Shown here: positions 1 to 64,000 of the stretch, piece after piece
Layout: each line of letters begins with the position of its first letter
Position numbering within the stretch: position 1 is the stretch's first letter
Assembly: GCF_030817355.1 (NCBI RefSeq)
Contig: NZ_JAUSZH010000001.1
Location: 8,035,001-8,099,000, forward strand
Reading direction: 5' to 3'
DNA: 64,000 nucleotides
Source of the DNA: Streptomyces sp. V1I1
GTDB taxonomy: Bacteria; Actinomycetota; Actinomycetes; Streptomycetales; Streptomycetaceae
The notes under the pieces: model-generated
Seen by the model: only the letters and a program-made list of their open reading frames with translations
What the model was told of the DNA's origin: nothing
Databases searched by the model: none
Made by a program: the position numbers and the translations under genes

Positions 1-2
1 TA

Positions 3-512
3 TGGACGGCCGTGAAGAGGCGTGATCCGTGGAATCGCGAGGCCCACTGGCAGATGCTGCACTACGTCTCCCCGGAGGAATGTGGGTCCAACGTCCTGAC
101 CGTCCAGTTCACCGACTCGGTCGTCGTCTCCGAGCCCTCGGGTTCCGCCGTAGCGGCCCTGAGCCTTGCTGCCAGCCTCAACCGGTACCGGAGGGCTCTG
201 GCAGCCGGAGGAATCACGGCGCTGACCGCGCGTCGGCACTGGGACCAGCCCCACGAACGCGCCCTCGTCGACAACGCTCTCGCGACCTGGGCCCAGCCTG
301 GCTTCCTCGGGCACGCAGCAGCACTCGCCGACCTGAACCTCCTCGCCTACGTGCTGACGAAAGCCGCACGCCTGCAGGACGCGTGGCCGGTCTTCGAGGC
401 AACCGCGGCGGTCGCCACCTCCTGGCCCTGGGAACTGGACGGCGACCCACTGGAACAGGTCCGGGAGTGGCACTCTCGGGCATTTCGAGCCAGGAGTCAG
501 CGGCCACGGTGA
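3..512 (+). CDS. Hypothetical protein, 5' end outside the window
   Basis: The frame is open to the left edge of the window, so the real start probably lies upstream; the first internal start is GTG at 12. The visible 166 or more residues are Ala/Leu rich and mostly helical, ending in a basic tail. I recognise no domain. The helix-turn-helix style alternation of short helices could fit a TPR-like or solenoid C-terminus of a larger regulator, but this is a guess. No gene follows for about 300 bases. Confidence 0.5.
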   Translation, partial: WTAVKRRDPWNREAHWQMLHYVSPEECGSNVLTVQFTDSVVVSEPSGSAVAALSLAASLNRYRRALAAGGITALTARRHWDQPHERALVDNALATWAQPGFLGHAAALADLNLLAYVLTKAARLQDAWPVFEATAAVATSWPWELDGDPLEQVREWHSRAFRARSQRPR

Positions 513-817
513 CCCTGTGTAGTCGAGAAGCGCCGAGTGTTCCCGTCAGGCATCACGGCAATGATGCTGTCGCCTTCTCGCAGAAAAGTGCGACTCGAGC
601 CGCCTCTGCACGCCGCTGGACCGAGGCGACTGGATCGGCGTGGATGGGCCCGATTCACCACTGAATTCGCAAAGATTTCGAGTGCATCTTCTCGATATCG
701 AAATTGACAACCTCATCTCCCGGTGCGCAAACTGGACGTATCTGGTAATGACCAGTTTAGGGGCTATCGCTCGGCGGCCGCGACGACCGCTCGTCGCATC
801 CGCGGAAACCCGAGGTT
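513..817. other. Intergenic, no gene seen
   Basis: About 300 bases between the first partial gene and the RsbW-like ATPase. Reading frames here have poor codon bias and no recognisable protein. It presumably holds the promoter of the downstream ATPase gene, but I see no convincing hexamers. Confidence 0.4.
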
Positions 818-1321
818 GTGATGACTGCTCAAGCACCCCCTGGATCGGCTGCGTCGGTCGAACTGCTCGCACCGAACACAAGCCGCCGGGCCACGAGGGC
901 CGACCAGCTCCCGCGCGAAAGCCGGGGGCCCGCAGCAGACGATGCGCGTGACCGACACCTCGCCCTGGTGAGTGCCGATGCCAGAGACGTCAGCCGGATA
1001 CGGCGCCTTGCGAAGGAATTCCTAACAGGACTGAAATTGTCGCCTACGGCGCGTGACGATGCTCTGCTCATCATCTCCGAACTCGTCACCAACGCGGTAC
1101 TTCACGCCCTGCCGCCGGCCGCGCTGCGAGTGCGCTGCATCCAGCACCATGTCCTGCGGATCGAAGTCACCGACGGCGGTCCGCACCCCAATCCACCGCC
1201 GAAAACTGACCAGCATGAGGAACACGGCCGCGGCATGCTCATCGTTGCCGCCATGGCGGTTCGGTACGGCACGATCACACACGCAGGCGGATCCACCTGC
1301 TGGGCGGAGCTCAACCCCTGA
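818..1321 (+). CDS. RsbW/SpoIIAB-like ATP-binding regulatory protein
   Basis: This 167-residue protein has the GHKL ATPase motifs of the anti-sigma/serine kinase type: an N box ELVTNAVLH at residues 88-96, a G1 box VTDGGPHPN at 117-125, and a G2 box HGRGMLIV at 136-143. Streptomyces encode dozens of such single-domain proteins. They bind sigma factors or anti-anti-sigma partners, or regulate other proteins, from the cytoplasm. No sigma factor or STAS-domain partner is adjacent, so its target is unknown. The first 50 residues are low complexity and the true start could be an internal GTG nearer the ATPase fold. Confidence 0.85.
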   Translation: MMTAQAPPGSAASVELLAPNTSRRATRADQLPRESRGPAADDARDRHLALVSADARDVSRIRRLAKEFLTGLKLSPTARDDALLIISELVTNAVLHALPPAALRVRCIQHHVLRIEVTDGGPHPNPPPKTDQHEEHGRGMLIVAAMAVRYGTITHAGGSTCWAELNP

Positions 1322-1671
1322 TGGGCGGACGGCCGGCCCCGGGAGACCGGCAAGATTGCTCCAGGCCAGTTGAGGTGCGTGCAAACCGCGCCCTGGCACC
1401 TCCCACCACTCGCGGGACGCGCTCACCCTCGCAAGCGCGGGGGCCTTGGGGCGGCCGGCCATCTGGCAGCTCCTGCCGCGCCGCGAGCCCGACCTCTGAT
1501 CTTGAAAACTAGAGCCGGACAGTGCGCTGGAGGTGCACGTCATCGCCAGAACCGCCGTCGAGTAACCACTCACGTACACCCCCAGGACACCCCTTGAGCC
1601 GCATTCCCATGCATCCCCGCCAGGACCCAGAACCGGCAGCGCAGCAGCCTTATACCTCAGGTTCGCGGCTG
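1322..1671. other. Intergenic, no gene seen
   Basis: Roughly 350 bases between the convergent ATPase gene and the 3' end of the broken transpeptidase gene. Several open frames exist but none has typical codon bias or recognisable motifs. Confidence 0.35.
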
Positions 1672-3074
1672 TCAGGAGACGCTTGCGAGGATCTCTTGGG
1701 CGACCTGGACCGCTTGCTCGCTGCCCCTCGCGCCTCCTGCGGGCGATGGAATGCCCTCGACACAGACAGCTACGGCGATTCGTCGTCCGTCGGTCCGATC
1801 CGCGTACCCGGTGTACCACGAGGTGGCAGAGTCGCCCTGAGTGTCCGTGACCCATCCCGTCTTTCCGCTGATCTTGGACTCTGTCTCCCTGAGCCCTGGG
1901 ACACCACGTCGCTCGCCGCGGTCTTGAGTGCCGACTGCAGCACATCGGCCGTGCGGCGGGAGATCACTTGCTCGGCACGACCGCCAGAGGCCTTGGGCTG
2001 TTGGGTGCTCCCGTCGGCCTTCGTCACTCGCTCCACCAACTGCGGGGTCACCAGCCGTCCCTCGTTGGCGATCGCCGCCGCGACCCTTGCCATCTCCAGC
2101 GGAGTTGCCCGGACATCTCCGCCCCCGATCCCCGTCAGAGCCGCCTGGGAAGGCGACAGGCCAGCCCCGGGGTAGCTGCTCTCAGAGACCTGTAGGGGCA
2201 CCCTCAACGTGCCGTCGTTGAAGCCGAACTTCACTGCCATTGAACTGAGTTGGGCCGGACCGAGCTCGGCGGCCATCTTGGTGAACACGTTGTCGCAGGA
2301 GTAGCGCAGAGCCAGCCTGATTGAAGCGTTCTCGCACTGTGGGGACGCGCCGGTCACGCGCGTCTGCGTGGCGGGGAGCACGTAGGCGAGGGGGCTGCTG
2401 GTGGCGCCGTCCACTGTCGTGTAGAGCCCCTGCTCCGAGGCAGCGGCTGCAACGACGACACTGAATGTCGCGCCCGGGGCGCCGGCCCGACGCAGAGCCC
2501 GATTGAGCATGGGCGAACGCGCGTCGGTGTTGGCCGCCTTCCACGCCTTCGCGTCCTCGGGCCGTCTGCCGCTGAATGCCGCTGGGTCGTACGAGGGCGT
2601 GCTGACCACGGCCAGGAGCTTCCCGGACTCCGCGTCGAGTGCCACTGCCGCGCCCTGCCGGTCACCCAGCGCATCGAACGCGGCTTTCTGGGCCGGGGGG
2701 TCGATCGTCGTCACGACGTCACCTGACGCGGCGCCGGACGCCCCGGCAGCCAGGACATCGTCGTACAGGGCTTCCAGTCCTGTGTTGCCGTACATCATCG
2801 ACCGGTAGCCCGTGACTGACACGTAGAGGGTGCCGTCGGAATAGGTGCGCTGGTAGGGAACCTTCGTGTCGCCCGTGGGCTTCGAACCCGTGACGGCCTT
2901 CCCCCCGACGAGGATGTCGCCCAGCCCGCGGTGTGACGAAGACGGGGAAGTGGGCTTGGCCGAGGACTTGCCGGCAGAGTCGGTGTGGGAGCCCTTGCTG
3001 CACCCGGTCGCCAAAGCGGCCAGCGCGGCGAGAACCCCCGAGACGCGGAGCGCCCCTCTGATGGTCGCGTGCAT
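1672..3074 (-). pseudogene. Lipoprotein penicillin-binding-protein-like transpeptidase, frameshifted and catalytically degenerate
   Basis: The start at 3074 gives a lipoprotein signal with lipobox LATGC around residues 21-25, then a class B PBP transpeptidase fold related to PbpA/FtsI. The reading frame breaks near 1885: the KTG box (ISGKTGWVTD) and the C-terminus continue in another frame to a TGA at 1672, so about 70 residues are displaced. The site that should read PGSTFK reads PGATFS (GCG for Ser, AGT for Lys), so both the nucleophile and the general base are gone upstream of the break. The second motif region reads YSCDN. It is therefore a decayed gene or an already non-enzymatic PBP-fold lipoprotein. 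Its start lies exactly where an opposite-strand response regulator gene is cut off. Confidence 0.8.
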
Positions 3075-3077
3075 GAC

Positions 3078-3440
3078 CGACAAGCCGACATCACCCGCGC
3101 CATCGAAGCGGGCGCTGCCGGCTACCTGCTCAAGGCCGAAGGGCCGGAGGAGTTGTTCGCGGCGATCCGCAACGCGGCGTCCGGCCGCACCGCACTGTCG
3201 GCTCCAGTCGCCGACCGGGTGTTGGCCCAGATGCGCAGTCCGCGACGCGCCCTGTCCGAGCGCGAGCGCGACATCCTCCAGCAGTTGGCGCGCGGCCTGG
3301 GCAACCGGGAGATCGCCCGAGCCCTGTTCATCAGCGAGGCCACGGTCAAGACCCACCTGGGACGGATCTACGGCAAGCTCGGGGTGGAGACCCGAGCGGG
3401 GGCGGTGGCGGTCGCCAAAGAGCAGCGATTGGCGCCGTGA
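3078..3440 (+). pseudogene. NarL/LuxR-type response regulator, C-terminal part only
   Basis: In-frame sequence from about 3085 encodes the end of a receiver domain (AIEAGAAGYLLKA, with the conserved Lys) followed by a complete LuxR helix-turn-helix (LSERERDILQQLARG, then ISEATVKTHLGRIYGKLGV). The phosphoacceptor Asp and the first two thirds of the receiver are missing. The cut lies at about 3075, where the divergent transpeptidase-like gene begins, so the two were probably joined by a rearrangement. Without the phosphorylation site it could not act as a normal two-component regulator, and no kinase gene is nearby. Confidence 0.85.
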
Positions 3441-3658
3441 CGCCATCCCCGCCGCCCCTGCTTCTCCTTGCCCACGACCTCATGTCGCCGGGGCAGGGGA
3501 TCGGTAACCGTCCTCGATGGAGCCATGCGGCCGGTGCAGCCCGACGCGAGGTCCTCGCGACCGCGGGGCCGGACGACGAACCGAAGGAGCAGACGTAGAA
3601 CAAGCCGCCGCAGGCAGTCCTCAGCAACGCCCCCGAGCGCCCTCAGCCCTCATACGAC

Positions 3659-3817
3659 ATGGGCAGCCACAAGGGGGATTCCATCTCATGGTTGGCACTG
3701 CAGAAGAGAACGAGCTTGATCGTGGTCGGTGTGGCGGTGGTCGCTGCGGCCGTGGCCCTGCCGGAGCTGGCGGAGCTGACCGCCAACCTCTACAACACCT
3801 CACGCACCAAAGTGTGA
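3659..3817 (+). CDS. Small single-span membrane protein (52 aa)
   Basis: ATG at 3659 opens a 52-residue protein with a basic N-terminal stretch, one hydrophobic segment (residues about 19-35, rich in Val and Ala) and a short polar tail ending in KV. Size and layout resemble small one-helix proteins common in Streptomyces, but I cannot name a family with confidence. It lies among gene fragments and may itself be a remnant. Confidence 0.45.
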   Translation: MGSHKGDSISWLALQKRTSLIVVGVAVVAAAVALPELAELTANLYNTSRTKV

Positions 3818-4004
3818 GCCAGGCACGCGCTCGGTTTGGACCCGGTCATCGTGCCCAGTGGGTCTGAGGCGGCGGGTGCCCGAGGCAGTGTCAGCCGCGT
3901 GAGACTGGGCGGCCCTTCGGGAGACGGCCGTGGTGAGACACCGCCGGTGAGAGCTGCGTCGGATGCCAAGATCAGTGAGAACCTACAACTCGTCCTTCGA
4001 CACG

Positions 4005-4190
4005 GGAGCCGATGGGGATGCCTGTGTTGGCCAGCGCGAACAGCGGCACGATCACATAGCTGGTCCACGGATGGAACATCCGCTGCAGCCGCTCGTTGGG
4101 CGAGATCGCCGACGCCAGCCCCTGCCGTACCGAGCGTTCGAGCTCCGGCGTCGGCTGCTGATCCGCCATGGCCGGGTCGTACGGCAGCTG
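4005..4190 (-). pseudogene. NhaA-type Na+/H+ antiporter fragment
   Basis: Minus-strand frame encodes [13 protein letters not shown] followed by [19 protein letters not shown], the characteristic cytoplasmic loop and helix of NhaA antiporters (the family signature HPWxxfxIxPlFALaNaG). Only about 60 residues survive, from an internal part of the protein. Both sides are abruptly replaced by other sequence: a SpoIIE phosphatase fragment on the opposite strand at about 4191 and unassignable sequence below 4005. Confidence 0.75.
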
Positions 4191-4517
4191 GAGAGCGCGA
4201 CGACGCTGCCCGTCGGCTTCGGCGGTGAGGAGCCACGGATCAGACAGCACATGCTCCAGCCAGGCGACCGGGTGCTGTGCTACACCGACGGCATCATCGA
4301 GGAGCACGTCGTCGGCGGGGAGCCGTTCGGCGAGGAACGCCTCATCCAGTGCGTCAACCGCCCGGGGCAGGAGCCGTCACAGGGGATGCGGGCGGATCTG
4401 CGCCGGCTCTCCCACACGCTGAAGAGCGAACGGGGCGGGCGCACCAGCGACGACGCCACCCTCTTCATGATCGAGTGGCACGGCGGCGCCGCCGACCACC
4501 TCGCGGTCCTTGACTGA
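4191..4517 (+). pseudogene. SpoIIE-type PP2C phosphatase, C-terminal fragment
   Basis: The frame encodes [17 protein letters not shown], then SDDATLFMIEW, the last two metal-site regions of SpoIIE/RsbU phosphatases. The N-terminal sensor and most of the PP2C domain are missing; upstream the frame runs into antisense NhaA sequence. Intact relatives occur elsewhere in this window (40953-42128 and 57825-59726), but this piece is clearly a different gene. Confidence 0.8.
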
Positions 4518-4620
4518 GTAACCTCGACGTCAACCGAATCCGAACTGGATAGTGCCGCCCATGCGGACGACGGTCACCCTTCCACGCCTGGCCAGCTGGC
4601 CTCCCAAGGGGAGTGTTCGG

Positions 4621-4701
4621 AAACAGACACTGAACCCCGAAACAGCAGGTCGAGCCACAGCCACCCGAAAAGTGGAACGGTCACAGTGCCCGTTCCGCGA
4701 A
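4621..4701 (+). repeat. Left arm of a long inverted repeat flanking the lipase-like gene
   Basis: This stretch matches, in inverted orientation, 5936-6035 on the far side of the lipase-like gene. About 45 of 50 bases agree across the part reading CGAAACAGCAGGTCGAGCC and on to CCACCCGAAAAGT. After a 20-base gap in this arm, the GGAACGGTCACAGTG block also matches. It ends in its own dyad GGAACGG...CCGTTCC at 4674-4696. Confidence 0.7.
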
Positions 4702-4719
4702 CTGCTTCTGCATTCTGGG

Positions 4720-4752
4720 CTGTCCGGGACAGATCTGAGCTGTCCCGGACAG
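4720..4752. promoter_or_regulatory. Paired 13-bp palindromic operators upstream of the lipase-like gene
   Basis: CTGTCCGGGACAG (4720-4732) and CTGTCCCGGACAG (4740-4752) are each near-perfect palindromes differing only in the central base. They sit 20 bases centre to centre, two DNA turns, and 75 bases before the start codon. This geometry fits cooperative binding of a dimeric regulator. The cognate regulator is not adjacent. The function is inferred. Confidence 0.6.
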
Positions 4753-4826
4753 GGAAAGCCTGGTCTGGGCGCAGCCTCTGCGGAACAGTTGGCGGCTGTC
4801 CGAGTCCACAATCAACAGGAGTTCAA

Positions 4827-5738
4827 ATGAGACTCCGTTCGTCCCTCGCGACGTTCACGGTGAGCGCCGTTCTCCTGCTCACGGCGACCACCACAGCAAG
4901 CGCTTCCGCCCCCTCCCATGCGACCACGACCGGCCAGATTGAGCTTGGGGCCTCAGCGCCTCCACGGAAGGACAGCACACAGCGTCCCGTCTTCTTCATC
5001 AAGGGATACGCGCCCGGTGACGAATGCGGCAGTAAGTGGGACTCCGCTGCCAAGCTGTTCAAGAAGTGGAAGGGGAAGTTACACCGTGTCGGCTACCTCG
5101 AAACAGACGACCCGGGGTGCGATGTGCGGATTGACCCCAAGGGGAAGGGCACGGTTGACACGTCCCTGAAGGATCTGGGACGCGGGCTGGCATGGAAGAT
5201 CCACGACATGTATTCGTCCAAGGGGCAGACCGTCGACGTCGTCGCCCATTCCATGGGTGGGCTCATCGTCCGTGCTGCACTGGCTGGATACGCACAGGGC
5301 GACCCGACCTGGCCGGACGAGCTGTTCGTGGAAGATGTCGTCAATCTGGGCACCCCACAAAAGGCCGCTTGGCTGGGCGCTGCCTGCCTCCCCAACCTTC
5401 AGTGCCGGGAGATGTACTACCCGAATGGCGCCTTCCGGCGCTGGCTTGGACCGAAGCTCCACCAGGCACAGGGGGGAACGGACTGGACCCTTATCAGCTC
5501 GAATGCTGACTTCTCTGTCAGCGCTGGGAACGGTGCCCCCACTGACGTTGGGGCGCAGCATCTGGTGCGCTACTCGGAGCGAGCGGGCCTTGGCCACAGC
5601 CACCTGCGCACGAAAAGGGCAGCAGGCGTATACCCACTCCGGTACACCAACAACGGTGGTGCCTGGGGATCCCAGGTGCGCGGCGCCGCACCCCTGCGAG
5701 CAACCATGAACGCCCTGTACTGGCACAAGCGATGGTGA
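4827..5738 (+). CDS. Secreted lipase-like alpha/beta hydrolase
   Basis: The ATG at 4827 follows an AGGAG-type site and starts a 303-residue protein. It has a Sec signal (RLRSS, hydrophobic core, cleavage near ASASA), so the mature enzyme is exported. An oxyanion-region strand PVFFIKGYAPG at about 54-64 and the nucleophile elbow VAHSMGGL with Ser142 mark a lipase/esterase fold of the lipase class 2/PGAP1-like kind. A late His in GLGHSHL and conserved Cys pairs suggest disulphides. The natural substrate is unknown. It has its own regulatory region (paired palindromes) and is bracketed by an inverted repeat, hinting at mobility as a unit. Confidence 0.85.
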   Translation: MRLRSSLATFTVSAVLLLTATTTASASAPSHATTTGQIELGASAPPRKDSTQRPVFFIKGYAPGDECGSKWDSAAKLFKKWKGKLHRVGYLETDDPGCDVRIDPKGKGTVDTSLKDLGRGLAWKIHDMYSSKGQTVDVVAHSMGGLIVRAALAGYAQGDPTWPDELFVEDVVNLGTPQKAAWLGAACLPNLQCREMYYPNGAFRRWLGPKLHQAQGGTDWTLISSNADFSVSAGNGAPTDVGAQHLVRYSERAGLGHSHLRTKRAAGVYPLRYTNNGGAWGSQVRGAAPLRATMNALYWHKRW

Positions 5739-5935
5739 GTGTCTGTTTCTGGCCCCCCGGAGCGGGCGGGCTCGGTTGCCTGGTGTCAGGTGGCCCGTGG
5801 GCCAAGACGGCGGCCACCAACTTGAGATCGATCAAGGAACTACGGCGCTCCACTCAACTTGGCCGGCCCTAGGGCAAACCACTGCGGTGACTTCCACTTC
5901 CGGCCCTCATGCCTGAGGCGCCCCGACGGTTTTCG

Positions 5936-6035
5936 TTCGCGGAACGGTCACTGTGACCGTTCCGCGAACGCTTTCCCAATCCTCACTTTTCGGGTGGCTG
6001 CGGCTTGAGCTGCTGTTTCGGGGGTTCAGAGACAG
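5936..6035 (-). repeat. Right arm of the inverted repeat flanking the lipase-like gene
   Basis: Reverse complement of 4621-4701 with a 20-base insertion. It contains a perfect 16-bp palindrome with a one-base centre (TTCGCGGAACGGTCAC, T, then its complement) at 5936-5968, which could act as a terminator-like hairpin for the lipase-like gene. The IS insertion at 6044 begins a few bases beyond it. Confidence 0.7.
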
Positions 6036-6043
6036 GCTCTCAC

Positions 6044-7637
6044 CTTGTTCTTTATGGTCTGACCTCGAACGACGTCCCGAACGTGATCGCTCGTACGAGG
6101 ATTCCGGGGACGTGAACACGGCCTTCGTCTGATCCTGTGCTCCGACCAAAGAGGCACTTGACCAGCAACGAAGGCCGTGGGGGGATGAGTTTGCTGCATC
6201 ACGATGTCGGGCGGGATCCGTTCACGGTGGCGTCACGCTTCCGGGACGATTTCTTCGACTGCCTGACCGGGCGCGGGGACGAGTTGTTCGAACTGGCGGG
6301 CGCGCTGCTGTGTGCGGACGGGCCGGTGACCGCGCCGGTAGACCTGACGCTGGTGGCCGGGCACCGGCGTGGACACGGCGCGATGTACGACGCGCTGAAC
6401 TGCGGGAGCGTGGACGTGCCGCGGTTGCGGCAGGTGCTGGCCGGCTTGCCGCAACCCGAGGCCGCCGACGGGCGCCTGGTGCTGGCCGTGGACGTCACGA
6501 ACTGGCTCCGCCCGGACGCACCCACCAGTCCGGATCGCTTGTTCTGCCACGTCTACGGCCGCAGCGGCCGGTCCTCCGACCAGTTCGTGCCCGGCTGGCC
6601 CTACTCCTTCGTCGCCGCCCTGGAATCGGGCCGGACGTCATGGTGCCAGCTCCTGGACGCCGTCCGTCTCGGCCTGCCGACGACGTCGCCGAGGCTACTG
6701 CCACGCAGGTCCGCAGGGTGGTCGAGGACCTCATCGACATGGGCCGGTGGCGCATCGGCGACCGCGACATCCTGATCGTCTTCGACGCTGGATACGACGC
6801 CCCGCGCATGGCCCACCTCCTGCACGGGCTGCCGGTGGAGGTCCTCGGGCGGATGCGCACGGACCGGGTGATGCGCAGGCCGGTCCCGGTCCCGTGGATC
6901 TCGCCACCGCAGGGCGGCCGTCCGCCCAAGCACGGCAAGGAGTTCCGCTTCGCCAAACCGGAGACCTGGGGCGAGCCGGACGCGGCCACCACGCAGGTCA
7001 CCGACCGGTACGGCACCGCCCGCGCGATGGCCTGGGACCGCATCCACCCCCGGCTGACCACCCGATCGGCGTGGATCGACCACACCGGTGAACTCCCCGT
7101 CATCGAGGGCACGTTGATCCGCCTCCAGGTCGACCGCCTGCCCGGCGGCAACGACCCGCTGCCGCTCTGGCTGTGGTCTTCGGCCACCGGCCTGACCGCC
7201 GCCGAAGTCGACATCCGCTGGCAGGCGTTCCTGCGACGCTTCGACCTGGAACACACCTTCCGCATGATCAAACAGACCCTCGGCTGGACCCGCCCGAAGC
7301 TCCGCACCCCCGAGGCCGCGGACCGCTGGACCTGGCTGATCATCGCGGCGCACACCCAACTCCGTCTCGTCCGCGAGGCCGCCGCCGACCTCCGCCGCCC
7401 CTGGGAGCGACCCGCCAAGCCCGGCCGCCTCACCCCCGCCAGAGTCCGCCGCGGGTTCAGGAACCTCCGCCCACACTTGACCTGTCCCGCCCGAGCGCCG
7501 AAACCATCCCGGCCGGGACCTGGCCGTCCTCCCGGCTCGAAGAACCGGCACCCGGCACCCCGTCACGACGTCGGCAAAACCGTCAAACGGCCCGAGAGCA
7601 TCAAGGAACGCTCCCGGGCCGGAGGATAAAGAACAAG
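6044..7637 (+). mobile_element. Insertion sequence, copy 1 (1594 bp), with 5-bp target duplication CTCAC
   Basis: Both ends carry the inverted repeat CTTGTTCTTTAT (6044-6055, and its complement ending at 7637). CTCAC flanks it on both sides (6039-6043 and 7638-7642). The sequence is nearly identical to 27104-28685 in the same orientation; the main difference is 12 extra bases here near 6380. It carries one transposase gene in two frames. The right target copy overlaps the stop codon of the neighbouring decarboxylase-like gene. Confidence 0.92.
6185..7629 (+). pseudogene. DDE transposase of IS copy 1, interrupted by one frameshift
   Basis: ATG at 6185 (after a G-rich ribosome site) begins MSLLHHDVGRDPF. 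The first frame runs to about 6670 and the rest continues in another frame to 7629. A missing base in GGCCTGCC near 6672 explains the break, since an extra C would restore VRLGPADDV. The two parts together make about 480 residues with a DDE-type core (LAVDVTNWL, LIVFDAGYDAPR, LEHTFRMIKQ) and a basic tail, as in a transposase family common in Streptomyces. The identical break occurs in copy 2, so either both copies are dead or synthesis uses frameshifting. Confidence 0.85.
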
Positions 7638-7638
7638 C

Positions 7639-8049
7639 TCACTCCGTAACCGGCAGCAACCCGCGTTCGGCAAAGACCTTCTTGGCGACGGAGGTGGCGT
7701 TGAGAACCTTGGGCATGCCGCAGTAGACGGCGGAGTGCAGCAGGGCCTCAACGATCTCGTTGGGTGTCAGGCCGACGTTGAGTGCGGCGTTGACGTGGAC
7801 CTCCAGCTGGGGCTCGCAGCCACCGAGGGCGGTGAGAATGCCGAGCGTGACCAGCTGGCGGTCGCGGGGCGCGAGCCCCGGGCGGTCGTAGATGTCGCCG
7901 AATGCCCAGGCGACGACCTGATGGCCCAGTTCGGGCGAGACATCGGCCAGCGAGTCGATGACACGTTGGCCCGCTTCGCCGTCGACAGCGGCAAGCACCT
8001 TCATACCGTGCTCGAAGCGGTCTTGCCTGGTCTCGGCCGACATGGGCAC
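7639..8049 (-). CDS. Carboxymuconolactone decarboxylase/AhpD-fold family protein
   Basis: A 136-residue all-helical protein with the family pattern: RDRQLVTLGILTALGGCEPQLEVHVNAALNVG, then EALLHSAVYCGMPKVLNA. Members are hexameric decarboxylases (PcaC) or peroxidase-like proteins. The lone Cys near GGCEPQ and YCG in place of a CxxC pair argue for the decarboxylase-like group rather than an AhpD peroxidase. The substrate is unknown and there is no aromatic-degradation operon nearby. Its TGA stop lies inside the IS target duplication, so the IS landed at the stop without changing the protein. The start could also be the second Met at 8043. Confidence 0.85.
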   Translation of the reverse strand: MPMSAETRQDRFEHGMKVLAAVDGEAGQRVIDSLADVSPELGHQVVAWAFGDIYDRPGLAPRDRQLVTLGILTALGGCEPQLEVHVNAALNVGLTPNEIVEALLHSAVYCGMPKVLNATSVAKKVFAERGLLPVTE

Positions 8050-8678
8050 TCCTTGTTCCGGCTTGTTCGGCGGGCAGGGCGTCCTGGTGATTAGTCCGTT
8101 GCTGGCTGCGATTGGACGATAGGGCTTGGAGAGCGCTCGAAGTCAAGGCCGATCCAGCTCGGAAGCATGCTGGGGGAGAGCATTGGGGCCGTCGGCGCGG
8201 CGGGTGGTGCTGCAGCTCGGTACCTGCGTGGGGAGTGACGACCCCAGGGGGTTCCGGCCGATGCCGGGCTCCTGCGATCAAGCCCGGATCCGTTGCCGTG
8301 TACCGATGTTGAGCCGTTCCTGTTCGGTAAGGTCCGCGCGGCGTGCGGCACGTGCGGGGGCGTGAGTCGATCGAAGGACGGCAGCGGATCATCCCCAGTC
8401 CGCGAAGCAGGATCAGAGGTCGCTCCTCGTGGATGTGACGAACAAGTCGAGTACTCCCGGCTTGGAACCATTGGTCTCTTCCCGGCTCGCCCGCCTGCTC
8501 CTGGCTACGCCGGGCAGGCGGGCGTCCAACCGCGGTGGCCTTCGTCCCGCCAACGTCCCTTACACGCCTACCCGTTGGTCGATCGGCAATCACTCCATCG
8601 GGATTGTGGACCAGAGGGTAGCCTCGCCACGACGGAGGCAGGTCCTTGTGCCCTTGTGGGAGAAGCGGAGTGCGCGCT
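8050..8678. other. Intergenic, no gene seen
   Basis: About 630 bases between two divergent genes. Open frames on both strands have weak codon bias and no recognisable motif. It should contain promoters for the decarboxylase-like gene and the methyltransferase. No hairpins or repeats stood out. Confidence 0.35.
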
Positions 8679-9530
8679 GTGGTCAGTGACAATCGGTCCG
8701 AGGCGACCTCGATACCCTTCGACGTGCCGACCTCGGCGCGGGCTTATGGCTGGATGCTGGGGGGCAAGGACAACTACGACATCGACCGGGAGTTCCTCCT
8801 CTCCACCCTGCCGGACTTCCCCGAGTGTGTGGACATTGCCAGACAGAACCGCCAGTTCCTGTACCGGGCAGTGCGCTACCTGGCGCGGGAGGCGGGGATA
8901 CGCCAATTCATCGACATGGGGTGCGGGTTGCCCACTGACGACAATGTGCACCAGGTCGCCCAGCACTTCGCGCCGGACGCCCGCGTCGTCTATGTCGACA
9001 TCGACCCGATCGTGCTGGCGCACGGCCAGGCGCTGCTGGCCGACGATGCCACCACCGCGGTGATCACCGGCGATATGCGCGACCAGCAGGCCATCCTCGA
9101 CCATCCCGACGTGGACCGGCTGATCGACTTCAGTGAGCCGGTGGCTGTGCTGTTCCTATCGGTGGTGCACCACCTCAGCGATGCCGACACTCCCCGCCGG
9201 GTCCTTCGGACGATCATCGACCAGGCAGCACCGGGCAGCTACTTGGGACTGTCGCAGGTAGTCTCCGACGACCCGGCCACGTGCTCGGAAATGACCGCGC
9301 ACATCTCTGGGCGCGGCATCCCCTGGCAGACTCGCACCCCCGCCGAACTCGACGGCTTCCTGGACGGGCTGGAGCCGATAGAGCCGGGATTGGTGAACTT
9401 GGCGGACTGGCGCCCTGACACCGACCAGCCGCCGCTTGCCCCGGTGCACCCGGCCCTGACCCCCTACCTCGGCGCCACCAAGGTGAACCAACGCGTCTAC
9501 GAGTACGGCGGGGTGCTCCGCACGTCTTGA
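8679..9530 (+). CDS. SAM-dependent methyltransferase, DUF574 type
   Basis: GTG at 8679 gives 283 residues. The N-terminus (TSARAYGWMLGGKDNYDIDREF) and the SAM-binding strand FIDMGCGLPTDDNVHQ are hallmarks of the DUF574 methyltransferase family expanded in Streptomyces. The acidic residue in VVYVDIDPIVLAHG follows strand 2, and the later LFLSVVHHLSD is also typical. Members often sit beside RsbW-like/DUF397 conservons or in secondary metabolite loci; the methyl acceptor is generally unknown. Here it stands alone with no obvious partner. Confidence 0.85.
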   Translation: MVSDNRSEATSIPFDVPTSARAYGWMLGGKDNYDIDREFLLSTLPDFPECVDIARQNRQFLYRAVRYLAREAGIRQFIDMGCGLPTDDNVHQVAQHFAPDARVVYVDIDPIVLAHGQALLADDATTAVITGDMRDQQAILDHPDVDRLIDFSEPVAVLFLSVVHHLSDADTPRRVLRTIIDQAAPGSYLGLSQVVSDDPATCSEMTAHISGRGIPWQTRTPAELDGFLDGLEPIEPGLVNLADWRPDTDQPPLAPVHPALTPYLGATKVNQRVYEYGGVLRTS

Positions 9531-9728
9531 GCTCGGAGGACATGGCGACCTGGGCACGGCCTGTCATGCCTCCGCAGTTCGCCGAGGAGGGCATCCTCCT
9601 TCTGAAGCTCCAACGCACTGATCGAGTTACTGCCCCACCCGGCCCGGCCGGGGACGGCGGCGCTGGGCGTGGCGCGTGCTGTTCGGCCGTGATGGCAACG
9701 GGGAGTTGCCGCTACGCAGGGGGATGCC

Positions 9729-9893
9729 ATGGATCCGGACGAGATGGCTGAGCGGCTGGGCTCTGCATTGGCTGAAGACGCAGGCCACCTGAAAAGGATC
9801 TGCGAGCAGGCCGCCGCCGAGCTGATCGGCTTCGGCAGGGAGCCCGATTCCGAGGTCGCCGCGGCCCCGCCTTCAGTGCCGATGCATTCCTGA
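9729..9893 (+). CDS. Small hypothetical protein (54 aa)
   Basis: The ATG at 9729 is preceded by AGGGGGA at good spacing and opens an acidic, helical 54-residue frame (MDPDEMAERLGSALAEDAG) with typical GC-rich third positions. No family recognised. It may be a genuine small protein or a truncated remnant. Confidence 0.4.
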   Translation: MDPDEMAERLGSALAEDAGHLKRICEQAAAELIGFGREPDSEVAAAPPSVPMHS

Positions 9894-10003
9894 TCTGCGC
9901 TGACCGGTACTGGCGGCACCGCCAGCCTCCTACGGTCTGCTCGTGGGCGCGAGAGTCGCGGCGCCGGACCAGCGGCCGGCGGCCAGCGCTCTCGCAAAGC
10001 ACT

Positions 10004-10912
10004 CTAGTCGGCGCCCACCAGCCTCGGAGATGGCCGCAGATTCAGCCTTGCCACCGCCTCCTGTACATCCTGCGGCCACAGCCACAGCCGATAGACCGGC
10101 GGCACCTCGAAGTAGTTCTCCGGCCCGTGCAGCACCCGGTCGCGCATGTCCACGCAGTACCGGCTCCGCCACGCGAACAGCTCGCGCGGAGTCAAGGACC
10201 GTCCTTCGATCTTCTTCTTGGTGATGTCGTGGAGCTTTTCGACGGCGCGGTACTCGTACGCCAGCAGCGTCTCGTCCGACGCCCAGATGCCCTGCCCCTC
10301 CGCCACCGCCTTGTCGCCCGCGGCCAGCAGCAGCGGAAGGTCCAGCTCGCCAGGGATCGACGGGTAGATGATGAAGGGCGCCGCCCAACCCGCCGCGATC
10401 AGGTCGAGGTTGAAGGTCGAGCGTTCCTCCCTCGGCATCGTCTTGCGTTCCTGCGCCGAGAAGTTGGGGGCTATGTACGCCAGCAGACGGTGGTTGTCAT
10501 CGAACGGAGCCTCCGCCGTGTGGATGAACAGGTTCCGCGGGCGGCCGTTGGGGCGGGCCAGTCGTCTGGCGATGTTCTCCTTCGAGAAGTCGGACGCCTC
10601 CGTGCCCTGCTGGAAGTGCAGGCTGCCCGCGCGGCCCGTTTCCAGCTTCGGGAGGAGAAAGTCCGCGAGCCCAGGAGAGATCGGGGCGTCGCCCTGGCGG
10701 ATCCACTCGGCGAGTTGCGAGAACTCCGCGTCGATCAGCGCCGCCCGTTCCGCCGAGCCCGCCGTCACCTCAGGGGTGTCGACGGAGAGCATACGGATCG
10801 GCATCCGAATGTTCGGGGTGTCGCCGTCGTGCACGTCTGCCAGCGCGCGGGAGCCCAGCGACGGCATCGTGGCACCGGCGGGTGACCACAGGATCTGTAC
10901 GGGATCGACCAC
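10004..10912 (-). CDS. Staphylococcal-nuclease-like (SNase) domain protein
   Basis: 302 residues. DVHDGDTPNIRMPIRMLSVD followed by TPEV matches the first metal/nucleotide part of the SNase fold (DGDT...vRLxgIDTPE), and the later RLLAYI matches its next strand, with a large insert between. A Met stands where many nucleases have a Val/Ile in the DGDT strand, and the long C-terminal half (from about residue 200) is not part of the classic 150-residue nuclease. It has no signal peptide, so it would act in the cytoplasm. Enzymatic activity is plausible but unproven; the neighbours give no clue. Confidence 0.65.
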   Translation of the reverse strand: MVDPVQILWSPAGATMPSLGSRALADVHDGDTPNIRMPIRMLSVDTPEVTAGSAERAALIDAEFSQLAEWIRQGDAPISPGLADFLLPKLETGRAGSLHFQQGTEASDFSKENIARRLARPNGRPRNLFIHTAEAPFDDNHRLLAYIAPNFSAQERKTMPREERSTFNLDLIAAGWAAPFIIYPSIPGELDLPLLLAAGDKAVAEGQGIWASDETLLAYEYRAVEKLHDITKKKIEGRSLTPRELFAWRSRYCVDMRDRVLHGPENYFEVPPVYRLWLWPQDVQEAVARLNLRPSPRLVGAD

Positions 10913-11207
10913 GACCGACTCCCTCCGACTCGCGACCGCGGGAACAGGCTCAGCTCAACGCGGACCAGGACCCTCTGTGATCGTCAGTCAGTTGCATGGT
11001 GGAGTTCTGCGGCTGCGACATGGCCGCGCTGCCAGCATCACGCGGCAGGGACCGGCCCGCAAGCTGGAGTTCCTGCTTCGGCATAAAAAGTCCCAGGTAC
11101 CGAATAGACGGCCGGGGTATTCATCTGCATACATCGGGTGGTCGACTTCCCGCTCCTTGCTGCTGCCGCCACAGGCTCCTGGACGTGGGCAGAGGTGCGC
11201 TGTGACG

Positions 11208-11232
11208 CTTAAGGTTCCGAGGGAACCTTAAG
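11208..11232. promoter_or_regulatory. Perfect 11-bp-arm palindrome
   Basis: CTTAAGGTTCC, a GAG centre, then its exact complement. It has no T-tract and is not directly downstream of a gene, so an operator is more likely than a terminator. AT-richness is higher than in the surroundings. The regulator is unknown. Confidence 0.45.
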
Positions 11233-11350
11233 GGGCCGATGGTGACCTCCAAGGCGGATCAAAGCGTCTTATCTGCGGAATAACGGACACTGTCTGAGAT
11301 GTGATGGAATTTCGTGGGCTGTTCGCATGTGGAATTTCAGGGGCCGTTCG

Positions 11351-11464
11351 CATGAGGAGATCGAGCAGGCCCGCTCGGACTGGATGACCGGCTCCCGCCT
11401 CGGCCAGGTGAAGGGGTACGACGGCGCACCGCTGCCGCTCTCGAACTCCCGCCGGTGCCCCTGA
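11351..11464 (+). pseudogene. Short coding remnant of an unidentified protein
   Basis: The frame reads HEEIEQARSDWMTGSRLGQV, then KGYDGAPLPLSN and a stop. It looks like the tail of a longer protein by composition. About 70 bases later another frame ends MPATPLKLRGWVR at a stop, resembling ALKPRGRVR at 17557-17572. These may be pieces of one family cut up by recombination. Family not identified. Confidence 0.3.
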
Positions 11465-11807
11465 AACCGCGGGGACGAGTACGTTGACCTGGGATTATCG
11501 CCCATGCGCTGCTTCGCTGTCCGGCCGATGCCCGCGACGCCACTGAAACTGCGCGGCTGGGTGCGCTGAGCCGACGACGTCACGGTGGAGCGCCAGTCCA
11601 TTGCCGAAGAGAGACGACTCACCCGTTCGGAGCAATCCGGTTGTGCTCCAAGTCGCACATCACCCGATCGGAGTGGTCAATGGTGGTGAGCTGAAGCGAG
11701 ATCTCCGTTCCACCCCGCAAGGGCCACCGCCGCCCCATGGACAAGGAAAGGAGACAAGGAAAGGACTGGACGGGCCACAACCACCGTCACCGCGAGGGGT
11801 TGATGCC

Positions 11808-13001
11808 ATGGGAACCATCGGCTCCACAGACGCCCTTGCAGATGTTCACGCCGGCGACCCGTATCCCGTCTATGAACGACTGCGTGAGACGGAACCGGTG
11901 TACCTGTCCCGGACCGGCTCCTACCTGCTGACCCGTTACGCGGACTGTCAGCGTGTTCTGGTCGAACGGGAGTGCTTTCGGGCGCCGGGCGGCGACGGGC
12001 CCTCCGGCCGGACAGTGCACCGTCCGACGCCTGTTCTGTCGCGTGTCATGAGCTCACAGAACCCACCCCGGCACACCAGAATGCGTACCGCGGTGGCCAG
12101 GCGATTTGTCGAGCATGTGCGACGTCAGCAGCCGTGGCTCAGCAAGCTCTGCGACCAACTGCTCGAACCTGTGGTCCAGACCCTCCGTAACGGGGCGGCC
12201 GACATGACCGCACTCGCCGAGGCATTTCCCCGCGACACGATCATGCACTTGCTCGGGTTGTTCCCGGGTGATCGAGACCTCGTGTCGATGCTCGTCGCCG
12301 ACATCTTTCCCACTTCCGGGCCCTTGCCCGGCCAGGACCGTGCTGGTGCTGCGGCGATGCGGCGGCTCACCGACTACCTTCAGGGGGAAGTGGTTCGCCG
12401 GCGCCGCGCACCTGGCGATGATCTGATGTCCGAACTCGTCCGTGCGCACACCGACTGCCCTGAGGCTCTGCCTCATGACGAACTGATCAGTGTTCTCACC
12501 GGACTCATGGTCGCCGGGTACCCGCAGATAGCTGCGGGGATCGAGACCGGGGTCGTTCTGATGATGCGCCACCCGGACCGGGCGGTCTTCCTGGACGACC
12601 CCGTCCGCGCCCGGCTGTTCGTCGACGAGGTGCTCCGCTACGACGCGCCCGTACAGTTCACCCCCGCCCCCCGAATCCCCACGAAAGCGGTGGTCCTCAG
12701 CGGAGTGACGATACCGGCGGGGGCACAGGTCTGGCCGGTGCTGGGTGCCGCCAACCGGGATCCCGGAGTGTTCTCACAGCCGGATGAGTTCAGGCCGGGG
12801 CGCGACGGCTCACGTCACCTGAGCTTCGGCGGAGGTGCGCACTACTGCCTGGGCGCCGAACTGGTGTACCTGGAGATGTCGATGCTGCTGCGGCGGCTAC
12901 GGCACCGTCTTCCGGATCTCGCGCCGGCACAGCCCCCTTGTCAGCGGTTCGGGCGGCTACGCGGTTTCACGTCAGTTCCTGTCATACGTGGGGAGCGCTG
13001 A
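11808..13001 (+). CDS. Cytochrome P450 monooxygenase
   Basis: The ATG at 11808 gives 397 residues, the normal length of a soluble bacterial P450. Heme-ligand loop FGGGAHYCLGAE carries the Cys near residue 346; the K-helix ExxR (EVLRY) lies near 272. The I-helix reads VAGYPQIAAG near 234, lacking the usual acid-Thr pair that delivers protons for oxygen activation. Such changes occur in P450s with substrate-assisted or atypical chemistry. It needs ferredoxin and reductase partners, none adjacent. It lies about 11 kb from the ketosynthase start on the opposite strand and might tailor that product, or belong to a lost cluster whose next gene is the chimeric frame at 13007. Confidence 0.9.
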   Translation: MGTIGSTDALADVHAGDPYPVYERLRETEPVYLSRTGSYLLTRYADCQRVLVERECFRAPGGDGPSGRTVHRPTPVLSRVMSSQNPPRHTRMRTAVARRFVEHVRRQQPWLSKLCDQLLEPVVQTLRNGAADMTALAEAFPRDTIMHLLGLFPGDRDLVSMLVADIFPTSGPLPGQDRAGAAAMRRLTDYLQGEVVRRRRAPGDDLMSELVRAHTDCPEALPHDELISVLTGLMVAGYPQIAAGIETGVVLMMRHPDRAVFLDDPVRARLFVDEVLRYDAPVQFTPAPRIPTKAVVLSGVTIPAGAQVWPVLGAANRDPGVFSQPDEFRPGRDGSRHLSFGGGAHYCLGAELVYLEMSMLLRRLRHRLPDLAPAQPPCQRFGRLRGFTSVPVIRGER

Positions 13002-13006
13002 TTGTG

Positions 13007-13948
13007 ATGAACGGTAGTGGTCCCAATGAACACGCGGACAGTGTGCATGTCTTCCTGGAGAGTGCCCCTTGCTCCACGTTCCTCGACGCCGCTGTTCGTG
13101 TCTATGAAGCGATCAGGCCGGGCTTCCCCTACTCGTGCTTCGGTGTGCTGGTCGGGTCGATGCGTGGCGAAAGTGCCCGCATCGAGCGCGTCGAGTTCGG
13201 CCGCCCGGCCATCGCAGGCTGCGCGTACGACGACAGCGGCCATCTGGTCGACGCGGGGCATCCGGGCGCGATTGAACGGGAAGAGTTCGTCGAACTCCAG
13301 AAGTCGCTGGCCGAGAGCAAGACGGCAGACAAGACTCCCGCCTATGACTACCTGCTCTCTGGAGGCCTGAGCAAATGCGGCAACTGTGAGCAGGAGCTGT
13401 CAGGGGCTCGCACGAACGCGGGCAACCCCGGGTACCGGTGCCGTCCGAAGGAGAAGGACGGGCGGGGCGGGTGTGGCACGGTCCGTATCGATGCCCTGTT
13501 GCTGGAGACGCATGTGGCCGAGTACGTCGTGCCGCAGTTGTCGAAGCCTGGCGTTCGAGCCCAGATCGAGCGTGCGGGTCGTCGTGTGGCCAAGCAGGCC
13601 GAGGAGTTCCGGGAGGAGATCCAGGGGTTGGAGAAGCGGCGGACGGATCTCGCCGGCCCGTATGCCAGGGGCGAGATCCGTCTTGATGCTTTCAAGGCTG
13701 CCGATCAGGAGATCACCGGGCAGGTGAAGGCTCTACGGTCGCGCCTGCGGTACGCCGAGCAGATGGCTTCCTTCTCTCTCGGTGGGGTGAAGGATCTGGT
13801 GCGGTGGTGGAACCATGCGCCATTCGGGTCCAAGCGCGCTCTCGCGATGTTGCTGCTGGAGAAGGTGGAGGTCTTCTCAGCGAGGGACCGCGGGGTACGG
13901 GAGATCGAGCCCGGCCGCGTCAAGCTGCACTGGCGCAAGCTCAGCTAG
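13007..13948 (+). CDS. Chimeric frame: unknown N-terminal domain fused to the C-terminal half of a large serine recombinase
   Basis: ATG at 13007 lies six bases after the P450 stop. Residues 1 to about 88 (VHVFLESAPCSTFLDAAVRV, then PGFPYSCFGVLVG) look like the start of a gene co-transcribed with the P450. From about 13270 the frame becomes a large serine integrase without its catalytic domain: EREEFVELQKSLA, the zinc ribbon LSKCGNCEQELSG with a second Cys pair, a coiled-coil rich in Arg/Glu, and the final segment GSKRALAMLLLEKVEVF. The catalytic Ser domain is absent, so it cannot recombine DNA. The join is in frame and open for 313 residues. Confidence 0.75.
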   Translation: MNGSGPNEHADSVHVFLESAPCSTFLDAAVRVYEAIRPGFPYSCFGVLVGSMRGESARIERVEFGRPAIAGCAYDDSGHLVDAGHPGAIEREEFVELQKSLAESKTADKTPAYDYLLSGGLSKCGNCEQELSGARTNAGNPGYRCRPKEKDGRGGCGTVRIDALLLETHVAEYVVPQLSKPGVRAQIERAGRRVAKQAEEFREEIQGLEKRRTDLAGPYARGEIRLDAFKAADQEITGQVKALRSRLRYAEQMASFSLGGVKDLVRWWNHAPFGSKRALAMLLLEKVEVFSARDRGVREIEPGRVKLHWRKLS

Positions 13949-14154
13949 CAGAGGCGGATGGAGCGCCAGCTCCGGGCATTGCGGCTGATCATCTCGTGCT
14001 GCTCCAGCTTCCCGAGCTGGTACGCCGTCGAACTCGTGCTGGACAGACCGACCTGCTGACCGATCTCCCGGATCGTCGGCCCCTCGCCGTGCTCGGCGAT
14101 CCACTCACGGACGCAGATCAGGATCCGGTGCTGTGTCTCGGTGATCTCGTTCAT
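13945..14154 (-). CDS. Standalone LexA-type winged-helix DNA-binding protein
   Basis: 69 residues that match only the N-terminal DNA-binding domain of LexA: TETQHRILICVREWIAEHGE, then PTIREIGQQVGLSSTSSTAY and HEMISRN. The autoprotease domain is absent. Single-domain LexA-like proteins are found on Streptomyces mobile elements. The start codon overlaps the stop of the upstream gene (ATGA), implying translational coupling. Its last four bases overlap the end of the convergent recombinase-containing frame. Confidence 0.8.
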   Translation of the reverse strand: MNEITETQHRILICVREWIAEHGEGPTIREIGQQVGLSSTSSTAYQLGKLEQHEMISRNARSWRSIRLC

Positions 14155-14432
14155 GCCACCTCCGTCCAGCCGGACGCGTGGGCGTGGTGTCGCAGCTCCG
14201 CCCGGGCCGTCGGCGATCGGTCCGCCTCGGTCCAGAACGGGTGACCGGCCAGATGGCACGACAGATGGATCAGGCGGCGTCGGAGCGCCGTCGTGCTGGC
14301 CGCGGGGGAGCGGCGGGCGAGCTCCTCGTACGTGCGGATCCAGTCGCTCTGCGTCTGCACAAGGTCGTCGGGGGTGCTCGTGCGGAGCCAGGGGGTCGCG
14401 CGCCGCTCGATCCTGGCGCGTGGCTTGGCCAC
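14151..14432 (-). CDS. Hypothetical protein coupled to the LexA-like regulator
   Basis: A 93-residue frame from GTG at 14432 (an ATG at 14534 would add 34 poorly coding residues). It is helical with LVQTQSDWIRTYEELARR and ALRRRLIHLSCHLAGHPFW. Trp/His-rich ends suggest a compact cytoplasmic protein. Its stop overlaps the LexA-like start, so the two form a coupled pair. Function unknown; start uncertain. Confidence 0.6.
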   Translation of the reverse strand: MAKPRARIERRATPWLRTSTPDDLVQTQSDWIRTYEELARRSPAASTTALRRRLIHLSCHLAGHPFWTEADRSPTARAELRHHAHASGWTEVA

Positions 14433-14668
14433 ACGCGTAGAGCCCGATGGTCCTTCTGAAAAAACGAAACTCCTCTGACTGCGTGCGGTAGACCGCGATG
14501 CGCTGGTCTCATTGCTGGGGCGCGCTCGTAGCATGAGCGCGCCCACTTCACTTCGGTGCACCCCCTCCACCAATGAGTGATGTGACCGTATGTGAGGGAA
14601 CCATCGGTCGACATCTGATGTCATTGTCACCATTCGAAGAAATTGAGTCAGGGGGTGACACAGCGAAC

Positions 14669-15478
14669 ATGAACTGGAAGGCGGCACTACGCCGGTATTC
14701 CCTGCCCGGAGCGGTTGGCATCTTTTCTGGTGGCTCGTTGGCGTTGGGAAGTATTGCCACAGGTGCAAGTGGTGCCTGGGGGCCTTTGTGCGTCACTGGT
14801 GGCGCACTGCTGTCGGCGGCAGCAGGCTTCGCCGCGTTGAAAGTGCAAGGTGACACTGAGCGAATCCAGAAGGAACGCGAGCGGGCAGCTGTTTTAGAGG
14901 CGGCCATGGGTCCGGTGGCTGAGTACATGGGGCGCCTGTCTGTTAGCCCCACTGAGCACCAGGAACTACTGGGCTCAATCAATGACCGGCTGGTTGAGAC
15001 CGCTTCTGAGTTGGCCCACCCGCGGGCTCGGAGCACTTTCTACGCCTTGCAAGACCGGAGCCGCCTCGTGCGGCGGGCGTCCTCGGGAACGAACGGCCAC
15101 GTTCCGCAGACCTTCGCTAGTGGGGACGAGCGCAGTGACTTCCTCCTCGGCGTGGCGCTGGGCTCGCGTGATCGGTATATCGATGATCTGGCCAAGGATC
15201 CGGACGCCTACCGCATCTCCTTGTCAGACGGCTTCCGGACTGCCCGGATCATGCGAGCGCGGGCCGGCGAAATAACGCAAGGACTGCTGATTGTGGAGGC
15301 CCCGGATTGCGGCGACCTGTCTGAAGATGACCTTTCTTCTCTGCTGGTCATCGCACATTTAGTCGGGGTCTCACAAGTGATCCGGCCACGCAACGGGGGC
15401 GGAGCCGGGAGCATCGTTCCGCACCCCGCGCCCCCAAGCGATTCTGAGACAAGTGCAACGGGCGCCGACGATGGGTAG
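14669..15478 (+). CDS. Hypothetical membrane-anchored protein
   Basis: From ATG 14669 (alternatives at 14618 and 14573) it has 269 residues. Two hydrophobic segments at about residues 12-32 and 36-57 form a hairpin anchor. A charged helix (TERIQKERERAAVLEAAM) follows, then a soluble domain of about 150 residues with alternating strands and helices that may be GAF-like, ending in an acidic, disordered tail. No catalytic motif seen. A topology with the soluble part inside the cell is inferred. Codon choice is less GC-biased than in neighbours, hinting at acquisition. Confidence 0.6.
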   Translation: MNWKAALRRYSLPGAVGIFSGGSLALGSIATGASGAWGPLCVTGGALLSAAAGFAALKVQGDTERIQKERERAAVLEAAMGPVAEYMGRLSVSPTEHQELLGSINDRLVETASELAHPRARSTFYALQDRSRLVRRASSGTNGHVPQTFASGDERSDFLLGVALGSRDRYIDDLAKDPDAYRISLSDGFRTARIMRARAGEITQGLLIVEAPDCGDLSEDDLSSLLVIAHLVGVSQVIRPRNGGGAGSIVPHPAPPSDSETSATGADDG

Positions 15479-15528
15479 TAATCTCGCGGAGCGCAGCACT
15501 GCCGGTGAACGGATCCTAGGGGGCTGGC

Positions 15529-15717
15529 ATGCCTGACCGACAAAGCGTGATCACGGAACTCGGACCGCGCTGGATGGCCGGTGCTGAGTCAAGCGAATCG
15601 TATTTCACCAAGGTGCGCCGAGCTGCCTTGGCGCAGCCACCGACCGGTTTGCAGCGGTTATTTGGGGCATTGGCCAGAGCTCTCACTCTGCGCAGGGGCG
15701 GGACTGCCGAGAAGTAG
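15529..15717 (+). CDS. Small hypothetical protein (62 aa)
   Basis: Starts 51 bases after the membrane-anchored protein and after AGGGGG at suitable spacing, so it is probably co-transcribed with it. Helical and basic at its C-terminus (RLFGALARALTLRRGG, possibly amphipathic). No family recognised. Confidence 0.45.
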   Translation: MPDRQSVITELGPRWMAGAESSESYFTKVRRAALAQPPTGLQRLFGALARALTLRRGGTAEK

Positions 15718-15810
15718 GTAGCCAGGCATCATTTGCGCCGTTCACATGAATAGCCCACCCGTCGTTACGGCTGGCGGACCGGCTCGTTGGCAGGGCGCCT
15801 GACCTTCATA

Positions 15811-15844
15811 GCGGCCCCGAGACGTCTTGAGTCTTCGGGGCCGC
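15811..15844. terminator. GC-rich hairpin
   Basis: GCGGCCCCGAGAC pairs with GTCTTCGGGGCCGC around a short loop, with one bulged base. It lies after the small gene at 15717 and before a truncated Ku gene. No T-run follows, but such hairpins serve as terminators in Streptomyces. Confidence 0.5.
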
Positions 15845-15857
15845 TGGCGAGAGACCC

Positions 15858-16250
15858 GTGGAGGCCCTCGCCCGCACCGGAATGGTTGGCGTGGCCAAGC
15901 TCGCCATCAGAAGCCGGGAGCGCCTGGCACTGCTGCGCCCGCGCCGTGGCGTGCTGGTCGTTCAGCCCCTGCTCTGGGAAGACGAGTTGCGTGAACCCGG
16001 TGATCTGGCTCCGTCGGCGCCGGTCACGGACCGGGAGCTGGCGCTGGCCGAGGTGCTGATCAGGGAGCTGACGGGTGTCGAGAAGCGCGAGCTGCATGAC
16101 GAGTACGGACACGCGCTTGAGCAGCTGATCGCGGCAAAGGTCAGCGGTGGCGAGCTGGCCGAGTCGCCAGCGCAGACGATGCCGGCAGTGGATCTGATGG
16201 CCGCCCTGGAGGAGAGCGTACGAGCGGCGCGGGCCGAGCGCGGCGACTGA
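15858..16250 (+). pseudogene. Ku (non-homologous end joining) protein, N-terminally truncated
   Basis: Frame from GTG 15858 encodes VGVAKLAIRSRERLALLRPR, GVLVVQPLLWEDELREP and a helical C-terminal segment (ELHDEYGHALEQLIAAK), matching the second half of bacterial Ku, including part of the DNA-encircling ring and the C-terminal arm. The first half, roughly 130 residues, is missing and the hairpin sits in its place. No LigD gene is adjacent. It is unlikely to form a ring, though a dimerising fragment cannot be excluded. Confidence 0.75.
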
Positions 16251-16406
16251 AGTGTCGTGCTGGCTGGCAGCGCCGGTCTACTCCGGGTACGCCGAAGCGG
16301 TATCCGTCGCTGCCCGCCTCAGCGAAGCACTAGGGCCTGTGTGACGTCGTGATCAATCTTGCCGATCCGGATCCGCCTGGAAGGCGGATCCGGTAGGAAG
16401 ACGATC

Positions 16407-16834
16407 GTGACGCGCAGGTAACTCACCGACAAGCAGTGGAAGTTGATCGAGCCGTTTCTGCCGATAGGCGAGTACGGCCCGTACCCCGAGCGGCTGCGTG
16501 AGCAGTTCGAGGGGGTGATCTGGCGGTTCCGCACCAGCAGTCAGTGGCGGGAAATGCCGGGCGAGTTCGGCCCGTGGCCGACGGTCTACGGCCGTTTCCG
16601 GGTCTGGAGGGACGCCGGGGTCTTCACCGCACTGCTGGAAGGCGTGATCGCCGAGGCAGCCCGCCAGGGGAAGACGGACCTGTCCCTGGTCAGCGTGGAC
16701 TCCACCACCGCCCGCGCCCACCACGACGCCGCCGGGATGTGCATCGGCAAGGAGGTCATGGACGCCCTTGAGGAAGCCGCCGCCGAACAGGAACGAGCCC
16801 GGCAAAAGGGGGCGGCCCGCCGGAACAGAACGGA
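16407..16834 (+). pseudogene. IS5-family transposase, 5' part only
   Basis: Sequence LTDKQWKLIEPFLPIGEYGP, then VIWRFRTSSQWREMPGEFG and VYGRFRVWRDAGVF is the N-terminal half of an IS5-type (IS1647-like) transposase, with the first catalytic Asp in SLVSVDSTTARAH. A stop codon (TAA, 16419) falls after the fourth codon where a Gln is expected. The gene is cut at about 16834, joining directly to an ABC transporter fragment. IS left-end sequence may begin near 16332. Confidence 0.8.
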
Positions 16835-17524
16835 CAGGACGGCCCCAACGGCGCCGGTAAGTCCACCTTGCTGCGCACGTTCTACCGGGCGCTGCGACCC
16901 ACATCAGGGAGGGTGCTGCCGGACGGCCAGGACGTCTGGCGGATGCCCGGCAAGCGCCTGGCGCGGCGGCTTGCCGCCGTACTGCAGGAGACCGCCGGGG
17001 AGTTCGAGCTCACTGTGTACGACGTGGTGGCCATGGGACGCACCCCGCACAAGCGGGCCTTCGCGGGTGACGACGCCGACGACCGCGACATCATCATGGG
17101 GTCGCTGGAGGAGTTTGACGTCGGCGCCCTGGCGAAGGCACCGTTCGACCGGCTCTCGGTCGGGGAGAAGCAGCGCGTGCTGATCGCCCGCGCACTTGCG
17201 CAGCGCACGGGGACGATGGTGCTGGACGAGCCGACCAACCATCTGGATCTGCGCCACCAGCTCGACGCGCTGCGGCTCGTCCGCAGGCTGGGAGTCACCG
17301 CCGTCGTCACCCTCCATGACCTCAACCTCGCTGCATCCTTCTGCGACCGGATCTGCGTGATGGACGGCGGCCGTGTGGTTGCCACCGGTACTCCCGCGCA
17401 CGTCCTCACGCCCGCGCTGCTGGCCGAGGTCTACCGCGTCGACGCCGCGGTGGCCGAGCACCCTCTGACCGGAGTCCCGCAAGTCACCCTGCTTTCCGGC
17501 GTCGAGTGGATCGGAAAGGAGTGA
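16835..17524 (+). pseudogene. FecE/FepC-like siderophore ABC transporter ATPase, N-terminally truncated
   Basis: Begins inside the Walker A loop (GPNGAGKST at 16841-16867) and runs through the Q-loop (LQETAGEFE), signature, Walker B (GTMVLDEPTNHLDL) and switch His (VTLHDLN) to a natural stop. The first 30-35 residues, including the first beta strands, were removed when the IS5-type sequence joined at about 16834. The signature reads LSVGEKQR, Val replacing the conserved second Gly of LSGGE. No permease or binding-protein gene remains nearby, so iron-siderophore import is lost here. Confidence 0.85.
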
Positions 17525-17594
17525 TTTCACATACGCCGGTGGCGCTGAAACCGCGAGGAAGGGTGCGTTGAACTGCGGTGATGTGCCCGCTGTG

Positions 17595-17626
17595 AGTCAC
17601 CAAGTCACCAAGTCACCAAGTCACCA
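17595..17626 (+). repeat. Tandem 8-bp repeat, four copies
   Basis: AGTCACCA is repeated exactly four times in the gap between the ABC fragment and the small DUF5988-like gene. It is a simple-sequence slippage tract, downstream (on the minus strand) of the DUF5988-like gene. No function is evident. Confidence 0.8.
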
Positions 17627-17661
17627 TCTGCGGCCGTCTGGGACCGTTCGGTGCATCCGCG

Positions 17662-17871
17662 TCACTCGGCGATGTAGGTGCGGTAGGTCCAACGGTAAAC
17701 AGGCATTGTTTCACCGTGCAGAGTGCGGTACTCGTGCGTGAACTCGAAGTGCTCGTAGGCGTTGTGGCGCAATATCTTGACCGGCTCTCCGCATCCTCCG
17801 GGTGGCAACACCCAGACTTGAGGAAGGTCGTCCGGGCCTCCTTGAAGAAGCACTAGATTCGATTGGTGCAT
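17662..17871 (-). CDS. DUF5988-like small protein
   Basis: 69 residues: NLVLLQGGPDDLP, then EPVKILRHNAYEHFEFTHEY and PVYRWTYRTYIAE. The pattern (GGP..LP, NAYEHFE, then Y/W-rich RTYIAE) matches the DUF5988 family of small proteins, often found in Streptomyces biosynthetic clusters. It lies 95 bases downstream of the PKS stop on the same strand and could be its third gene. The role of the family is unknown. Confidence 0.7.
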   Translation of the reverse strand: MHQSNLVLLQGGPDDLPQVWVLPPGGCGEPVKILRHNAYEHFEFTHEYRTLHGETMPVYRWTYRTYIAE

Positions 17872-17966
17872 GGCTCATGCCTCCAGCAGCCTGGGACGAG
17901 ACGGAGTGGATCAGCGTTGAAGGGCGAGCCGGGCGGACGAGCCGTCAGCGCGGCTCGCCTGCGGGC

Positions 17967-20900
17967 TTATGAACCGGCAGGGTCCTGGAGCGTGAGGCCC
18001 ATGTGGTCGGCGAGACCTGTGGCGAGTGCCGCCAGGGTCGGGTGCTGATAGACGAAGTTGGCGGCGACTTTGATGCCGAGACCGGTTTCCAGGCGGGTTC
18101 GCAGTTCCAGGGACAGCAGCGAGTCGAACCCCAGTGACTTCAGCGGAGTCTGCGGTTCGAGGGCGGTGTTTCCCAGCCGGAGCACCGCGCGGATGTGGTC
18201 GGCGATGTAGGCCTCGAGGGCGGTGCGTCGGGCAAGACCCGCCGGTATGGAGCTCAGCTCGGTGCGAATGTCGATGCTGTCGTCCTGCTCGGTGTTTCCG
18301 GACGGTTCCTCTGCGAGGAGGCTGAACAGGGACGAATGCCGGACCGCCGGGAGGATCCAGGTGTCCGGTTTCCCGGGGATCACGGCGGTGCGTGTGCGCT
18401 GGTGTACGAGGAGGGCGTTCAGCGCCTGGAGCCCCTTTTTCGTGGGGATGGTCTGGTACCCCCGTTCGGCGAAGTCGACGGCGGCCCCTGTCTCACCCCA
18501 CGCGCCCCAGTTCACGGAGAGTGTCGGCATGCCGCGGCCCGTCCGCCAGGTGGCGAATCCATCGAGCCAGGAGTTGGCGGCGGCGTAGGCACCTTGGCCG
18601 GGATTGCCCAGCAGGGAGGCCATGGACGAGAACACGACGAACCAGTCGGGGGCGTGAGTGGCGGTGGCTTGGTGCAGCCGCCACGCGCCGGTTGCCTTGG
18701 GATGCCACACTCGTAGGAGCTGGTCCTCGGAAATGTTGGTGACCGCGGCGTCGTCGAGGACCATGGCCGCGTGTATGAGGCCGCGCAGGGGCAGGCCGTT
18801 CGCGGTGGCGGCGGTCACGAGGCGTTCGGCGGTGCCCGGCTCGGCGATGTCGCCGAGCGCGACTGTGATCCGGGTCCCGTGGGCGCGCAGCTCCTCCAGG
18901 GTCCGTTCGGTGGACTCCGAGCCGGGCGAGCGGCCATTGAGGACGATGTGACCGGCGCCCTGTTCGGCGAGCCAGCGGGCTGTCGCGAGGCCGACACCCC
19001 GCAGTCCGCCAGTGACGATGTAGGCGCTGTCCGGGTGCACGACAGAGGGTCCTTCAGGGATCACGGCGGTCGTGTCGCCCCGGTCGGGGACGGTCAGGAT
19101 CAGTTTGCCGATGTGACTCGCACCCGCCATGAAGCGGAACGCCTCGGTGACCTCGGCCAGTGGGAAACTTCGGTGGGGCAGCGGCTTCAGACGTCCCGAG
19201 GCGACCGCGCTGAGCACCTCGCGGAGCACGGCGGTGAACACCTCTGACCGCTTGTGCTGGACCTCGATGAGGTCGACTGTGCTGAGGGTGATGTTGTGCC
19301 GGAACGGCGACAACCCGACGGACGTGTCGGAGAGGATGTCGCGCACCCCCAGTTCGACGAAACGGCCGAAGGGGCGCAGAGTTTCGAGCCCGGAGCGGAT
19401 CGCCGCGCCGGACAAGGAGTTGAGGACGACATCGACGCCCTCGCCCCCGGTGGCGGCGCGGGTCTGCTCGGTGAAGTGCAAGGACCGGGAATCCATGACG
19501 TGCTCGATTCCCATACCGCGCAGGTAGGCGCGCTTCTCCGCATTGCCGGCTGTGGCCAGTACCTCGGCCCCCAGCATCCGGGCGACGCCGATGGCGGCAA
19601 GCCCGGTCCCGCCGGTCGCGGAGTGGATCAGAACGCGTTCACGGGCGGTGAGTCGCGCCACGTGGCGCAAGGCGTACCACGCGGTGACGTACGCGGCGGG
19701 GAGCCCTGCCGCTGCGGTGGCGTCGATTCCGGCCGGTACGGGCGCGACGGCATGGACGGGCACGGTGACGAACGACCCGAACGCCCCGCCCCGCAGGTCG
19801 ACGGCCAGCACCGGGTCACCCACGCGGACGGCCGTGACGTCCGGCCCTACCGCCGTGACCGTCCCCGCGCACTCGAAGCCGATGCGGTACCTCGCGTCCT
19901 CGTCTGCGGAGAGAAGGCCCATGGCTGTCAGCACGTCCCGGAAGTTCACCGCTGCGGCACGCACGCGGAGTTCGACTTCCCCCGGCCCCGGGGCGGGCCT
20001 GTCGGTGACGGCGAGTTGGAGGGAGCCCAGATCGCCGAAGCGGCCGACTCGGAGCCGGAAGCGGTCCGTGCCGTAGCGCACGGGACGTGTGGTGGCCGTG
20101 TGGCGCTCGGTCTCCGTCAGCGGGGCGTAGTCCAGCCGGGCGATGTGGCGGATGCCGCCGCGCAGGGCGACCTCGTCCTCGGGACCAGCATTCAGCAGTT
20201 CGGCCGCCACGTCGTGCAGTGCCGCGTCGGCCGGGTCGGCGTCCAGATGGGTGGCGCGGACTTCGGGGTGTTCGTAGGCGAGGACGCGTACCACTCCGCG
20301 CAGTGCGCTCTGGCCGGGGTCGGCCGGCTCTGCGGGGTCGACGGTCTGGGCGCCACGGGTGACCACGAACAGACGAGGAGGTTCGGGGCAGCCGGAGACG
20401 GCGGCTTGCACGGTGTCGAGCAGCCGTCGGGTGCGTCGTAGTGCGCGCGCTGCCGGATCCCCGCCGTCGGCGGGTGGCGCGCAGAGCAGCACCACGGCGT
20501 CCGGGGGGCTGGGGTGGTCGGCCCAGCGGTCGACGAGTGCGTCTTTGAGCAGCCCGAGCGGGTGGTCGCCCACGGGGGTGTCGAGCACGTCGGTGGTCGC
20601 CCCTGCCATGTGCAGCATGACGGCCAGCGCCTGGGCGGAACCGTCTGCCTCACCGATGACGAGCCAGCTTCCCTGCGGGGTCGTCCCTTTCGTCTCCGGG
20701 AGCGCAGCACGTTGCCAGCGAGTCTCGAGGAACCAGCCGTCGACACCGGCTGCACCGGGCGCGCCATGGCGTACCAGCTGCAGGCTGTCAATACTGAGCA
20801 CGGGCTTGCCCGCCTCGTCCAGCAGACGGACGTGTCCGGTGACGCCGTCGGTCTTCTCCTCCACGACGCGGGCGTGACAGTACACGGCTGTCGTGGGGTC

Positions 20901-23900
20901 GCCGAGGATGCGTACTGCCTTGACCCCGACCGGAAGGACCAGGCCCTGGCCGTGCTCCCGGATCAGCCCCGCCACCAGCGCTTGCGCGCAGCAATCGACA
21001 AGGACCGGGTGGATACGCAGAACGTCCGGCGCCGGTGTGGCCGCCGCCGGTAACTCGACGCGGGCCCACACACTCTCCCCGTCGCGTGAGACCCGCAGGC
21101 TCATGATGCCGGTGAAGGCCGGGCCGTGTTCGATGCCGCGGGCGCGCATGCCCGCGTAGAGCGAGGCCGGGTCGAGGGCGACCGGGTGCTGCGCCGGCAG
21201 CGCCGTCAGCTTCGCCGTCAGCTTCGCCGTCGGCGGCAGCGGCGGTACGCCGACGTGGTGCAGCTCGGCGGTCGCCTGTCGTACCCAGCCTCCGTCTTCA
21301 CCTCGGCCGAAGATCTCGCACTCGGCGCGGTCCGGCGCGGTCACGGTCACGCTGGTGACCACCTCGGTGTGTGCGGACAACTGCAGCAACTCCAGGAACC
21401 GGACGTCGGTGACCTCAATTTCCTGTTCGGGCGCACCGAACACCTCACAGGCCACTGTCAGGGCGACGGCGCAATAGCCGGCACCGGGAAACACCGGATC
21501 CGCGTGCACCCGGTGGTCGGCCAGCCATGGCACCGCCGCGGTCCCCGCGTCTCCCCGCCAGTAGTGACGGACCTGTTCACCAGGGACCTCGGCGTGTGTG
21601 CCGGGCAGGCCGCCGCCAGTTCCCGCGGGAGCGTCCGCGAACGGGGCGACATCCGCCCAGTGACGTTGCCGGTCGAACGTGAGGAATGGTACGTCGGAGA
21701 GCTCCGCGTCCAGGTAGAGCTTGGACCAGTCGACATCGACGCCCGCGCAGTGCAGAGCTGCCAACTGGGTGCGGAACGTGGTCAGTTCCTCCTCCTCGCG
21801 GCGCAGTGTGGGCAGAACCACCGCGTTCTCGACGAGACGGGGCAGGCTGTCCGTGACGGAGCGGGTGACGACCGGGTGGGGAGAGACTTCGACGTAGACG
21901 TGGTGCCGGTCCGCGGCAGCTGCGGCGATCGCGGAGGCGAACCGGACGGGGTGGCGCAGGTTCGCGCACCAGTAGGCGGCGTCGAAGTCGGGAATCCGGC
22001 GTGGGTCACTCAGAACTGTCGAGTAGAACGGCACTCGGGGCTGCTCAGGTGCCAAGTCCGCCAGGGCCGTGCGGAGATCGGAGAGCAGCGGATCCACCTG
22101 GGGAGAGTGTGAGGCGACGTCCACGGCGATCAGATGCGCGGGGATGGCCCGCGACTCCCAGGCGGAAACCAGCCGTTCCACCTCTCGGGTCTCACCGGCG
22201 ACGACGGTTGAGCCGGGGGCGGCGAGGACTGCGACCGAGACAGCTCCGGAGGCGCAGGCGGTGTCGAGTTCAGCTTCCACCGCCGCCCGGTCCAGGCTCA
22301 CGGTCGCCATGGCGCCGGCACCCGCGATCCGGGTCAGCAGCGAGGACCGTCGGCAGATGACCCGGACGCCGTCGGCGAGCGTCAGCGCTCCGGCCACGAC
22401 CGCGGCCGCGACCTCACCCATGGAGTGGCCCACGACGGCAGCCGGTTCGACGCCATGCGCCCGCCAGAGGGCGGCCAGCGCGATCTGTACGGCGAACAGC
22501 AGAGGCTGCACCCGTGAGCATTCGGTCACCGGATCTCCCCTGGACACCATGTCGAGTACGGAGAAGCCGGCCTCGGCCCCGATCAGCGCGTCGGCTTCGG
22601 TCAGGGCCGCGGCGAAGACCGGTTCGTACTCCAGCAGAGTGCGTCCCATGCCGGCCCATTGCGAGCCCTGCCCGGAGAACACCCACACCGGGCGCCGGGA
22701 GACTCCGGCGGCCACTGCGCCGGACACCAGGCCCGGGTGAGCCTGTCCGGCCGCGAAGGACCTCAGGGCGCGGACGAGGTCATGGCGGGAGGCTGCCACC
22801 GCACCGAGGCGGCCGCGGCCCGCCGAGCGCCTCAGCGCGAGTGTGTGGGCGACGTCGCGCAGCGGCACGCTCGATCCGTCTCCCTCGAGCCAGTCGGCGA
22901 GCCGTTCCGCCGCCAACGGGAGCACCCTGGCGGACCCCGCGGGTACGAGAAAGACCTCGGGCGTCGTGCCCTCCGAAGGTGTGACAGGCCGATGGCTGGA
23001 GGCGGCGGCCGGTGCCTGCTCGAGTACGACGTGGGCATTGGTGCCGGAATATCCGAAGGATGAGACCGCCGCGAGCCGGGGGCTCGAGCGGGTGGGCCAC
23101 TCGGTCAGCCGGGTGGGCACGAAGAAGCGGGTTCCTTCGGCCGCGATGGCCGGGTTCCACTTTGTGAAGTGCAGATTGGGCGGGACGAGTCCGCGCTGCA
23201 GGCACAGCACGGCCTTGATCAGGCCGGTGATTCCGGAGGCGGGTTCGAGATGTCCGAGGTTCGTCTTGACCGATCCGAGCGCGCACCGGTCCGGGCCCAC
23301 GCCGTAGACCTGTGCCAGGCTCGAGAACTCGATCGGATCCCCGATCGGCGTGCCCGTACCGTGCGTCTCGATCAGCCCTACGTCCTTTTGGTCGGTCCCA
23401 GCACGTTCCAGTGCTTCCCGGAACAGGGCCTGCTGGGCGGCCGCCGAGGGGGCGGCCAGCCCGTCGGACCGGCCGTCCTGGTTCACGGCCGAGCCGCGTA
23501 TCACGGCGAGTACACGGTCACCGTCCCGCAGAGCGTCGGCCAGGCGTTTGAGTACGACGACACCGCACCCCTCACCGCGCACGAAGCCGTCCGCGGCGGC
23601 GTCGAACGTATGGCAGCGTCCCGTCGGCGACAGCATTCCCATCCGCGCGAAGGACCTCATCGTCCTGGATCCGAGGATGAGCGTGACGCCGCCGGCCAGG
23701 GCGAGGTCGCACTCACCGGACCCCAGCGCCCGGCATGCCAGGTGGAGTGCCACGAGCGATGAGGAGCATGCCGTGTCCAGCGCGACACAGGGACCGTGCA
23801 GCCCCAGGAGATAGGAGATCCGTCCCGCGGCGACGCAGTGACCGTTCGTCAGGAGCGAGCCCTCCAGCTCCAGCGGGTGCCCGGCGAGACCCTCGTAGAA

Positions 23901-24323
23901 GTCGTTGTAGCTGATGCCCAGGTACATCCCTGTGGAACTCCCGGTCAGCCGGTCGGGCGGCAGGCCCGCGTGTTCCAGTGCCTCCCAGGCCACCTCCAGA
24001 AGCAGCCGGTGCTGCGGGTCGAGCACGTCCGCCTCGCGACCGGAGACGCCGAAGAAGTCCGCGTCGAAGCCGGACACGTCCCGCAGGTAGCCGCCCTGTC
24101 GCGCCATCGGATTCCCGTTCCCGGACCTGACGCTGCCGTGATGAGCGCCTGATGCCCCGGACCCGGTACGACCGGCAGGAGGGTTCCCTACCGCATCCCG
24201 TCCGTCGGCCAGCAGTCGCCACAGTGCGGCTGGCGAATCGACATCGCCGGGGAGCCGGCACCCCAGTCCGACAACGGCGATGCGCTTGTGCTCTGCGCTC
24301 TCAGGGTGATCACGCTGGACCAT
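17967..24323 (-). CDS. Single-module fully reducing type I polyketide synthase (KS-AT-DH-ER-KR-ACP)
   Basis: 2118 residues; GGGGAGG stands 7 bases before ATG 24323. KS at about 14-440 is complete (DTACSSSL, HGTGTPIGDP, GSVKTNLGHLE). AT at about 545-825 has GHSMGE, and VASH in the specificity loop favours methylmalonyl-CoA over malonyl-CoA. DH at about 890-1180 has H936 but Ala for Gly in the first motif (HRVHADPVFP), with DCCAQ as its second. A structural KR-like insert precedes ER (about 1414-1746, HSATGGTGLAA) and KR (about 1764-1998; TGGLRGVG, SSM, AYAAANS, LDD of B type). ACP serine lies in LGFDSLLS. No thioesterase. Order and length match mycobacterial Mas/Pks5 enzymes that iterate to make methyl-branched acyl chains; iteration here is inferred. 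Confidence 0.93.
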   Translation of the reverse strand: MVQRDHPESAEHKRIAVVGLGCRLPGDVDSPAALWRLLADGRDAVGNPPAGRTGSGASGAHHGSVRSGNGNPMARQGGYLRDVSGFDADFFGVSGREADVLDPQHRLLLEVAWEALEHAGLPPDRLTGSSTGMYLGISYNDFYEGLAGHPLELEGSLLTNGHCVAAGRISYLLGLHGPCVALDTACSSSLVALHLACRALGSGECDLALAGGVTLILGSRTMRSFARMGMLSPTGRCHTFDAAADGFVRGEGCGVVVLKRLADALRDGDRVLAVIRGSAVNQDGRSDGLAAPSAAAQQALFREALERAGTDQKDVGLIETHGTGTPIGDPIEFSSLAQVYGVGPDRCALGSVKTNLGHLEPASGITGLIKAVLCLQRGLVPPNLHFTKWNPAIAAEGTRFFVPTRLTEWPTRSSPRLAAVSSFGYSGTNAHVVLEQAPAAASSHRPVTPSEGTTPEVFLVPAGSARVLPLAAERLADWLEGDGSSVPLRDVAHTLALRRSAGRGRLGAVAASRHDLVRALRSFAAGQAHPGLVSGAVAAGVSRRPVWVFSGQGSQWAGMGRTLLEYEPVFAAALTEADALIGAEAGFSVLDMVSRGDPVTECSRVQPLLFAVQIALAALWRAHGVEPAAVVGHSMGEVAAAVVAGALTLADGVRVICRRSSLLTRIAGAGAMATVSLDRAAVEAELDTACASGAVSVAVLAAPGSTVVAGETREVERLVSAWESRAIPAHLIAVDVASHSPQVDPLLSDLRTALADLAPEQPRVPFYSTVLSDPRRIPDFDAAYWCANLRHPVRFASAIAAAAADRHHVYVEVSPHPVVTRSVTDSLPRLVENAVVLPTLRREEEELTTFRTQLAALHCAGVDVDWSKLYLDAELSDVPFLTFDRQRHWADVAPFADAPAGTGGGLPGTHAEVPGEQVRHYWRGDAGTAAVPWLADHRVHADPVFPGAGYCAVALTVACEVFGAPEQEIEVTDVRFLELLQLSAHTEVVTSVTVTAPDRAECEIFGRGEDGGWVRQATAELHHVGVPPLPPTAKLTAKLTALPAQHPVALDPASLYAGMRARGIEHGPAFTGIMSLRVSRDGESVWARVELPAAATPAPDVLRIHPVLVDCCAQALVAGLIREHGQGLVLPVGVKAVRILGDPTTAVYCHARVVEEKTDGVTGHVRLLDEAGKPVLSIDSLQLVRHGAPGAAGVDGWFLETRWQRAALPETKGTTPQGSWLVIGEADGSAQALAVMLHMAGATTDVLDTPVGDHPLGLLKDALVDRWADHPSPPDAVVLLCAPPADGGDPAARALRRTRRLLDTVQAAVSGCPEPPRLFVVTRGAQTVDPAEPADPGQSALRGVVRVLAYEHPEVRATHLDADPADAALHDVAAELLNAGPEDEVALRGGIRHIARLDYAPLTETERHTATTRPVRYGTDRFRLRVGRFGDLGSLQLAVTDRPAPGPGEVELRVRAAAVNFRDVLTAMGLLSADEDARYRIGFECAGTVTAVGPDVTAVRVGDPVLAVDLRGGAFGSFVTVPVHAVAPVPAGIDATAAAGLPAAYVTAWYALRHVARLTARERVLIHSATGGTGLAAIGVARMLGAEVLATAGNAEKRAYLRGMGIEHVMDSRSLHFTEQTRAATGGEGVDVVLNSLSGAAIRSGLETLRPFGRFVELGVRDILSDTSVGLSPFRHNITLSTVDLIEVQHKRSEVFTAVLREVLSAVASGRLKPLPHRSFPLAEVTEAFRFMAGASHIGKLILTVPDRGDTTAVIPEGPSVVHPDSAYIVTGGLRGVGLATARWLAEQGAGHIVLNGRSPGSESTERTLEELRAHGTRITVALGDIAEPGTAERLVTAATANGLPLRGLIHAAMVLDDAAVTNISEDQLLRVWHPKATGAWRLHQATATHAPDWFVVFSSMASLLGNPGQGAYAAANSWLDGFATWRTGRGMPTLSVNWGAWGETGAAVDFAERGYQTIPTKKGLQALNALLVHQRTRTAVIPGKPDTWILPAVRHSSLFSLLAEEPSGNTEQDDSIDIRTELSSIPAGLARRTALEAYIADHIRAVLRLGNTALEPQTPLKSLGFDSLLSLELRTRLETGLGIKVAANFVYQHPTLAALATGLADHMGLTLQDPAGS

Positions 24324-24403
24324 GGGAAACCTCCCCCTCCCGTCCGTCAGACGGGTCCGGATCGAAACACACTGTGGAATGGCCGTGCACGGGTCGGGTT
24401 TTC

Positions 24404-25756
24404 TCAGCGCTGCTGAGCGGCGTCCGGGCTTCCCAGCAGGACCGCGCTCTTCACACCGCCGATCTGGTAGGTGAAATTCAGCGCATGATGGAAGTCGAGA
24501 GAACGGGTGCGCACACCAGGGACCGGATCGAATACGAGACCGTCGGCCGGCTGCTCACAATTCGCCGTAGGACATACCTCGCCCCGCTCCATCATGAGGA
24601 GGGTCAGCGCCACTCCGAGGCATCCCGCCGGGGCTCCGTTGTGGCCGAAACAGCCTTCCTGGGACGTCATGAGCAGCCCGGCCGCGGCCGAGCCGTACAG
24701 GTGTCTGACCGCATTGACTTCAAAGGCGGTGACGACGGCGTCACCGTCGCTGCCGCCGTGAATGTAGGGCACCTGCTCGATGGACCATCGGTCCCCGAGG
24801 CATGCACGGACGGCGGCCACGAGCCCCATTCCACTCTCGTCGCTCGCTAGCGGGTTGGCGAGCCCGTCGCGAGTAGTGGCCTGTGCGAGAATCTGGCCGT
24901 ACGCGTGAGCGCCACGTCGATGTGCGTGGTCCCGGCTTTCCAGGACCAATGTCACTGAACCCTCGCCGTAGTTCACGCAGTCCGCACGCCGGTCGTACGG
25001 CCGCATAAGGCGGTCGAACGACGGAAGGAGCGCGGGTTTGCCGGCCGACCGGATGGACGTGTTCGCTTGCTGAGCCACACGTAACAGGCGCTGTGCGTTG
25101 CGGACCAGACCGACGTTGAAAACGTCGACGCCGGTCACCACCGCAATGTCCACCACGCCATCGGCAATCATGTGGCGGGCATTTCCGAGCTGGACGGCGG
25201 ACGACGCACAACCGCAGGACACCGTGTAGCAAGGACCGGTGGAGCGGGTCACCGCTCCCTGCACCAGGGCGACATCGGATGGAGAAACGGCCAGTTCGGT
25301 GCCGATGAAGAGATCCATCGCCTCCAGGGCGCTGATCGTTTCAGGGTCGGCCCGGAGGACCGCCTGGTAGCTGCCCACTTGGGCATCCACCCCGCCCCGC
25401 CCGGCCAGAATTGCCGCGGCTGTCAGATCTCCCGCGTACGGGTTCAACTCGGCATCCATGCACGCCTCTGCCAGTGAGACCAGGCCGAACCGATGCGCGG
25501 CGGTGAAGTGAGCGGAGAAAACCCCCGGGAATTCGGGCAGACGTTCCTCGAACATGGCGTCGGAAAGGTGCACCGGGCCGTGATAGACACCGTCACGTAA
25601 GAGACATGAACGTCCGTGCGAGGCGATGTCCCAGACTTCCTCCGCGGTGAAAACGGGCCGGCCCTCACCCGGCAGGCAGAACCCCATGCCGGTAACCACG
25701 ACATCCCGCGCACTCGCGCCCGCACTTGCTCGAGTTGTCATAGCTCGACCGCTCAT
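24404..25756 (-). CDS. Standalone FabF-like ketosynthase with altered active site
   Basis: GGAGG stands 7 bases before ATG 25756, giving 450 residues; it is 80 bases upstream of the PKS and probably co-transcribed. The thiolase fold is clear: VVVTGMGFCLPG, nucleophile region SCGCASSAVQLG (Cys about 183), first His in IHGGSDGDAV (about 333), second His in GCFGHNGAPAG (about 370). The Lys normally five residues before that His is Glu, and the usual HGTxTPxxD is HGGSDGDAV. It keeps Cys-His-His but lacks the conserved Lys, so it may transfer or condense acyl chains in an unusual way, for example priming or releasing the PKS chain. It is not a chain-length-factor type, since Cys remains. Confidence 0.88.
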   Translation of the reverse strand: MSGRAMTTRASAGASARDVVVTGMGFCLPGEGRPVFTAEEVWDIASHGRSCLLRDGVYHGPVHLSDAMFEERLPEFPGVFSAHFTAAHRFGLVSLAEACMDAELNPYAGDLTAAAILAGRGGVDAQVGSYQAVLRADPETISALEAMDLFIGTELAVSPSDVALVQGAVTRSTGPCYTVSCGCASSAVQLGNARHMIADGVVDIAVVTGVDVFNVGLVRNAQRLLRVAQQANTSIRSAGKPALLPSFDRLMRPYDRRADCVNYGEGSVTLVLESRDHAHRRGAHAYGQILAQATTRDGLANPLASDESGMGLVAAVRACLGDRWSIEQVPYIHGGSDGDAVVTAFEVNAVRHLYGSAAAGLLMTSQEGCFGHNGAPAGCLGVALTLLMMERGEVCPTANCEQPADGLVFDPVPGVRTRSLDFHHALNFTYQIGGVKSAVLLGSPDAAQQR

Positions 25757-26378
25757 GTCACACCTCCGCACGCTGGACGGCATGGCGAAGCGCCACACCA
25801 CTGCCATGGACTGGGTCGGGTCAGGACCCGGAATGCCGGACGCACCGGTGAGCGGCCCGGCTCGCAGCCGAGACCCGGCTCGAACAACTGGCGCCTTTTC
25901 ACGGCGAGATGAAGGCCGGGTGTACCTGCCGACCGCCGACAGTCTGAACAAAACCGACTACAGTTTCGCTCTGTAAGGACTGTCCTTACCTTAGGGCCTG
26001 ACGGGCAGTTGCTGATCGGTCGATGCCACGGCGCTCGAAGCACTGATAACGGCATAACGTGCGCCCGAACTCCACCGGCGTATTCTGCTTTCCCGAAGGC
26101 CCGGGTTCGATTTCCGAGAAAGTCGGAGTCTCTCCGCTGTTTGCCCCGAACGCAAGTGCCGGGCACACTCGCTCGGGCGCCGGGGCAGGGTGCCCGGACG
26201 CTCCCGGCCGTGGATTTGCGACGGAGAGGCAGGAGTCGAACGAGTCGGCGCTACGAACACGAGCCTGACACTTTCCTCGGCTTCTCGTGAGCGAGTCGAG
26301 AGTGGATCTTGGTCGTGAATGATCGCGAGCCATGGACAGAGGTCGCGCGGGAACCCTCGGGCGGTGAACCTGCTGCCG
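25757..26378. other. Upstream region of the KS-PKS operon
   Basis: About 620 bases without an identifiable gene, between the ketosynthase start and a GNAT pseudogene. It contains the operator-like dyad at 25973-25989. A stretch near 26100 resembles a tRNA T-loop but does not fold as a tRNA. It presumably holds the operon promoter. Confidence 0.4.
25973..25989. promoter_or_regulatory. Operator-like dyad upstream of the ketosynthase
   Basis: GTAAGGAC, one central T, then its exact complement GTCCTTAC; further TTAG follows. It is 217 bases before the ketosynthase start. It resembles a dimeric-repressor site (TetR or DtxR/IdeR-like), but differs from the classic iron box, so I do not assign a regulator. 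Confidence 0.5.
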
Positions 26379-26900
26379 TTATCCGGCGGATTTCAGAGAC
26401 TTGTACAACACCGCGCAGGGGCGGCCGAGTTGGCGGTCTTCGCGGTGACCGATCACCAGGTAGCCGAGCGCAGTCCAGAAGGCGAGGGCCCGCGGGTTGT
26501 TCTCGACACGGCGAGCTTGGCGCCGGTACGGCCCGCGGCCCGGAACCGTTCCTCGACGAGTTGCGCCAACTGGCGTCCGTATCCGGAGCGTTGCTCGCGG
26601 CCGTCCACCATCAGCAGCCCGATCCAGGGGTCGGGGTCGGTGGGGTCCGGGGTGGCGAGCCAGCGTGTCCGCGAGTGCGACGAGCCGCCCACCGCCCCGG
26701 GCCAGCAGCACCTCGGCGTCCGGAGTGGCCAGTTTGCGGGCGAGTTCCGTGGCGACCTGCTCGATGCGTACGTCATCGGGGTCGGGGAAGTAGCCGCTGA
26801 GCGCGAGGAAGTCCCGGTTGGAGCGGTACAGCTCGGTGATCTCGGTGAGCACCGCCCCGGGCAGCGCGCCGTCCACGGGCACCAGAGATTCGATGAACAT
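26379..26900 (-). pseudogene. GNAT acetyltransferase, two compensating frameshifts
   Basis: ATG at 26900 begins MFIESLVPVDGALPG. The frame shifts near 26665, where the middle (WIGLLMVDGREQRSGYGRQL, the acetyl-CoA binding motif A with GxGxxL-like GYGRQL) reads in a second frame. It shifts back near 26510 to ENNPRALAFWTALGYLVIG and a natural stop. In total about 173 residues of a GNAT are recognisable. The two breaks restore the original frame, so the C-terminus is preserved. IS copy 2 lies about 200 bases upstream. Confidence 0.8.
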
Positions 26901-27103
26901 GTGGCGCACCCTGTGTGCAGCTCTGTCCGAGGGGTCTGTGAAGCCATGCCATCGGCCTGGTGTCGGCGTCAGTCGGCGGTGAGGGCGAATGCCGGCAGAG
27001 CGATGGAGGTGTAGTCGACCGCCGGCTCGACCGTCTGCCAGGCTCCGGCATTTGGCCGCTGAGATGGAGAAGGCGGAGTCGCGCAAGTGGCCCGGTCGCT
27101 CAG

Positions 27104-28685
27104 CTTGTTCTTTATGGTCTGACCTCGAACGACGTCCCGAACGTGATCGCTCGTACGAGGATTCCGGGGACGTGAACACGGCCTTCGTCTGATCCTGTGC
27201 TCCGACCAAAGAGGCACTTGACCAGCAACGAAGGCCGTGGGGGGATGAGTTTGCTGCATCACGATGTCGGGCGGGATCCGTTCACGGTGGCGTCACGCTT
27301 CCGGGACGATTTCTTCGACTGCCTGACCGGGCGCGGGGACGAGTTGTTCGAACTGGCGGGCGCGCTGCTGTGTGCGGACGGGCCGGTGACCGCGCCGGTA
27401 GACCTGACGCTGGTGGCCGGGCACCGGCGTGGACACGACGCGCTGAACTGCGGGAGCGTGGACGTGCCGCGGTTGCGGCAGGTGCTGGCCGGCTTGCCGC
27501 AACCCGAGGCCGCCGACGGGCGCCTGGTGCTGGCCGTGGACGTCACGAACTGGCTCCGCCCGGACGCACCCACCAGTCCGGATCGCTTGTTCTGCCACGT
27601 CTACGGCCGCAGCGGCCGGTCCTCCGACCAGTTCGTGCCCGGCTGGCCCTACTCCTTCGTCGCCGCCCTGGAATCGGGCCGGACGTCATGGTGCCAGCTC
27701 CTGGACGCCGTCCGTCTCGGCCTGCCGACGACGTCGCCGAGGCTACTGCCACGCAGGTCCGCAGGGTGGTCGAGGACCTCATCGACATGGGCCGGTGGCG
27801 CATCGGCGACCGCGACATCCTGATCGTCTTCGACGCTGGATACGACGCCCCGCGCATGGCCCACCTCCTGCACGGGCTGCCGGTGGAGGTCCTCGGGCGG
27901 ATGCGCACGGACCGGGTGATGCGCAGGCCGGTCCCGGTCCCGTGGATCTCGCCACCGCAGGGCGGCCGTCCGCCCAAGCACGGCAAGGAGTTCCGCTTCG
28001 CCAAACCGGAGACCTGGGGCGAGCCGGACGCGGCCACCACGCAGGTCACCGACCGGTACGGCACCGCCCGCGCGATGGCCTGGGACCGCATCCACCCCCG
28101 GCTGACCACCCGATCGGCGTGGATCGACCACACCGGTGAACTCCCCGTCATCGAGGGCACGTTGATCCGCCTCCAGGTCGACCGCCTGCCCGGCGGCAAC
28201 GACCCGCTGCCGCTCTGGCTGTGGTCTTCGGCCACCGGCCTGACCGCCGCCGAAGTCGAGATCCGCTGGCAGGCGTTCCTGCGACGCTTCGACCTGGAAC
28301 ATACCTTCCGCATGATCAAACAGACCCTCGGCTGGACCCGCCCGAAGCTCCGCACCCCCGAGGCCGCGGACCGCTGGACCTGGCTGATCATCGCGGCGCA
28401 CACCCAACTCCGTCTCGTCCGCGAGGCCGCCGCCGACCTCCGCCGCCCCTGGGAGCGACCCGCCGAGCCCGGCCGCCTCACCCCCGCCAGAGTCCGCCGC
28501 GGGTTCAGGAACCTCCGCCCACACTTGACCTGTCCCGCCCGAGCGCCGAAACCATCCCGGCCGGGACCTGGCCGTCCTCCCGGCTCGAAGAACCGGCACC
28601 CGGCACCCCGTCACGACGTCGGCAAAACCGTCAAACGGCCCGAGAGCATCAAGGAACGCTCCCGGGCCGGAGGATAAAGAACAAG
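27104..28685 (+). mobile_element. Insertion sequence, copy 2 (1582 bp), with 5-bp target duplication CTCAG
   Basis: The same inverted ends as copy 1 (CTTGTTCTTTAT), flanked by CTCAG at 27099-27103 and 28686-28690. It differs from copy 1 by a 12-base in-frame deletion (GAMY lost after GHRRGH) and a few substitutions, including Asp to Glu in AEVEIRW and Lys to Glu in RPAEPG. Same orientation as copy 1, so recombination between them could delete about 21 kb. Confidence 0.92.
27245..28677 (+). pseudogene. DDE transposase of IS copy 2, same frameshift as copy 1
   Basis: Begins MSLLHHDVGRDPF at 27245 and changes frame near 27720, at the same GGCCTGCC sequence as copy 1, then continues to 28677. 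Motifs LAVDVTNWL, LIVFDAGYDAPR and LEHTFRMIKQ are intact across the two frames. Because both copies share the break yet each has its own target duplication, the element either moved with the break present or was mobilised by a protein made elsewhere. Confidence 0.85.
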
Positions 28686-28690
28686 CTCAG

Positions 28691-29064
28691 AAGCTGTGTC
28701 TGAGGCCTTCATGACAAGGTGAAGGTGTTCTCAGTGCAGCTCGGGGGCTTGTCGCTTCTGGCGGATCCGTCAGAAGCGACGGGGCTGGGCGGGGGTTGCT
28801 GCCGGTCGTACGGTGGCGTAGGTGAGTAACAATCAGGGCCCCGATACCTGGTTGATCGCGGCAGTGGAGGCGGGCACCCCTCCGTGTGGGATGGGCAGTA
28901 TGAAGCGCACGGCTTCGCGTGCACCGTCGGATCCGGGCGGGATCAGGCGCTCGGCGTCCGTTTCGTGACCCCCGGGCAGAGGTCACCATGGGCCCGGCAG
29001 CAGGATGCCGGGCCCACGGGGCTGAGCGGAGTGCGGACTGCGGCGTGTGGTCCGCCCACGATCG
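28691..29064. other. Intergenic with a large palindrome
   Basis: About 370 bases between IS copy 2 and the end of the detoxification operon. No convincing gene; one minus-strand frame ends with a TGA inside the IS target duplication but lacks recognisable content. It holds the palindrome at 28751-28780. Confidence 0.4.
28751..28780. terminator. 30-bp near-perfect palindrome
   Basis: GTCGCTTCTG, then GCGGATCCGT, then CAGAAGCGAC. Outer arms pair perfectly and the inner CGGATCCG is itself palindromic. It is 285 bases beyond the operon's last stop (29065, minus strand). It could be the operon terminator or a recombination relic. Confidence 0.5.
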
Positions 29065-30114
29065 TCAGTTGCCGACTGCGGCCTGTGCCGGAAGGGTGAC
29101 GATCATCTTGCCGGTGTTGTCGCCGCGGAGCATGCCGAGGAATGCCTCGACGATGTTCTCGATGCCTTCCACGACGGTCTCCTCGTAGTGGAGCTGCACG
29201 TCGCGGATCCAGCCGCCGACCTCCTGTACGAACTGCTGTTGCAGGTCGTTGTGGTCCGAGACGAGAAGGCCGCGCAGGGTGAGGCGCTTGCCGATGGCGA
29301 GCGCGAGGTTGCGCGGGCCGGGGGTCGGCGCCGTCGCGTTGTACTGGGCGATGGCCCCGCACAGCGCTGCGCGGCCGTGCACGTTGAGGGCGCCGATCGC
29401 CGCCTCGAGGTGGTTGCCGCCGACGTTGTCGAAGTAGACGTCGATGCCGTCCGGGGCCGCGGCCCCGAGTTGCTCGGCGACCGGCGCCTTCTTGTAGTTG
29501 AAGGCGGCGTCGAAGCCGTACTTCTCGAGGAGCAGTTCGACCTTCTCGTCCGAGCCCGCACTGCCGATGACCCGCTTGGCGCCCTTGAGCCGGGCGATCT
29601 GCCCGACCTGGCTGCCGACCGCGCCGGCCGCGCCGGAGACGAAGACGGTGTCGCCCTCGTGGAACTCCGCCACGCGCAGCAGGCCCGCATAGGCGGTCAG
29701 TCCGGGCATGCCGAGGACACCGAGGTACGTGCTCAGCGGAGCGTTCCCGGCGTCGACCTTCACGGCGTCCGCCGCGTCGAGGAGCGCGTACTCCCGCCAG
29801 CCGAGCCCATGCAGGACGTGATCACCCACTGCGACGGTCCCGGCGGGGGAGCCATCGCCCACGGCGACGACGACGCCGACCGCACCCCCGTCCATCGGCT
29901 GGTCCAACCGGAAGGGAGGAACGTAGGACTTCACGTCGTTCATCCGGCCGCGCATGTACGGGTCGACCGACAGGTGCAGGTTGCGTACGAGGATCTGACC
30001 GGAGACGGGCGCTGCGAGAGGCGCCTCGCGCAGGGCGAAGTCCTGGGGCCGGGGCACACCGTTCGGGCGGGCGACCAGGTGCCATTCACGGCTGGTGGTG
30101 GGAAGGGTGTTCAT
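29065..30114 (-). CDS. NADPH-dependent oxidoreductase, PTGR/curcumin-reductase-like (MDR superfamily)
   Basis: 349 residues. The N-terminal GroES-like half contains LHLSVDPYMRGRMND, typical of prostaglandin reductase/leukotriene 12-hydroxydehydrogenase enzymes. The Rossmann half has VSGAAGAVGSQVGQIARLKG and YFDNVGG. These zinc-free enzymes reduce alpha,beta-unsaturated ketones and aldehydes with NADPH. It is the last gene of a five-gene minus-strand run (47 bases after the aldehyde dehydrogenase), consistent with detoxifying reactive carbonyls. Confidence 0.92.
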   Translation of the reverse strand: MNTLPTTSREWHLVARPNGVPRPQDFALREAPLAAPVSGQILVRNLHLSVDPYMRGRMNDVKSYVPPFRLDQPMDGGAVGVVVAVGDGSPAGTVAVGDHVLHGLGWREYALLDAADAVKVDAGNAPLSTYLGVLGMPGLTAYAGLLRVAEFHEGDTVFVSGAAGAVGSQVGQIARLKGAKRVIGSAGSDEKVELLLEKYGFDAAFNYKKAPVAEQLGAAAPDGIDVYFDNVGGNHLEAAIGALNVHGRAALCGAIAQYNATAPTPGPRNLALAIGKRLTLRGLLVSDHNDLQQQFVQEVGGWIRDVQLHYEETVVEGIENIVEAFLGMLRGDNTGKMIVTLPAQAAVGN

Positions 30115-30161
30115 GATGCGGATGTCTCATTTCTCCGTGCTCACACACGGCTGAAGGGGGA

Positions 30162-31481
30162 TCAGCTGAGGGGCTTGGCGAGGACGGCTTTGCGGTGGCT
30201 GAAGGTCTCGAGGGAGTAGTGGCCGTGGTAGCTGCCCATGCCGCTTTCGCCGACGCCCCCGAACGGCAGGTCGGAGATGGTGAGATGGGCCAGCGGCAGG
30301 CCGAACCCGAGGCCTCCCGAGGAGGTTTCGGCGGCGAGCCGCTCCCGGGTGGTGTCGGAGCCGGTGAACGCGTACAGGGCCAGCGGCTTTTCGCGGTCGT
30401 TGATGAAGTCGATGGCCTCGTCGAGCCCGGCCACCTCGACGATCGGGAGGATCGGGCCGAAGATCTCCTCCTGCATGACGGGCGCGTCCGGTGACACCTC
30501 GGCCAGGACGGTCGGCGCGATGTACTTGGAGCCCCGGTCGTACGCGCCGCCGGTGACCTGGCGGCCGGAATCGAGGAGGGCAGTCAGCCGGTCGAAGTGG
30601 CGCTCGTTGACGATACGGCCGTACTCCGGGGAGCCGGACGCGTCCGGTCCGTACAGCTTCTCCACGGCCTTGGCCAGCGCTCCCTCCAGGGCGCGTGCGG
30701 TCTCACGGTCGGTGAGGACGTAGTCGGGGGCGACGCAGGTCTGTCCGGCGTTGAGGAACTTCCCGGCCGCGAGGCGGGCGGCGACGGTGTCCAGGTCGGT
30801 GCCGCGGTCCACGAACGCCGGGGACTTGCCCCCTAGTTCGAGGGTGACGGGAGTGAGGTGCCGGGCGGCCGCGGCCATCACGATGCGCCCGACCGTGCCG
30901 TTGCCGGTGTAGAGGATGTGGTCGAAGCGCTGCTCGAGCAGGGCGGTGGTCTCGGGGACCCCGCCTTCGACCACGGCGACCGCGTCGGTGTCGAGGTACT
31001 GCGGTACGAGGCGGGCGAGGGCGGCGGAGGTGGCCGGGGCCAGTTCGCTGGGCTTGGCGACCACGGCATTGCCCGCGGCCAGGGCACCGGCCACAGGGGC
31101 CAGCAGCAGCTGCGCCGGGTAGTTCCAGGGGGCGATGACCAGCACGACGCCCAGCGGGTCGTACTGCGTCCAGGCACTCGCTTCCCCCAGGAACGCGGGG
31201 ACGGGGGCCTGCTCGGGCCGCAGCCAGCCGTCGAGATGCTCCAGGGTGTGGTCGATCTCCCGTATGACGAAGTCGATCTCCGTGCGGTAAGCCTCGGTGG
31301 CGCTCTTCCCCAGGTCGGCGCGGAGGGCCGCCGCGAGCTCCTCACCGTGCTCGGTGAGCAGGGCACGCATCCGGTGCAGTTGCCCGGTACGCCAGGCCAC
31401 GGGCTTGGTGGTGCCGGTGCGGAAGGTGGCGCGCAGCCGGGCGACGAGCTCGGCGGGCTGCTCGGGCGCAGGCTTGTTCAT
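30162..31481 (-). CDS. Aldehyde dehydrogenase, class 3 type
   Basis: 439 residues from ATG 31481. NAD(P)-binding and catalytic motifs are intact: APWNYPAQLLLAPVAG, catalytic Glu in LELGGKSP, nucleophile Cys in NAGQTCVAPDY, and the C-terminal PFGGVGESGMGSYHG. The short length and missing N-terminal extension match ALDH3-type enzymes that oxidise medium- and long-chain or aromatic aldehydes. Fourth gene of the operon; it would remove aldehydes formed or taken up together with the substrates of the neighbouring reductases. Confidence 0.93.
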   Translation of the reverse strand: MNKPAPEQPAELVARLRATFRTGTTKPVAWRTGQLHRMRALLTEHGEELAAALRADLGKSATEAYRTEIDFVIREIDHTLEHLDGWLRPEQAPVPAFLGEASAWTQYDPLGVVLVIAPWNYPAQLLLAPVAGALAAGNAVVAKPSELAPATSAALARLVPQYLDTDAVAVVEGGVPETTALLEQRFDHILYTGNGTVGRIVMAAAARHLTPVTLELGGKSPAFVDRGTDLDTVAARLAAGKFLNAGQTCVAPDYVLTDRETARALEGALAKAVEKLYGPDASGSPEYGRIVNERHFDRLTALLDSGRQVTGGAYDRGSKYIAPTVLAEVSPDAPVMQEEIFGPILPIVEVAGLDEAIDFINDREKPLALYAFTGSDTTRERLAAETSSGGLGFGLPLAHLTISDLPFGGVGESGMGSYHGHYSLETFSHRKAVLAKPLS

Positions 31482-31567
31482 GGTTCCCTCACAGGTCGAT
31501 ACGTGGACGGGGGGCGCTGTCGCCGGCGCCACGGGGCAGGCCCGGGCGCCGGCGTCGGGCAAGGGGA

Positions 31568-32272
31568 TCAGCCGCGGTTGAGGATCTCGATGATGTTCCG
31601 GGCGAGCTGCTCGGAGGAGGCGGGGTTCTGGCCGGTGTGCAGATTGCGGTCCGCCACGACGTGGGCGGTGAAGGGGGCGGCGGCGTCGAAGTCGGCACCG
31701 AGTTCCACCAGGCGGTCCTGGAGCAGCCACGTGGCCTTGTCGGCGAAGCCGGCCACGGTCTCCTCGGCGTTGGTGAAGCCGGTCATGCGGTAACCGGCGA
31801 ACGGCCAGCTGCTGTCCTCGCGCCGGGCGGCGAGCAGGGCTGCGGGGGAGTGGCACAGCACCGCGAGCGGCTTGCCGGAGTCCAGCGCCGCGGTGAGGAG
31901 GCGGCCGGAGGTGGCGTCGGCGGCGAGGTCCTCCATGGGGCCGTGGCCACCGGGGTAGAGGACGGCGGCGTACGCGTCGAGGTCGATCTCTTCGAGCCTG
32001 ACCGGGTTCTCCAGGTCGGCGCGGATGGAAGCCAGGTACGCGGCGATGGTGTCGGCCTGCTCCTTGCCGCCGGTGGACTCGGCGGCGAGGCTGACGGCGT
32101 CGACGGTCGGAGCCACGCCGCCGGGTGTGGCGATGGTGACGTCGAACCCGGCTTTGCGGAACAGCCGGTGTGGTGTGGCGAGTTCCTCAGCCCAGTAGCC
32201 GGTGGGGTGCAGGGTGCCGTCGGCGAGCGTCCAGTGGTCGGCGCCGGTGACGACGAACAGAACTGTGGTCAC
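31568..32272 (-). CDS. DJ-1/PfpI superfamily protein (Hsp31/glyoxalase III-like)
   Basis: 234 residues from GTG 32272, chosen because AAGGAG lies 6 bases before it. LYPGGHGPMEDLA and the nucleophile elbow AVLCHSPAALL (Cys-His) are those of class I glutamine-amidotransferase-like proteins of the DJ-1/Hsp31 branch. Such proteins act as glyoxalase III or protein deglycases on methylglyoxal adducts or as holding chaperones. Its place among carbonyl-processing enzymes supports the glyoxalase-like role. Confidence 0.9.
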   Translation of the reverse strand: MTTVLFVVTGADHWTLADGTLHPTGYWAEELATPHRLFRKAGFDVTIATPGGVAPTVDAVSLAAESTGGKEQADTIAAYLASIRADLENPVRLEEIDLDAYAAVLYPGGHGPMEDLAADATSGRLLTAALDSGKPLAVLCHSPAALLAARREDSSWPFAGYRMTGFTNAEETVAGFADKATWLLQDRLVELGADFDAAAPFTAHVVADRNLHTGQNPASSEQLARNIIEILNRG

Positions 32273-32373
32273 AACTGTCTCCTTCAAAAGGTGCGTATGG
32301 GTCGCGCGGTGGTGGGGGTGTCTTCTCGTCCGGCAGGGGGTGTGCCGGTGGTGGCGTGCGGGCGGTGGGTGGC

Positions 32374-33300
32374 TCAGGCGACGGTGACGATCACCTTTCC
32401 GCGGGTGTGGCCCTCCTGGTTGAGCCGCTGTGCGTCGGCGGCCTGCTCGAGCGGGAAGGTGGCGGCCACTTCCACGCTCAGCTGCCCGCGCTCCGCGAGG
32501 ACGGTGAGCGCCTCGAGGTCCTGGCTGTCGGGGCGGACGAAGACGTACCGGCCTCCGAGGCCGAGGACGGCGCCATCCGCGACGGAGGCCAGTCGGCCGC
32601 CCTCGGCGAGCAGCCCGGGGGAGATCTTCAGGGCTTCGCCGCCGATGAGGTCGAGGACGGCGTCGACACCCTGCGGCGCCAGGGCGTTGACGCGGTCGGT
32701 GAGGCCCTCGCCGTAGGCGACCGGCTCGGCGCCGAGCCCGCGCAGGTAGTCGTGGTTGTGCTGGCCGGCGGTGCCGATGACGCGGGCGCCGAGCGCTCGG
32801 GCGATCTGTACGGCCAGGGAGCCGACACCACCCGCCGCGGCGTGCACCAGCACGGTGTCGCCGCTGCCCACGTTCAGGGCGCGGGTCAGCGACTGGTAGG
32901 CGGTGAGACCTGCCAGCGGGATGCCGGCGGCATCCTCGAAGGAGAGGTTGGCGGGCTTGCGGGCGAGCGTACGGATCGGGGCGGCGACGTATTCGGCGAA
33001 GGTGCCGCGGGAGACGAAGTCCTCACGGACGTAGCCGATCACTTCGTCGCCCGGGGCGAACTCGGTGACCCCGACGCCGGTCTCCTCGACGACGCCCGCC
33101 ACGTCCCAGCCGGGGATGACGGGGAAGACGGTGTCCATGACGCCGTCCAGGTATCCGGCCTGGATCTTCCAGTCGACCGGGTTGACGGAGGCGGCCTTCA
33201 CACGGATCAGTACGGTGTCCGGGCCGAGCTTCGGGTTGGGGACGTCGCCGTATTCCAGGACGTCCGGGCCGCCGTAGGTGTGGTAGGTGATGGCCTTCAT
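32374..33300 (-). CDS. Zinc-free quinone oxidoreductase-like MDR enzyme
   Basis: 308 residues from ATG 33300, preceded by AAGGAG. MKAITYHTYGGPDVLEYGDV, SVNPVDWKIQ and VLVHAAAGGVGSLAVQIARALG are typical of QOR/enoyl-reductase MDR enzymes. Structural zinc cysteines are absent. The likely reaction is NADPH-dependent reduction of quinones or conjugated ketones. Second gene of the operon, 92 bases after the exporter. Confidence 0.92.
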   Translation of the reverse strand: MKAITYHTYGGPDVLEYGDVPNPKLGPDTVLIRVKAASVNPVDWKIQAGYLDGVMDTVFPVIPGWDVAGVVEETGVGVTEFAPGDEVIGYVREDFVSRGTFAEYVAAPIRTLARKPANLSFEDAAGIPLAGLTAYQSLTRALNVGSGDTVLVHAAAGGVGSLAVQIARALGARVIGTAGQHNHDYLRGLGAEPVAYGEGLTDRVNALAPQGVDAVLDLIGGEALKISPGLLAEGGRLASVADGAVLGLGGRYVFVRPDSQDLEALTVLAERGQLSVEVAATFPLEQAADAQRLNQEGHTRGKVIVTVA

Positions 33301-33313
33301 GGTGGTGCTCCTT

Positions 33314-33349
33314 GGTGCGGTGGGTGCGGTGGGTGCGGTGGGTGCGGTG
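33314..33349 (+). repeat. Tandem 9-bp repeat, four copies
   Basis: GGTGCGGTG is repeated four times just upstream of the oxidoreductase start, in the gap after the exporter gene. It lies a few bases before the ribosome-binding site of 33300 (minus strand) and might affect spacing or mRNA folding between the two genes. Confidence 0.75.
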
Positions 33350-33391
33350 GTGCGGTCGTGCAGATCGCAGTGGTGCAGATCGGGTGGGTCG

Positions 33392-34891
33392 TCAGGCAGC
33401 CGCGGTGGCGGCAGCCGGCTCGGGGGCCGTCTCGGCGGCGGGCAGGTGTTTCGCACGGGGCGCCTGCCGCTGCCGCTTCAGGCCGACCAGTGCGATGGCC
33501 AGGACGAAGGCGAAGGCGACACCGGCGATGGTGAAGCTCAGGGTGAACTGGCTCTCGGCGGGCAGCGGGGGCACTCCGGCCGGAAGGTGCTCGATGGTCC
33601 GGGAGGCGAGCAGCGTCGTGATCAGCGCACTGCCGATCGAGCTTCCGACCGAGCGGGAGATGGAGTTGATGCCGTTGGCGACGCCGGTCTGGTGCGGCGG
33701 CACTCCCGCGACGATCAGTGCGGGCATCGCGGCGTAGCCGAGGCTGATGGCCGTTCCGACAGCCATTCCGGCGCCGATGACCGAGGGGGTCGAGGAGTGT
33801 GCGGCGGCCAGCCACGCGAAGCCGGCGATGCCGGTCACCGCGCTCAGGGCGAGAGTGAGACGGGGGCCGATCCTGCGGATCAGCAGGCCGCCGAACTGGG
33901 CGGCGACGAGGGAGGCGATCGTACTGGGCAGCAGGTACTCGACGGAGGCGCGGAGCACGGAGGCGCCGAAGCCGTAGCCTGCGATGTCCTGTGGTACCTG
34001 CGCCAGGTAGGAGATCCCGAGGAACTGGGCGAACATCCCGAATCCGACGAAGAGGCCCGCGAGGTTGCTGAAGAGGACCGGGCGGTGGAGGAACATCTTC
34101 ATGTCGACCATGGGTTCGCGCACGCGGCTCTCGGTGAAGGCCCAGACACCGGCCATGACGACCGCTCCGGTGAAGCTGCCCAGGGTGCGGGCAGACGTCC
34201 AGCCCCACTCGTGGCCCTGGGAGATTGGCAGCAGAAGCAGGACCAGGAAGAGCGCGAGGGTGAACGCGCCGAGGAGGTCGGTGCGCCCGCCGGTCTTGGT
34301 GCGGCTTGCCGGTACGAGGAGGACGACGGCGAGGAGCGTGACCAGGGCCAGCCCGGCGGCCAGCCAGAAGACGGGGTGGTAGTCGGCGTTGTCGCCGCGG
34401 GTCAGCAGGCCGGTGGCGACCAGGGCGAAGCCGCTGCCGAACGCCAGGGTGCCGCTGACCAGTGACATCGCTCCGGGCAGACGGTGGGCGGGGACCTCCT
34501 CGCGGAGTACCGACAGCGCGAGCGGGAAGATCGCTGTGGCGGCGCCCTGGAGAACGCGGCCGACGATCAGCCAGAGGAGCGAGTCGGTGGTGGCGGCCAG
34601 GACCGACCCGGCGATCATCACCACCAGGACGCCGATCAGGGTCGGCTTCTTCCCGTGCTGGTCGCCGAAGCGGCCGAGCAGGGGGGTGAAGACGGCTGCG
34701 GAGAGCAGGGTCGCGGTGGTGACCCAACTGACCTCGGCCGCACTGCTGTCGAGGCTGCTCCCGATCAGGCCGAGGATCGGAATCACCAGTGTCTGCATCA
34801 TCGACACGACCATGGCGGCGAGGCTCAGGACGAGGACGACTGCGATCTCACGTCGGCGTCGGCCGGGCGGCGGGGCAAGGGTTTGGGACAC
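33392..34891 (-). CDS. DHA2-family MFS drug exporter (EmrB/QacA-like)
   Basis: 499 residues from GTG 34891; about 12-14 hydrophobic helices. LLGRFGDQHGKKPTL is the MFS motif A loop, IVGRVLQGAATAIFPLAL is motif B with its Arg, and motif C glycine-rich helix follows (SGTLAFGSGFALVATG). These mark a proton-driven exporter of the 14-helix DHA2 group. The start is the first GTG after GAAGAG. First gene of the operon, divergent from a MarR regulator, which likely represses it until a toxic ligand binds. Confidence 0.9.
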   Translation of the reverse strand: MSQTLAPPPGRRRREIAVVLVLSLAAMVVSMMQTLVIPILGLIGSSLDSSAAEVSWVTTATLLSAAVFTPLLGRFGDQHGKKPTLIGVLVVMIAGSVLAATTDSLLWLIVGRVLQGAATAIFPLALSVLREEVPAHRLPGAMSLVSGTLAFGSGFALVATGLLTRGDNADYHPVFWLAAGLALVTLLAVVLLVPASRTKTGGRTDLLGAFTLALFLVLLLLPISQGHEWGWTSARTLGSFTGAVVMAGVWAFTESRVREPMVDMKMFLHRPVLFSNLAGLFVGFGMFAQFLGISYLAQVPQDIAGYGFGASVLRASVEYLLPSTIASLVAAQFGGLLIRRIGPRLTLALSAVTGIAGFAWLAAAHSSTPSVIGAGMAVGTAISLGYAAMPALIVAGVPPHQTGVANGINSISRSVGSSIGSALITTLLASRTIEHLPAGVPPLPAESQFTLSFTIAGVAFAFVLAIALVGLKRQRQAPRAKHLPAAETAPEPAAATAAA

Positions 34892-34956
34892 GGGCGCTCT
34901 CTTCGGGGCGGGGCGAGGGGCCGGACCGGTGGAGGGACTCAGCTCGAACAAGTAGA

Positions 34957-34975
34957 TGCTTGATGCACCCAAGCA
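34957..34975. promoter_or_regulatory. Operator-like dyad between exporter and MarR gene
   Basis: TGCTTG, seven bases, CAAGCA. It is 65 bases upstream of the exporter start and 68 bases before the MarR start, so one dimer could regulate both divergent promoters. Inferred binding site of the adjacent MarR protein. Confidence 0.5.
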
Positions 34976-35043
34976 ATGAGAAACGACCGTAGAGGTCAAT
35001 GGTTGAGGATGTCAAACTTTGAGTTCTCACCTAGACTGGAGCC

Positions 35044-35514
35044 ATGTCCCGCACCCCCGCCGCGCACCCGGCTTCCGCGACTCAAGCCCCGCAGGGCAGC
35101 GACCCCACCTACGTCGAGCTCCTGGAGCGCCTGGCACGCGCCGCCGCCGGCTACTACCGGGACCTCACCGCGGCGGCCGCGGTACAGGGGCTCACCATGA
35201 CGCAGGCCAAGATGCTCATCCAGCTGCGACAACCCACGCCCATGCGTGCCCTCGCCGGGCTGCTCTCCTGTGACGCCTCCAACATCACGGGGCTCGTCGA
35301 CCGGCTGGAGGCCCATGGACTGGTCTCCCGGCAGCTCGACCCGGCCGACAGGCGGGTCAAGAACGTGGTCGCCACGGAGGAGGGCAGGGAGGCCGTCCGG
35401 CGGATCCGCGCCGATATGCGGGCCACGTCGGCGGCCTTCGCCCGCCTCGACGACGAGGGCCGCCGCAGCCTCTACGAGCTGCTGGGACGCCTGCACCCCG
35501 ACGAGACGGCCTGA
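35044..35514 (+). CDS. MarR-family transcriptional regulator
   Basis: 156 residues with the MarR winged helix: LTMTQAKMLIQLRQPTPMRA, LAGLLSCDASNITGLVDRLEA, and wing DPADRRVKNVVATEEG. One Cys (LLSCDAS) sits in the recognition-helix region and could sense thiol-reactive compounds, as in OhrR-type regulators, though position differs. It is divergent from the five-gene detoxification operon and is the probable repressor. Confidence 0.9.
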   Translation: MSRTPAAHPASATQAPQGSDPTYVELLERLARAAAGYYRDLTAAAAVQGLTMTQAKMLIQLRQPTPMRALAGLLSCDASNITGLVDRLEAHGLVSRQLDPADRRVKNVVATEEGREAVRRIRADMRATSAAFARLDDEGRRSLYELLGRLHPDETA

Positions 35515-35599
35515 TCACGGCCTGGATGCCACGTGCCCGATTCCGTCGCCCACACACAGTGGCGGCGATGAGCCGTCCATGCCCTGCGCTGGAAGCTAG

Positions 35600-37085
35600 G
35601 AGCGTGTCTCGGTAACCGGCAACTGGTCCGGAGGTCGTGATCGGTGGGATCGGTGTGGGGCCGATGTGCGGGTCGGTCGGGCCGGGATTTCGGCCCGCTG
35701 CGGCAGGTGGGCCGGACTTGTCAGCCGATCGCCGCGGCAAGACCGGCGGTTCCCGCGTGTCGGAAGATCTTGCGGAGGTTGTGGCAGGCGGCGAGCAGGC
35801 GCCACTCGCCGCGGGCTCCCTCCTGGCCACGCAGGAGGAGCTGGCGGCCGTTGTGGCAGGTCATGATCTGGCCGAAGACGGGTTCCACGATGGCTTTGCG
35901 GCGGGCGTAGGCGGCTTTGCCGGGTTTGGTCCGCAGTGTGCGGGCCATGCGCTCCTTGAGTGTGGCGTTTTTGGGGATGCGTCCGCGTGGTGCGGGCGGG
36001 ACCTGTTCGTCGTGGGCGAGACGACCGGTGGCCATGAACGTGTCTGTACCGCAGGCCAGTTGGCGCCCTGGATGTAGGCGCCGATCGCTGTTCTCCATGA
36101 TCCGTGATTCCGGATCGGTGAAGTTCGCCTGGGCCTTGGGCTTGGGACGCGCCTTTGCGGCGGCCGCTTCCCCGGCGTCGGCCTGTTCGTCGCTGGTCCC
36201 CGCACGTTCCTGGCGTCGGCGTTCCTTGTCCTGTGCGTGGCGGCGGGCCTTGTCGGCGGCCACGGCTTCGATCTGGGCGCGGGCGGCCTGCAGCTTGGCC
36301 AGGCGCTTCTCCCGCCGGTCGAGTTCGGCGGGCAGGTCCGCATCCTTGCCGTCCACGCCGTACTGCTGGTCCTCGGCGGCGTCGGTGGCCTCCGCGTCGG
36401 CCAGCAGGGCAGCGGTTCTCGCCTCCAGTTCGGCGACCTCGGCCTTGATCCGCTCTTCCTTGTCGACCAGCCGTCCGTAGCTCATCGCCTCGTGCTTGGA
36501 CGCGTTCGCTTCCAGCTTGGTGCCGTCCAGGGCGACCGGCCCATCTTGACCATGCCCAGCTTCTGCGCGAGGTGCAGCGACTGGACGAATAGACCGGCGA
36601 GCGCGTCCAGGTGGCGGCGGCGGAACCGGGCGATCGAGCGGAAGCCGGGGGCCTGGTCGGCGGACAGGAACCGGAAGGCGACGTCGTCGGCGCAACGGCG
36701 CTCGATCGCCCGCGAAGAGCGGACCCGGTGGTGTAGCCGTAGATCAGCAGCCGCACCATCAATCGGGGATCGTAGGGCGGGTAGCCGCGCTTTTCGGTGT
36801 AGTCCGCCAGGATCGGCCCGAGGTCCAGCACCTCGTCGACCAGGTCGGCGACGAACCGGGCCAGGTGTCCCTCGGGCAGCCAGTCATCCAGCGATGGTGG
36901 CAGTAGCAGGACCTGATGCGGATCGAACGTACGGAACCGCTTGTCCACCGCTGCCGTACGCCCCCGCGGCTGCTTGCTCTCTACCAGCTCGACCTCGAAC
37001 AGCCCATCCCCACCATCCATACCAACATTATTCCGCACGAAAGATCACGAACCGCAGGCGGGGTGCCCATTACTGACCCTCGCTC
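35600..37085 (-). mobile_element. IS1182-family element, degraded, in a CTAG target
   Basis: Ends GAGCGTGTCTCGGTAA (35600 on) and, inverted, GAGCGAGGGTCAGTAA (from 37085) are imperfect inverted repeats, flanked by CTAG at 35596-35599 and 37086-37089, the usual IS1182-family target. It contains one damaged transposase gene on the minus strand. Confidence 0.85.
35721..37038 (-). pseudogene. IS1182-family transposase with two frameshifts and an internal deletion
   Basis: Starts MRNNVGMDGGDGLFEVELVE at 37038 and continues FRTFDPHQVLLLPPSLDDWL. Frame is lost near 36715 (after YGYTTG) and again near 36538 (after LGMVKMG), then runs through LDGTKLEANASKH to the stop at 35721. Between ESRIMENSD and the GRLAHDEQVP segment about 100 residues expected in IS1182 transposases, including part of the DDE core, are missing. 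The C-terminal ARRKAIVEPVFGQI is intact. Inactive. Confidence 0.85.
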
Positions 37086-37140
37086 CTAGCCTCGCGGTGG
37101 GGGACTGCCGACGGCCATTTTCGCTTCGTATGGTGCCCGT

Positions 37141-37473
37141 ATGGGCAGGGACGGAGTGCCCCGGCTGAGGCTGGTCGTGGTCACGGACGACGACACCGGG
37201 CCGCGACTGTGCCGTGGGTGCGGCGGGCTGATGCCCTCGGCGAAGGCGACGGCGGTGTTCTGTTCGTCCGCGTGCCGGTCACGGCACTGGCGCCGGATGC
37301 GGCGGGCGAGGGCGAGAACCGAGGCGGTCCAGGCCGGCGCGACGTCCAGTTGCCCGGAGTGCAGCACATCGTGGACGGTCGGGGTCGAACGTCCTGCCTC
37401 GGCAACGTACTGCTCTCCCCGCTGCCGCAAACGGGCCTGGCACAGGCGGCGCACGGAATGGCGCGGGGTGTGA
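37141..37473 (+). CDS. Double zinc-finger-like small protein
   Basis: 110 residues with two similar modules: CRGCGG...FCSSACRSRHWRRMRR and CPECS...YCSPRCRKRAWHRRR. Each has CxxC plus CxxxC and a basic helix, like treble-clef zinc fingers that bind nucleic acid. It lies upstream of a DUF6192-like gene and a RacP-like gene, a set I associate with Streptomyces plasmids or integrated elements. Role unknown. Confidence 0.7.
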   Translation: MGRDGVPRLRLVVVTDDDTGPRLCRGCGGLMPSAKATAVFCSSACRSRHWRRMRRARARTEAVQAGATSSCPECSTSWTVGVERPASATYCSPRCRKRAWHRRRTEWRGV

Positions 37474-37631
37474 GCCCGCGCATCCGGCGGGCATGGGGCC
37501 GCTTCATGCGCCGGGGCCGCACGCCCTTTCCGACGGCCTTAGGCCGCCAGATGGTGCGAAGTGACGGTCTGCCAGGGCGAGTTGACGGCGTGGAAGGGTG
37601 CCGCACCCGGGCCCGCCGGAGGTGAGTTTGG

Positions 37632-38533
37632 ATGTCCGCGATGGTCGGCAGTGTGACCCGGGACCGGTACGACGAGCTGGTCAAGCTGGGGCGGGACTGG
37701 GTGGCCACGATGAGCAGCGTCCAGTGGCGTCTCGGGGACGCGGCCGTGGAGATCGAGCCGATGCGCTCGTAGGGGGTGCGAATCCGTCCGGGAAGGACGA
37801 CCTGTTCACCGTCAGCGAGGCCATCCGGATGTTCGCCGAGGACGTGGGACTGGCCTATACGACGGTCCGCAGCTACCGGTGGGTGTCCTCGCGCTGGCCG
37901 AAGGAACGCCGGCGGGCGGACGTCTCGCACACCATCCACAAAGTCCTGGCCAGCATCCCCGATGAGCAAGAGCGTTTCGAGGCGGTCAACCACCCCCCGC
38001 CCAACCCCCGCGGAGGGCCTGCGAGGTGGACGCACGACAGCGCGAAGCGGGTGGTGGGCTGGAAGGTCGATTCCCCGGAGAGCGTCCAGGAGAAGGTGGA
38101 GGCGATTCACGACCTGGCCGCCGACGACGCGGTCGCCTCGGTGGTGACCACCGACTTCCTGCGCCGCCCGGCGGTCGCCTCGAAGGCCATGGCCGACGAC
38201 ACCGCCCGGCACGCCGTTAACGAAGCCCAGTTCGACCGGTTCCGCCAGCAGGCCCAGTTCGTGCACCAGGAGGCCGCCCCGCAGCTGCAGCGAACGGAGC
38301 ACAGCGCGCAGTTCATGGACCTGGTCGCGGCCTGCGCGCAGTTCGTCGCGACGGCGGGACGGATCGTGCCGAACCTGCGCGGCGAGCACTACGACGACGG
38401 CGAGCGGGAGACGATCGGGCGGGGACTTTCGCGGGTACGCGCCGCGGCCGACTGGATCGAGAACGCTGTGACCCGCGGCGAGGTCGACCTGGACGAGCAG
38501 CTGGAGAAGCTGCTGAAGGGTTCGGGTGAGTAG
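37632..38533 (+). pseudogene. DUF6192-like protein with one frameshift
   Basis: ATG 37632 opens MSAMVGSVTRDRYDELVKLG and reads to a stop at 37768-37770; the next frame continues with GGANPSGKDDLFTVSEAIRM to 38533. One base missing in CGCTCGTAGGGGG accounts for both. The whole (about 300 residues) shows a helix-turn-helix-like region (VGLAYTTVRSYRWVSSRWP), VQEKVEAIHDLAADD and a helical C-terminus, resembling ParB-like or plasmid-borne regulatory proteins annotated DUF6192. Confidence 0.65.
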
Positions 38534-38536
38534 GCG

Positions 38537-38947
38537 ATGGGGCGGGGGGTCCCCGCTCACGTCCACGCCGAAGCGATCCTGAGCGCCTTGCTGGAAGCCC
38601 GTCCCGCCGGCCTGGCCATCGTCCAGCTGATGTCCGCCACCGAACGCACTCGCGCGCAGGTCCACACCGGACTCGCGCATCTCCGGAAGGTCTCGGCCGC
38701 GAAGGGCCTGCCGCCCGTGACCTGGGACAAACGATGGGGATACCGCATGCTGGACGACGCGCCGGAGGTGTGGATCGGCTACGAACGGGCGTTCTTCGAG
38801 ACCGTCCGCCTCCGGGTGGAGAACTTCATCGCGGGAACCCTCCTCCCGCACCAGAAGAAGACCCCGAACGACCCCTACATCCGCACGGTCATGGCGCAGA
38901 TGGGTGCGATCGAGTCCACCCTTCAGCTGCTGGCCAACCTGGAGTGA
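38537..38947 (+). CDS. RacP-like protein
   Basis: 136 residues starting four bases after the previous stop, so in an operon with it. ILSALLEARPAGLAIVQLMS then RAQVHTGLAHLRKVSAAKGL has a winged-helix flavour, and WIGYERAFFETVRLRVENFIA followed by GTLLPH is the pattern of proteins annotated RacP in Streptomyces. The biological role of RacP is not established. Name given with moderate confidence. Confidence 0.6.
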   Translation: MGRGVPAHVHAEAILSALLEARPAGLAIVQLMSATERTRAQVHTGLAHLRKVSAAKGLPPVTWDKRWGYRMLDDAPEVWIGYERAFFETVRLRVENFIAGTLLPHQKKTPNDPYIRTVMAQMGAIESTLQLLANLE

Positions 38948-39022
38948 ACCGAAGCGCGAGAGGTAACCGGCCGCGACCGTCCCGCAGTTGGCCTCATTCT
39001 CCGGTCGCGGCCAGGCACCGTC

Positions 39023-39611
39023 ATGCTGCTGCCCCGCTACCGCTACCCCTCCGACACCAGCGACGTCGAATGGGCTCTGCTCAAGGCACTCCTCCCGACT
39101 CCCGCCTGCCAGAAACCCAAGGGCGGCGCCCCGGAGAAATGGCCCCGGCGCCGCGTGGTCGACGCCATCAGGTACATCACCGACAACGGGGCGAAGTGGA
39201 GGGCGCTGCCCGCCGACTTCGGCATCCCGTGGCGCACCGTGTTCGGATACTTCGCCCGCTGGGCGAAGGCCGGCGCACTCAAGCGGATCCTCGACCAGCT
39301 CCGCCGCCGGCTGCGGCTGCGCCGTCGGCGCTGTGCCTGGCCGGTCCGGGTGATCGTGGACTCCCAGTCCGTCAAAGGTGCGGAGACCGTGTCGAACGCG
39401 ACGCGCGGATACGATGCGAACAAGCATATAAATGGGCGGAAGCGGCATCTCCTCGTTGACCAGGACGGCCTGCTCGTCGACCTGCTCGTCACCCCCGCCG
39501 ACGTCCAGGACCGCGACGCGGCCCGCATCCTGCTCACCCGCCTCCACGCCGAACACCCCGAAATCGTCCTGGTCTGGGCAGACAACGGCTACGGCGGAGA
39601 GGAGTTGGGCG
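39023..39611 (+). pseudogene. IS5-family transposase, 3' end lost
   Basis: MLLPRYRYPSDTSDVEWALL, then RRRVVDAIRYITDNGAKWRA, LPADFGIPWRTVFGYFARWA, first Asp in VIVDSQSVKGAETV and second in LVWADNGYGG: an IS5-group (IS470-like) transposase truncated right after its second catalytic Asp. At about 39612 it meets an inverted fragment of the other IS type. The last catalytic Glu region is gone, so it is inactive. Confidence 0.85.
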
Positions 39612-39896
39612 ACTTCACCGGGCCGTCGGCACACAGCACCGCGTCGGTGAGCTCAAACAGTTCATCGCGCCGAGCGGTCAGACACGCATAGAACTTGCCC
39701 CTGAAGCGTGACGCTTGCGCGAACGCCTCCCGCCGGGGCCCGGATAAGAGCAGACTCATGTCCACGGCCTTCGTGCTGATCAGATGCCTTACTCAACACG
39801 GCACACGATCGCGCGAAGGCCGCTCACATAGCCGGTGAACTGCGAAAACCTGCCTCAAGTTCGAAGCCCGTTCGAGGCTCGAAGATAAAGAACAAG
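39612..39896 (-). mobile_element. Remnant of a third, diverged copy of the CTTGTTCTTTAT-ended IS
   Basis: The right edge (39885-39896) is the same inverted repeat as copies 1 and 2, followed by CTCAG (39897-39901). Minus-strand ATG 39759 begins MSLLLSGPRREAF and continues FRGKFYACLTARRDELFELT, then DAVLCADGPVKSP, clearly homologous to, but diverged from, the first 50 residues of the transposase of copies 1 and 2. It is cut at about 39612 by the IS5-type remnant. The leader length before the ATG (about 137 bases) also matches. Confidence 0.8.
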
Positions 39897-39897
39897 C

Positions 39898-40384
39898 TCA
39901 GCCGCGCTGGCGGACGTGGATGTCGAGTCCGCTCGTCCCCGCCGCCTCACCCCCGGCAGCAGCCGCATGTCGCGGTCGTAGTCGCCGCCGACGAGCGACC
40001 GGAACGGGACCGGCTCGTCCGTGAAGAGCCCGTCGAGCCGCCCCCGTACTCCCGCTTCGCCGCCGCGAATCGCTCCTTTGGCAGGTCGACTGTGCCGTAC
40101 ACCGCGAACAGCTCGAGCGGTGTCATGCTGGTGAACCAGAACAGGCCGTGCTGCACCGGGTGGAGGACGGCCGCCAGCCGCCCATGGATGCCCCGGTCGG
40201 AGAACGCCGACTCCCGGGCGCCGATCGTGACCGACACCAGCGCACGCCGACCCGCCAGGGCGCCCTCGCTGTAGGGCGGGGGGACTGCCGGGCCGTGAGC
40301 GAACCCGTTGGTGAACACCCGGTCGATCCAGCCCTTGAGTATCGCGGGCACGGAGAACCACCACATCGGGAACTGCAGGATCAC
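39898..40384 (-). pseudogene. NAD(P)H quinone oxidoreductase (flavodoxin-fold, MdaB/KefF-like), truncated and frameshifted
   Basis: VILQFPMWWFSVPAILKGWI, DRVFTNGFAHG and the later WFTSMTPLELFAVYGT are characteristic of the NQO/MdaB flavodoxin-like family. The N-terminal FMN-phosphate loop, about 65 residues, is missing upstream of 40384. The C-terminal part shifts frame near 40045 and again near 39970 before ending ...DIHVRQRG at a TGA inside the IS target CTCAG. So the IS landed at its stop codon, but the gene is broken for other reasons. Confidence 0.8.
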
Positions 40385-40455
40385 CCTGAAGCGTCTGACC
40401 AGTACAGCGTCAGTGGCGCAGTCACCGCTCTCGGCGCATTGAATGTTGCCGAGGT

Positions 40456-40590
40456 CGGCTCAGCCAGGACGCCATCGCGGCGGTGGTGCGTGACTACATC
40501 GCCCGTGGCCATCGCACAGAAGCACGCACCGAGCTGAAGGACCAGAGCCTGCACCAGGTCGAGGTGAAACCGCAGGAGACTCAAGGCTGA
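40456..40590 (+). pseudogene. Short coding remnant, unidentified
   Basis: A well-biased frame RLSQDAIAAVVRDYIARGH, then RTEARTELKDQSLHQVEVK and a stop. It looks like the C-terminal 45 residues of a small helical protein, without a start codon. Adjacent to the cut end of the quinone oxidoreductase fragment, so probably another broken gene. Confidence 0.3.
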
Positions 40591-40639
40591 TCGCGCCTGA
40601 TGGCGTGGCGTCGCTCGCTCAAACTCTGTTGTCACGCAC

Positions 40640-40861
40640 TCACTGTTCGCTGGCACAGGACAGAAGCGGCTCGGGCGCACCGACCTGGAAGAAGCCCTTC
40701 GGGCACTGTTCGGTGGTACGCGCGGACGGCCCCCAGGCGTTGGCCGGGCTGGTCTTCGCCGAGACGCTCTTCTCGCCGACCGCGAAGTAGGTTCCGGCAG
40801 CACTGCTGGGGTACAGCCTCGCGAGGACGGCCGAACCGGGATCTACAGGAGCCGCGATCAT
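40640..40861 (-). CDS. Possible small protein, doubtful
   Basis: A 73-residue minus-strand frame with reasonable codon bias (GTYFAVGEKSVSAKTSPANA, ending LLSCASEQ). Opposing frames look almost as good, no ribosome site is clear, and no family is recognised. Confidence 0.25.
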   Translation of the reverse strand: MIAAPVDPGSAVLARLYPSSAAGTYFAVGEKSVSAKTSPANAWGPSARTTEQCPKGFFQVGAPEPLLSCASEQ

Positions 40862-40952
40862 GGATGCCCAGTGGTACGGGTCACTGAATGTCAGCGGAGG
40901 GCCAGGAGAGTGATGAGTGGAACACCGCGCTTCAGCGAGGCAGGCTGTACCC

Positions 40953-42128
40953 ATGCGGTCGCTCCTCCGCCCAGCTCCTCGACCAGGAGTGGGCGGTCAT
41001 AGCAGGGTCCTCTTCACACTTGCGCAGTGCCTGCCGTTCGCCATCGCACTGCTCGTGGTGGGTATCGAGCTGTCGCCGGCGCACTTTCTGTATACCGGCC
41101 CCCTGCTCACCGCGACGCCCGCGCTGGCCGCGGTGACGATGGGACCCAAAGGCACCATCTGGGCAGCGGCTTTCGCTCTGGCCGTGAGCGTGACCACCGC
41201 GACCTACAACCAGGCGTGGGGCAATCAGCAGGTCTACACCAACTTCCTGGCCATCCTCCTGGTATCCGCGGCCAGCGTCACGACGAGTAGTGCCATACGT
41301 ACTCGCAGGCAGGGCGAGCTCGACCAGGTCCGCCGGATCGCCGTGGCAGCACAGGAGGTCCTGCTACGGCCTGTGGCCGCCCGGCTGGGCCCGATGCGGG
41401 CGGCGAGCATGTACCTCGCAGCTGAGACTGGGGCGCAGATCGGCGGTGACCTGTACGAGGCTGTGCAGACCCGGTACGGCGTCCGGATGATCATGGGGGA
41501 CGTCCGGGGCAAGGGGCTGCCTGCTGTGCGCTCGGCCGCAGCCGTGCTGGGCGCCTTCCGGGAGGCCGTGCACTATGAGGATGATCTGGCGGAGGTGATG
41601 AACCACTGCGCGGCTGCCTTCCGACGGGAGTGCGCCGTGCCGGGGGCGGTCGATCAGCAGGCGGAATGTTTCGTCACCGCGGTTGTGGCTCAGGTGCCGG
41701 ACGGATCCGTGGTCCAGCTGGTCAACCGCGGCCATCCGCCTCCACTCGTGCTGCGCCAGGGCAAGGTGCAGGCCCTGATACCCACCTCACCACTGCCGCC
41801 CCTCGGACTGGAAGACTTCATCACCGGCCCTCCCGCCAAGCCGGAGAGCTATCCGTTCGTACCCGGCGACCGGCTGTTGCTGCACACCGACGGCGTCATC
41901 GAAGCCCGCAACCGCGACAACGACTTCTTCGCCCTGCCTGAGGCCATGGAAGCGGTGTACGCCCGCAACCCGCTGGAGTTCCTGGAGCAACTGCACCAGG
42001 GATTGATCCGCCACACCGAGGGGTGGCTGGCGGACGATGTGGCGATGATCCTCCTTGACCGACTCGACGAAGAAGTCGGCGAACAAGTCGGCGCAGATGC
42101 CGCCTCATCGAGTGACAGACGGGATTGA
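40953..42128 (+). CDS. Membrane-anchored SpoIIE/RsbU-type PP2C phosphatase
   Basis: 391 residues from ATG 40953. The N-terminus has four hydrophobic segments (residues about 22-115), replacing the usual PAS/GAF sensor. The PP2C_SIIE domain follows with IGGDLYEAV (first metal Asp), MIMGDVRGKGLPA, RGHPPPLVLRQG, LLLHTDGVIEAR and WLADDVAMILLDRL. These phosphatases dephosphorylate anti-anti-sigma proteins; this one would read a membrane-linked signal. No STAS partner is adjacent. Common Streptomyces architecture. Confidence 0.92.
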   Translation: MRSLLRPAPRPGVGGHSRVLFTLAQCLPFAIALLVVGIELSPAHFLYTGPLLTATPALAAVTMGPKGTIWAAAFALAVSVTTATYNQAWGNQQVYTNFLAILLVSAASVTTSSAIRTRRQGELDQVRRIAVAAQEVLLRPVAARLGPMRAASMYLAAETGAQIGGDLYEAVQTRYGVRMIMGDVRGKGLPAVRSAAAVLGAFREAVHYEDDLAEVMNHCAAAFRRECAVPGAVDQQAECFVTAVVAQVPDGSVVQLVNRGHPPPLVLRQGKVQALIPTSPLPPLGLEDFITGPPAKPESYPFVPGDRLLLHTDGVIEARNRDNDFFALPEAMEAVYARNPLEFLEQLHQGLIRHTEGWLADDVAMILLDRLDEEVGEQVGADAASSSDRRD

Positions 42129-42296
42129 CCACTCCCGCAACTCGGTGGTGGGCTGTGGTGCTCTTTCCGGGCCGTTGGGGCCGAGGAACCCGGTGACGTG
42201 GCCGGGGTGGACAGTGAAGGTTCTCGTGTGACTGGTCGCCCGGTTGGCGACTGACTACGACAGTTGACTCTCAGAGCACGATGCGGTTCATAGTTT

Positions 42297-42308
42297 CCTG
42301 AATTCAGG
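42297..42308. promoter_or_regulatory. 12-bp palindromic operator before the ArsR/CDF pair
   Basis: CCTGAATTCAGG, a perfect palindrome 20 bases before the ArsR-family start, in the only AT-leaning stretch of the region. Position fits an autoregulatory metal-responsive operator that would block RNA polymerase. Confidence 0.6.
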
Positions 42309-42328
42309 ATCTTCTGTACTGTCGGAGT

Positions 42329-42664
42329 ATGCTGACTCTCGCCTCCGACATCGAGGTGCTGGCCCGATTCGGCCGCGCGCTCGCTGACCCGATCCGCTGC
42401 CGGCTGCTGCTCGCCCTGGGTGAGGCCCCGGCCCATCCCTCCGACCTTGCCGATGCCCTGGGGATCTCCCGAACCAGGCTGTCGAACCACCTGGCCTGTC
42501 TGCGGGACTGCGGCCTCGTCGTCGCTGTCCCAGTCGGGCGCCGTACCCGCTATGAGCTGGCCGACCAACGGCTGGGACACGCGCTGGACGACCTGCGCAC
42601 CGCCATTGTCGCCGTCGAGGCGGACCGCACCTGCACAGACGCGGATGACAAGGACTGCTGCTGA
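42329..42664 (+). CDS. CmtR-like ArsR/SmtB-family metal-sensing repressor
   Basis: 111 residues. The winged helix includes HPSDLADALGISRTRLSNHL followed by ACLRDCGLV; the Cys pair CLRDC occupies the positions that bind Cd/Pb in mycobacterial CmtR (NHLxCLRxCGLV), and the tail ends CTDADDKDCC, supplying further thiolates as in CmtR's C-terminal Cys. It should release DNA when Cd, Pb or similar binds, inducing the exporter immediately downstream, whose start overlaps its stop (TGATG). Confidence 0.9.
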   Translation: MLTLASDIEVLARFGRALADPIRCRLLLALGEAPAHPSDLADALGISRTRLSNHLACLRDCGLVVAVPVGRRTRYELADQRLGHALDDLRTAIVAVEADRTCTDADDKDCC

Positions 42665-43383
42665 TGACCGCCGAGATATCCATAGGCGGGGCCCCGGCCC
42701 GGCGCGACGTGCTGGCCCGCCGGGTACGGCTGCTGGTTGCCGCGACCATCACCTACAACGTCATTGAGGCGATCGTCGCGATCACGGCAGGCACGATCGC
42801 TTCCTCCACCGCGCTGATCGGCTTCGGTCTGGATTCGGTCATCGAGGTCTCATCCGCTGCGGCGGTCGCCTGGCAGTTCTCCGCCCGTGACCACGCCGTA
42901 CGCGAGGCAAGGGAGAAGACCACGCTGCGGATCATCGCCGTCTCCTTCTTCGCCCTGGCGACGTATGTGAGCGTCGATGCCATACGCGCCCTGGCCGTCA
43001 CCGGAGAAGCAGAACGCTCGATCCCCGGCATCGTCATCGCCGCCCTGTCGCTAGCCGTGATGCCGATCCTGTCGGCTGCCCAGCGCCGGGCCGGCCGTGA
43101 ACTTGGCTCTGCCTCCGCAGTCGCTGACTCCAAGCAGACTCTGCTGTGCACCTACCTATCAGCGGTCCTGCTGGTCGGCCTGGTCGTCAACGCCGCGCTC
43201 GGCTGGTCGTGGGCCGACCCGATCGCAGCTCTGGTCATCGCCGCCATCGCGGTCAAGGAAGGCCGCGACGCCTGGCAGGGAAAGGGCTGCTGCGCGACCC
43301 CGGCCGCAGGCGTTCCCGCCCAGCGCACGGAGCAGGAGCACGACACCTGCGGCTGCCCATCTGGATGCGACTGCTGCGGCTGA
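42664..43383 (+). CDS. Cation diffusion facilitator (CDF) heavy-metal exporter
   Basis: 239 residues, about five or six membrane helices. IGFGLDSVIEVSSAAAVAWQ carries the first transport-site Asp and the second appears in SAVADSKQTLLC, giving the usual paired HD/DD-like metal site of CDF proteins in a short version. The C-terminus ends in a Cys-rich tail (TCGCPSGCDCCG) instead of the usual cytoplasmic dimerisation domain, probably a soft-metal handling motif. Coupled to the CmtR-like repressor, so Cd/Zn/Pb efflux is the likely job. Confidence 0.9.
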   Translation: MTAEISIGGAPARRDVLARRVRLLVAATITYNVIEAIVAITAGTIASSTALIGFGLDSVIEVSSAAAVAWQFSARDHAVREAREKTTLRIIAVSFFALATYVSVDAIRALAVTGEAERSIPGIVIAALSLAVMPILSAAQRRAGRELGSASAVADSKQTLLCTYLSAVLLVGLVVNAALGWSWADPIAALVIAAIAVKEGRDAWQGKGCCATPAAGVPAQRTEQEHDTCGCPSGCDCCG

Positions 43384-44257
43384 CGAATCCCGACGTTCCG
43401 CAGCTCGTTGATGGCGCTCTTCTGGCTACCAAGAAGCGGCGCGGCGCGCCTGGACCTGCCGCTTCCTGCCAATCGGGAGGCCGAGATCACCCTGCACACG
43501 TCGCTCTACAACGAATGGCGTCAGGGTTGCCCTTCAGACCGATGTACCGCGGCCCCGAACCATGAGTATGAACAGCCAGTGGTTTCCCTGGCTCGGTGTG
43601 CTCGGGGTGACTCAGGACCTTGCTGACGATCAGGCTCGGCCGAATATGAGTACGTCAGGACGAGCAAGCTGAGTACATCGTTCGATTCGCGCCCGCGCCG
43701 CTGCTGATCGAATGAGCACCATGATTCCTGAGGCACCGCGGAAGATCCGCTTGCAGCACGTCACCACCACCGGCTGGGCCTTGGCCTCGGCCCTGCTCCC
43801 GCTGGTGGCCGGCGTACTGCTGGCCAAGACGATGGCCGCGGATCCGCTCACGCCGGTCAATGCGATGATCACGCAGCGCGGGCAGCGTGTACGCATCTCA
43901 CCGTCGCAGTGGCGCAGTTGCGGCCAGGATGCGCTGCGCAGGGGAAAGGCCGCTGCTGCGCAGGTCGGCAATGCGCCCGGCGGCCGGCATGCCGAGTCCC
44001 ATACCTGGCGATGCCGGATGTCTCGTACGAGGTCCGTCCCAAGAACGGCACTGGGCTGCTTTTGTGGTTGCACTGCCGGGAGGCCCCCGGGACCGCCGAT
44101 ACGTTGATCAGGCATGCCGTTTCAGCGCTCGCGCGGCCTGCTCAGCGTTCCACTTTGCCCGGCTCTGTCCCAGGGGCTGGAAGCCCTGCCGGACCGTCAC
44201 CTCCTCGCCACCGCAAGGGCGTTGGAGGCGCGCAGGATTCTCGGGAGAGCGGCTGCA
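43384..44257. other. Gene debris, no intact gene
   Basis: Contains an open frame from 43712 whose first 50 residues look like a membrane protein start (MIPEAPRKIRLQH, then WALASALLPLVAGVLLAKTM) but soon lose coding character, and several frames that read as protein for 20-40 residues only. No family could be assigned. Probably a recombination scar region. Confidence 0.4.
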
Positions 44258-44450
44258 GAGGTATGTACGGGCCGATCTGCCCGCACACGGCCTGTTCGCC
44301 TACATCGCCGGGTTGGCGGACGAGCGGGACGAGCTGGGTCGCCGTTTGGTAGTCCGCAACGGTTATCACCAGCCGCGACACGGCCTGCCATCGGCGATTT
44401 CGTGCCCGCGCTGGAGCAGTTCCTCGGCAACTCGGCTCCGACTACGTCTA
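44258..44450 (+). pseudogene. IS256-type transposase remnant
   Basis: One frame gives RYVRADLPAHGLFAYIAGLA, DERDELGRRLVVRNGYHQPR, matching the N-terminal part of IS256/mutator-type transposases. An adjacent frame then gives FVPALEQFLGNSAP, which belongs about 60 residues further on, so a segment is deleted. No catalytic domain remains. Confidence 0.65.
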
Positions 44451-45207
44451 CGTATGAGCCGACGGCGTCGACTGTCCTCCTCAGGGAGGGGCTGGAGATC
44501 TGTAGCGCCGGGTTGTCGACCGGCCACGTCGGCCGCGGCGCGAGCTCTTGCTGCCGGAGTTTGCTCGCGGGGGGCTGCCGGTGCCGGTCGCGCTGTGCTG
44601 CGGCAGTGCGTCGGGAGCGCGGGCAAGTTCTTCCCATGTTCGGCACGGCTGCCGCGTGGCTCGACGACGCCGGGGATGTGCCGCTAGTCGTCTCGGTGAA
44701 CGGCTGGGAGGCACCGGTGCGGTGGATCCAGCCCATTTCCGGCTACCCCTCAGGCAGGCGTACCCAGAGGCCGGTCGGCTCGTAGGGGACCCGTCGGCGG
44801 CCCAGGACGTTCACCTCGAGCGCCCGTCGCCGGGCGTCGGTGGTTGGTGTCGGTGTCGGTGGGCTTCCTGGAGGGAGGCAGTCGCGGTGCCGGTGCCTCG
44901 GCTGCGGCCCGGGGACGGTGACGGGACGTGAGTGGTGGGTGGCCGGCTGTGGGGTCGGGGTTGGTTTTGATCAAGCAGTTGTGTGGGTCAGTGGATAGAA
45001 TTTGGGTGTGGGTGAGTGGCCTGTCGGTTCGGCTGCGCCGGGGTGTGTCTTCGGGGCCGGTTCGGGTTGCGTCGCGATGGGTTCGAGTGGACACCGCGGG
45101 GTGGGTGTGTGGGGTGTCGGGCCGGGGAGGGTCGTCTGCTTCGGTGGCCCGGTTGGTGGGCCGTGTGTCTGTCGCGTGGCTGTCGCACGGATGGGTGATG
45201 GTGGCGT
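44451..45207. other. Debris and presumed kinase promoter region
   Basis: About 750 bases. A frame near 44615-44780 reads coding-like (VLPMFGTAAAWLDDAGDVPL, then VVSVNGWEAP) and may be the tail of a lost gene. The last 300 bases before the kinase are GT-rich on the plus strand, unusual in strand composition, with TAGAAT near 44994 as a possible -10. No intact gene. Confidence 0.35.
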
Positions 45208-46221
45208 GTGATGGGTACGGCGTCGGATGGGATGGATCTGTATTCGGGTCGGGCTTCAGGTCTGATCGGGGCGCAGATTGCGGGTTACCGGGTGGAGCGT
45301 GAGATCGGTCGCGGGGGTATGGCCGTTGTGTACTGTGCAAGGGATTTGCGTCTGGACCGTACGGTTGCGCTGAAGCTGCTTGCCCCGGAGCTGGCCCGCA
45401 ATGACACCTTCCGTCGCCGTTTCACACACGAGTCGCGTGTGGCTGCTGCGATCGACCATCCTCATATTGTGCCGATCTTTGAGGCCGGTGAGATGGATGG
45501 TGTCTTGTATATCGCCATGCGTTATGTCTCGGGGCTGGATCTGCGGGCTTTGCTCGACCGGGACGGTCCGTTGCCGGTTGCGACTGCGCTGCGTATCGCC
45601 GCTCAGGTGGCGTCGGCACTTGATGCGGCCCATGAACATGACTTGGTGCACCGGGATGTCAAGCCCGGCAATATTCTGGTTGCCCGGGGCACTGACAGTG
45701 ATCACCCTGAGCATGTCTATCTCACGGATTTCGGGCTGACTAAGAAGTCGCTGTCGCTGACCGGGTTCACTGAGGTGGGCGAGTTCGTCGGCACGCTCGA
45801 CTATGTGGCACCGGAGCAGATTTCGGGCCGCCCAGTGGATGGCAGGTGCGATCTGTACAGCCTTGCCTGCGTCGTCTACGAAACCCTCGCGGGTGGGCCG
45901 CCTTTCGAGCGGGATGAGGACATGGCGCTGCTGTGGGCGCATCAGTACGATCAGCCGCCTGCCCTGAGCGAGAGACGGCCGGGGCTCGCGGCGGCGGCGG
46001 ACGGCGTTCTGGCAAAGGCCCTGGCGAAGGTTCCCGCGGACCGTTACGGCTCCTGCCTGGAGTTCGTGGCGGCTCTGCGTGCCACTGCGAGCGGTGTCGG
46101 CAAGGGTTCGCATCCGGCGACACAGGTGGACCCCGGGGTTGTGGCAGCCGCGCGGCACCCCGGGCCGGCCCCGGATCCGCCTGTCTGGGCCCGGCCGGTC
46201 TTTGGCCGTCCGCCCGGTTAG
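45208..46221 (+). CDS. Soluble Hanks-type Ser/Thr protein kinase
   Basis: 337 residues. Complete kinase core: Gly loop GRGGMAVVY (34-42), VALK Lys56, catalytic loop LVHRDVKPGNIL, DFG in LTDFGLTK, APE in YVAPEQISG. It lacks a membrane helix or PASTA repeats, so it is cytoplasmic. The C-terminal 45 residues are Pro/Ala rich and end where a truncated SDR gene begins, so its natural tail may have been removed. Codon use is less GC-biased (many T-ending codons) than in neighbours. Substrate unknown. Confidence 0.92.
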   Translation: MMGTASDGMDLYSGRASGLIGAQIAGYRVEREIGRGGMAVVYCARDLRLDRTVALKLLAPELARNDTFRRRFTHESRVAAAIDHPHIVPIFEAGEMDGVLYIAMRYVSGLDLRALLDRDGPLPVATALRIAAQVASALDAAHEHDLVHRDVKPGNILVARGTDSDHPEHVYLTDFGLTKKSLSLTGFTEVGEFVGTLDYVAPEQISGRPVDGRCDLYSLACVVYETLAGGPPFERDEDMALLWAHQYDQPPALSERRPGLAAAADGVLAKALAKVPADRYGSCLEFVAALRATASGVGKGSHPATQVDPGVVAAARHPGPAPDPPVWARPVFGRPPG

Positions 46222-46896
46222 ATGCTCGGCTTCGAGACCGCTCGCCGACTCATTGCCGCGGGCCACACCGTCTACGTCGGAAGCCGGGACGCCGAACGCG
46301 GCCGCCGGGCCGCCGTGCGGCTGGGCGCGCGGGCAGTCCAGCTCGATGTCACCGACGATGTTTCGGCGGAGGCCGCGGCGAAGGCCATCGAGGCCGGGGG
46401 AGGGCTGGACGTACTGATCAATAACGCGGGCGTCGAGGGACGGGACGCCGACAACAACTTGATGGGCGCCGCGGAAGTGATCGCCGACACGATGCGGCAC
46501 ACGTTCGAGACGAACGTCTTCGGCACGGTGCGCGTCACTCGCGCGTTTCTCCCGATGCTTTAGCGCTCCGCCGCCCCGGTTGTGGTCAATCTCAGCAGCG
46601 GCCTTGCCTCGCTGACCCGGGTCAGCGACGCGGACACCCCGACGTACGCCTACCCGGGTGTCGCCTACCCGGCGTCGAAGACCGCGGTCAACATGATCAT
46701 CGTGCAGTACGCGAAGGCGTTCCCGAACATGCGGATCAACGCGGTGGAACCCGGCTTCACCAAGACCGACCTCAACGGCAACACCGGCGTCCAGACCGTC
46801 GAGCAGGGCGTCGAGATCATCGCGCCCATGGCGCAGGTGGGCCCCGATGGCCCCACCGGAGGCTACTTCGACACCGAAGGCGCCCTTTCCTGGTAA
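46222..46896 (+). pseudogene. Short-chain dehydrogenase, 5' truncated with an internal stop
   Basis: Begins directly after the kinase stop at LGFETARRLIAAGHTVYVG, missing the first strand and most of the TGxxxGxG cofactor loop. NNAG is intact (VLINNAGVEG). TAG at 46561-46563 interrupts after RAFLPML, and the frame continues PVVVNLSSGLASL, catalytic YPASK-type YPGVAYPASKTAV and NAVEPGFTKTDLN. One substitution and one truncation make it non-functional. Confidence 0.88.
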
Positions 46897-46998
46897 TCCG
46901 AACGGGCGCCATCAGATGCAAGGGTCCACGCCCACCCCGCCGGCATCGACGGGCTGGGCGTAGAACCCTCGACCCGCCAAAGAATCAGGAGCATTGAC

Positions 46999-47868
46999 AT
47001 GGCAGTGCAGTCACTTCCCGGCGGAACGTTCACCATGGCTGAGGACCTGACGGTCTCCCGCATGGGATACGGCGCGATGCAGCTGGCCGGCCCGCGCGTG
47101 TTCGGGCCGCCGGCCGACCGCGACGCCGCCCTGGCCGTCCTGCGCGGGGCGATCGAGCGGGGGATCACGCACATCGACACCGCCGACTTCTACGGCCCGC
47201 ACATCACCAATCAGATCATCAAGGAAGCCCTGCACCCTTACGCGGGCGACCTGCGCATCGTGACCAAGGTCGGAGCCCTGCGGGACGCTGAGGGAGGCTG
47301 GCCCAAGGCGCTGTCCCGCGAGGAGCTGCGCCAGGCCGTCCACGCCAACCTTGAGAACCTCGGCCTCGACGCACTCGACGTCGTCAACCTCCGGATCGGT
47401 GGGTTCGACACCCCCGAGCCGGGTTCGATCGCCGAACCGTTCACCGCGCTCGCGGAGATGCGGCAGGAGGGCCTGATCAAGCATCTCGGTGTCAGCACTG
47501 TCTCCGCCGAGCAGATCAAGGAGGCTCAGTCCATCGCGCCGATCGTGTGCGTGCAGAACTTTTACAACCTCGCGCACCGCGCCGACGACGAGCTGATCGA
47601 CTCCCTGGCCGAGCAGGGCATCGCCTACGTGCCCTACTTCCCGCTCGGCGGCTTCTCCCCGCTGCAGTCGGACACTCTGCACTCGGTCGCCACCCGTATG
47701 GAGACCACTCCGACCGCCGTCGCCCTGGCATGGCTGCTGCAGCGTTCCCCGAACATCCTGCTGATCCCCGGCACCTCCTCGGTGGCACACCTGCGCGACA
47801 ACATTGCCGCTGCTGCGCTGCCCCTTCCCCAGAAGGAGCTGGCCGAGCTGAACGGGATCACCTCGTGA
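46999..47868 (+). CDS. Aldo/keto reductase
   Basis: 289 residues. TIM-barrel AKR with ITHIDTADFYGPHITNQIIK (catalytic Asp and Tyr), IVTKVG (Lys) and the NADPH-binding end LLIPGTSSVAHLRDNIAA. The usual catalytic His after strand 4 is replaced (VVNLRIGG), as in the YdbC-like branch. It would reduce aldehydes or ketones with NADPH. Its stop overlaps the GTG start of a truncated dehydrogenase (GTGA), showing a former operon. Confidence 0.9.
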   Translation: MAVQSLPGGTFTMAEDLTVSRMGYGAMQLAGPRVFGPPADRDAALAVLRGAIERGITHIDTADFYGPHITNQIIKEALHPYAGDLRIVTKVGALRDAEGGWPKALSREELRQAVHANLENLGLDALDVVNLRIGGFDTPEPGSIAEPFTALAEMRQEGLIKHLGVSTVSAEQIKEAQSIAPIVCVQNFYNLAHRADDELIDSLAEQGIAYVPYFPLGGFSPLQSDTLHSVATRMETTPTAVALAWLLQRSPNILLIPGTSSVAHLRDNIAAAALPLPQKELAELNGITS

Positions 47869-47965
47869 GCGCCGGAACCACCTTGCCCACCGTCGGGTTC
47901 ATCGGACTGGGCGACCGGGGGCTGCCGATGGCGACCGCCATCGCCGAGCGCCGATGTAGCGGACG
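47865..47965 (+). pseudogene. 3-hydroxyisobutyrate dehydrogenase-like N-terminal remnant
   Basis: GTG 47865 overlaps the aldo/keto reductase stop. The frame gives TVGFIGLGDRGLPMATAIAE, the NAD(P)-binding Rossmann start of 6PGDH/HIBADH enzymes, then loses homology after about 32 residues. Only the fingerprint survives. Confidence 0.7.
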
Positions 47966-48090
47966 AGTGCGAGCAGCCTCCGCGGCCAACCGTAGACGCA
48001 GGCTCACCCGCGCAACGCGGCCTTGCCGCGCCTCGTATGCTCGCCCTCCGGCCCCGCATCGGCGCCGGGCCAGGGGAAGGGGGTGGGGTG

Positions 48091-48355
48091 ATGTGGGACG
48101 GGGCCGAGTTGTGGCTGCGTAAGGCCTGTGGGTTTCTGCTGACGGGTGTGCTCATGAACGGGTGTGCTCATGACGGGATACGCGTTCGCTCGTGAGCGGT
48201 GGTGGCTGCCATGGCGCGTGATGGCCATCCTCGCCGGCATCGGGGCAGTAGTGGGGTGCGGGGTCGAGACGTGGAAGCTGATCCGCAGTCGGGAATCGGC
48301 CAAGACGGCATTGGACCGCCTGGAGGCAGCCGAGCGTGGGGAAAGCGTGTCGTGA
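48091..48355 (+). pseudogene. Small membrane protein split by a 16-bp tandem duplication
   Basis: ATG 48091 opens MWDGAELWLRKACGFLLTGV and, as it stands, ends early after the duplication. Removing one copy of the 16-base unit joins it to the second frame: MTGYAFARERWWLPW, a membrane segment VMAILAGIGAVVGCGV, and a charged tail (SAKTALDRLEAAERGE), about 82 residues in all. The internal ATG at 48170 could still start a 61-residue version. Confidence 0.6.
48142..48173 (+). repeat. Perfect 16-bp tandem duplication
   Basis: ACGGGTGTGCTCATGA occurs twice in a row (48142-48157 and 48158-48173) inside the small membrane protein gene. Since 16 is not a multiple of three it shifts the frame. Could be slippage, and could revert. 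Confidence 0.9.
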
Positions 48356-48586
48356 AGGCCTGTCAGTTTTGGACTGCTGTCGGCCCCCTGGGCCCCTCGA
48401 CTGTTGCCAGTGCAACCGCAGGTGGGAGGCGCGAACGGTCGGCAATGACCTTATGTGCTCGGCTGTGGCCCGGTCTATGCGCGCAGGTATCACTTAGGAT
48501 CGGTCGCTTATGCGGTGGCGTCCCTGAGCGACAGCGCCTTCTCGAGCAGCGGGGACCGCACTGTCGATGCATGGGGGAGGCAAGTC

Positions 48587-49597
48587 GTGGACGCGGTACG
48601 CAGGGTTGTCACACGGGATGATCTGGAAGGCGTCGCGCGTGCAGCTCTGGGCACCGAACATCGCCTCGTGGGCGTATCGCGACTCCGGGGTGGAAGTAAG
48701 AAGGGCGTGTACCGCCTCACTTTGGACGATGAATCCACCGCGATCGTCTACATCTGGGACGACGCCGAGAACTATTGGCCCACCATGCAGGCCGACGACG
48801 CCGACAACCACGCGGATCCGTTCTCGCCCGCCTCTGGCATCGAACTCTTCGAGGCCGCCCACCGGCATCTGGACACCCTCGGAATCCGCACGCCCCGGAT
48901 CCGGCTGACAGACCGAAGCAAGAGCCACTACCCGGCGGACGTCGCCGTGGTCGAGGACGTGCCCGGCGACAACTTGGAAGCACTGCTCCGCCAGGAGCCG
49001 CGCAGCGTGGGACCGACCATGGCGCGACTCGCCGAGGCACTCGGTGCGATGCAGCGGCACCAGGGTCCACGCTTCGGCAAAGTCGCCCTGATCGACAAGG
49101 ATGGCGCCTCTGAGGGCAGCTCATGTGAGCAGGTCGTCCTGGACCGCGCGCTCGACGACCTCACCGAAGCAGCGTCTCGCGACACGGGGATCACGCGTTC
49201 CCGCGACCAGCTGGAGACTGTAGTTCGCAAACTGGCTGCGGCTGTGCGCCCACGCTCGCAGTACGGGCTCATCCACGGCGAGCTCGGGCCGGATCACGTG
49301 CTGGTCGACCGGCGTGGGCAGCCGGTCCTCATCGACATCGAGGGACTGATGTTCTTCGATGTCGAGTGGGAGCACGCGTTCCTGCGACTGCGCTTCGGCG
49401 AGCACTACCGGTGGCTGGACCACAGTGACCTCGATGAACAGCGTCTGACGTTCTACACGCTGGCGATGCGCCTGTCTCTCGTCGCCGGACCACTGCGGCT
49501 CCTCGACGGCGACTTCCCCGACCGCGACTTCATGAGGGGAATCGTCGAGCACAACATCCAGGAGGCGCTCGCCTTCCTGCCCATGGGCGAACGCTAA
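48587..49597 (+). CDS. APH/choline-kinase-fold phosphotransferase-like protein
   Basis: 336 residues from GTG 48587, preceded by GGGGGAGG six bases away. The catalytic loop reads YGLIHGELGPDHVLVDRRG and the metal loop IDIEGLMFFDVEWEH. Compared with aminoglycoside phosphotransferases (HGDLxxxN and DFG-like D) the catalytic Asp is Glu, the Asn is His, and the second Asp-x-Gly is IEG. Either a divergent kinase using Glu/His for metal or a pseudokinase. N-terminal lobe includes RLRGGSKKGVYRL. Not evidently a resistance gene. Confidence 0.8.
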   Translation: MDAVRRVVTRDDLEGVARAALGTEHRLVGVSRLRGGSKKGVYRLTLDDESTAIVYIWDDAENYWPTMQADDADNHADPFSPASGIELFEAAHRHLDTLGIRTPRIRLTDRSKSHYPADVAVVEDVPGDNLEALLRQEPRSVGPTMARLAEALGAMQRHQGPRFGKVALIDKDGASEGSSCEQVVLDRALDDLTEAASRDTGITRSRDQLETVVRKLAAAVRPRSQYGLIHGELGPDHVLVDRRGQPVLIDIEGLMFFDVEWEHAFLRLRFGEHYRWLDHSDLDEQRLTFYTLAMRLSLVAGPLRLLDGDFPDRDFMRGIVEHNIQEALAFLPMGER

Positions 49598-49805
49598 ACC
49601 CCGTGCAATAGATCATCCAGTGCGGTTCCTCCCCCTCGGGTCCGACACGCAGTTGGAGCGCGCGTAGTACCGGCCGCATCCGGCGCCGGCACGAAGGCGG
49701 GCCTGGTACCACCGGGAAGGACGGCGGCGCGGCACGGTAGCCCACCTCGCCCCGGCTTCAACCGCGCCGGCGGCGCTCATGAACCGGCGCGGGCCTGCAC
49801 GCGGC

Positions 49806-50234
49806 TCACGACGCGCGCCAGCCGCTCCAGCGCAGGACCGAGACTTCGACCACCGGTCCGCCGGGTGGCCGGTCGGCATACTGCTGGTATTTCGCCGTGA
49901 GCAGCCGGATGCAGCGGGCGGCCTCGGGGGACTGGTCCGGTGACGGGAGTACTCGGGCTTCGCCTTCGGCCCGGGCCCACCACAGGCGGTCCCAGTCCTC
50001 CTCGTAGTGGTCGGTGAGCAGGCAGACTGACGGGTTGGCGGCGATGTTGGCGAGGCGTTTGAGTCGCGTCGTCCGCTTCGGTTTGTGGTCCACGGCCAGC
50101 ATTACCGTGTCGCCGTCCAGGGCGAACACCACCGGCACCAGGTGCGGGCGGGCCGTCGTGTCCGCCGTGGCGAGGCGGGCGATGCGCGCCGCGGCGAACC
50201 GCTCCCGTGCCTCAGCGCTCGTCAGAGCGGGCAT
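49806..50234 (-). CDS. PPOX-class F420-dependent oxidoreductase (split-barrel)
   Basis: 142 residues from ATG 50234, with AAGGAG four bases before it. ARIARLATADTTARPHLVPV, VFALDGDTVMLAVDHKPKRT and the later DWDRLWWARAEGEARVL fit the split beta-barrel flavin/F420-binding family (TIGR03668-like). Substrate unknown. The next gene upstream on the same strand is an LLM-type F420 enzyme, suggesting linked F420 chemistry. Confidence 0.85.
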   Translation of the reverse strand: MPALTSAEARERFAAARIARLATADTTARPHLVPVVFALDGDTVMLAVDHKPKRTTRLKRLANIAANPSVCLLTDHYEEDWDRLWWARAEGEARVLPSPDQSPEAARCIRLLTAKYQQYADRPPGGPVVEVSVLRWSGWRAS

Positions 50235-50323
50235 CGCACTCCTTTCGGCAGTCACTGCGGTTATGGCCGTTACGGATTTTTCGGATCGGTCCCACATTCC
50301 GGGGCGCAGCGGTCTCCGGCGTC

Positions 50324-51147
50324 TCAGCGGTACCGGGCAGCGACTTGGGCCAGCCGGTCCAGGTACTCCAGCGACTCCCGTTCGGGGATCCTCGGGACGT
50401 AGAACAGCAGCCGCTCAACCCTCAGTCGGCTGTAGCCCTCGATCTGCTCGGGATCGTCGGGAACCGCGTACACCGTCACCGGCACCTCTCGATCGGCAAG
50501 GGCGCGCAGCCGCTCGATCTTCGGACCGAGCTCCTGCGGCGGCAGGCTGTTGGCCAGCCACGCGTCTCCGAGCTGCGCCACCCGGTGGAACGCGCCCTCG
50601 CCGCCGCCGACGTAGATCGGCGGATGGGGCGCTGCACGGGCTTGGGCCAGGCGTAGACCGGATCGAAGTTCACGAACTCGCCGTGGAACTCGGCCTTTTC
50701 CGCGGTCCACAGCTCTCTGATGGCGCGCAGCCGCTCGTCGGTGAGCCGGCCGCGGGTGGAGGGGTCGGTGCCGTGGTTCCTCATCTCCTCACGGTTCCAG
50801 CCGACACCGACGCCGAAGATCACGCGGCCGCCCGAGATCAGATCGAGGGAGGCCACCTCCTTCGCCGTCATGATCGGGTCGCGCTGCGGGATGAGCGCGA
50901 TGCCGGTGCCCAGCAGCATCCGCTCGGTCACCACACCGATCGCGGTGAGGGCGACGAAGGGGGCAAGGGTGCGGTAGTACATCTCCGGCAGCTCACCACC
51001 GCCCGGGTAGGGCGTCTGGCGGTCTGCCGGGATGTGGGTGTGCTCGGCGATGAACAACGAGTCGAACGCACGATCCTCCAGTGCGGTTCCGAGCGATGTC
51101 GGGCTGATGCCCTGGTCGGTGATGAAGGTCGAGACTCCGAATTTCAC
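50324..51147 (-). pseudogene. LLM-class F420-dependent oxidoreductase, frameshifted
   Basis: GTG 51147 begins VKFGVSTFITDQGISP; the frame includes SLFIAEHTHIPADRQTPYPG, MTAKEVASLDLISGGRVIFG and VGVGWNREEMRNHG, diagnostic of luciferase-like F420 enzymes. Near 50630 the frame moves and continues PHPPIYVGGGEGAFHRVAQL to a stop at 50324. A single indel would restore a protein of about 275 residues. Could be a sequencing error or a recent mutation. Confidence 0.85.
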
Positions 51148-51654
51148 GACGGCTCCGTGGAGGGGCGAGGGGCGAGCACGGGAAAGGACGCGCGGCACAG
51201 AGGTGCTGACTACCCACCCCGGGCGATCCCGCTCCCATGACCACCCGGGAGAACCATCGCGGAGCACGTTTCCGGGCGGGGTGTGCCGCGACGCGGGGCG
51301 CACCCCGCGGTCGCAAGAACGCGCCGGGTTGCCGGTGGACGCGCGGCCCGGAACCTCGGCGTGGCGTCTCCCGCAGGGCGGTGCGCCGACGCCCGGGCGG
51401 GCCGAGGACCGGCACGTTCTCGGGTCCGGCGGCCCGGCATCCGCTCCTCGGACGGAAGCGGGACGGGAGTACGGCCGATCAGTGATGCCAGTCCAGGCCC
51501 ACAGTCTCCAGCTCGGAGTCAACCCTGGCCCTATTCCTCTGGAAGAGGGACGGACCGCGTACGAAGTGATTTGGGCCCGGGTTGACGGAATGATCAAAGC
51601 GAAAACCTTGAGGCAAGCCCTGGGTTGCGCTGCGACACCCGAGAGAAGGCCCCC
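51148..51654. other. Intergenic, no gene seen
   Basis: About 500 bases of divergent promoter region between the F420 enzyme and a four-helix protein. Very GC-rich upstream part; no convincing gene or motif. Confidence 0.35.
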
Positions 51655-52146
51655 GTGCACCGCAAAGCTCTGAGCATCTACCTGAACGACCACCTTGCCG
51701 GCGCCACGTCAGGAGTGGAACTTTCCCGGCGGATCGCACGGGCGCACCACTCGTCGGCCCGCGCCGGAGAGATGCGGCGCGTGGCCGAGGACATCGCCCA
51801 GGACCGCCAGACCCTCCTCGAAGTGATGGATTCGCTCGAGGTCACCCCTCGTCGGTACAAGATCTACGGGGGCTGGGCCGCGGAGAAAGTCGCACGGCTC
51901 AAGCCCAACGGCCGCGTCGTCCGCCGCTCGGGACTGAGTACTCTCATCGAGCTGGAAACCCTGCGGTTGGGCATCCAGGGCAAACACCAACTGTGGCGGG
52001 CACTGATGCACGTAGCCTCGGAGTCGGACCACTTGGACACATCACGGCTCCAAGGACTCATGGACCGGGCCACGAATCAGATGGCAACCATGGACAGCCT
52101 GCACGACGCCGCGGCCAGAGCGGTCCTGAGCCGAGGCGGCGGCTGA
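51655..52146 (+). CDS. Hypothetical helical protein, ferritin-like
   Basis: 163 residues from GTG 51655 after GAGAGAAGG. It is almost entirely helical: LSIYLNDHLAGATSGVELSR, AEDIAQDRQTLLEVMDSLEV, KVARLKPNGRVVRRSGLSTL, with four predicted long helices, and may form a ferritin-like bundle, though the paired ExxH metal motifs are not evident. Seen in many actinomycetes without known function. Confidence 0.65.
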   Translation: MHRKALSIYLNDHLAGATSGVELSRRIARAHHSSARAGEMRRVAEDIAQDRQTLLEVMDSLEVTPRRYKIYGGWAAEKVARLKPNGRVVRRSGLSTLIELETLRLGIQGKHQLWRALMHVASESDHLDTSRLQGLMDRATNQMATMDSLHDAAARAVLSRGGG

Positions 52147-52149
52147 CGC

Positions 52150-52581
52150 GAGCCGAGCGTTCGGACGCGTCGGCGGTTCGTGAAGGGATGGGACAGCAGG
52201 CACTTTCGGCGCACACGGTCAGGTCGTCGCAGCCCGCCCACGGCCGCGATCAGGGCGGCGCGGATGGTGGTCAAGTCCGCGATCTTCGCATCGACCTCGG
52301 CGAGCTTCGCGGCCGCGCGCTCGTGCAGCCCGGTTACCGGGCGGCCGTGGCGGTGTCGGCCGGTCGCCAGCAGCTCGGCGACCTCATCCAGGGAGAAGCC
52401 CCAGCCGCTGCGCCGCGATCACCCGTAGGACCATCACCGCCTCACCTCCTAGAGACGGTGGCCGCCAGCGCTGCGTTCCGGCTCGGGGAGCAGGCCGCGT
52501 CGCCCGTAGTAGCGCAGGGTCTGGATGTTCTACCCCGGCCGCTCCGGCGACCTGCCGCTACGCAAGCACATCGGTGCTCAT
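52150..52581 (-). pseudogene. MerR-family metal regulator, multiply disrupted
   Basis: ATG 52581 overlaps the stop of the upstream gene (ATGA) but TAG follows after six codons. Pieces in different frames read NIQTLRYYGRRGLLPEPERS (wing of MerR), LGFSLDEVAELLATGRHRHG, AAAKLAEVDAKIADLTTIRA and the metal-binding tail GCDDLTVCAESACCPIP. At least three frame breaks or stops. The tail Cys pattern is that of mercury/cation-sensing MerR proteins. Confidence 0.8.
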
Positions 52582-52904
52582 GACGCGCTCCCTGCTGTCT
52601 CGGCTTGCGCGGCCATGGCCTCGACGACTGCGGCGTGCTCGCTCGGCGCCGCCACCTCCATAACCAGCGCGTTGTTGCCCTCGTGCCAGAAGGTGAAGGT
52701 GAAGAACCAGCAGCAGCCGGTCTCCCGCTGAGCCAGACCGCGCGCTTGCTCCTCCGCCGCCCCGTCCAGCACCAGCCGCACCCGGCCGTCCTCCACCCGC
52801 TCCACGCGCTGGAGGGCGTCCGCGAACAGCGCGTCGAACTCCGCCTCCCGCAGCGGCCGCTCCTCTGTGGGCAGCGTGCAGGCATCAGGGGCCCATGACG
52901 TCAT
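52578..52904 (-). CDS. Hypothetical protein coupled to a MerR regulator
   Basis: 108 residues: PDACTLPTEERPLREAEFDA, RVRLVLDG, and a conserved-looking ETGCCWFFTFTF with two adjacent Cys, then acidic helices. Translationally coupled (ATGA) to the MerR pseudogene, so likely part of the same metal-responsive unit; the Cys pair might bind metal. No named family. Confidence 0.65.
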   Translation of the reverse strand: MTSWAPDACTLPTEERPLREAEFDALFADALQRVERVEDGRVRLVLDGAAEEQARGLAQRETGCCWFFTFTFWHEGNNALVMEVAAPSEHAAVVEAMAAQAETAGSAS

Positions 52905-52949
52905 CGCGCATCCCCGCTTTCGTGATCGCCGCCCGTCCGGTGAAGCGGC

Positions 52950-52981
52950 TTGACTTCGACGGTAAACCTGTACCTAGGTAC
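52950..52981 (+). promoter_or_regulatory. MerR-type promoter with dyads
   Basis: TTGACT (52950-52955), a 19-base spacer, then TAGGTA as a possible -10. The long spacer and the dyads GGTA..TACC within it and GTACCTAGGTAC (52970-52981) are typical of promoters distorted and activated by MerR regulators. Direction would be rightward, although the metal gene lies to the left. Function inferred. Confidence 0.45.
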
Positions 52982-53079
52982 CGGATGCAATCTCGTCCAT
53001 CGCGCGGCACCGGAAGCGGTGGGGGTAGCAGTACCGCGCCACATCTTCGGGCGGACCGGGCCGGTCCCCGGGTGTGCGG

Positions 53080-53275
53080 CTCTGCACCCGGGCGGCCTGC
53101 TCCACCAGCTCAACGATCCGGGACTCGGCCGCGGTCAGCCGCGCCGTCACCAGCTGGGCCATGCGGGCCTGCACCGCCGCACAGTCCCCACCGTCGTACA
53201 CCTCGACCAGACCGGCCAGATCGCTGCCGGCGATGCCGAGCTGCTCGGCTGTGGCAAGCAGCTGCCCCCGCACGT
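53080..53275 (-). pseudogene. Second MerR-family regulator remnant (C-terminal helix)
   Basis: The frame reads DGGDCAAVQARMAQLVTARL, then TAAESRIVELVEQAARVQ, the dimerisation helix of heavy-metal MerR proteins, with CDxxD-like Cys. The DNA-binding half is not recognisable upstream and the C-terminal tail is lost. It is distinct from the pseudogene at 52150-52581. Confidence 0.6.
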
Positions 53276-53674
53276 CCTTCGATGCCCACCGCCACGGTTT
53301 CAGCACCGAGGTCGTCGCCACACCCGGCCCATGACAGCTCGCAGCCTGGGAGAACGTGTTGGCCGCCGCCTGTCCCGCCACCTGCGACGTGCACGGGGGT
53401 GCTATCCGGGGCCCGCTTGCCGCCATGCTCCTCGCCACGTCGCCGGCAGCGGCCACACCTTCCTCGAAGACTTCCTCACCCACGACGCCCCTGGGCGGCG
53501 GTGTCTGGTTCCGGGACGGTCGGGGGCTGTCGGGCGGCGCTTCCGCGGGGTTTTACGCGATGTGTCTGGGTGCGTCAAGTCCCGAGTCCTCGGAACGTGA
53601 CCGTGTGCTGCCGGTCGGGCCTACTTGAAGTGCGGCCCCACCCGAAAGGGAACGGGGCAGCACGGTAAGGCGGA

Positions 53675-53691
53675 AATCCTCGCCGAGGATT
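53675..53691. promoter_or_regulatory. 8-bp-arm palindrome before the repeat protein gene
   Basis: AATCCTCG, one C, then its exact complement CGAGGATT, 40 bases before the start codon of the secreted repeat protein. Could be an operator or an mRNA hairpin in the leader. Confidence 0.5.
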
Positions 53692-53731
53692 CTCCCTTCA
53701 AATAGTCCCTCTTTATCAGTAGGAGAAACTC

Positions 53732-54508
53732 ATGAACCGCACTGTTCACACCCACAATGACGACCGTCCCAAGCGTCGGGGCCTTCGCCTTGCGACGGTT
53801 GTCGCCTCGGCCGCTGTGATCGGCGGAGGTGTCATCCTTCCGGCAACTGCCGCGACGGCGGCCCCGATGCCCGCCTCGTCGGTCGTGAGCCTCGCCGACT
53901 CCCACAAGCACCCTGACAAGCATCACGACAAGCATCACGGCAAGGGAAAGAGCAAGAGTAAGGGTAAGGGAAAGGGCAAGAACAAGAATAAGGGCGGTGA
54001 CGCCAAGGGTGGTAACGCTTCCGGGGTTGGCACCAATAAGGGCGGTGACGCCAAGGGCGGTAACGCTTCCGGTACTGGCACCAACACCGGTGGTAATGCT
54101 CAGGGCGGTAATGCTTCCGGCGTTGGCACTAACACCGGTGGTAATGCTCAGGGTGGTAATGCTTCGGGGGTGGGCACCAATAAGGGTGGTGACGCCAAGG
54201 GTGGTGACGCTTCCGGCGTCGGTACCAACACCGGTGGTAATGCTCAGGGCGGTAATGCTTCCGGTGTAGGCACTAACACTGGTGGTAATGCTCAGGGCGG
54301 TAATGCTTCTGGCGTCGGTACTAACACTGGTGGTAATGCTCAGGGCGGTAATGCTTCTGGCGTCGGTACTAACACTGGTGGTAATGCTCAGGGCGGTAAT
54401 GCTTCCGGCGTCGGTACTAACACTGGTGGTAATGCTCAGGGCGGTGACGCTTCTGGCGTCGGTACCAATACCGGTGGTAATGCTCAGGGTGGTGACGCCA
54501 CGGGCTAG
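53732..54508 (+). CDS. Secreted protein made of 16-residue Gly/Asn repeats
   Basis: 258 residues. A long basic n-region (DDRPKRRGLRL), hydrophobic core and AATAAP site indicate Sec export at about residue 44. A His/Lys spacer (DSHKHPDKHHDKHHGKGK) follows, then eleven full and one partial copy of NTGGNAQGGNASGVGT, with NKGGDAKGG variants in copies 1, 2 and 5. There are no Cys or aromatic residues in the repeats and no sorting signal. The regularity suggests a beta-solenoid or polyglycine-type fibre on the cell surface. The AGGAG site is well placed before ATG 53732. The next gene encodes a secreted protein with a similar His/Lys spacer. No known family. Confidence 0.8.
   Translation: MNRTVHTHNDDRPKRRGLRLATVVASAAVIGGGVILPATAATAAPMPASSVVSLADSHKHPDKHHDKHHGKGKSKSKGKGKGKNKNKGGDAKGGNASGVGTNKGGDAKGGNASGTGTNTGGNAQGGNASGVGTNTGGNAQGGNASGVGTNKGGDAKGGDASGVGTNTGGNAQGGNASGVGTNTGGNAQGGNASGVGTNTGGNAQGGNASGVGTNTGGNAQGGNASGVGTNTGGNAQGGDASGVGTNTGGNAQGGDATG
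53992..54508 (+). repeat. 48-bp tandem coding repeat, eleven full copies plus one partial
   Basis: Each 48-base unit encodes 16 residues. Copies 7-10 are almost identical at DNA level, while the first five vary and use AAG (Lys) in place of ACT/ACC (Thr). This gradient suggests recent expansion of the downstream copies and potential for copy-number change. Confidence 0.9.
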
Positions 54509-54758
54509 GAGCTGACTGGCGCGGACAGCGTCGAGTGAGTTCGCGGTCTGGCTGGGTGGCAAAGGCCGGCGGCTACGCCACCCAGCCAGACCGCCGAATG
54601 TCCGCAGGTAAGCGGAAGTGCGGCTGCTTCAGGCGGCCCTGCACCGTGGGGCGAATGCGCCCACCCCGGCATCGGGTAAAGACCCGTCTCGAAAGAATAA
54701 GAATTTTTCGCTCGTTCTCACCTTCTCGAGAGCATGCGGAAGAGGAACGAGAATTCTC

Positions 54759-55412
54759 ATGAAGCGTAGTATCCGGAAGAGCAGTCTGGCCGTAGCCACC
54801 GCCTCCGTCCTCCTGGCTGCCGGCGGTGTACTGATCCCGGCGAGCGCGGCGTTTGCGGCACCGACGCAGCAGAGCCAGGCGGTGTCGGCAGCCAGCGGCG
54901 ACCACGAGAAGCGTGACGGTCACAAGAAGAGCGACAGTCACAAGCACAAGAAGCGTGGCGGCCACGGAAAGCACGGCAGTCATAAGAAGCGTGGCGGTCA
55001 CGAGGACTACTGCCGCAGCGGCACGGGCGGGGATGGCACCGGCGGCAACGGGACGGGCAGCAACGGCCCCGTCTGCCAGGCTCCGGGGGGCACCGGCACG
55101 GGCGGCACCGGCCGCGGCGGCAGGGGCAGCTGCGGTGGCCGCGATGGCAACGGCCGCAATGGTACGGGCACCAACGGCAACGGCGGCGGCCCCTGTCCTG
55201 ACACACCGGCCCCGCACGCGCCGCCCAAGGACGACACCGGCAGCCCCTCCACTCCTGACACGCCGGCCCCGCAGGATCCCCCCAAGGACGAGACCGGCAG
55301 CGCCTCTGTTCCGGAGCCGGCTCCGCAGGCTCCGCCCAAGGAGGAGACCGGCAGCGCCTCTGTTCCTGAGCCGGCGCCGCATGCTCCGGCCGACGACGTC
55401 ATCGTCAAGTGA
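54759..55412 (+). CDS. Secreted His/Lys- and Pro-rich low-complexity protein
   Basis: 217 residues from ATG 54759. Signal peptide KRSIRKSSLAVATASVLLA to ASAAFA, then a His/Lys spacer (GHKKSDSHKHKKRGGHGKH) like the preceding gene, a Gly/Asn segment with four spaced Cys (YCRSG, VCQAP, SCGGR, PCPDT), and Pro-rich repeats of the form PAPxxPPKxxTGS. It has no catalytic motif or anchor. Together with the previous gene it looks like a pair of extracellular structural or metal-binding proteins that arose by duplication and diverged. Confidence 0.75.
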   Translation: MKRSIRKSSLAVATASVLLAAGGVLIPASAAFAAPTQQSQAVSAASGDHEKRDGHKKSDSHKHKKRGGHGKHGSHKKRGGHEDYCRSGTGGDGTGGNGTGSNGPVCQAPGGTGTGGTGRGGRGSCGGRDGNGRNGTGTNGNGGGPCPDTPAPHAPPKDDTGSPSTPDTPAPQDPPKDETGSASVPEPAPQAPPKEETGSASVPEPAPHAPADDVIVK

Positions 55413-55857
55413 CCGCGCGGGGGAACACGCCGAAGGTGGATGGCGCCGTCCTGCGGACGTGGCCCCGGGACGGTCTCCTCGCCCAGTTGCGGGTGTGGTG
55501 ATGTTGCCGGACGTCGCCTGGCTGGAAGGCTCGTGAGGATTGTGGGTTCTTGCCCCGCCGCATCTGCGGCGGGGCAAGACTCGTTCCCGTGGCGATGGGG
55601 GAGTGTTTGAGATCCCCAGAAATCGCAAGTCACAGGTGTTATGGCGCATGTGCGAAGGGAGTTGACGTGTCGGGGAAGCGTCACGGTGACGGAAGTCCGC
55701 GACGGCTCGGGGGGACCGCTATGGGGGGACTGCCGATAGGTCGATGATCACGGTGGGACCCGTCTTCATCCAAGCGGCTCCAGCTACCAGTACAGCGCTC
55801 CTGAGCAGCCCGGAGAAACGACACCGTGTGTCAGTGGTCGCTGGCAGGATGCGTTGC
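55413..55857. other. Intergenic with a strong terminator
   Basis: About 445 bases. Holds the hairpin at 55549-55578, then a leader for the next gene. No credible gene. Confidence 0.4.
55549..55578 (+). terminator. Strong GC hairpin
   Basis: CTTGCCCCGCCGCA, two bases, then its exact complement: a 14-bp stem, 137 bases after the low-complexity protein stop. Almost certainly a transcription terminator despite lacking a long T-run. Confidence 0.75.
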
Positions 55858-56403
55858 ATGACCTCATCCACCGCAGCCGATTACGGCTGGTTACGTTCCT
55901 CGTCCTCACTGTTCGGATACGCGCTGGAGGTCGGGTACACCCTGACGCTGGTGCGGGGTGTCTCGCCTGCGGACTTGCTCGGACTGGTGGGGGCCGAGCC
56001 GCGTGGTGCGTGTGAGGGGCTCAACGAACTGATCGAGCAGCACGAGGTGCTCTTGCATGGGTACGACGACTGGCCCGTGTCCTTCCTCGCGGGAGCGTTC
56101 ACCGTGCGGGGCGAGGGAGGGGACTGGGCCCTCGCCTTGGAATTCGGTGGCGATCTGGGGACGCGGCCATGCTTCATGGAGGCCCTCTCCGCCGGGACGC
56201 GTGCTGTCTCGCATTCGAGCAACGGGGGGAAGCCTATGCACTTCTTCCACTGGTATGAGAACGGGGAGTTGCGGACCGCCTTCGAGTGGCCGGCGGACCG
56301 GACCGGCAGTACTCCCGACGAGCTGAACGCCGTGATGACAGAGGTCGGTCTCAACCCCACAGGTGACGAAGCTCCCGACGTCGATCGCAAGGCGGCAGTC
56401 TGA
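55858..56403 (+). CDS. DUF6461-like hypothetical protein
   Basis: 181 residues from ATG 55858 (GGCAGGA nine bases upstream). It reads TAADYGWLRSSSSLFGYALE, YTLTLVRGVSPADLLGLVGA, then GDWALALEFGG and MHFFHWYENGELRTAFEWPA, the pattern of DUF6461 proteins common in actinomycetes, function unknown. The stop codon is the first three bases of the adjacent IS3 element's terminal repeat, so the original C-terminus may have been a little longer. Confidence 0.7.
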   Translation: MTSSTAADYGWLRSSSSLFGYALEVGYTLTLVRGVSPADLLGLVGAEPRGACEGLNELIEQHEVLLHGYDDWPVSFLAGAFTVRGEGGDWALALEFGGDLGTRPCFMEALSAGTRAVSHSSNGGKPMHFFHWYENGELRTAFEWPADRTGSTPDELNAVMTEVGLNPTGDEAPDVDRKAAV

Positions 56404-56427
56404 ACCGTTCCGGGTTTGATCGAGACT

Positions 56428-57351
56428 CTATGGCGTGACTGTGACCTGGTGTTTTGTGGCTGTCAGGTAGTGGTGGGCTTCGTATTCGGCGGGTGGGACG
56501 TGGCCGATCTCACCGTGAAGTCGGCGGTGGTTGTACCAGTCGATCCATTCGGCGGTGGCCAACTCGACCTCGGACAGCGTCTTCCAGGGCCGCTGAGGCT
56601 TGATCAACTCGGTCTTGAAAAGACCGATCGTGGACTCCATCAGGGCATTGTCGTAGGCGTCGCCGACTGATCCGATGGACGCCGCTATGCCCTCGCCTTG
56701 GAGATGGGTGGCCAGCTTGAACGAGGTGTACTGACTGCCCGCGTCGCTGTGATGGATCAGCTGCCCGGGTTGGTGCGGACTGCCTTCCCGATCGCGCTGC
56801 CATAGGCCCATCTCCAGTGCGGCCAGGACCAGTTCGGTGTGTTTGGTCGTGGCCGCCGACCAGCCGACGATGCGGCGGGAGAAGGTGTCCACGACGAACG
56901 CGATGTAGACGACCCCGGCCCAGGTGGCGATGTGGGTGAAGTCCGCGACCCAGCAGCGGTTCGGCGCCTGGGCGACGAAGTCCCGGTCGACCAGGTCGGG
57001 GGCCCGGCCGGCGGCCGGGTCGGTGACCGTAGTGATGACCTTCTTGCCGCGGACGGCGCCGGCGAGGCCGAGCTCGCGCATCAGGCGCTCGACGGTGCAC
57101 CGGGCCACCGCATGACCTTGTCGGTTCAGCTCGCGCCAGATCTTCCGGGCCCCGTAGACGCGGTAGTTGGCGTCGAACACCTGCTGGATCAGTGCCTTCA
57201 GTTCCGCGTCCCGGGTCGCCCGAAGCGACGGAGGCCGGGCCTTGGCTGCGTAGTAGGTGGAGGGGGAGATACCGACACCGTGCTCGTTGAGAACGGTGCA
57301 GATCGGCTCGACGCCGCCGAAGCGGTCCCGGTTCTCGTCGACGAAGGTCAC
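56428..57351 (-). CDS. IS3-family transposase OrfB (catalytic subunit)
   Basis: 307 residues with the rve-type DDE integrase core: WVADFTHIATWAGVVYIAFV (first Asp), IHHSDAGSQYTS (second Asp) and DNALMESTIGLFKTELI (Glu), plus the HTH_21-like N-terminal part RVYGARKIWRELNRQG. It overlaps OrfA by four bases in a different frame; IS3 elements normally make an OrfAB fusion by -1 frameshifting. All catalytic residues are present, so it may be active. Confidence 0.92.
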   Translation of the reverse strand: MTFVDENRDRFGGVEPICTVLNEHGVGISPSTYYAAKARPPSLRATRDAELKALIQQVFDANYRVYGARKIWRELNRQGHAVARCTVERLMRELGLAGAVRGKKVITTVTDPAAGRAPDLVDRDFVAQAPNRCWVADFTHIATWAGVVYIAFVVDTFSRRIVGWSAATTKHTELVLAALEMGLWQRDREGSPHQPGQLIHHSDAGSQYTSFKLATHLQGEGIAASIGSVGDAYDNALMESTIGLFKTELIKPQRPWKTLSEVELATAEWIDWYNHRRLHGEIGHVPPAEYEAHHYLTATKHQVTVTP

Positions 57352-57674
57352 GAGCGCAGATGTGGCCGGTCGAGCTCGGCCGCGAAGAAAGCCGAAGCGG
57401 CCTTGAGGATCTCATTCGCCCGCTTGAGCTCGGCGACTTCCTTCTTCAACGCTTTGACCTGGGCAGACTCATCGGTCGTGACGCCAGGCCGGGCCCCGTT
57501 GTCGATCTGGTCCTGGCGGACCCACTTGCGCAAAGTCTCGGTCGTCCCGATCCCCAGCTTGGCGGCGACCGCCTTCATCGCGGACCACTCGGTGTCGTAC
57601 TCCGGCCGCACCTCGGCGACCATGCGGACCGCGCGCTTGCGCAGCTCAAGGGGGTAAGGGGAAGGACGTGCCAT
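57348..57674 (-). CDS. IS3-family transposase OrfA
   Basis: 108 residues: PYPLELRKRAVRMVAEVRPE, LGIGTTETLRKWVRQDQIDN (helix-turn-helix) and a leucine-zipper-like coiled coil VKALKKEVAELKRANEILKA, as in HTH_Tnp_1-type OrfA proteins. Binds the IS ends and dimerises with the OrfAB protein. Confidence 0.92.
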   Translation of the reverse strand: MARPSPYPLELRKRAVRMVAEVRPEYDTEWSAMKAVAAKLGIGTTETLRKWVRQDQIDNGARPGVTTDESAQVKALKKEVAELKRANEILKAASAFFAAELDRPHLRS

Positions 57675-57738
57675 GACTCGATCCTCTCAAACGATCGAGT
57701 CCCTACCGAACCCGGAACGGTTCACTGACACTTTTGAT

Positions 57739-57760
57739 CTTGGCCTTCGAGGTTGCCAAG
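57739..57760 (-). terminator. Hairpin after the PAS-phosphatase gene
   Basis: CTTGGC, ten bases, GCCAAG. It is 65 bases beyond the stop of the minus-strand phosphatase gene and is followed in that direction by an AT-rich stretch (ATCAAAAG). Plausible terminator. Confidence 0.5.
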
Positions 57761-57824
57761 CACTCACTGAGGGGTGTGGGCCGTGTGGCGATGGTTCGTT
57801 GGATGGTTTGGTCTGGGTGCTTGT

Positions 57825-59726
57825 TCAGTCTGTGGTGAGGGTTTGTTCGGCCCAGATGGTTTTGCCGATGGGGGTGTTGCGGGTGCCCCAGCGGTGGGCG
57901 AGTTGGGCGACGAGGAGGAGGCCGCGTCCTCCTTCGTCGTAGGTGCGGGCGCGGCGCTGGTGGGGGGCGGTGTTGCTGGAGTCGTAGACCTCGCAGATGA
58001 GGGTGGTGTCGGCGTGGATGAGGCGGAGTTGGATGGGTGGCTTGCCGTAGCGGATGGCGTTGGTGACCAGTTCGCTGACGGTCAGTTCGGTGATGAAGGT
58101 GGCGTCGTCCAGTCCCCAGGCGGTGAGTTGGTCGGTGGCGTTTTTGCGGGCTTGGGCGACGATGGCGGGGTCGCAGGGCAGGTGCCAGGTGGCGACCTTG
58201 TCGGCGTGCAGGGCCCGGGTGCGGGCGATGAGGAGGGCGATGTCGTCGTCGGGGCGGTGGGTCAGCAGGGTGGTGAGGACTCTGTCGCAGACGGTGTCCA
58301 GGGTGGGGGCGGGGTGGGCGAGGGCTTGGAACATTTTGTCCAGGGCTTCGTCGATGTCGTGGTGGCGGGGTTCGAGCAGGCCGTCGGTGTAGAGGGCGAT
58401 GAGGCTGCCTTCGGGCAGTTGGGTTTCCATGGTTTCGAAGGGCAGGCCGCCCAGGCCCAGGGGTGGGCCGGCGGGGACGTCGAGGAAGTAGACGGCGCCG
58501 TCGGGGGTGACCACGGCGGGCGGGGGGTGGCCGGCCCGGGCCAGGGTGCAGTGGCGGGAGACGGGGTCGTAGACCGCGTACAGGCAGGTGGTGCCGATGC
58601 CTCCGGCGGTTTCGGCGGCGCCTTGGGTGCCGCTCTCGTCGGCGGACAGGTGGATGACGAGGTCGTCGAGGTGGGTGAGCAGTTCGTCGGGTGGCAGTTC
58701 GACGTCGGCCAGGGTGCGTACCGCGGTGCGCAGCCGGCCCATGGTGGCCGAGGCGCGGATGCCGTGGCCGACCACATCGCCCACGACCAGGGCGACGCGC
58801 GCGCCGGACAGCGGGATCACGTCGAACCAGTCGCCGCCCACCCCGGCCTGGGTACCGGCGGGCAGGTAGCGGGAGGCGATCTCCAGTGCCGCCTGATCGG
58901 GCAGCGTATGCGGGAGCAGGCTGCGCTGCAGTGTCATGGTCGTGGTGCGCTCCCGGGTGTAGGGGCGGGGGGCGAGGTACTCCCCGGAGCCGGAGTGCGC
59001 CGTCAGGCACACGGCGCGCACCCGGCCGTCGGGGTCTTTCAGCGGGGCCAGCGAGGTCGGCCAGCCGCGCTCCGGGCTGACACCTGTGGGGCGGATGTAG
59101 GCCTCCACCTGCTGCGGCTCGCCGCTCTCCAGCGCCAGCCGCATCTTGCTCTGGGCCTCCTCGCTCACCGGGTACGGGGCGATTTCCGGCAGGCGCAGCC
59201 CGCGCATCTGGTCCTCGGTGAGGGACAGCGCACGCTCCATGGCGGTGTTCGCCCGCACCAGCCGCAGGTCCGCATCGAAGATGGCCAGGATGTCGGGGGA
59301 CTGGGTGAAGGTCCATTCCCTCAGCGCTTCGCTCCCGGGCGTGCGGGGCCTGCCCGCCACGGCGGACACCACCAGCCACTCGGCGATACCGCTGTCCGGT
59401 GTCCGGCGGTGTGCGAGCAGTGGCCGCTGAAGCCGGTGGCCGTCCCGGTGGAGCAGCGCCACGGTGCCGCTCCACCTCTCCCGCCCGGCCGTATCCCGCC
59501 GGGCGGCTTCCCGCCGGGCCGTCTCGTCGACGTCATCGGCGAGCAGCCGGGCGGCGGCCTGTCCCACGACCTCCGAGGGCGGGTAGCCGAGCAGCCGCCG
59601 GGCACCCTCGCTCCACCCCGTCACGATGCCCTGCTCATTGACGGTGGCCGTGGCCGTGTATGCCGCCCCGGGACAGGCGTCCGACTCGTCCGGCCGCTCA
59701 CCGGCAGGGGTGGGAAGTCGCTCCAT
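57825..59726 (-). CDS. PAS-PAS-PP2C-HATPase signalling protein
   Basis: 633 residues. Two PAS folds (about 20-115 with TGWSEGARRLLGYPPSEVVG, and 140-250 with ILAIFDADLRLVRANTAMER). Then the SpoIIE phosphatase: VGGDWFDVIPLSGARVALVV, RAGHPPPAVV, LIALYTDGLLEPR, DDDIALLIART. A C-terminal RsbW-like ATPase has ELTVSELVTNAIRYG and GGRGLLLVAQLAHRWG. Phosphatase and kinase-like domains in one chain are typical of Streptomyces partner-switch regulators controlling anti-anti-sigma proteins. The signal sensed by PAS is unknown. Adjacent to a LuxR-like small regulator. Confidence 0.93.
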   Translation of the reverse strand: MERLPTPAGERPDESDACPGAAYTATATVNEQGIVTGWSEGARRLLGYPPSEVVGQAAARLLADDVDETARREAARRDTAGRERWSGTVALLHRDGHRLQRPLLAHRRTPDSGIAEWLVVSAVAGRPRTPGSEALREWTFTQSPDILAIFDADLRLVRANTAMERALSLTEDQMRGLRLPEIAPYPVSEEAQSKMRLALESGEPQQVEAYIRPTGVSPERGWPTSLAPLKDPDGRVRAVCLTAHSGSGEYLAPRPYTRERTTTMTLQRSLLPHTLPDQAALEIASRYLPAGTQAGVGGDWFDVIPLSGARVALVVGDVVGHGIRASATMGRLRTAVRTLADVELPPDELLTHLDDLVIHLSADESGTQGAAETAGGIGTTCLYAVYDPVSRHCTLARAGHPPPAVVTPDGAVYFLDVPAGPPLGLGGLPFETMETQLPEGSLIALYTDGLLEPRHHDIDEALDKMFQALAHPAPTLDTVCDRVLTTLLTHRPDDDIALLIARTRALHADKVATWHLPCDPAIVAQARKNATDQLTAWGLDDATFITELTVSELVTNAIRYGKPPIQLRLIHADTTLICEVYDSSNTAPHQRRARTYDEGGRGLLLVAQLAHRWGTRNTPIGKTIWAEQTLTTD

Positions 59727-60070
59727 CGCCGCTCATCTCGCCGTTCGGGAACCTGCACGGCCGGGGCCCTCCTGACAAGCATGATCCTCAGGAGCACGGA
59801 GCACCAACCCGGCGCTGTCACCAGGGGCCCCGCCCCAGAAGTCGACCGGGGGGCAGGTCATCTCCGCAGCCATGCGGCTTCTCTGTGGTCGCGCTGTGGC
59901 GTGCCTGCGGAACGTGCCCTGTGACAGGCCTGTGACAGTCGGCGGACACCGTCATGAAGTCGCCCGGGCAGGCTCTTCAAAAGAGGACAAATTGCAGCAT
60001 TCGGGCATTTGTCCCCTGCTTCCGAGGGTGTGAGCAGCGCTGACCGAGCCGATCCGTCGGAGGAAATCCC
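59727..60070. other. Divergent promoter region
   Basis: About 340 bases between the PAS-phosphatase and the LuxR-like gene. No gene seen; presumably both promoters lie here. Confidence 0.35.
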
Positions 60071-60301
60071 ATGAGCCTCACCCTCACCACGCCGTACGCC
60101 CAGGCCCCCGCACCTGCGCTGGCCCCGCGTGAGCAGGAGACACTGCGGCATATCGCCGCAGGGCGCACCTACCTGCAGACGGCCCGCCACATGGGGCTCT
60201 CCAAGCACACGGTCGACGCCTACCTCCGCCGTATCCGGGCCAAGCTCAACATCAACAGCACCGCCGAACTCACCCGACTGGCCATCTCCCTGGGACTGTG
60301 A
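60071..60301 (+). CDS. Standalone LuxR-type helix-turn-helix protein
   Basis: 76 residues; ATG 60071 follows GGAGGAAATCCC. LAPREQETLRHIAAGRTYLQ, ARHMGLSKHTVDAYLRRIRA and KLNINSTAELTRLAISLGL form a complete LuxR/GerE four-helix domain without any sensor. Single-domain LuxR proteins in Streptomyces often act with, or interfere with, larger regulators. Divergent from the PAS-PP2C protein, so the two may share control. Confidence 0.88.
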   Translation: MSLTLTTPYAQAPAPALAPREQETLRHIAAGRTYLQTARHMGLSKHTVDAYLRRIRAKLNINSTAELTRLAISLGL

Positions 60302-60386
60302 CGCCCGGCCACCCGAGCGGAAACCCGCCACGAACGCGATCCGGCGCCCGTGCACACCCCCAGCACCCGCCGACCGGACGACCGGC

Positions 60387-60789
60387 ATGGCCCTCGGCAT
60401 CACCAAGAGCTTCCGCATCGGCGAACGCGACGTTACCCACAACGCCCCGTCCCACGCCGTGCAGAACACGCTGACCCGCTCCTGCCACACCGCCGACCGC
60501 ACCATCACCCCAGGCCACGTCCCGCGCCTGCACGACCTCGACGACCAAGACCTGCACACCCAACTCACCCAGGTCGTCCCGCCGTTCGCCCGCAAAGCAG
60601 AGGGCCGACCTCCAGCACCCCGACCACGGCGTGGCCCGCTTCGACCACGACCACTACCTGAAGAACTGGTCCCACACCGACCCGAAGACTGACGCCGACC
60701 TCCTCCCCCTCGACCAAGCCCAGGACACCAACCCCGTCGAGAGGCGGTACCAGTTGCTGCGGAGGGCTCTACTCGACTCCGTTCCGTGA
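60387..60789 (+). pseudogene. Hypothetical protein with one frameshift
   Basis: First frame MALGITKSFRIGERDVTHNA, then SHTADRTIT-type polar sequence to about 60595; second frame LQHPDHGVARFDHDHYLKNW, then DAQDTNPVERRYQLL and a stop at 60789. Both frames have strong codon bias. The combined protein (about 133 residues) is His/Asp rich. Could be an error in the sequence rather than real decay. No family recognised. Confidence 0.5.
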
Positions 60790-60939
60790 CCAGTAATGCG
60801 CATAACGTGATCAATATGGCCTGAACCCTCCTTGAGTCGGCCGGCGAGCGGCAAAAGACTTCTCCTGTGCCAGAGACGGCCACGCGCCTCGAAGGGGGGC
60901 GCGCACATCAGTCAGGCTCGCAATCTGAGGAGACCGCCG

Positions 60940-61455
60940 ATGCCAGACGCCGGGCCTCGCAGCACTACACACGCGATCACGCTGACCGACGGCACTGCCA
61001 CCCGGACCCGGGAGCTGACCCACGCTGACCTCGGACCCATCCAGGCGCTGCACCACCGTTGCTCGCCGGGCAGTCGCGCCCTGCGCTATCACGCGGGCAA
61101 ACCCGAGCTGTCTCGGGCCGGATGGAAGATGCTGTCCGACCCGGAGCGCGGCACCACCTTGGTCACCACCACCGCCCGGAACACGGACCGCATTATCGCC
61201 ATGACCAACGTCATGCGCACCGATCAGCAAGGGGTCGGCGAACTTGCCGTGCTGATCGAGGACGCCTGGCAGTCCAAGGGCCTGGGCACTGCGCTGGCCT
61301 CACACGCGGCCGATGTGGCCCGCCGGGCCGGCCACCACACCCTGACCGCGTCGGTCGTCGCGGTCAATACACCAATGCTCCACGTCCTGGAGAGTCTGGA
61401 CGCGCCGCCCACTCGCGCGACAGGGCCCGTCCTCGACATCCACATCCCGCTGTAG
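60940..61455 (+). CDS. GNAT-family N-acetyltransferase
   Basis: 171 residues from ATG 60940 after GAGGAG. Motif A is clear: ELAVLIEDAWQSKGLGTALA, with QxxGxGxxL binding acetyl-CoA, followed by SHAADVARRAGHHTLTASVV. The N-terminal part (ELTHADLGPIQALHHRCSPG) resembles the GNATs fused to or associated with protein lysine acetylation in actinomycetes, but this one stands alone. Substrate unknown. Confidence 0.85.
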   Translation: MPDAGPRSTTHAITLTDGTATRTRELTHADLGPIQALHHRCSPGSRALRYHAGKPELSRAGWKMLSDPERGTTLVTTTARNTDRIIAMTNVMRTDQQGVGELAVLIEDAWQSKGLGTALASHAADVARRAGHHTLTASVVAVNTPMLHVLESLDAPPTRATGPVLDIHIPL

Positions 61456-61628
61456 CAGAGACCGGGCACCGGTTCGAGCCGGGCCTCCACATGGGCAGCC
61501 TCGCTGGCCAACTCGGCAACAACTACGCCGCCGTCTTGCTGGGCGGCCAGTATGCACAAAGCGTGTCACCCTCCATGTGGGCTTGATCCGCTTTGACGGA
61601 CATTCGAGATCGGGGGGTTCTGCCCCGG

Positions 61629-61703
61629 GAGGACGTCCATGCCGAGCAGGCCGAGTTGCTGGTGATCGGATCCCGCGGGCTCAGCGGCGCCAGTGCGGGG
61701 TAA
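61629..61703 (+). pseudogene. Universal stress protein C-terminal fragment
   Basis: The frame EDVHAEQAELLVIGSRGLSG ends at TAA soon after. AxxxELLVIGSRGLSG is the ATP-loop signature (GxRGxxG) of UspA-type proteins. The rest of the domain is missing. Confidence 0.55.
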
Positions 61704-62107
61704 CCTGCCGCTGACGGCGTGCTCCGCCTCGCCTGGGATGCGCCGCACCCAGTTGTGCTGGCTCTCCTGTGCCGGGACCGCTGCGGGGACCGTGGCTGCC
61801 ACTCCCAGGCGTGGACCAGACTGAGGGGAACGGCGAGCCGGGCCTCGCCCGCCACAGCCTCGGATGTACCCCCAACGAGCTGATCGACGTGCAGATCGCC
61901 AACGCCCAAGTCTGCAAGGGCTGCGGAAGGCGCAGCGCCGCCACCGCCACCCGTGCGACGCAGCACCATCCGCCAGCCTGATCCGTCATGAGCCGGCCGC
62001 AGCCTGCGGGCGTGGTCCGCGCCCGCGTCATGGCCCAACTGCGTACGCTAGTTCTAAAACTGACGGGCGTTATTGACAGTTGGGTCTCTCGTAATTAGGA
62101 GACCTGC

Positions 62108-62212
62108 ATGACCGAACTTGAGCTCTCAAGACGTGCCAAGCACCGGCTGGCAGTGCTGTGCCATGTGGAGGAGGTGAGCGGCAGTGTCGCCCTCCTGCGC
62201 GTACCATCATGA
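62108..62212 (+). pseudogene. Transposase N-terminal remnant
   Basis: ATG 62108 after AGGAG: MTELELSRRAKHRLAVLCHV, EEVSGSVALLRVPS, then stop. It matches the start of IS481-type transposases (RRAxHRLAVLxHxEEVSGxVAxT) before a frame break. AT-rich leader just upstream may be the IS end. Confidence 0.5.
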
Positions 62213-62569
62213 CTCGCTGCTGTCCGAAGGGCCTGCCGGGGCTGAGGGCCAACAGGCCTGCGTCGCTGTCTACTTCGTGCCACGACCAGACGCATGGCGT
62301 GGCGCGGCCGCGGCCGGCGCTCTGGTGACCCCGAAGGCGTGAGCCGGAGCGTGAGCGTCGATCCGGACCTGCCGGAACGGTGCCCGCTCGGCCGCGCGCC
62401 CCGAGTGCGTGTCAGCGGAGGATAGGCACCCCACCTGGATCTGCCGATTACTCCGAGTTATTGATTATCGGCGCGTGCCGACCGGGTGTGACGATCGATC
62501 GGCTGCGCGCGGGTCAAGCTCGCCCTTGGGATCGGACGTGGAGTCCCGAACCGGTCGAGGAGCGCGTGC

Positions 62570-63502
62570 ATGAGTCCAGCCAACAGGACAGGGTCCCGAC
62601 TGGGACCGCTGTCTCGTCGAGCCAACTGGACCGCGGGCGGCGCGATCGCCTCACTCGCGCTGGTCCTGGCGGCAGGGCTCGTCAGTCCGGTCGGGGTCGC
62701 GGCTCAGAGCATGGGCGAACGCGTGAGCGTGTCGAGCGGTCCGGGCGGCGGAGACGACAAGTGCAGGGACGGGTCGGACCGCGGCGGCAAGGACAAGTGC
62801 AAGAGGGGCCCGAAGGGCGCAACCGGTGCGACGGGGCCGACGGGTGCGACGGGTGCGACGGGTGCGACGGGGCCGACGGGGCCGATGGGGCCGATGGGGC
62901 CGACGGGCGGGCCGGGTGCGACGGGGCCGACGGGCGCGCAGGGCGGGCCGGGTGACCCGGGTGCGACGGGCGCGCAGGGCGGGCCGGGTGACCCGGGTGC
63001 GACGGGGCCGACCGGCCCGACGGGATCGACCGGGGCTACGGGGCCTGCCGGGCCCACGGTCAATGTCGGTGCGAGCATCTTCGCCGACGAATCTCAGACC
63101 ATCCCGACCAACGCCGAGACCCAGATCACTTTCAGTGGCGCCGCCTACGACACGGACACGATGTTCGACTCGACGAACTCGACGCTGGAGGTCAACACCG
63201 CGGGGCGCTACCTCCTCAAGGGAAGGATTCTCTGGGACTTCACTGCGAATGACGAGGGGCAGCGTCAACTTCGTATCTCCGTCAACGGCAGTGTCGTCGC
63301 CTTTGACGGGCAGGACACCGCGGACGCCCCGGTCGGCATGGGCACCTCGCAGGACGTGTCAACGATTGTTCAGCTGAATGTCGGTGACGTGATCTCCCTC
63401 AGGGCCTTCCAGACCACCGGAAGTGTCGCCACCTCGACCTGGCTGTTCACAGGAGAGACCAACGTGGCTCCCCAGCTCCAGGCGGAGTGGCTCGCGCCGT
63501 AG
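62570..63502 (+). CDS. Secreted collagen-like protein with C-terminal beta-rich head
   Basis: 310 residues. A signal-type segment ([20 protein letters not shown]) is followed by a linker with two Cys, then 28 uninterrupted GXY triplets (residues about 80-163; mostly [12 protein letters not shown]), a bacterial collagen stalk stabilised by Thr and charged residues. The C-terminal 145 residues ([60 protein letters not shown]) read as a C1q/TNF-like jelly roll, as in BclA-type glycoproteins. Expected to trimerise outside the cell. Start ATG 62570; upstream GTG possible. Confidence 0.88.
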
Positions 63503-63559
63503 GCCACGCCCTCGGTCCGACCACATCTGCACACGTCCACCGCAGCCGAGAACCCCTGT

Positions 63560-63870
63560 CGGAGAAGTTGGGCAGTGGCTCTTCGGTGTCGTCGCGGCGC
63601 GGAACCGGACCCGGGGCGGCGGGCTCTTCGCGTCGCGAGGCGAAGGTCAGCCGTCACCACCCGGTTCGACCGCCGGGGAAAGCCCAGCCTGTCCAGCAGC
63701 AGATCGAACAGGTCCTCCACGAAGACCTCACGGGAGCGCAGCACCTCCTCGACCGCGGCCCACTCCGTGGCGTGTCCGAAGCCTGCCGACCGAGCCCACG
63801 CCAGAGCCGCGTCGGCAGCGTCCGGTCCCTCGGCCTCCAGCTCTGCGCGCCTTTGATGTGCTCTCTGTGC
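63560..63870 (-). pseudogene. Coding remnant, unidentified
   Basis: Minus-strand frame DAADAALAWARSAGFGHATE, AAVEEVLRSREVFVEDLFDL, LLDRLGFPRRSNRV has good codon bias and reads as the C-terminal part of a helical protein, but no clear start is seen upstream (a 9-bp GTGCTCTCT direct repeat lies there) and no family is recognised. Confidence 0.3.
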
Positions 63871-64000
63871 TCTCTGTGCCCCCTGGCAGAGCCTTGTGCG
63901 GGTTGCACGTCAGCACCATCCGGTGATCCGAAAGAGGGGTCTGCTGCACGATCGGGTGACATCTGAACTGGCTTGCCCTGTGGGGCGGGTGGGAAGGATG
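63871..64000. other. Window end, no gene seen
   Basis: About 130 bases to the edge of the window without a supported gene. Confidence 0.3.

Follow-up and report, generated by a model that had tools for sequence, protein, structure and literature searches.

A recurrent, partly plasmid-borne pair of a Mas-type polyketide synthase and a ketosynthase-like protein: a candidate two-protein lipid synthase in Streptomyces

We analyzed a 64,000-nucleotide stretch of the Streptomyces sp. V1I1 genome (the window; contig NZ_JAUSZH010000001.1) in which a first-pass annotation had described a two-gene polyketide locus. Both reading frames are intact, with a gap of 80 bases between the gene for a discrete protein of ketosynthase (KS) fold and the polyketide synthase (PKS) gene (Table 1). 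The PKS was described as a KS-AT-DH-ER-KR-ACP enzyme of 2118 residues; it is encoded in one open frame, and Pfam returns the domains in that order. Since dozens of genomes encode homologues of nearly full length, the pair is not a product of chance. The annotation had also stated that a thioesterase, a loading module, a ligase, and a second PKS are absent. None of these was found among the 20 ORFs scanned with Pfam, at approximately 8.6 to 32.3 kb, and the statement holds for that span. There are 31 PF00109 matches genome-wide, the weakest of them short, and hence other KS domains are encoded elsewhere in the genome. The two IS copies that flank the region are 99.0% identical and have the same orientation.

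Table 1. Positions of genes, domains, and key codons in the window
Feature	Coordinates	Strand	Details
PKS gene, iterative type, Mas architecture	17967..24323	-	2118 aa; ATG at 24323, TAA at 17967; single open frame
PKS KS domain	23004..24287	-	Pfam; complete Cys-His-His-Lys, 59/59
PKS AT domain	21732..22688	-	GHSMGE and VASH motifs
PKS DH domain	20763..21575	-	Pfam; catalytic residues aligned
PKS ER domain	19095..19988	-	Pfam; nucleotide-binding motif nearly invariant
PKS KR domain	18495..19025	-	Pfam; Ser, Tyr, Asn positions 59/59
PKS ACP domain	18018..18209	-	Pfam; Ser in 58/59 rows
Discrete KS-fold gene (KS-like partner of PKS)	24404..25756	-	450 aa; ATG at 25756, TGA at 24404
Discrete KS Cys183 codon	25208..25210	-	Nucleophile position, motif SCGCASS; residue alignment
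Discrete KS Gly335 codon	24752..24754	-	FabF first catalytic His position; residue alignment
Discrete KS Glu367 codon	24656..24658	-	FabF catalytic Lys (KSxxGH) position; residue alignment
DUF5988 gene, downstream of PKS	17665..17871	-	69 aa; stop codon 17662-17664
P450 gene	11601..13001	+	ORF scan with Pfam
IS copy A, DDE_5-type transposase	6039..7641	+	Region flank, outside pathway
IS copy B	27099..28689	+	Region flank, outside pathway

Among solved structures, the best match to the PKS was mycocerosic acid synthase (Mas, 9d2z; 1588 bits over residues 14 to 2108). Together with the domain order, this full-length alignment supports the earlier description of the enzyme as a Mas/Pks5-like reducing PKS. 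Its score against the NCBIfam Pks2 equivalog was 1898.5 bits, below the cutoff of 2400. The catalytic residues are conserved in an alignment of 59 PKS sequences. The KS domain has its full catalytic set in every sequence, the DH domain has its catalytic Asp in all 59 and its catalytic His in 58 (the remaining row reads X), and the one row that lacks the ACP Ser has a gap at that position. All 59 AT domains carry GHSxGE and VASH, and the Mas ATs 5bp1 and 7agp are identical at these motifs when aligned, suggesting that the AT is of the methylmalonyl type. The PKS thus resembles Mas and Pks2/Pks5 of mycobacteria in its single-module architecture, its AT motifs, and its near full-length alignment. 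It differs from them in that a discrete KS adjoins the PKS in every copy examined. Decay is evident in some copies of the pair: at locus L065 the PKS is interrupted by a transposase, and at L002 the ORF calls divide the PKS.

The discrete KS matched PF00109 (46.2 bits) and PF02801 (42.7 bits), in both cases above the Pfam cutoff of 20.8, and scored 104.9 bits against NCBIfam fabF, under the cutoff of 493.75. These comparisons, and that with FabF 1j3n, were run on a longer, 515-aa open frame. We identified 326 homologues among 8000 scored candidates and counted residues in the window protein and the best 120 of the 326 (n = 121). Cys183 was present in 121/121 sequences, as was the second catalytic histidine, His372. 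The position of the first catalytic His was occupied by Gly in 105 sequences, Ala in 15, and Ser in 1, and by His in none; that of the catalytic Lys was Glu in every sequence. At 60 loci where the gene is paired with the PKS, these alignment columns showed the same pattern, and Cys183, D337, and E367 were each invariant. A gapless alignment to FabF 1j3n, used as a second alignment method, gave the same replacements. The annotation's "unusual active site" is therefore confirmed and can be specified as loss of the first His and the Lys with retention of the Cys. The label "standalone ketosynthase" stands only as regards a separate gene; given the residue changes, the protein probably does not act as an ordinary condensing enzyme. 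Loss of the His and Lys argues against normal decarboxylative condensation, without proving acyl transfer.

The nearest relatives of the discrete KS outside the pair (46 to 54% identity, in 7 genomes) have the same replacements and no PKS of this type; hence, the residue changes are not tied to pairing. Long open frames had hinted at fusion of the two genes in G184, G047, and G105; we rejected this, as one intergenic stop codon is present in all three.

The discrete KS shares with FabF/KAS I the fold family, the Cys nucleophile, and the second His. It departs from them at the first His (Gly or Ala), the Lys (Glu), and the GFGG gate, which reads QIGG in the window protein. Nonelongating KS domains (KS0) of trans-AT PKSs keep the Cys and have lost the first catalytic His, and chain transfer without condensation has been proposed for them. 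The discrete KS resembles KS0 in both respects; in contrast to KS0, it is a discrete 450-aa protein beside an AT-containing PKS rather than an assembly-line domain, and its Lys is lost too. Chain-length factors have lost the nucleophilic Cys, whereas the discrete KS retains it.

The first-pass annotation had named co-occurrence across actinomycetes as a check on the pair, and its absence elsewhere as evidence against it. We counted relatives in 199 Streptomyces genomes at identity levels set by the pair (at least 63% for the KS and at least 46% for the PKS stretch). The same 17 genomes encoded close relatives of both proteins, with the two genes adjacent in every one, which contradicts the idea that the two genes never co-occur elsewhere. 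At those identity levels, neither gene was found without the other in any of the 199 genomes. The pair was also together at 33 of 33 named genome loci. With 17 carriers in 199 genomes, it is not a rarity. Distances between KS sequences and between PKS sequences were correlated (r = 0.78 for 49 loci; 0 of 5000 permutations), a relationship that also arises from joint inheritance of neighbors.

The pair occurs on plasmids as well as chromosomes, in several genera and without shared companions; 11 of the 12 plasmids that we opened are linear. In 8 of the 17 genomes, the surrounding 12 to 20 kb contained genes for TIG-domain proteins, compared to 0 of 52 control windows, and many copies have TIG, primase/DnaB, and HATPase genes nearby. 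No TIG gene accompanies the copy in the window. In Micromonosporaceae, the KS and PKS genes are still adjacent even though their other neighbors differ, and the two genes are thus the smallest unit seen. A phage origin was rejected, since no relative was found among 50,697 phage records or in one viral-contig scan.

The P450, ABC ATPase, SNase, recombinase, ADH, ALDH, GNAT remnant, and ORF 14573-15478 had no relatives at 61 KS loci (E value of ≤1e-10) and were rejected as members for that reason; the methyltransferase, with a single weak relative (38.5%) at those loci, was also rejected. Most of the 61 stretches end approximately 4 kb past the PKS, although 12 from plasmids extend further. Hence, we also sought the P450, which the annotation had listed as a nearby gene, across the entire genomes of eight carriers. 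Its best match was at most 38% identical, and the nearest among the matches listed was approximately 22 kb from the KS, so neither search supports it as a member. Inspection by eye of the gene clusters common to the loci revealed no transporter, ligase, or tailoring gene. Mas works with a FadD ligase, a Pap acyltransferase, and MmpL; none of these was seen among the 20 scanned ORFs or, by eye, among the shared clusters listed.

The annotation's small DUF5988-like gene is indeed present: its product matched PF19450 with 88.9 bits (cutoff, 27). AlphaFold2 modeled the protein as all beta with a pLDDT of 89, and a fold search returned no match worth naming. It does not have the WWERTE ending of some PF19450 members. 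At 47 other loci, a PKS or thioesterase-like match lay near 12 of 18 DUF5988 genes without WWERTE, compared to 1 of 29 with it. The protein may well be an accessory that goes with PKS clusters.

We found no paper that names the KS-PKS pair or its product, in a search that covered few subscription journals; within that literature, the annotation's remark that the locus matches no nameable pathway agrees with the lack of a characterized cluster with a known product. Streptomyces coelicolor SCO6826/SCO6827 is described as a type I PKS gene pair in a genomic island with an unnamed product (PMC1934918, PMC5839063); by description rather than by sequence, it resembles our locus as a PKS gene pair on a genomic island. 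For the lagunapyrones, one report proposes a single-module PKS without an ER together with a type III PKS (PMC5301196), a set different from the KS-PKS pair.

We favor, with a probability of roughly 0.55, a two-protein, horizontally spread lipid synthase that consists of the Mas-type PKS and a noncondensing, acyl-transferring KS-like protein, with DUF5988 as an accessory. The PKS would be loaded with an acyl starter, elongate it with methylmalonyl-CoA in repeated rounds, and reduce every unit fully, so that a methyl-branched saturated acyl chain would end on its ACP. The KS-like protein would carry out no condensation; acylated at Cys183, it would move acyl chains, either passing the starter to the PKS or taking the finished chain from the ACP to water, CoA, or another acceptor. 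By transferring chains, it would take over the part of the missing ligase or thioesterase. We infer iteration, the extender unit, acyl transfer, and the product class from the sequences. A bolder version is distinctly more speculative: the KS may have become a loading or release acyltransferase specific for one synthase, using Cys183-His372 and perhaps an acid, Asp337 or Glu367, in a self-contained system that makes methyl-branched lipids and is spread by linear plasmids, with DUF5988 as a PKS accessory loosely comparable to MbtH-like proteins for NRPSs.

The KS-like protein could instead be inert and structural. As a catalytically dead partner, it would shape the PKS or its chain length as a chain-length factor does, while the PKS loads and releases alone. 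The missing first His and Lys fit such a role, as does the fact that the nearest unpaired KS relatives share their cluster with a gene for a FabF-like KS (L085). However, a dead subunit would have no need of the Cys and second His kept in all 121 sequences, and we consider this unlikely. We give still less weight to a protein that condenses with a rearranged active site, making the first or last C-C bond, for instance when the starter is an unusual one. It would make use of the retained Cys and His, and the invariant D337 and E367 could act in a new arrangement; against it stand the universal loss of the first His and the Lys-to-Glu change, and both histidines of FabF bind the substrate carbonyl (PMC7138838).

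Two further explanations concern the pair as a whole. It could be part of a longer pathway with its other genes elsewhere, in which case the two-gene pathway would be only apparent. Mas itself requires a ligase and an acyltransferase partner, and both the lack of transporter, ligase, and tailoring genes in the shared clusters and the failure of nine window neighbors to recur at KS loci are compatible with remote partners. Yet the pair is found across replicons and genera without shared companions, so any further gene needed must be one that is generally present. This is the strongest of the alternatives, though we doubt it. That the association is mere hitchhiking on a plasmid backbone, silent on function, seems very improbable. 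The TIG, primase/DnaB, and HATPase genes do resemble a backbone, but the KS and PKS are adjacent also where no TIG gene is present, including in the window and in Micromonosporaceae, and neither was found alone in the 199 genomes at the identity levels given above.

Methyl-branched lipid synthesis is best known from mycobacterial cell envelopes. If the two-protein lipid synthase that we favor is correct, soil actinomycetes would also have such synthesis, in the form of a compact mobile unit with a route of chain loading or release that calls for explanation. The pair would then offer a small, two-protein system for studying iterative synthases that operate with neither a thioesterase nor a ligase, and it would provide a first functional lead on DUF5988.

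The first-pass annotation had described this locus as a separate ketosynthase (KS) with an unusual active site, lying 80 bases upstream of a single-module, Mas/Pks5-like reducing polyketide synthase (PKS) of 2,118 residues with the domains KS-AT-DH-ER-KR-ACP. We found the PKS gene to be intact, with the domains in that order by Pfam. Its top relative among solved structures was mycocerosic acid synthase (Mas) of mycobacteria (1,588 bits over residues 14 to 2108), whereas chains derived from erythronolide synthase reached at most 774.5 bits over approximately the first 900 to 1,060 residues (best 60 of 109 matches in both cases). The score against the NCBIfam model for mycobacterial Pks2 was 1,898 bits, under the cutoff of 2,400; the enzyme is therefore of the Mas kind but not a Pks2 equivalog. 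We compared catalytic motifs in 59 near full-length PKS sequences, including that of the window. The KS Cys-His-His-Lys, AT Ser, DH His and Asp, KR Ser/Tyr/Asn, and ACP Ser were each kept in 58 or 59 of the 59. The PKS shares the AT motifs GHSMGE and VASH with the ATs of Mas. AT motifs of this type indicate methylmalonyl-CoA, the predicted extender. The clade to which this PKS belongs may have been published already, in the 2020 survey by Wang et al. of iterative type I PKSs from Streptomyces.

Features of the window discussed in the text
Feature	Coordinates	Strand	Remarks
IS copy	6039-7641		same orientation as the other copy, 99% identical; pair between them
ABC-transporter ATPase ORF	16868-17524	+	perhaps a fragment
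DUF5988 gene	17665-17871		95 bases downstream of PKS
PKS gene	24323-17967	-	one open frame, 2,118 residues
Discrete KS gene	25756-24404	-	80 bases upstream of PKS
GNAT-like remnant	26379-26900	-	frame change between the two ends
IS copy	27099-28689		same orientation as the other copy
48-base direct repeat	53945-54553	+	nine copies

The discrete KS was matched weakly by Pfam in both of its KS halves (46 and 43 bits). A search of 8,000 scored candidates gave 326 relatives (E ≤ 0.001), and those named by organism among the best 120 belonged to Streptomyces, Kitasatospora, or Streptacidiphilus. We compared residues in the window's protein and these best 120. Cys183 and His372 were present in all 121 sequences. 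However, the column of the first catalytic His of FabF held Gly in 105, Ala in 15, and Ser in 1, and that of the FabF Lys held Glu in all 121, so the active site is indeed unusual. A gapless phmmer alignment to Thermus FabF gave the same columns. The GFGG gate of FabF is also altered, to QIGG, in both the window and the family consensus. In FabF, His 303 and His 340 both bind the carbonyl of the substrate (PMC7138838). Taking this together with the residue pattern, we infer that the KS partner would transfer an acyl group without condensing it; either direction of transfer fits. Sister KS proteins with 46 to 54% identity (L084 to L090) have lost the same His and Lys and do not adjoin this PKS. 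One of them, L085, lies in a cluster with other KS proteins, two FabH-like enzymes, a CoA transferase, SDRs, an acyl-CoA ligase, and a CocE hydrolase.

Co-occurrence of the two genes elsewhere, which the first-pass annotation had proposed as a check, was observed. PKS domains adjoined the KS in 33 of 33 loci from a scan of named genomes (in one, L032, the contig starts inside the KS). Among 199 Streptomyces genomes, 24 had a KS match at E ≤ 1e-100. In 17 of these, counting the window, the KS had at least 63% identity and the PKS adjoined it every time (the G150 contig stops partway through the PKS); in the other 7, identity was 46 to 54% and no PKS adjoined. The DH-to-ER stretch of the PKS gave 27 matches in the same 199 genomes: the same 17 KS-carrying genomes at 46% identity or more and, after a gap, 10 at 34 to 39%. 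If every genome is counted as independent, which does not hold for relatives, an overlap of 17 with 17 in 199 would arise by chance with a probability of ~6e-25. In a class-wide sample searched with the KS alone, 9 of 394 genomes and 4 of 137 genera had a match (E ≤ 1e-80). Divergence of the KS was correlated with that of the PKS (r = 0.78; 0 of 5,000 permutations) across 49 loci, reduced from 57 by dropping near-duplicates. Some strains recur, identical or nearly so, among the named, plasmid, and unnamed loci (e.g., L033/L068, L016/L075, and L019/L078), so that set counts are not additive. Among the strongest new points are the losses of catalytic residues in a KS whose examined copies with at least 63% identity in the 199 Streptomyces genomes were always paired.

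The small DUF5988-like gene reported nearby was confirmed. DUF5988 adjoined the pair in 28 of the 33 named loci and in 11 of the 17 Streptomyces genomes (counting the window). The window, L001, and L002 share the gene order KS-PKS-DUF5988, whereas DUF5988 comes first in the remaining loci with a match. A survey of 101 genomes gave 53 DUF5988 matches, 6 of them part of the pair. Of the other 47, 18 lacked the C-terminal ending WWERTE. A PKS KS/AT or thioesterase-like match lay in the surrounding stretch of 8 to 20 kb for 12 of these 18, versus 1 of the 29 with WWERTE (p ~4e-6); pruA was near 11 of the 29. At one locus, L118, DUF5988 overlaps the end of another Mas-like PKS gene. A second DUF5988 gene in the genome of the window (L091, G000:C1:7230383-7230574) carries the WWERTE ending and has no PKS match in the surrounding 20 kb. 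Among 5.39 million papers, none contained the term "DUF5988". The PKS link of DUF5988 is likewise among the strongest new points.

TIG-domain genes were found near the pair in 22 of the 33 named loci, in 11 of 12 plasmid regions (~39 kb each), and, in the surrounding stretch of 12 to 20 kb, in 8 of the 17 Streptomyces genomes. There were none in 52 control windows of 8 to 20 kb (47 DUF5988 loci and 5 other Mas-like PKS loci), at the 7 KS loci without a PKS, or in the stretch around the pair in the window. At least 7 TIG matches genome-wide were present in 5 of 6 carriers versus 3 of 55 other genomes; in G055, the matches are not near the pair. In Micromonosporaceae (L027 to L029 and L032), the KS and PKS persist, and neither DUF5988 nor TIG was found around them (in L032, from the KS onward). 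We conclude that the TIG link with the pair is real but not obligatory. At L003, L006, L007, L044 to L049, L062 to L064, L066, and L067, TIG-domain genes adjoin the pair, often with plasmid replication genes; several have no signal peptide evident by eye. A secreted-looking protein of ~134 amino acids, with no Pfam match for one representative, is encoded in 18 of 46 loci (including L013, L015 to L019, L021, L023, L048, and L066), mostly 0.3 to 0.6 kb and sometimes ~3 kb before DUF5988.

The P450 gene, earlier noted as lying nearby, and eight other window neighbors showed no conservation with the pair. The best P450 matches in eight whole genomes (those of L001, L002, and six other loci) had at most 38% identity, and the nearest to the KS among the matches listed was ~22 kb off. 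The ABC-transporter ATPase ORF is perhaps a fragment, because its family match begins at profile position 28. By eye, the two ends of the remnant beside the pair resemble a GNAT acetyltransferase, and in its present form the remnant has no Pfam match. Farther off, the 48-base repeat encodes a Gly/Asn/Ala-rich 16-residue repeat, GGNAQGGNASGVGTNT.

By description only, the pair can be likened to SCO6826/27, a type I PKS gene pair in an island of Streptomyces coelicolor (excerpt of PMC1934918), whose product is unnamed in the excerpts of PMC7324645 and PMC5839063. Monomodular KS clades are still unexplored, according to part of a metagenome study (PMC10308959).

Plasmid records matching the KS numbered 22 of 72,556 (21 from Streptomyces and 1 from Kitasatospora). 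In all 12 of the 22 that we examined, the PKS adjoined the KS, and 11 of the 12 were linear plasmids. In one plasmid copy (L065), an IS4 transposase interrupts the PKS. The window itself lies ~0.17 to 0.24 Mb from the end of an 8.27-Mb chromosome contig, and the locus is bracketed by two directly repeated IS copies, spaced 21 kb apart, in a composite transposon-like arrangement. The IS bracketing and the plasmid copies would fit horizontal spread of the pair. We conclude that the discrete KS and the Mas-type PKS are a real, conserved, mobile two-gene unit.
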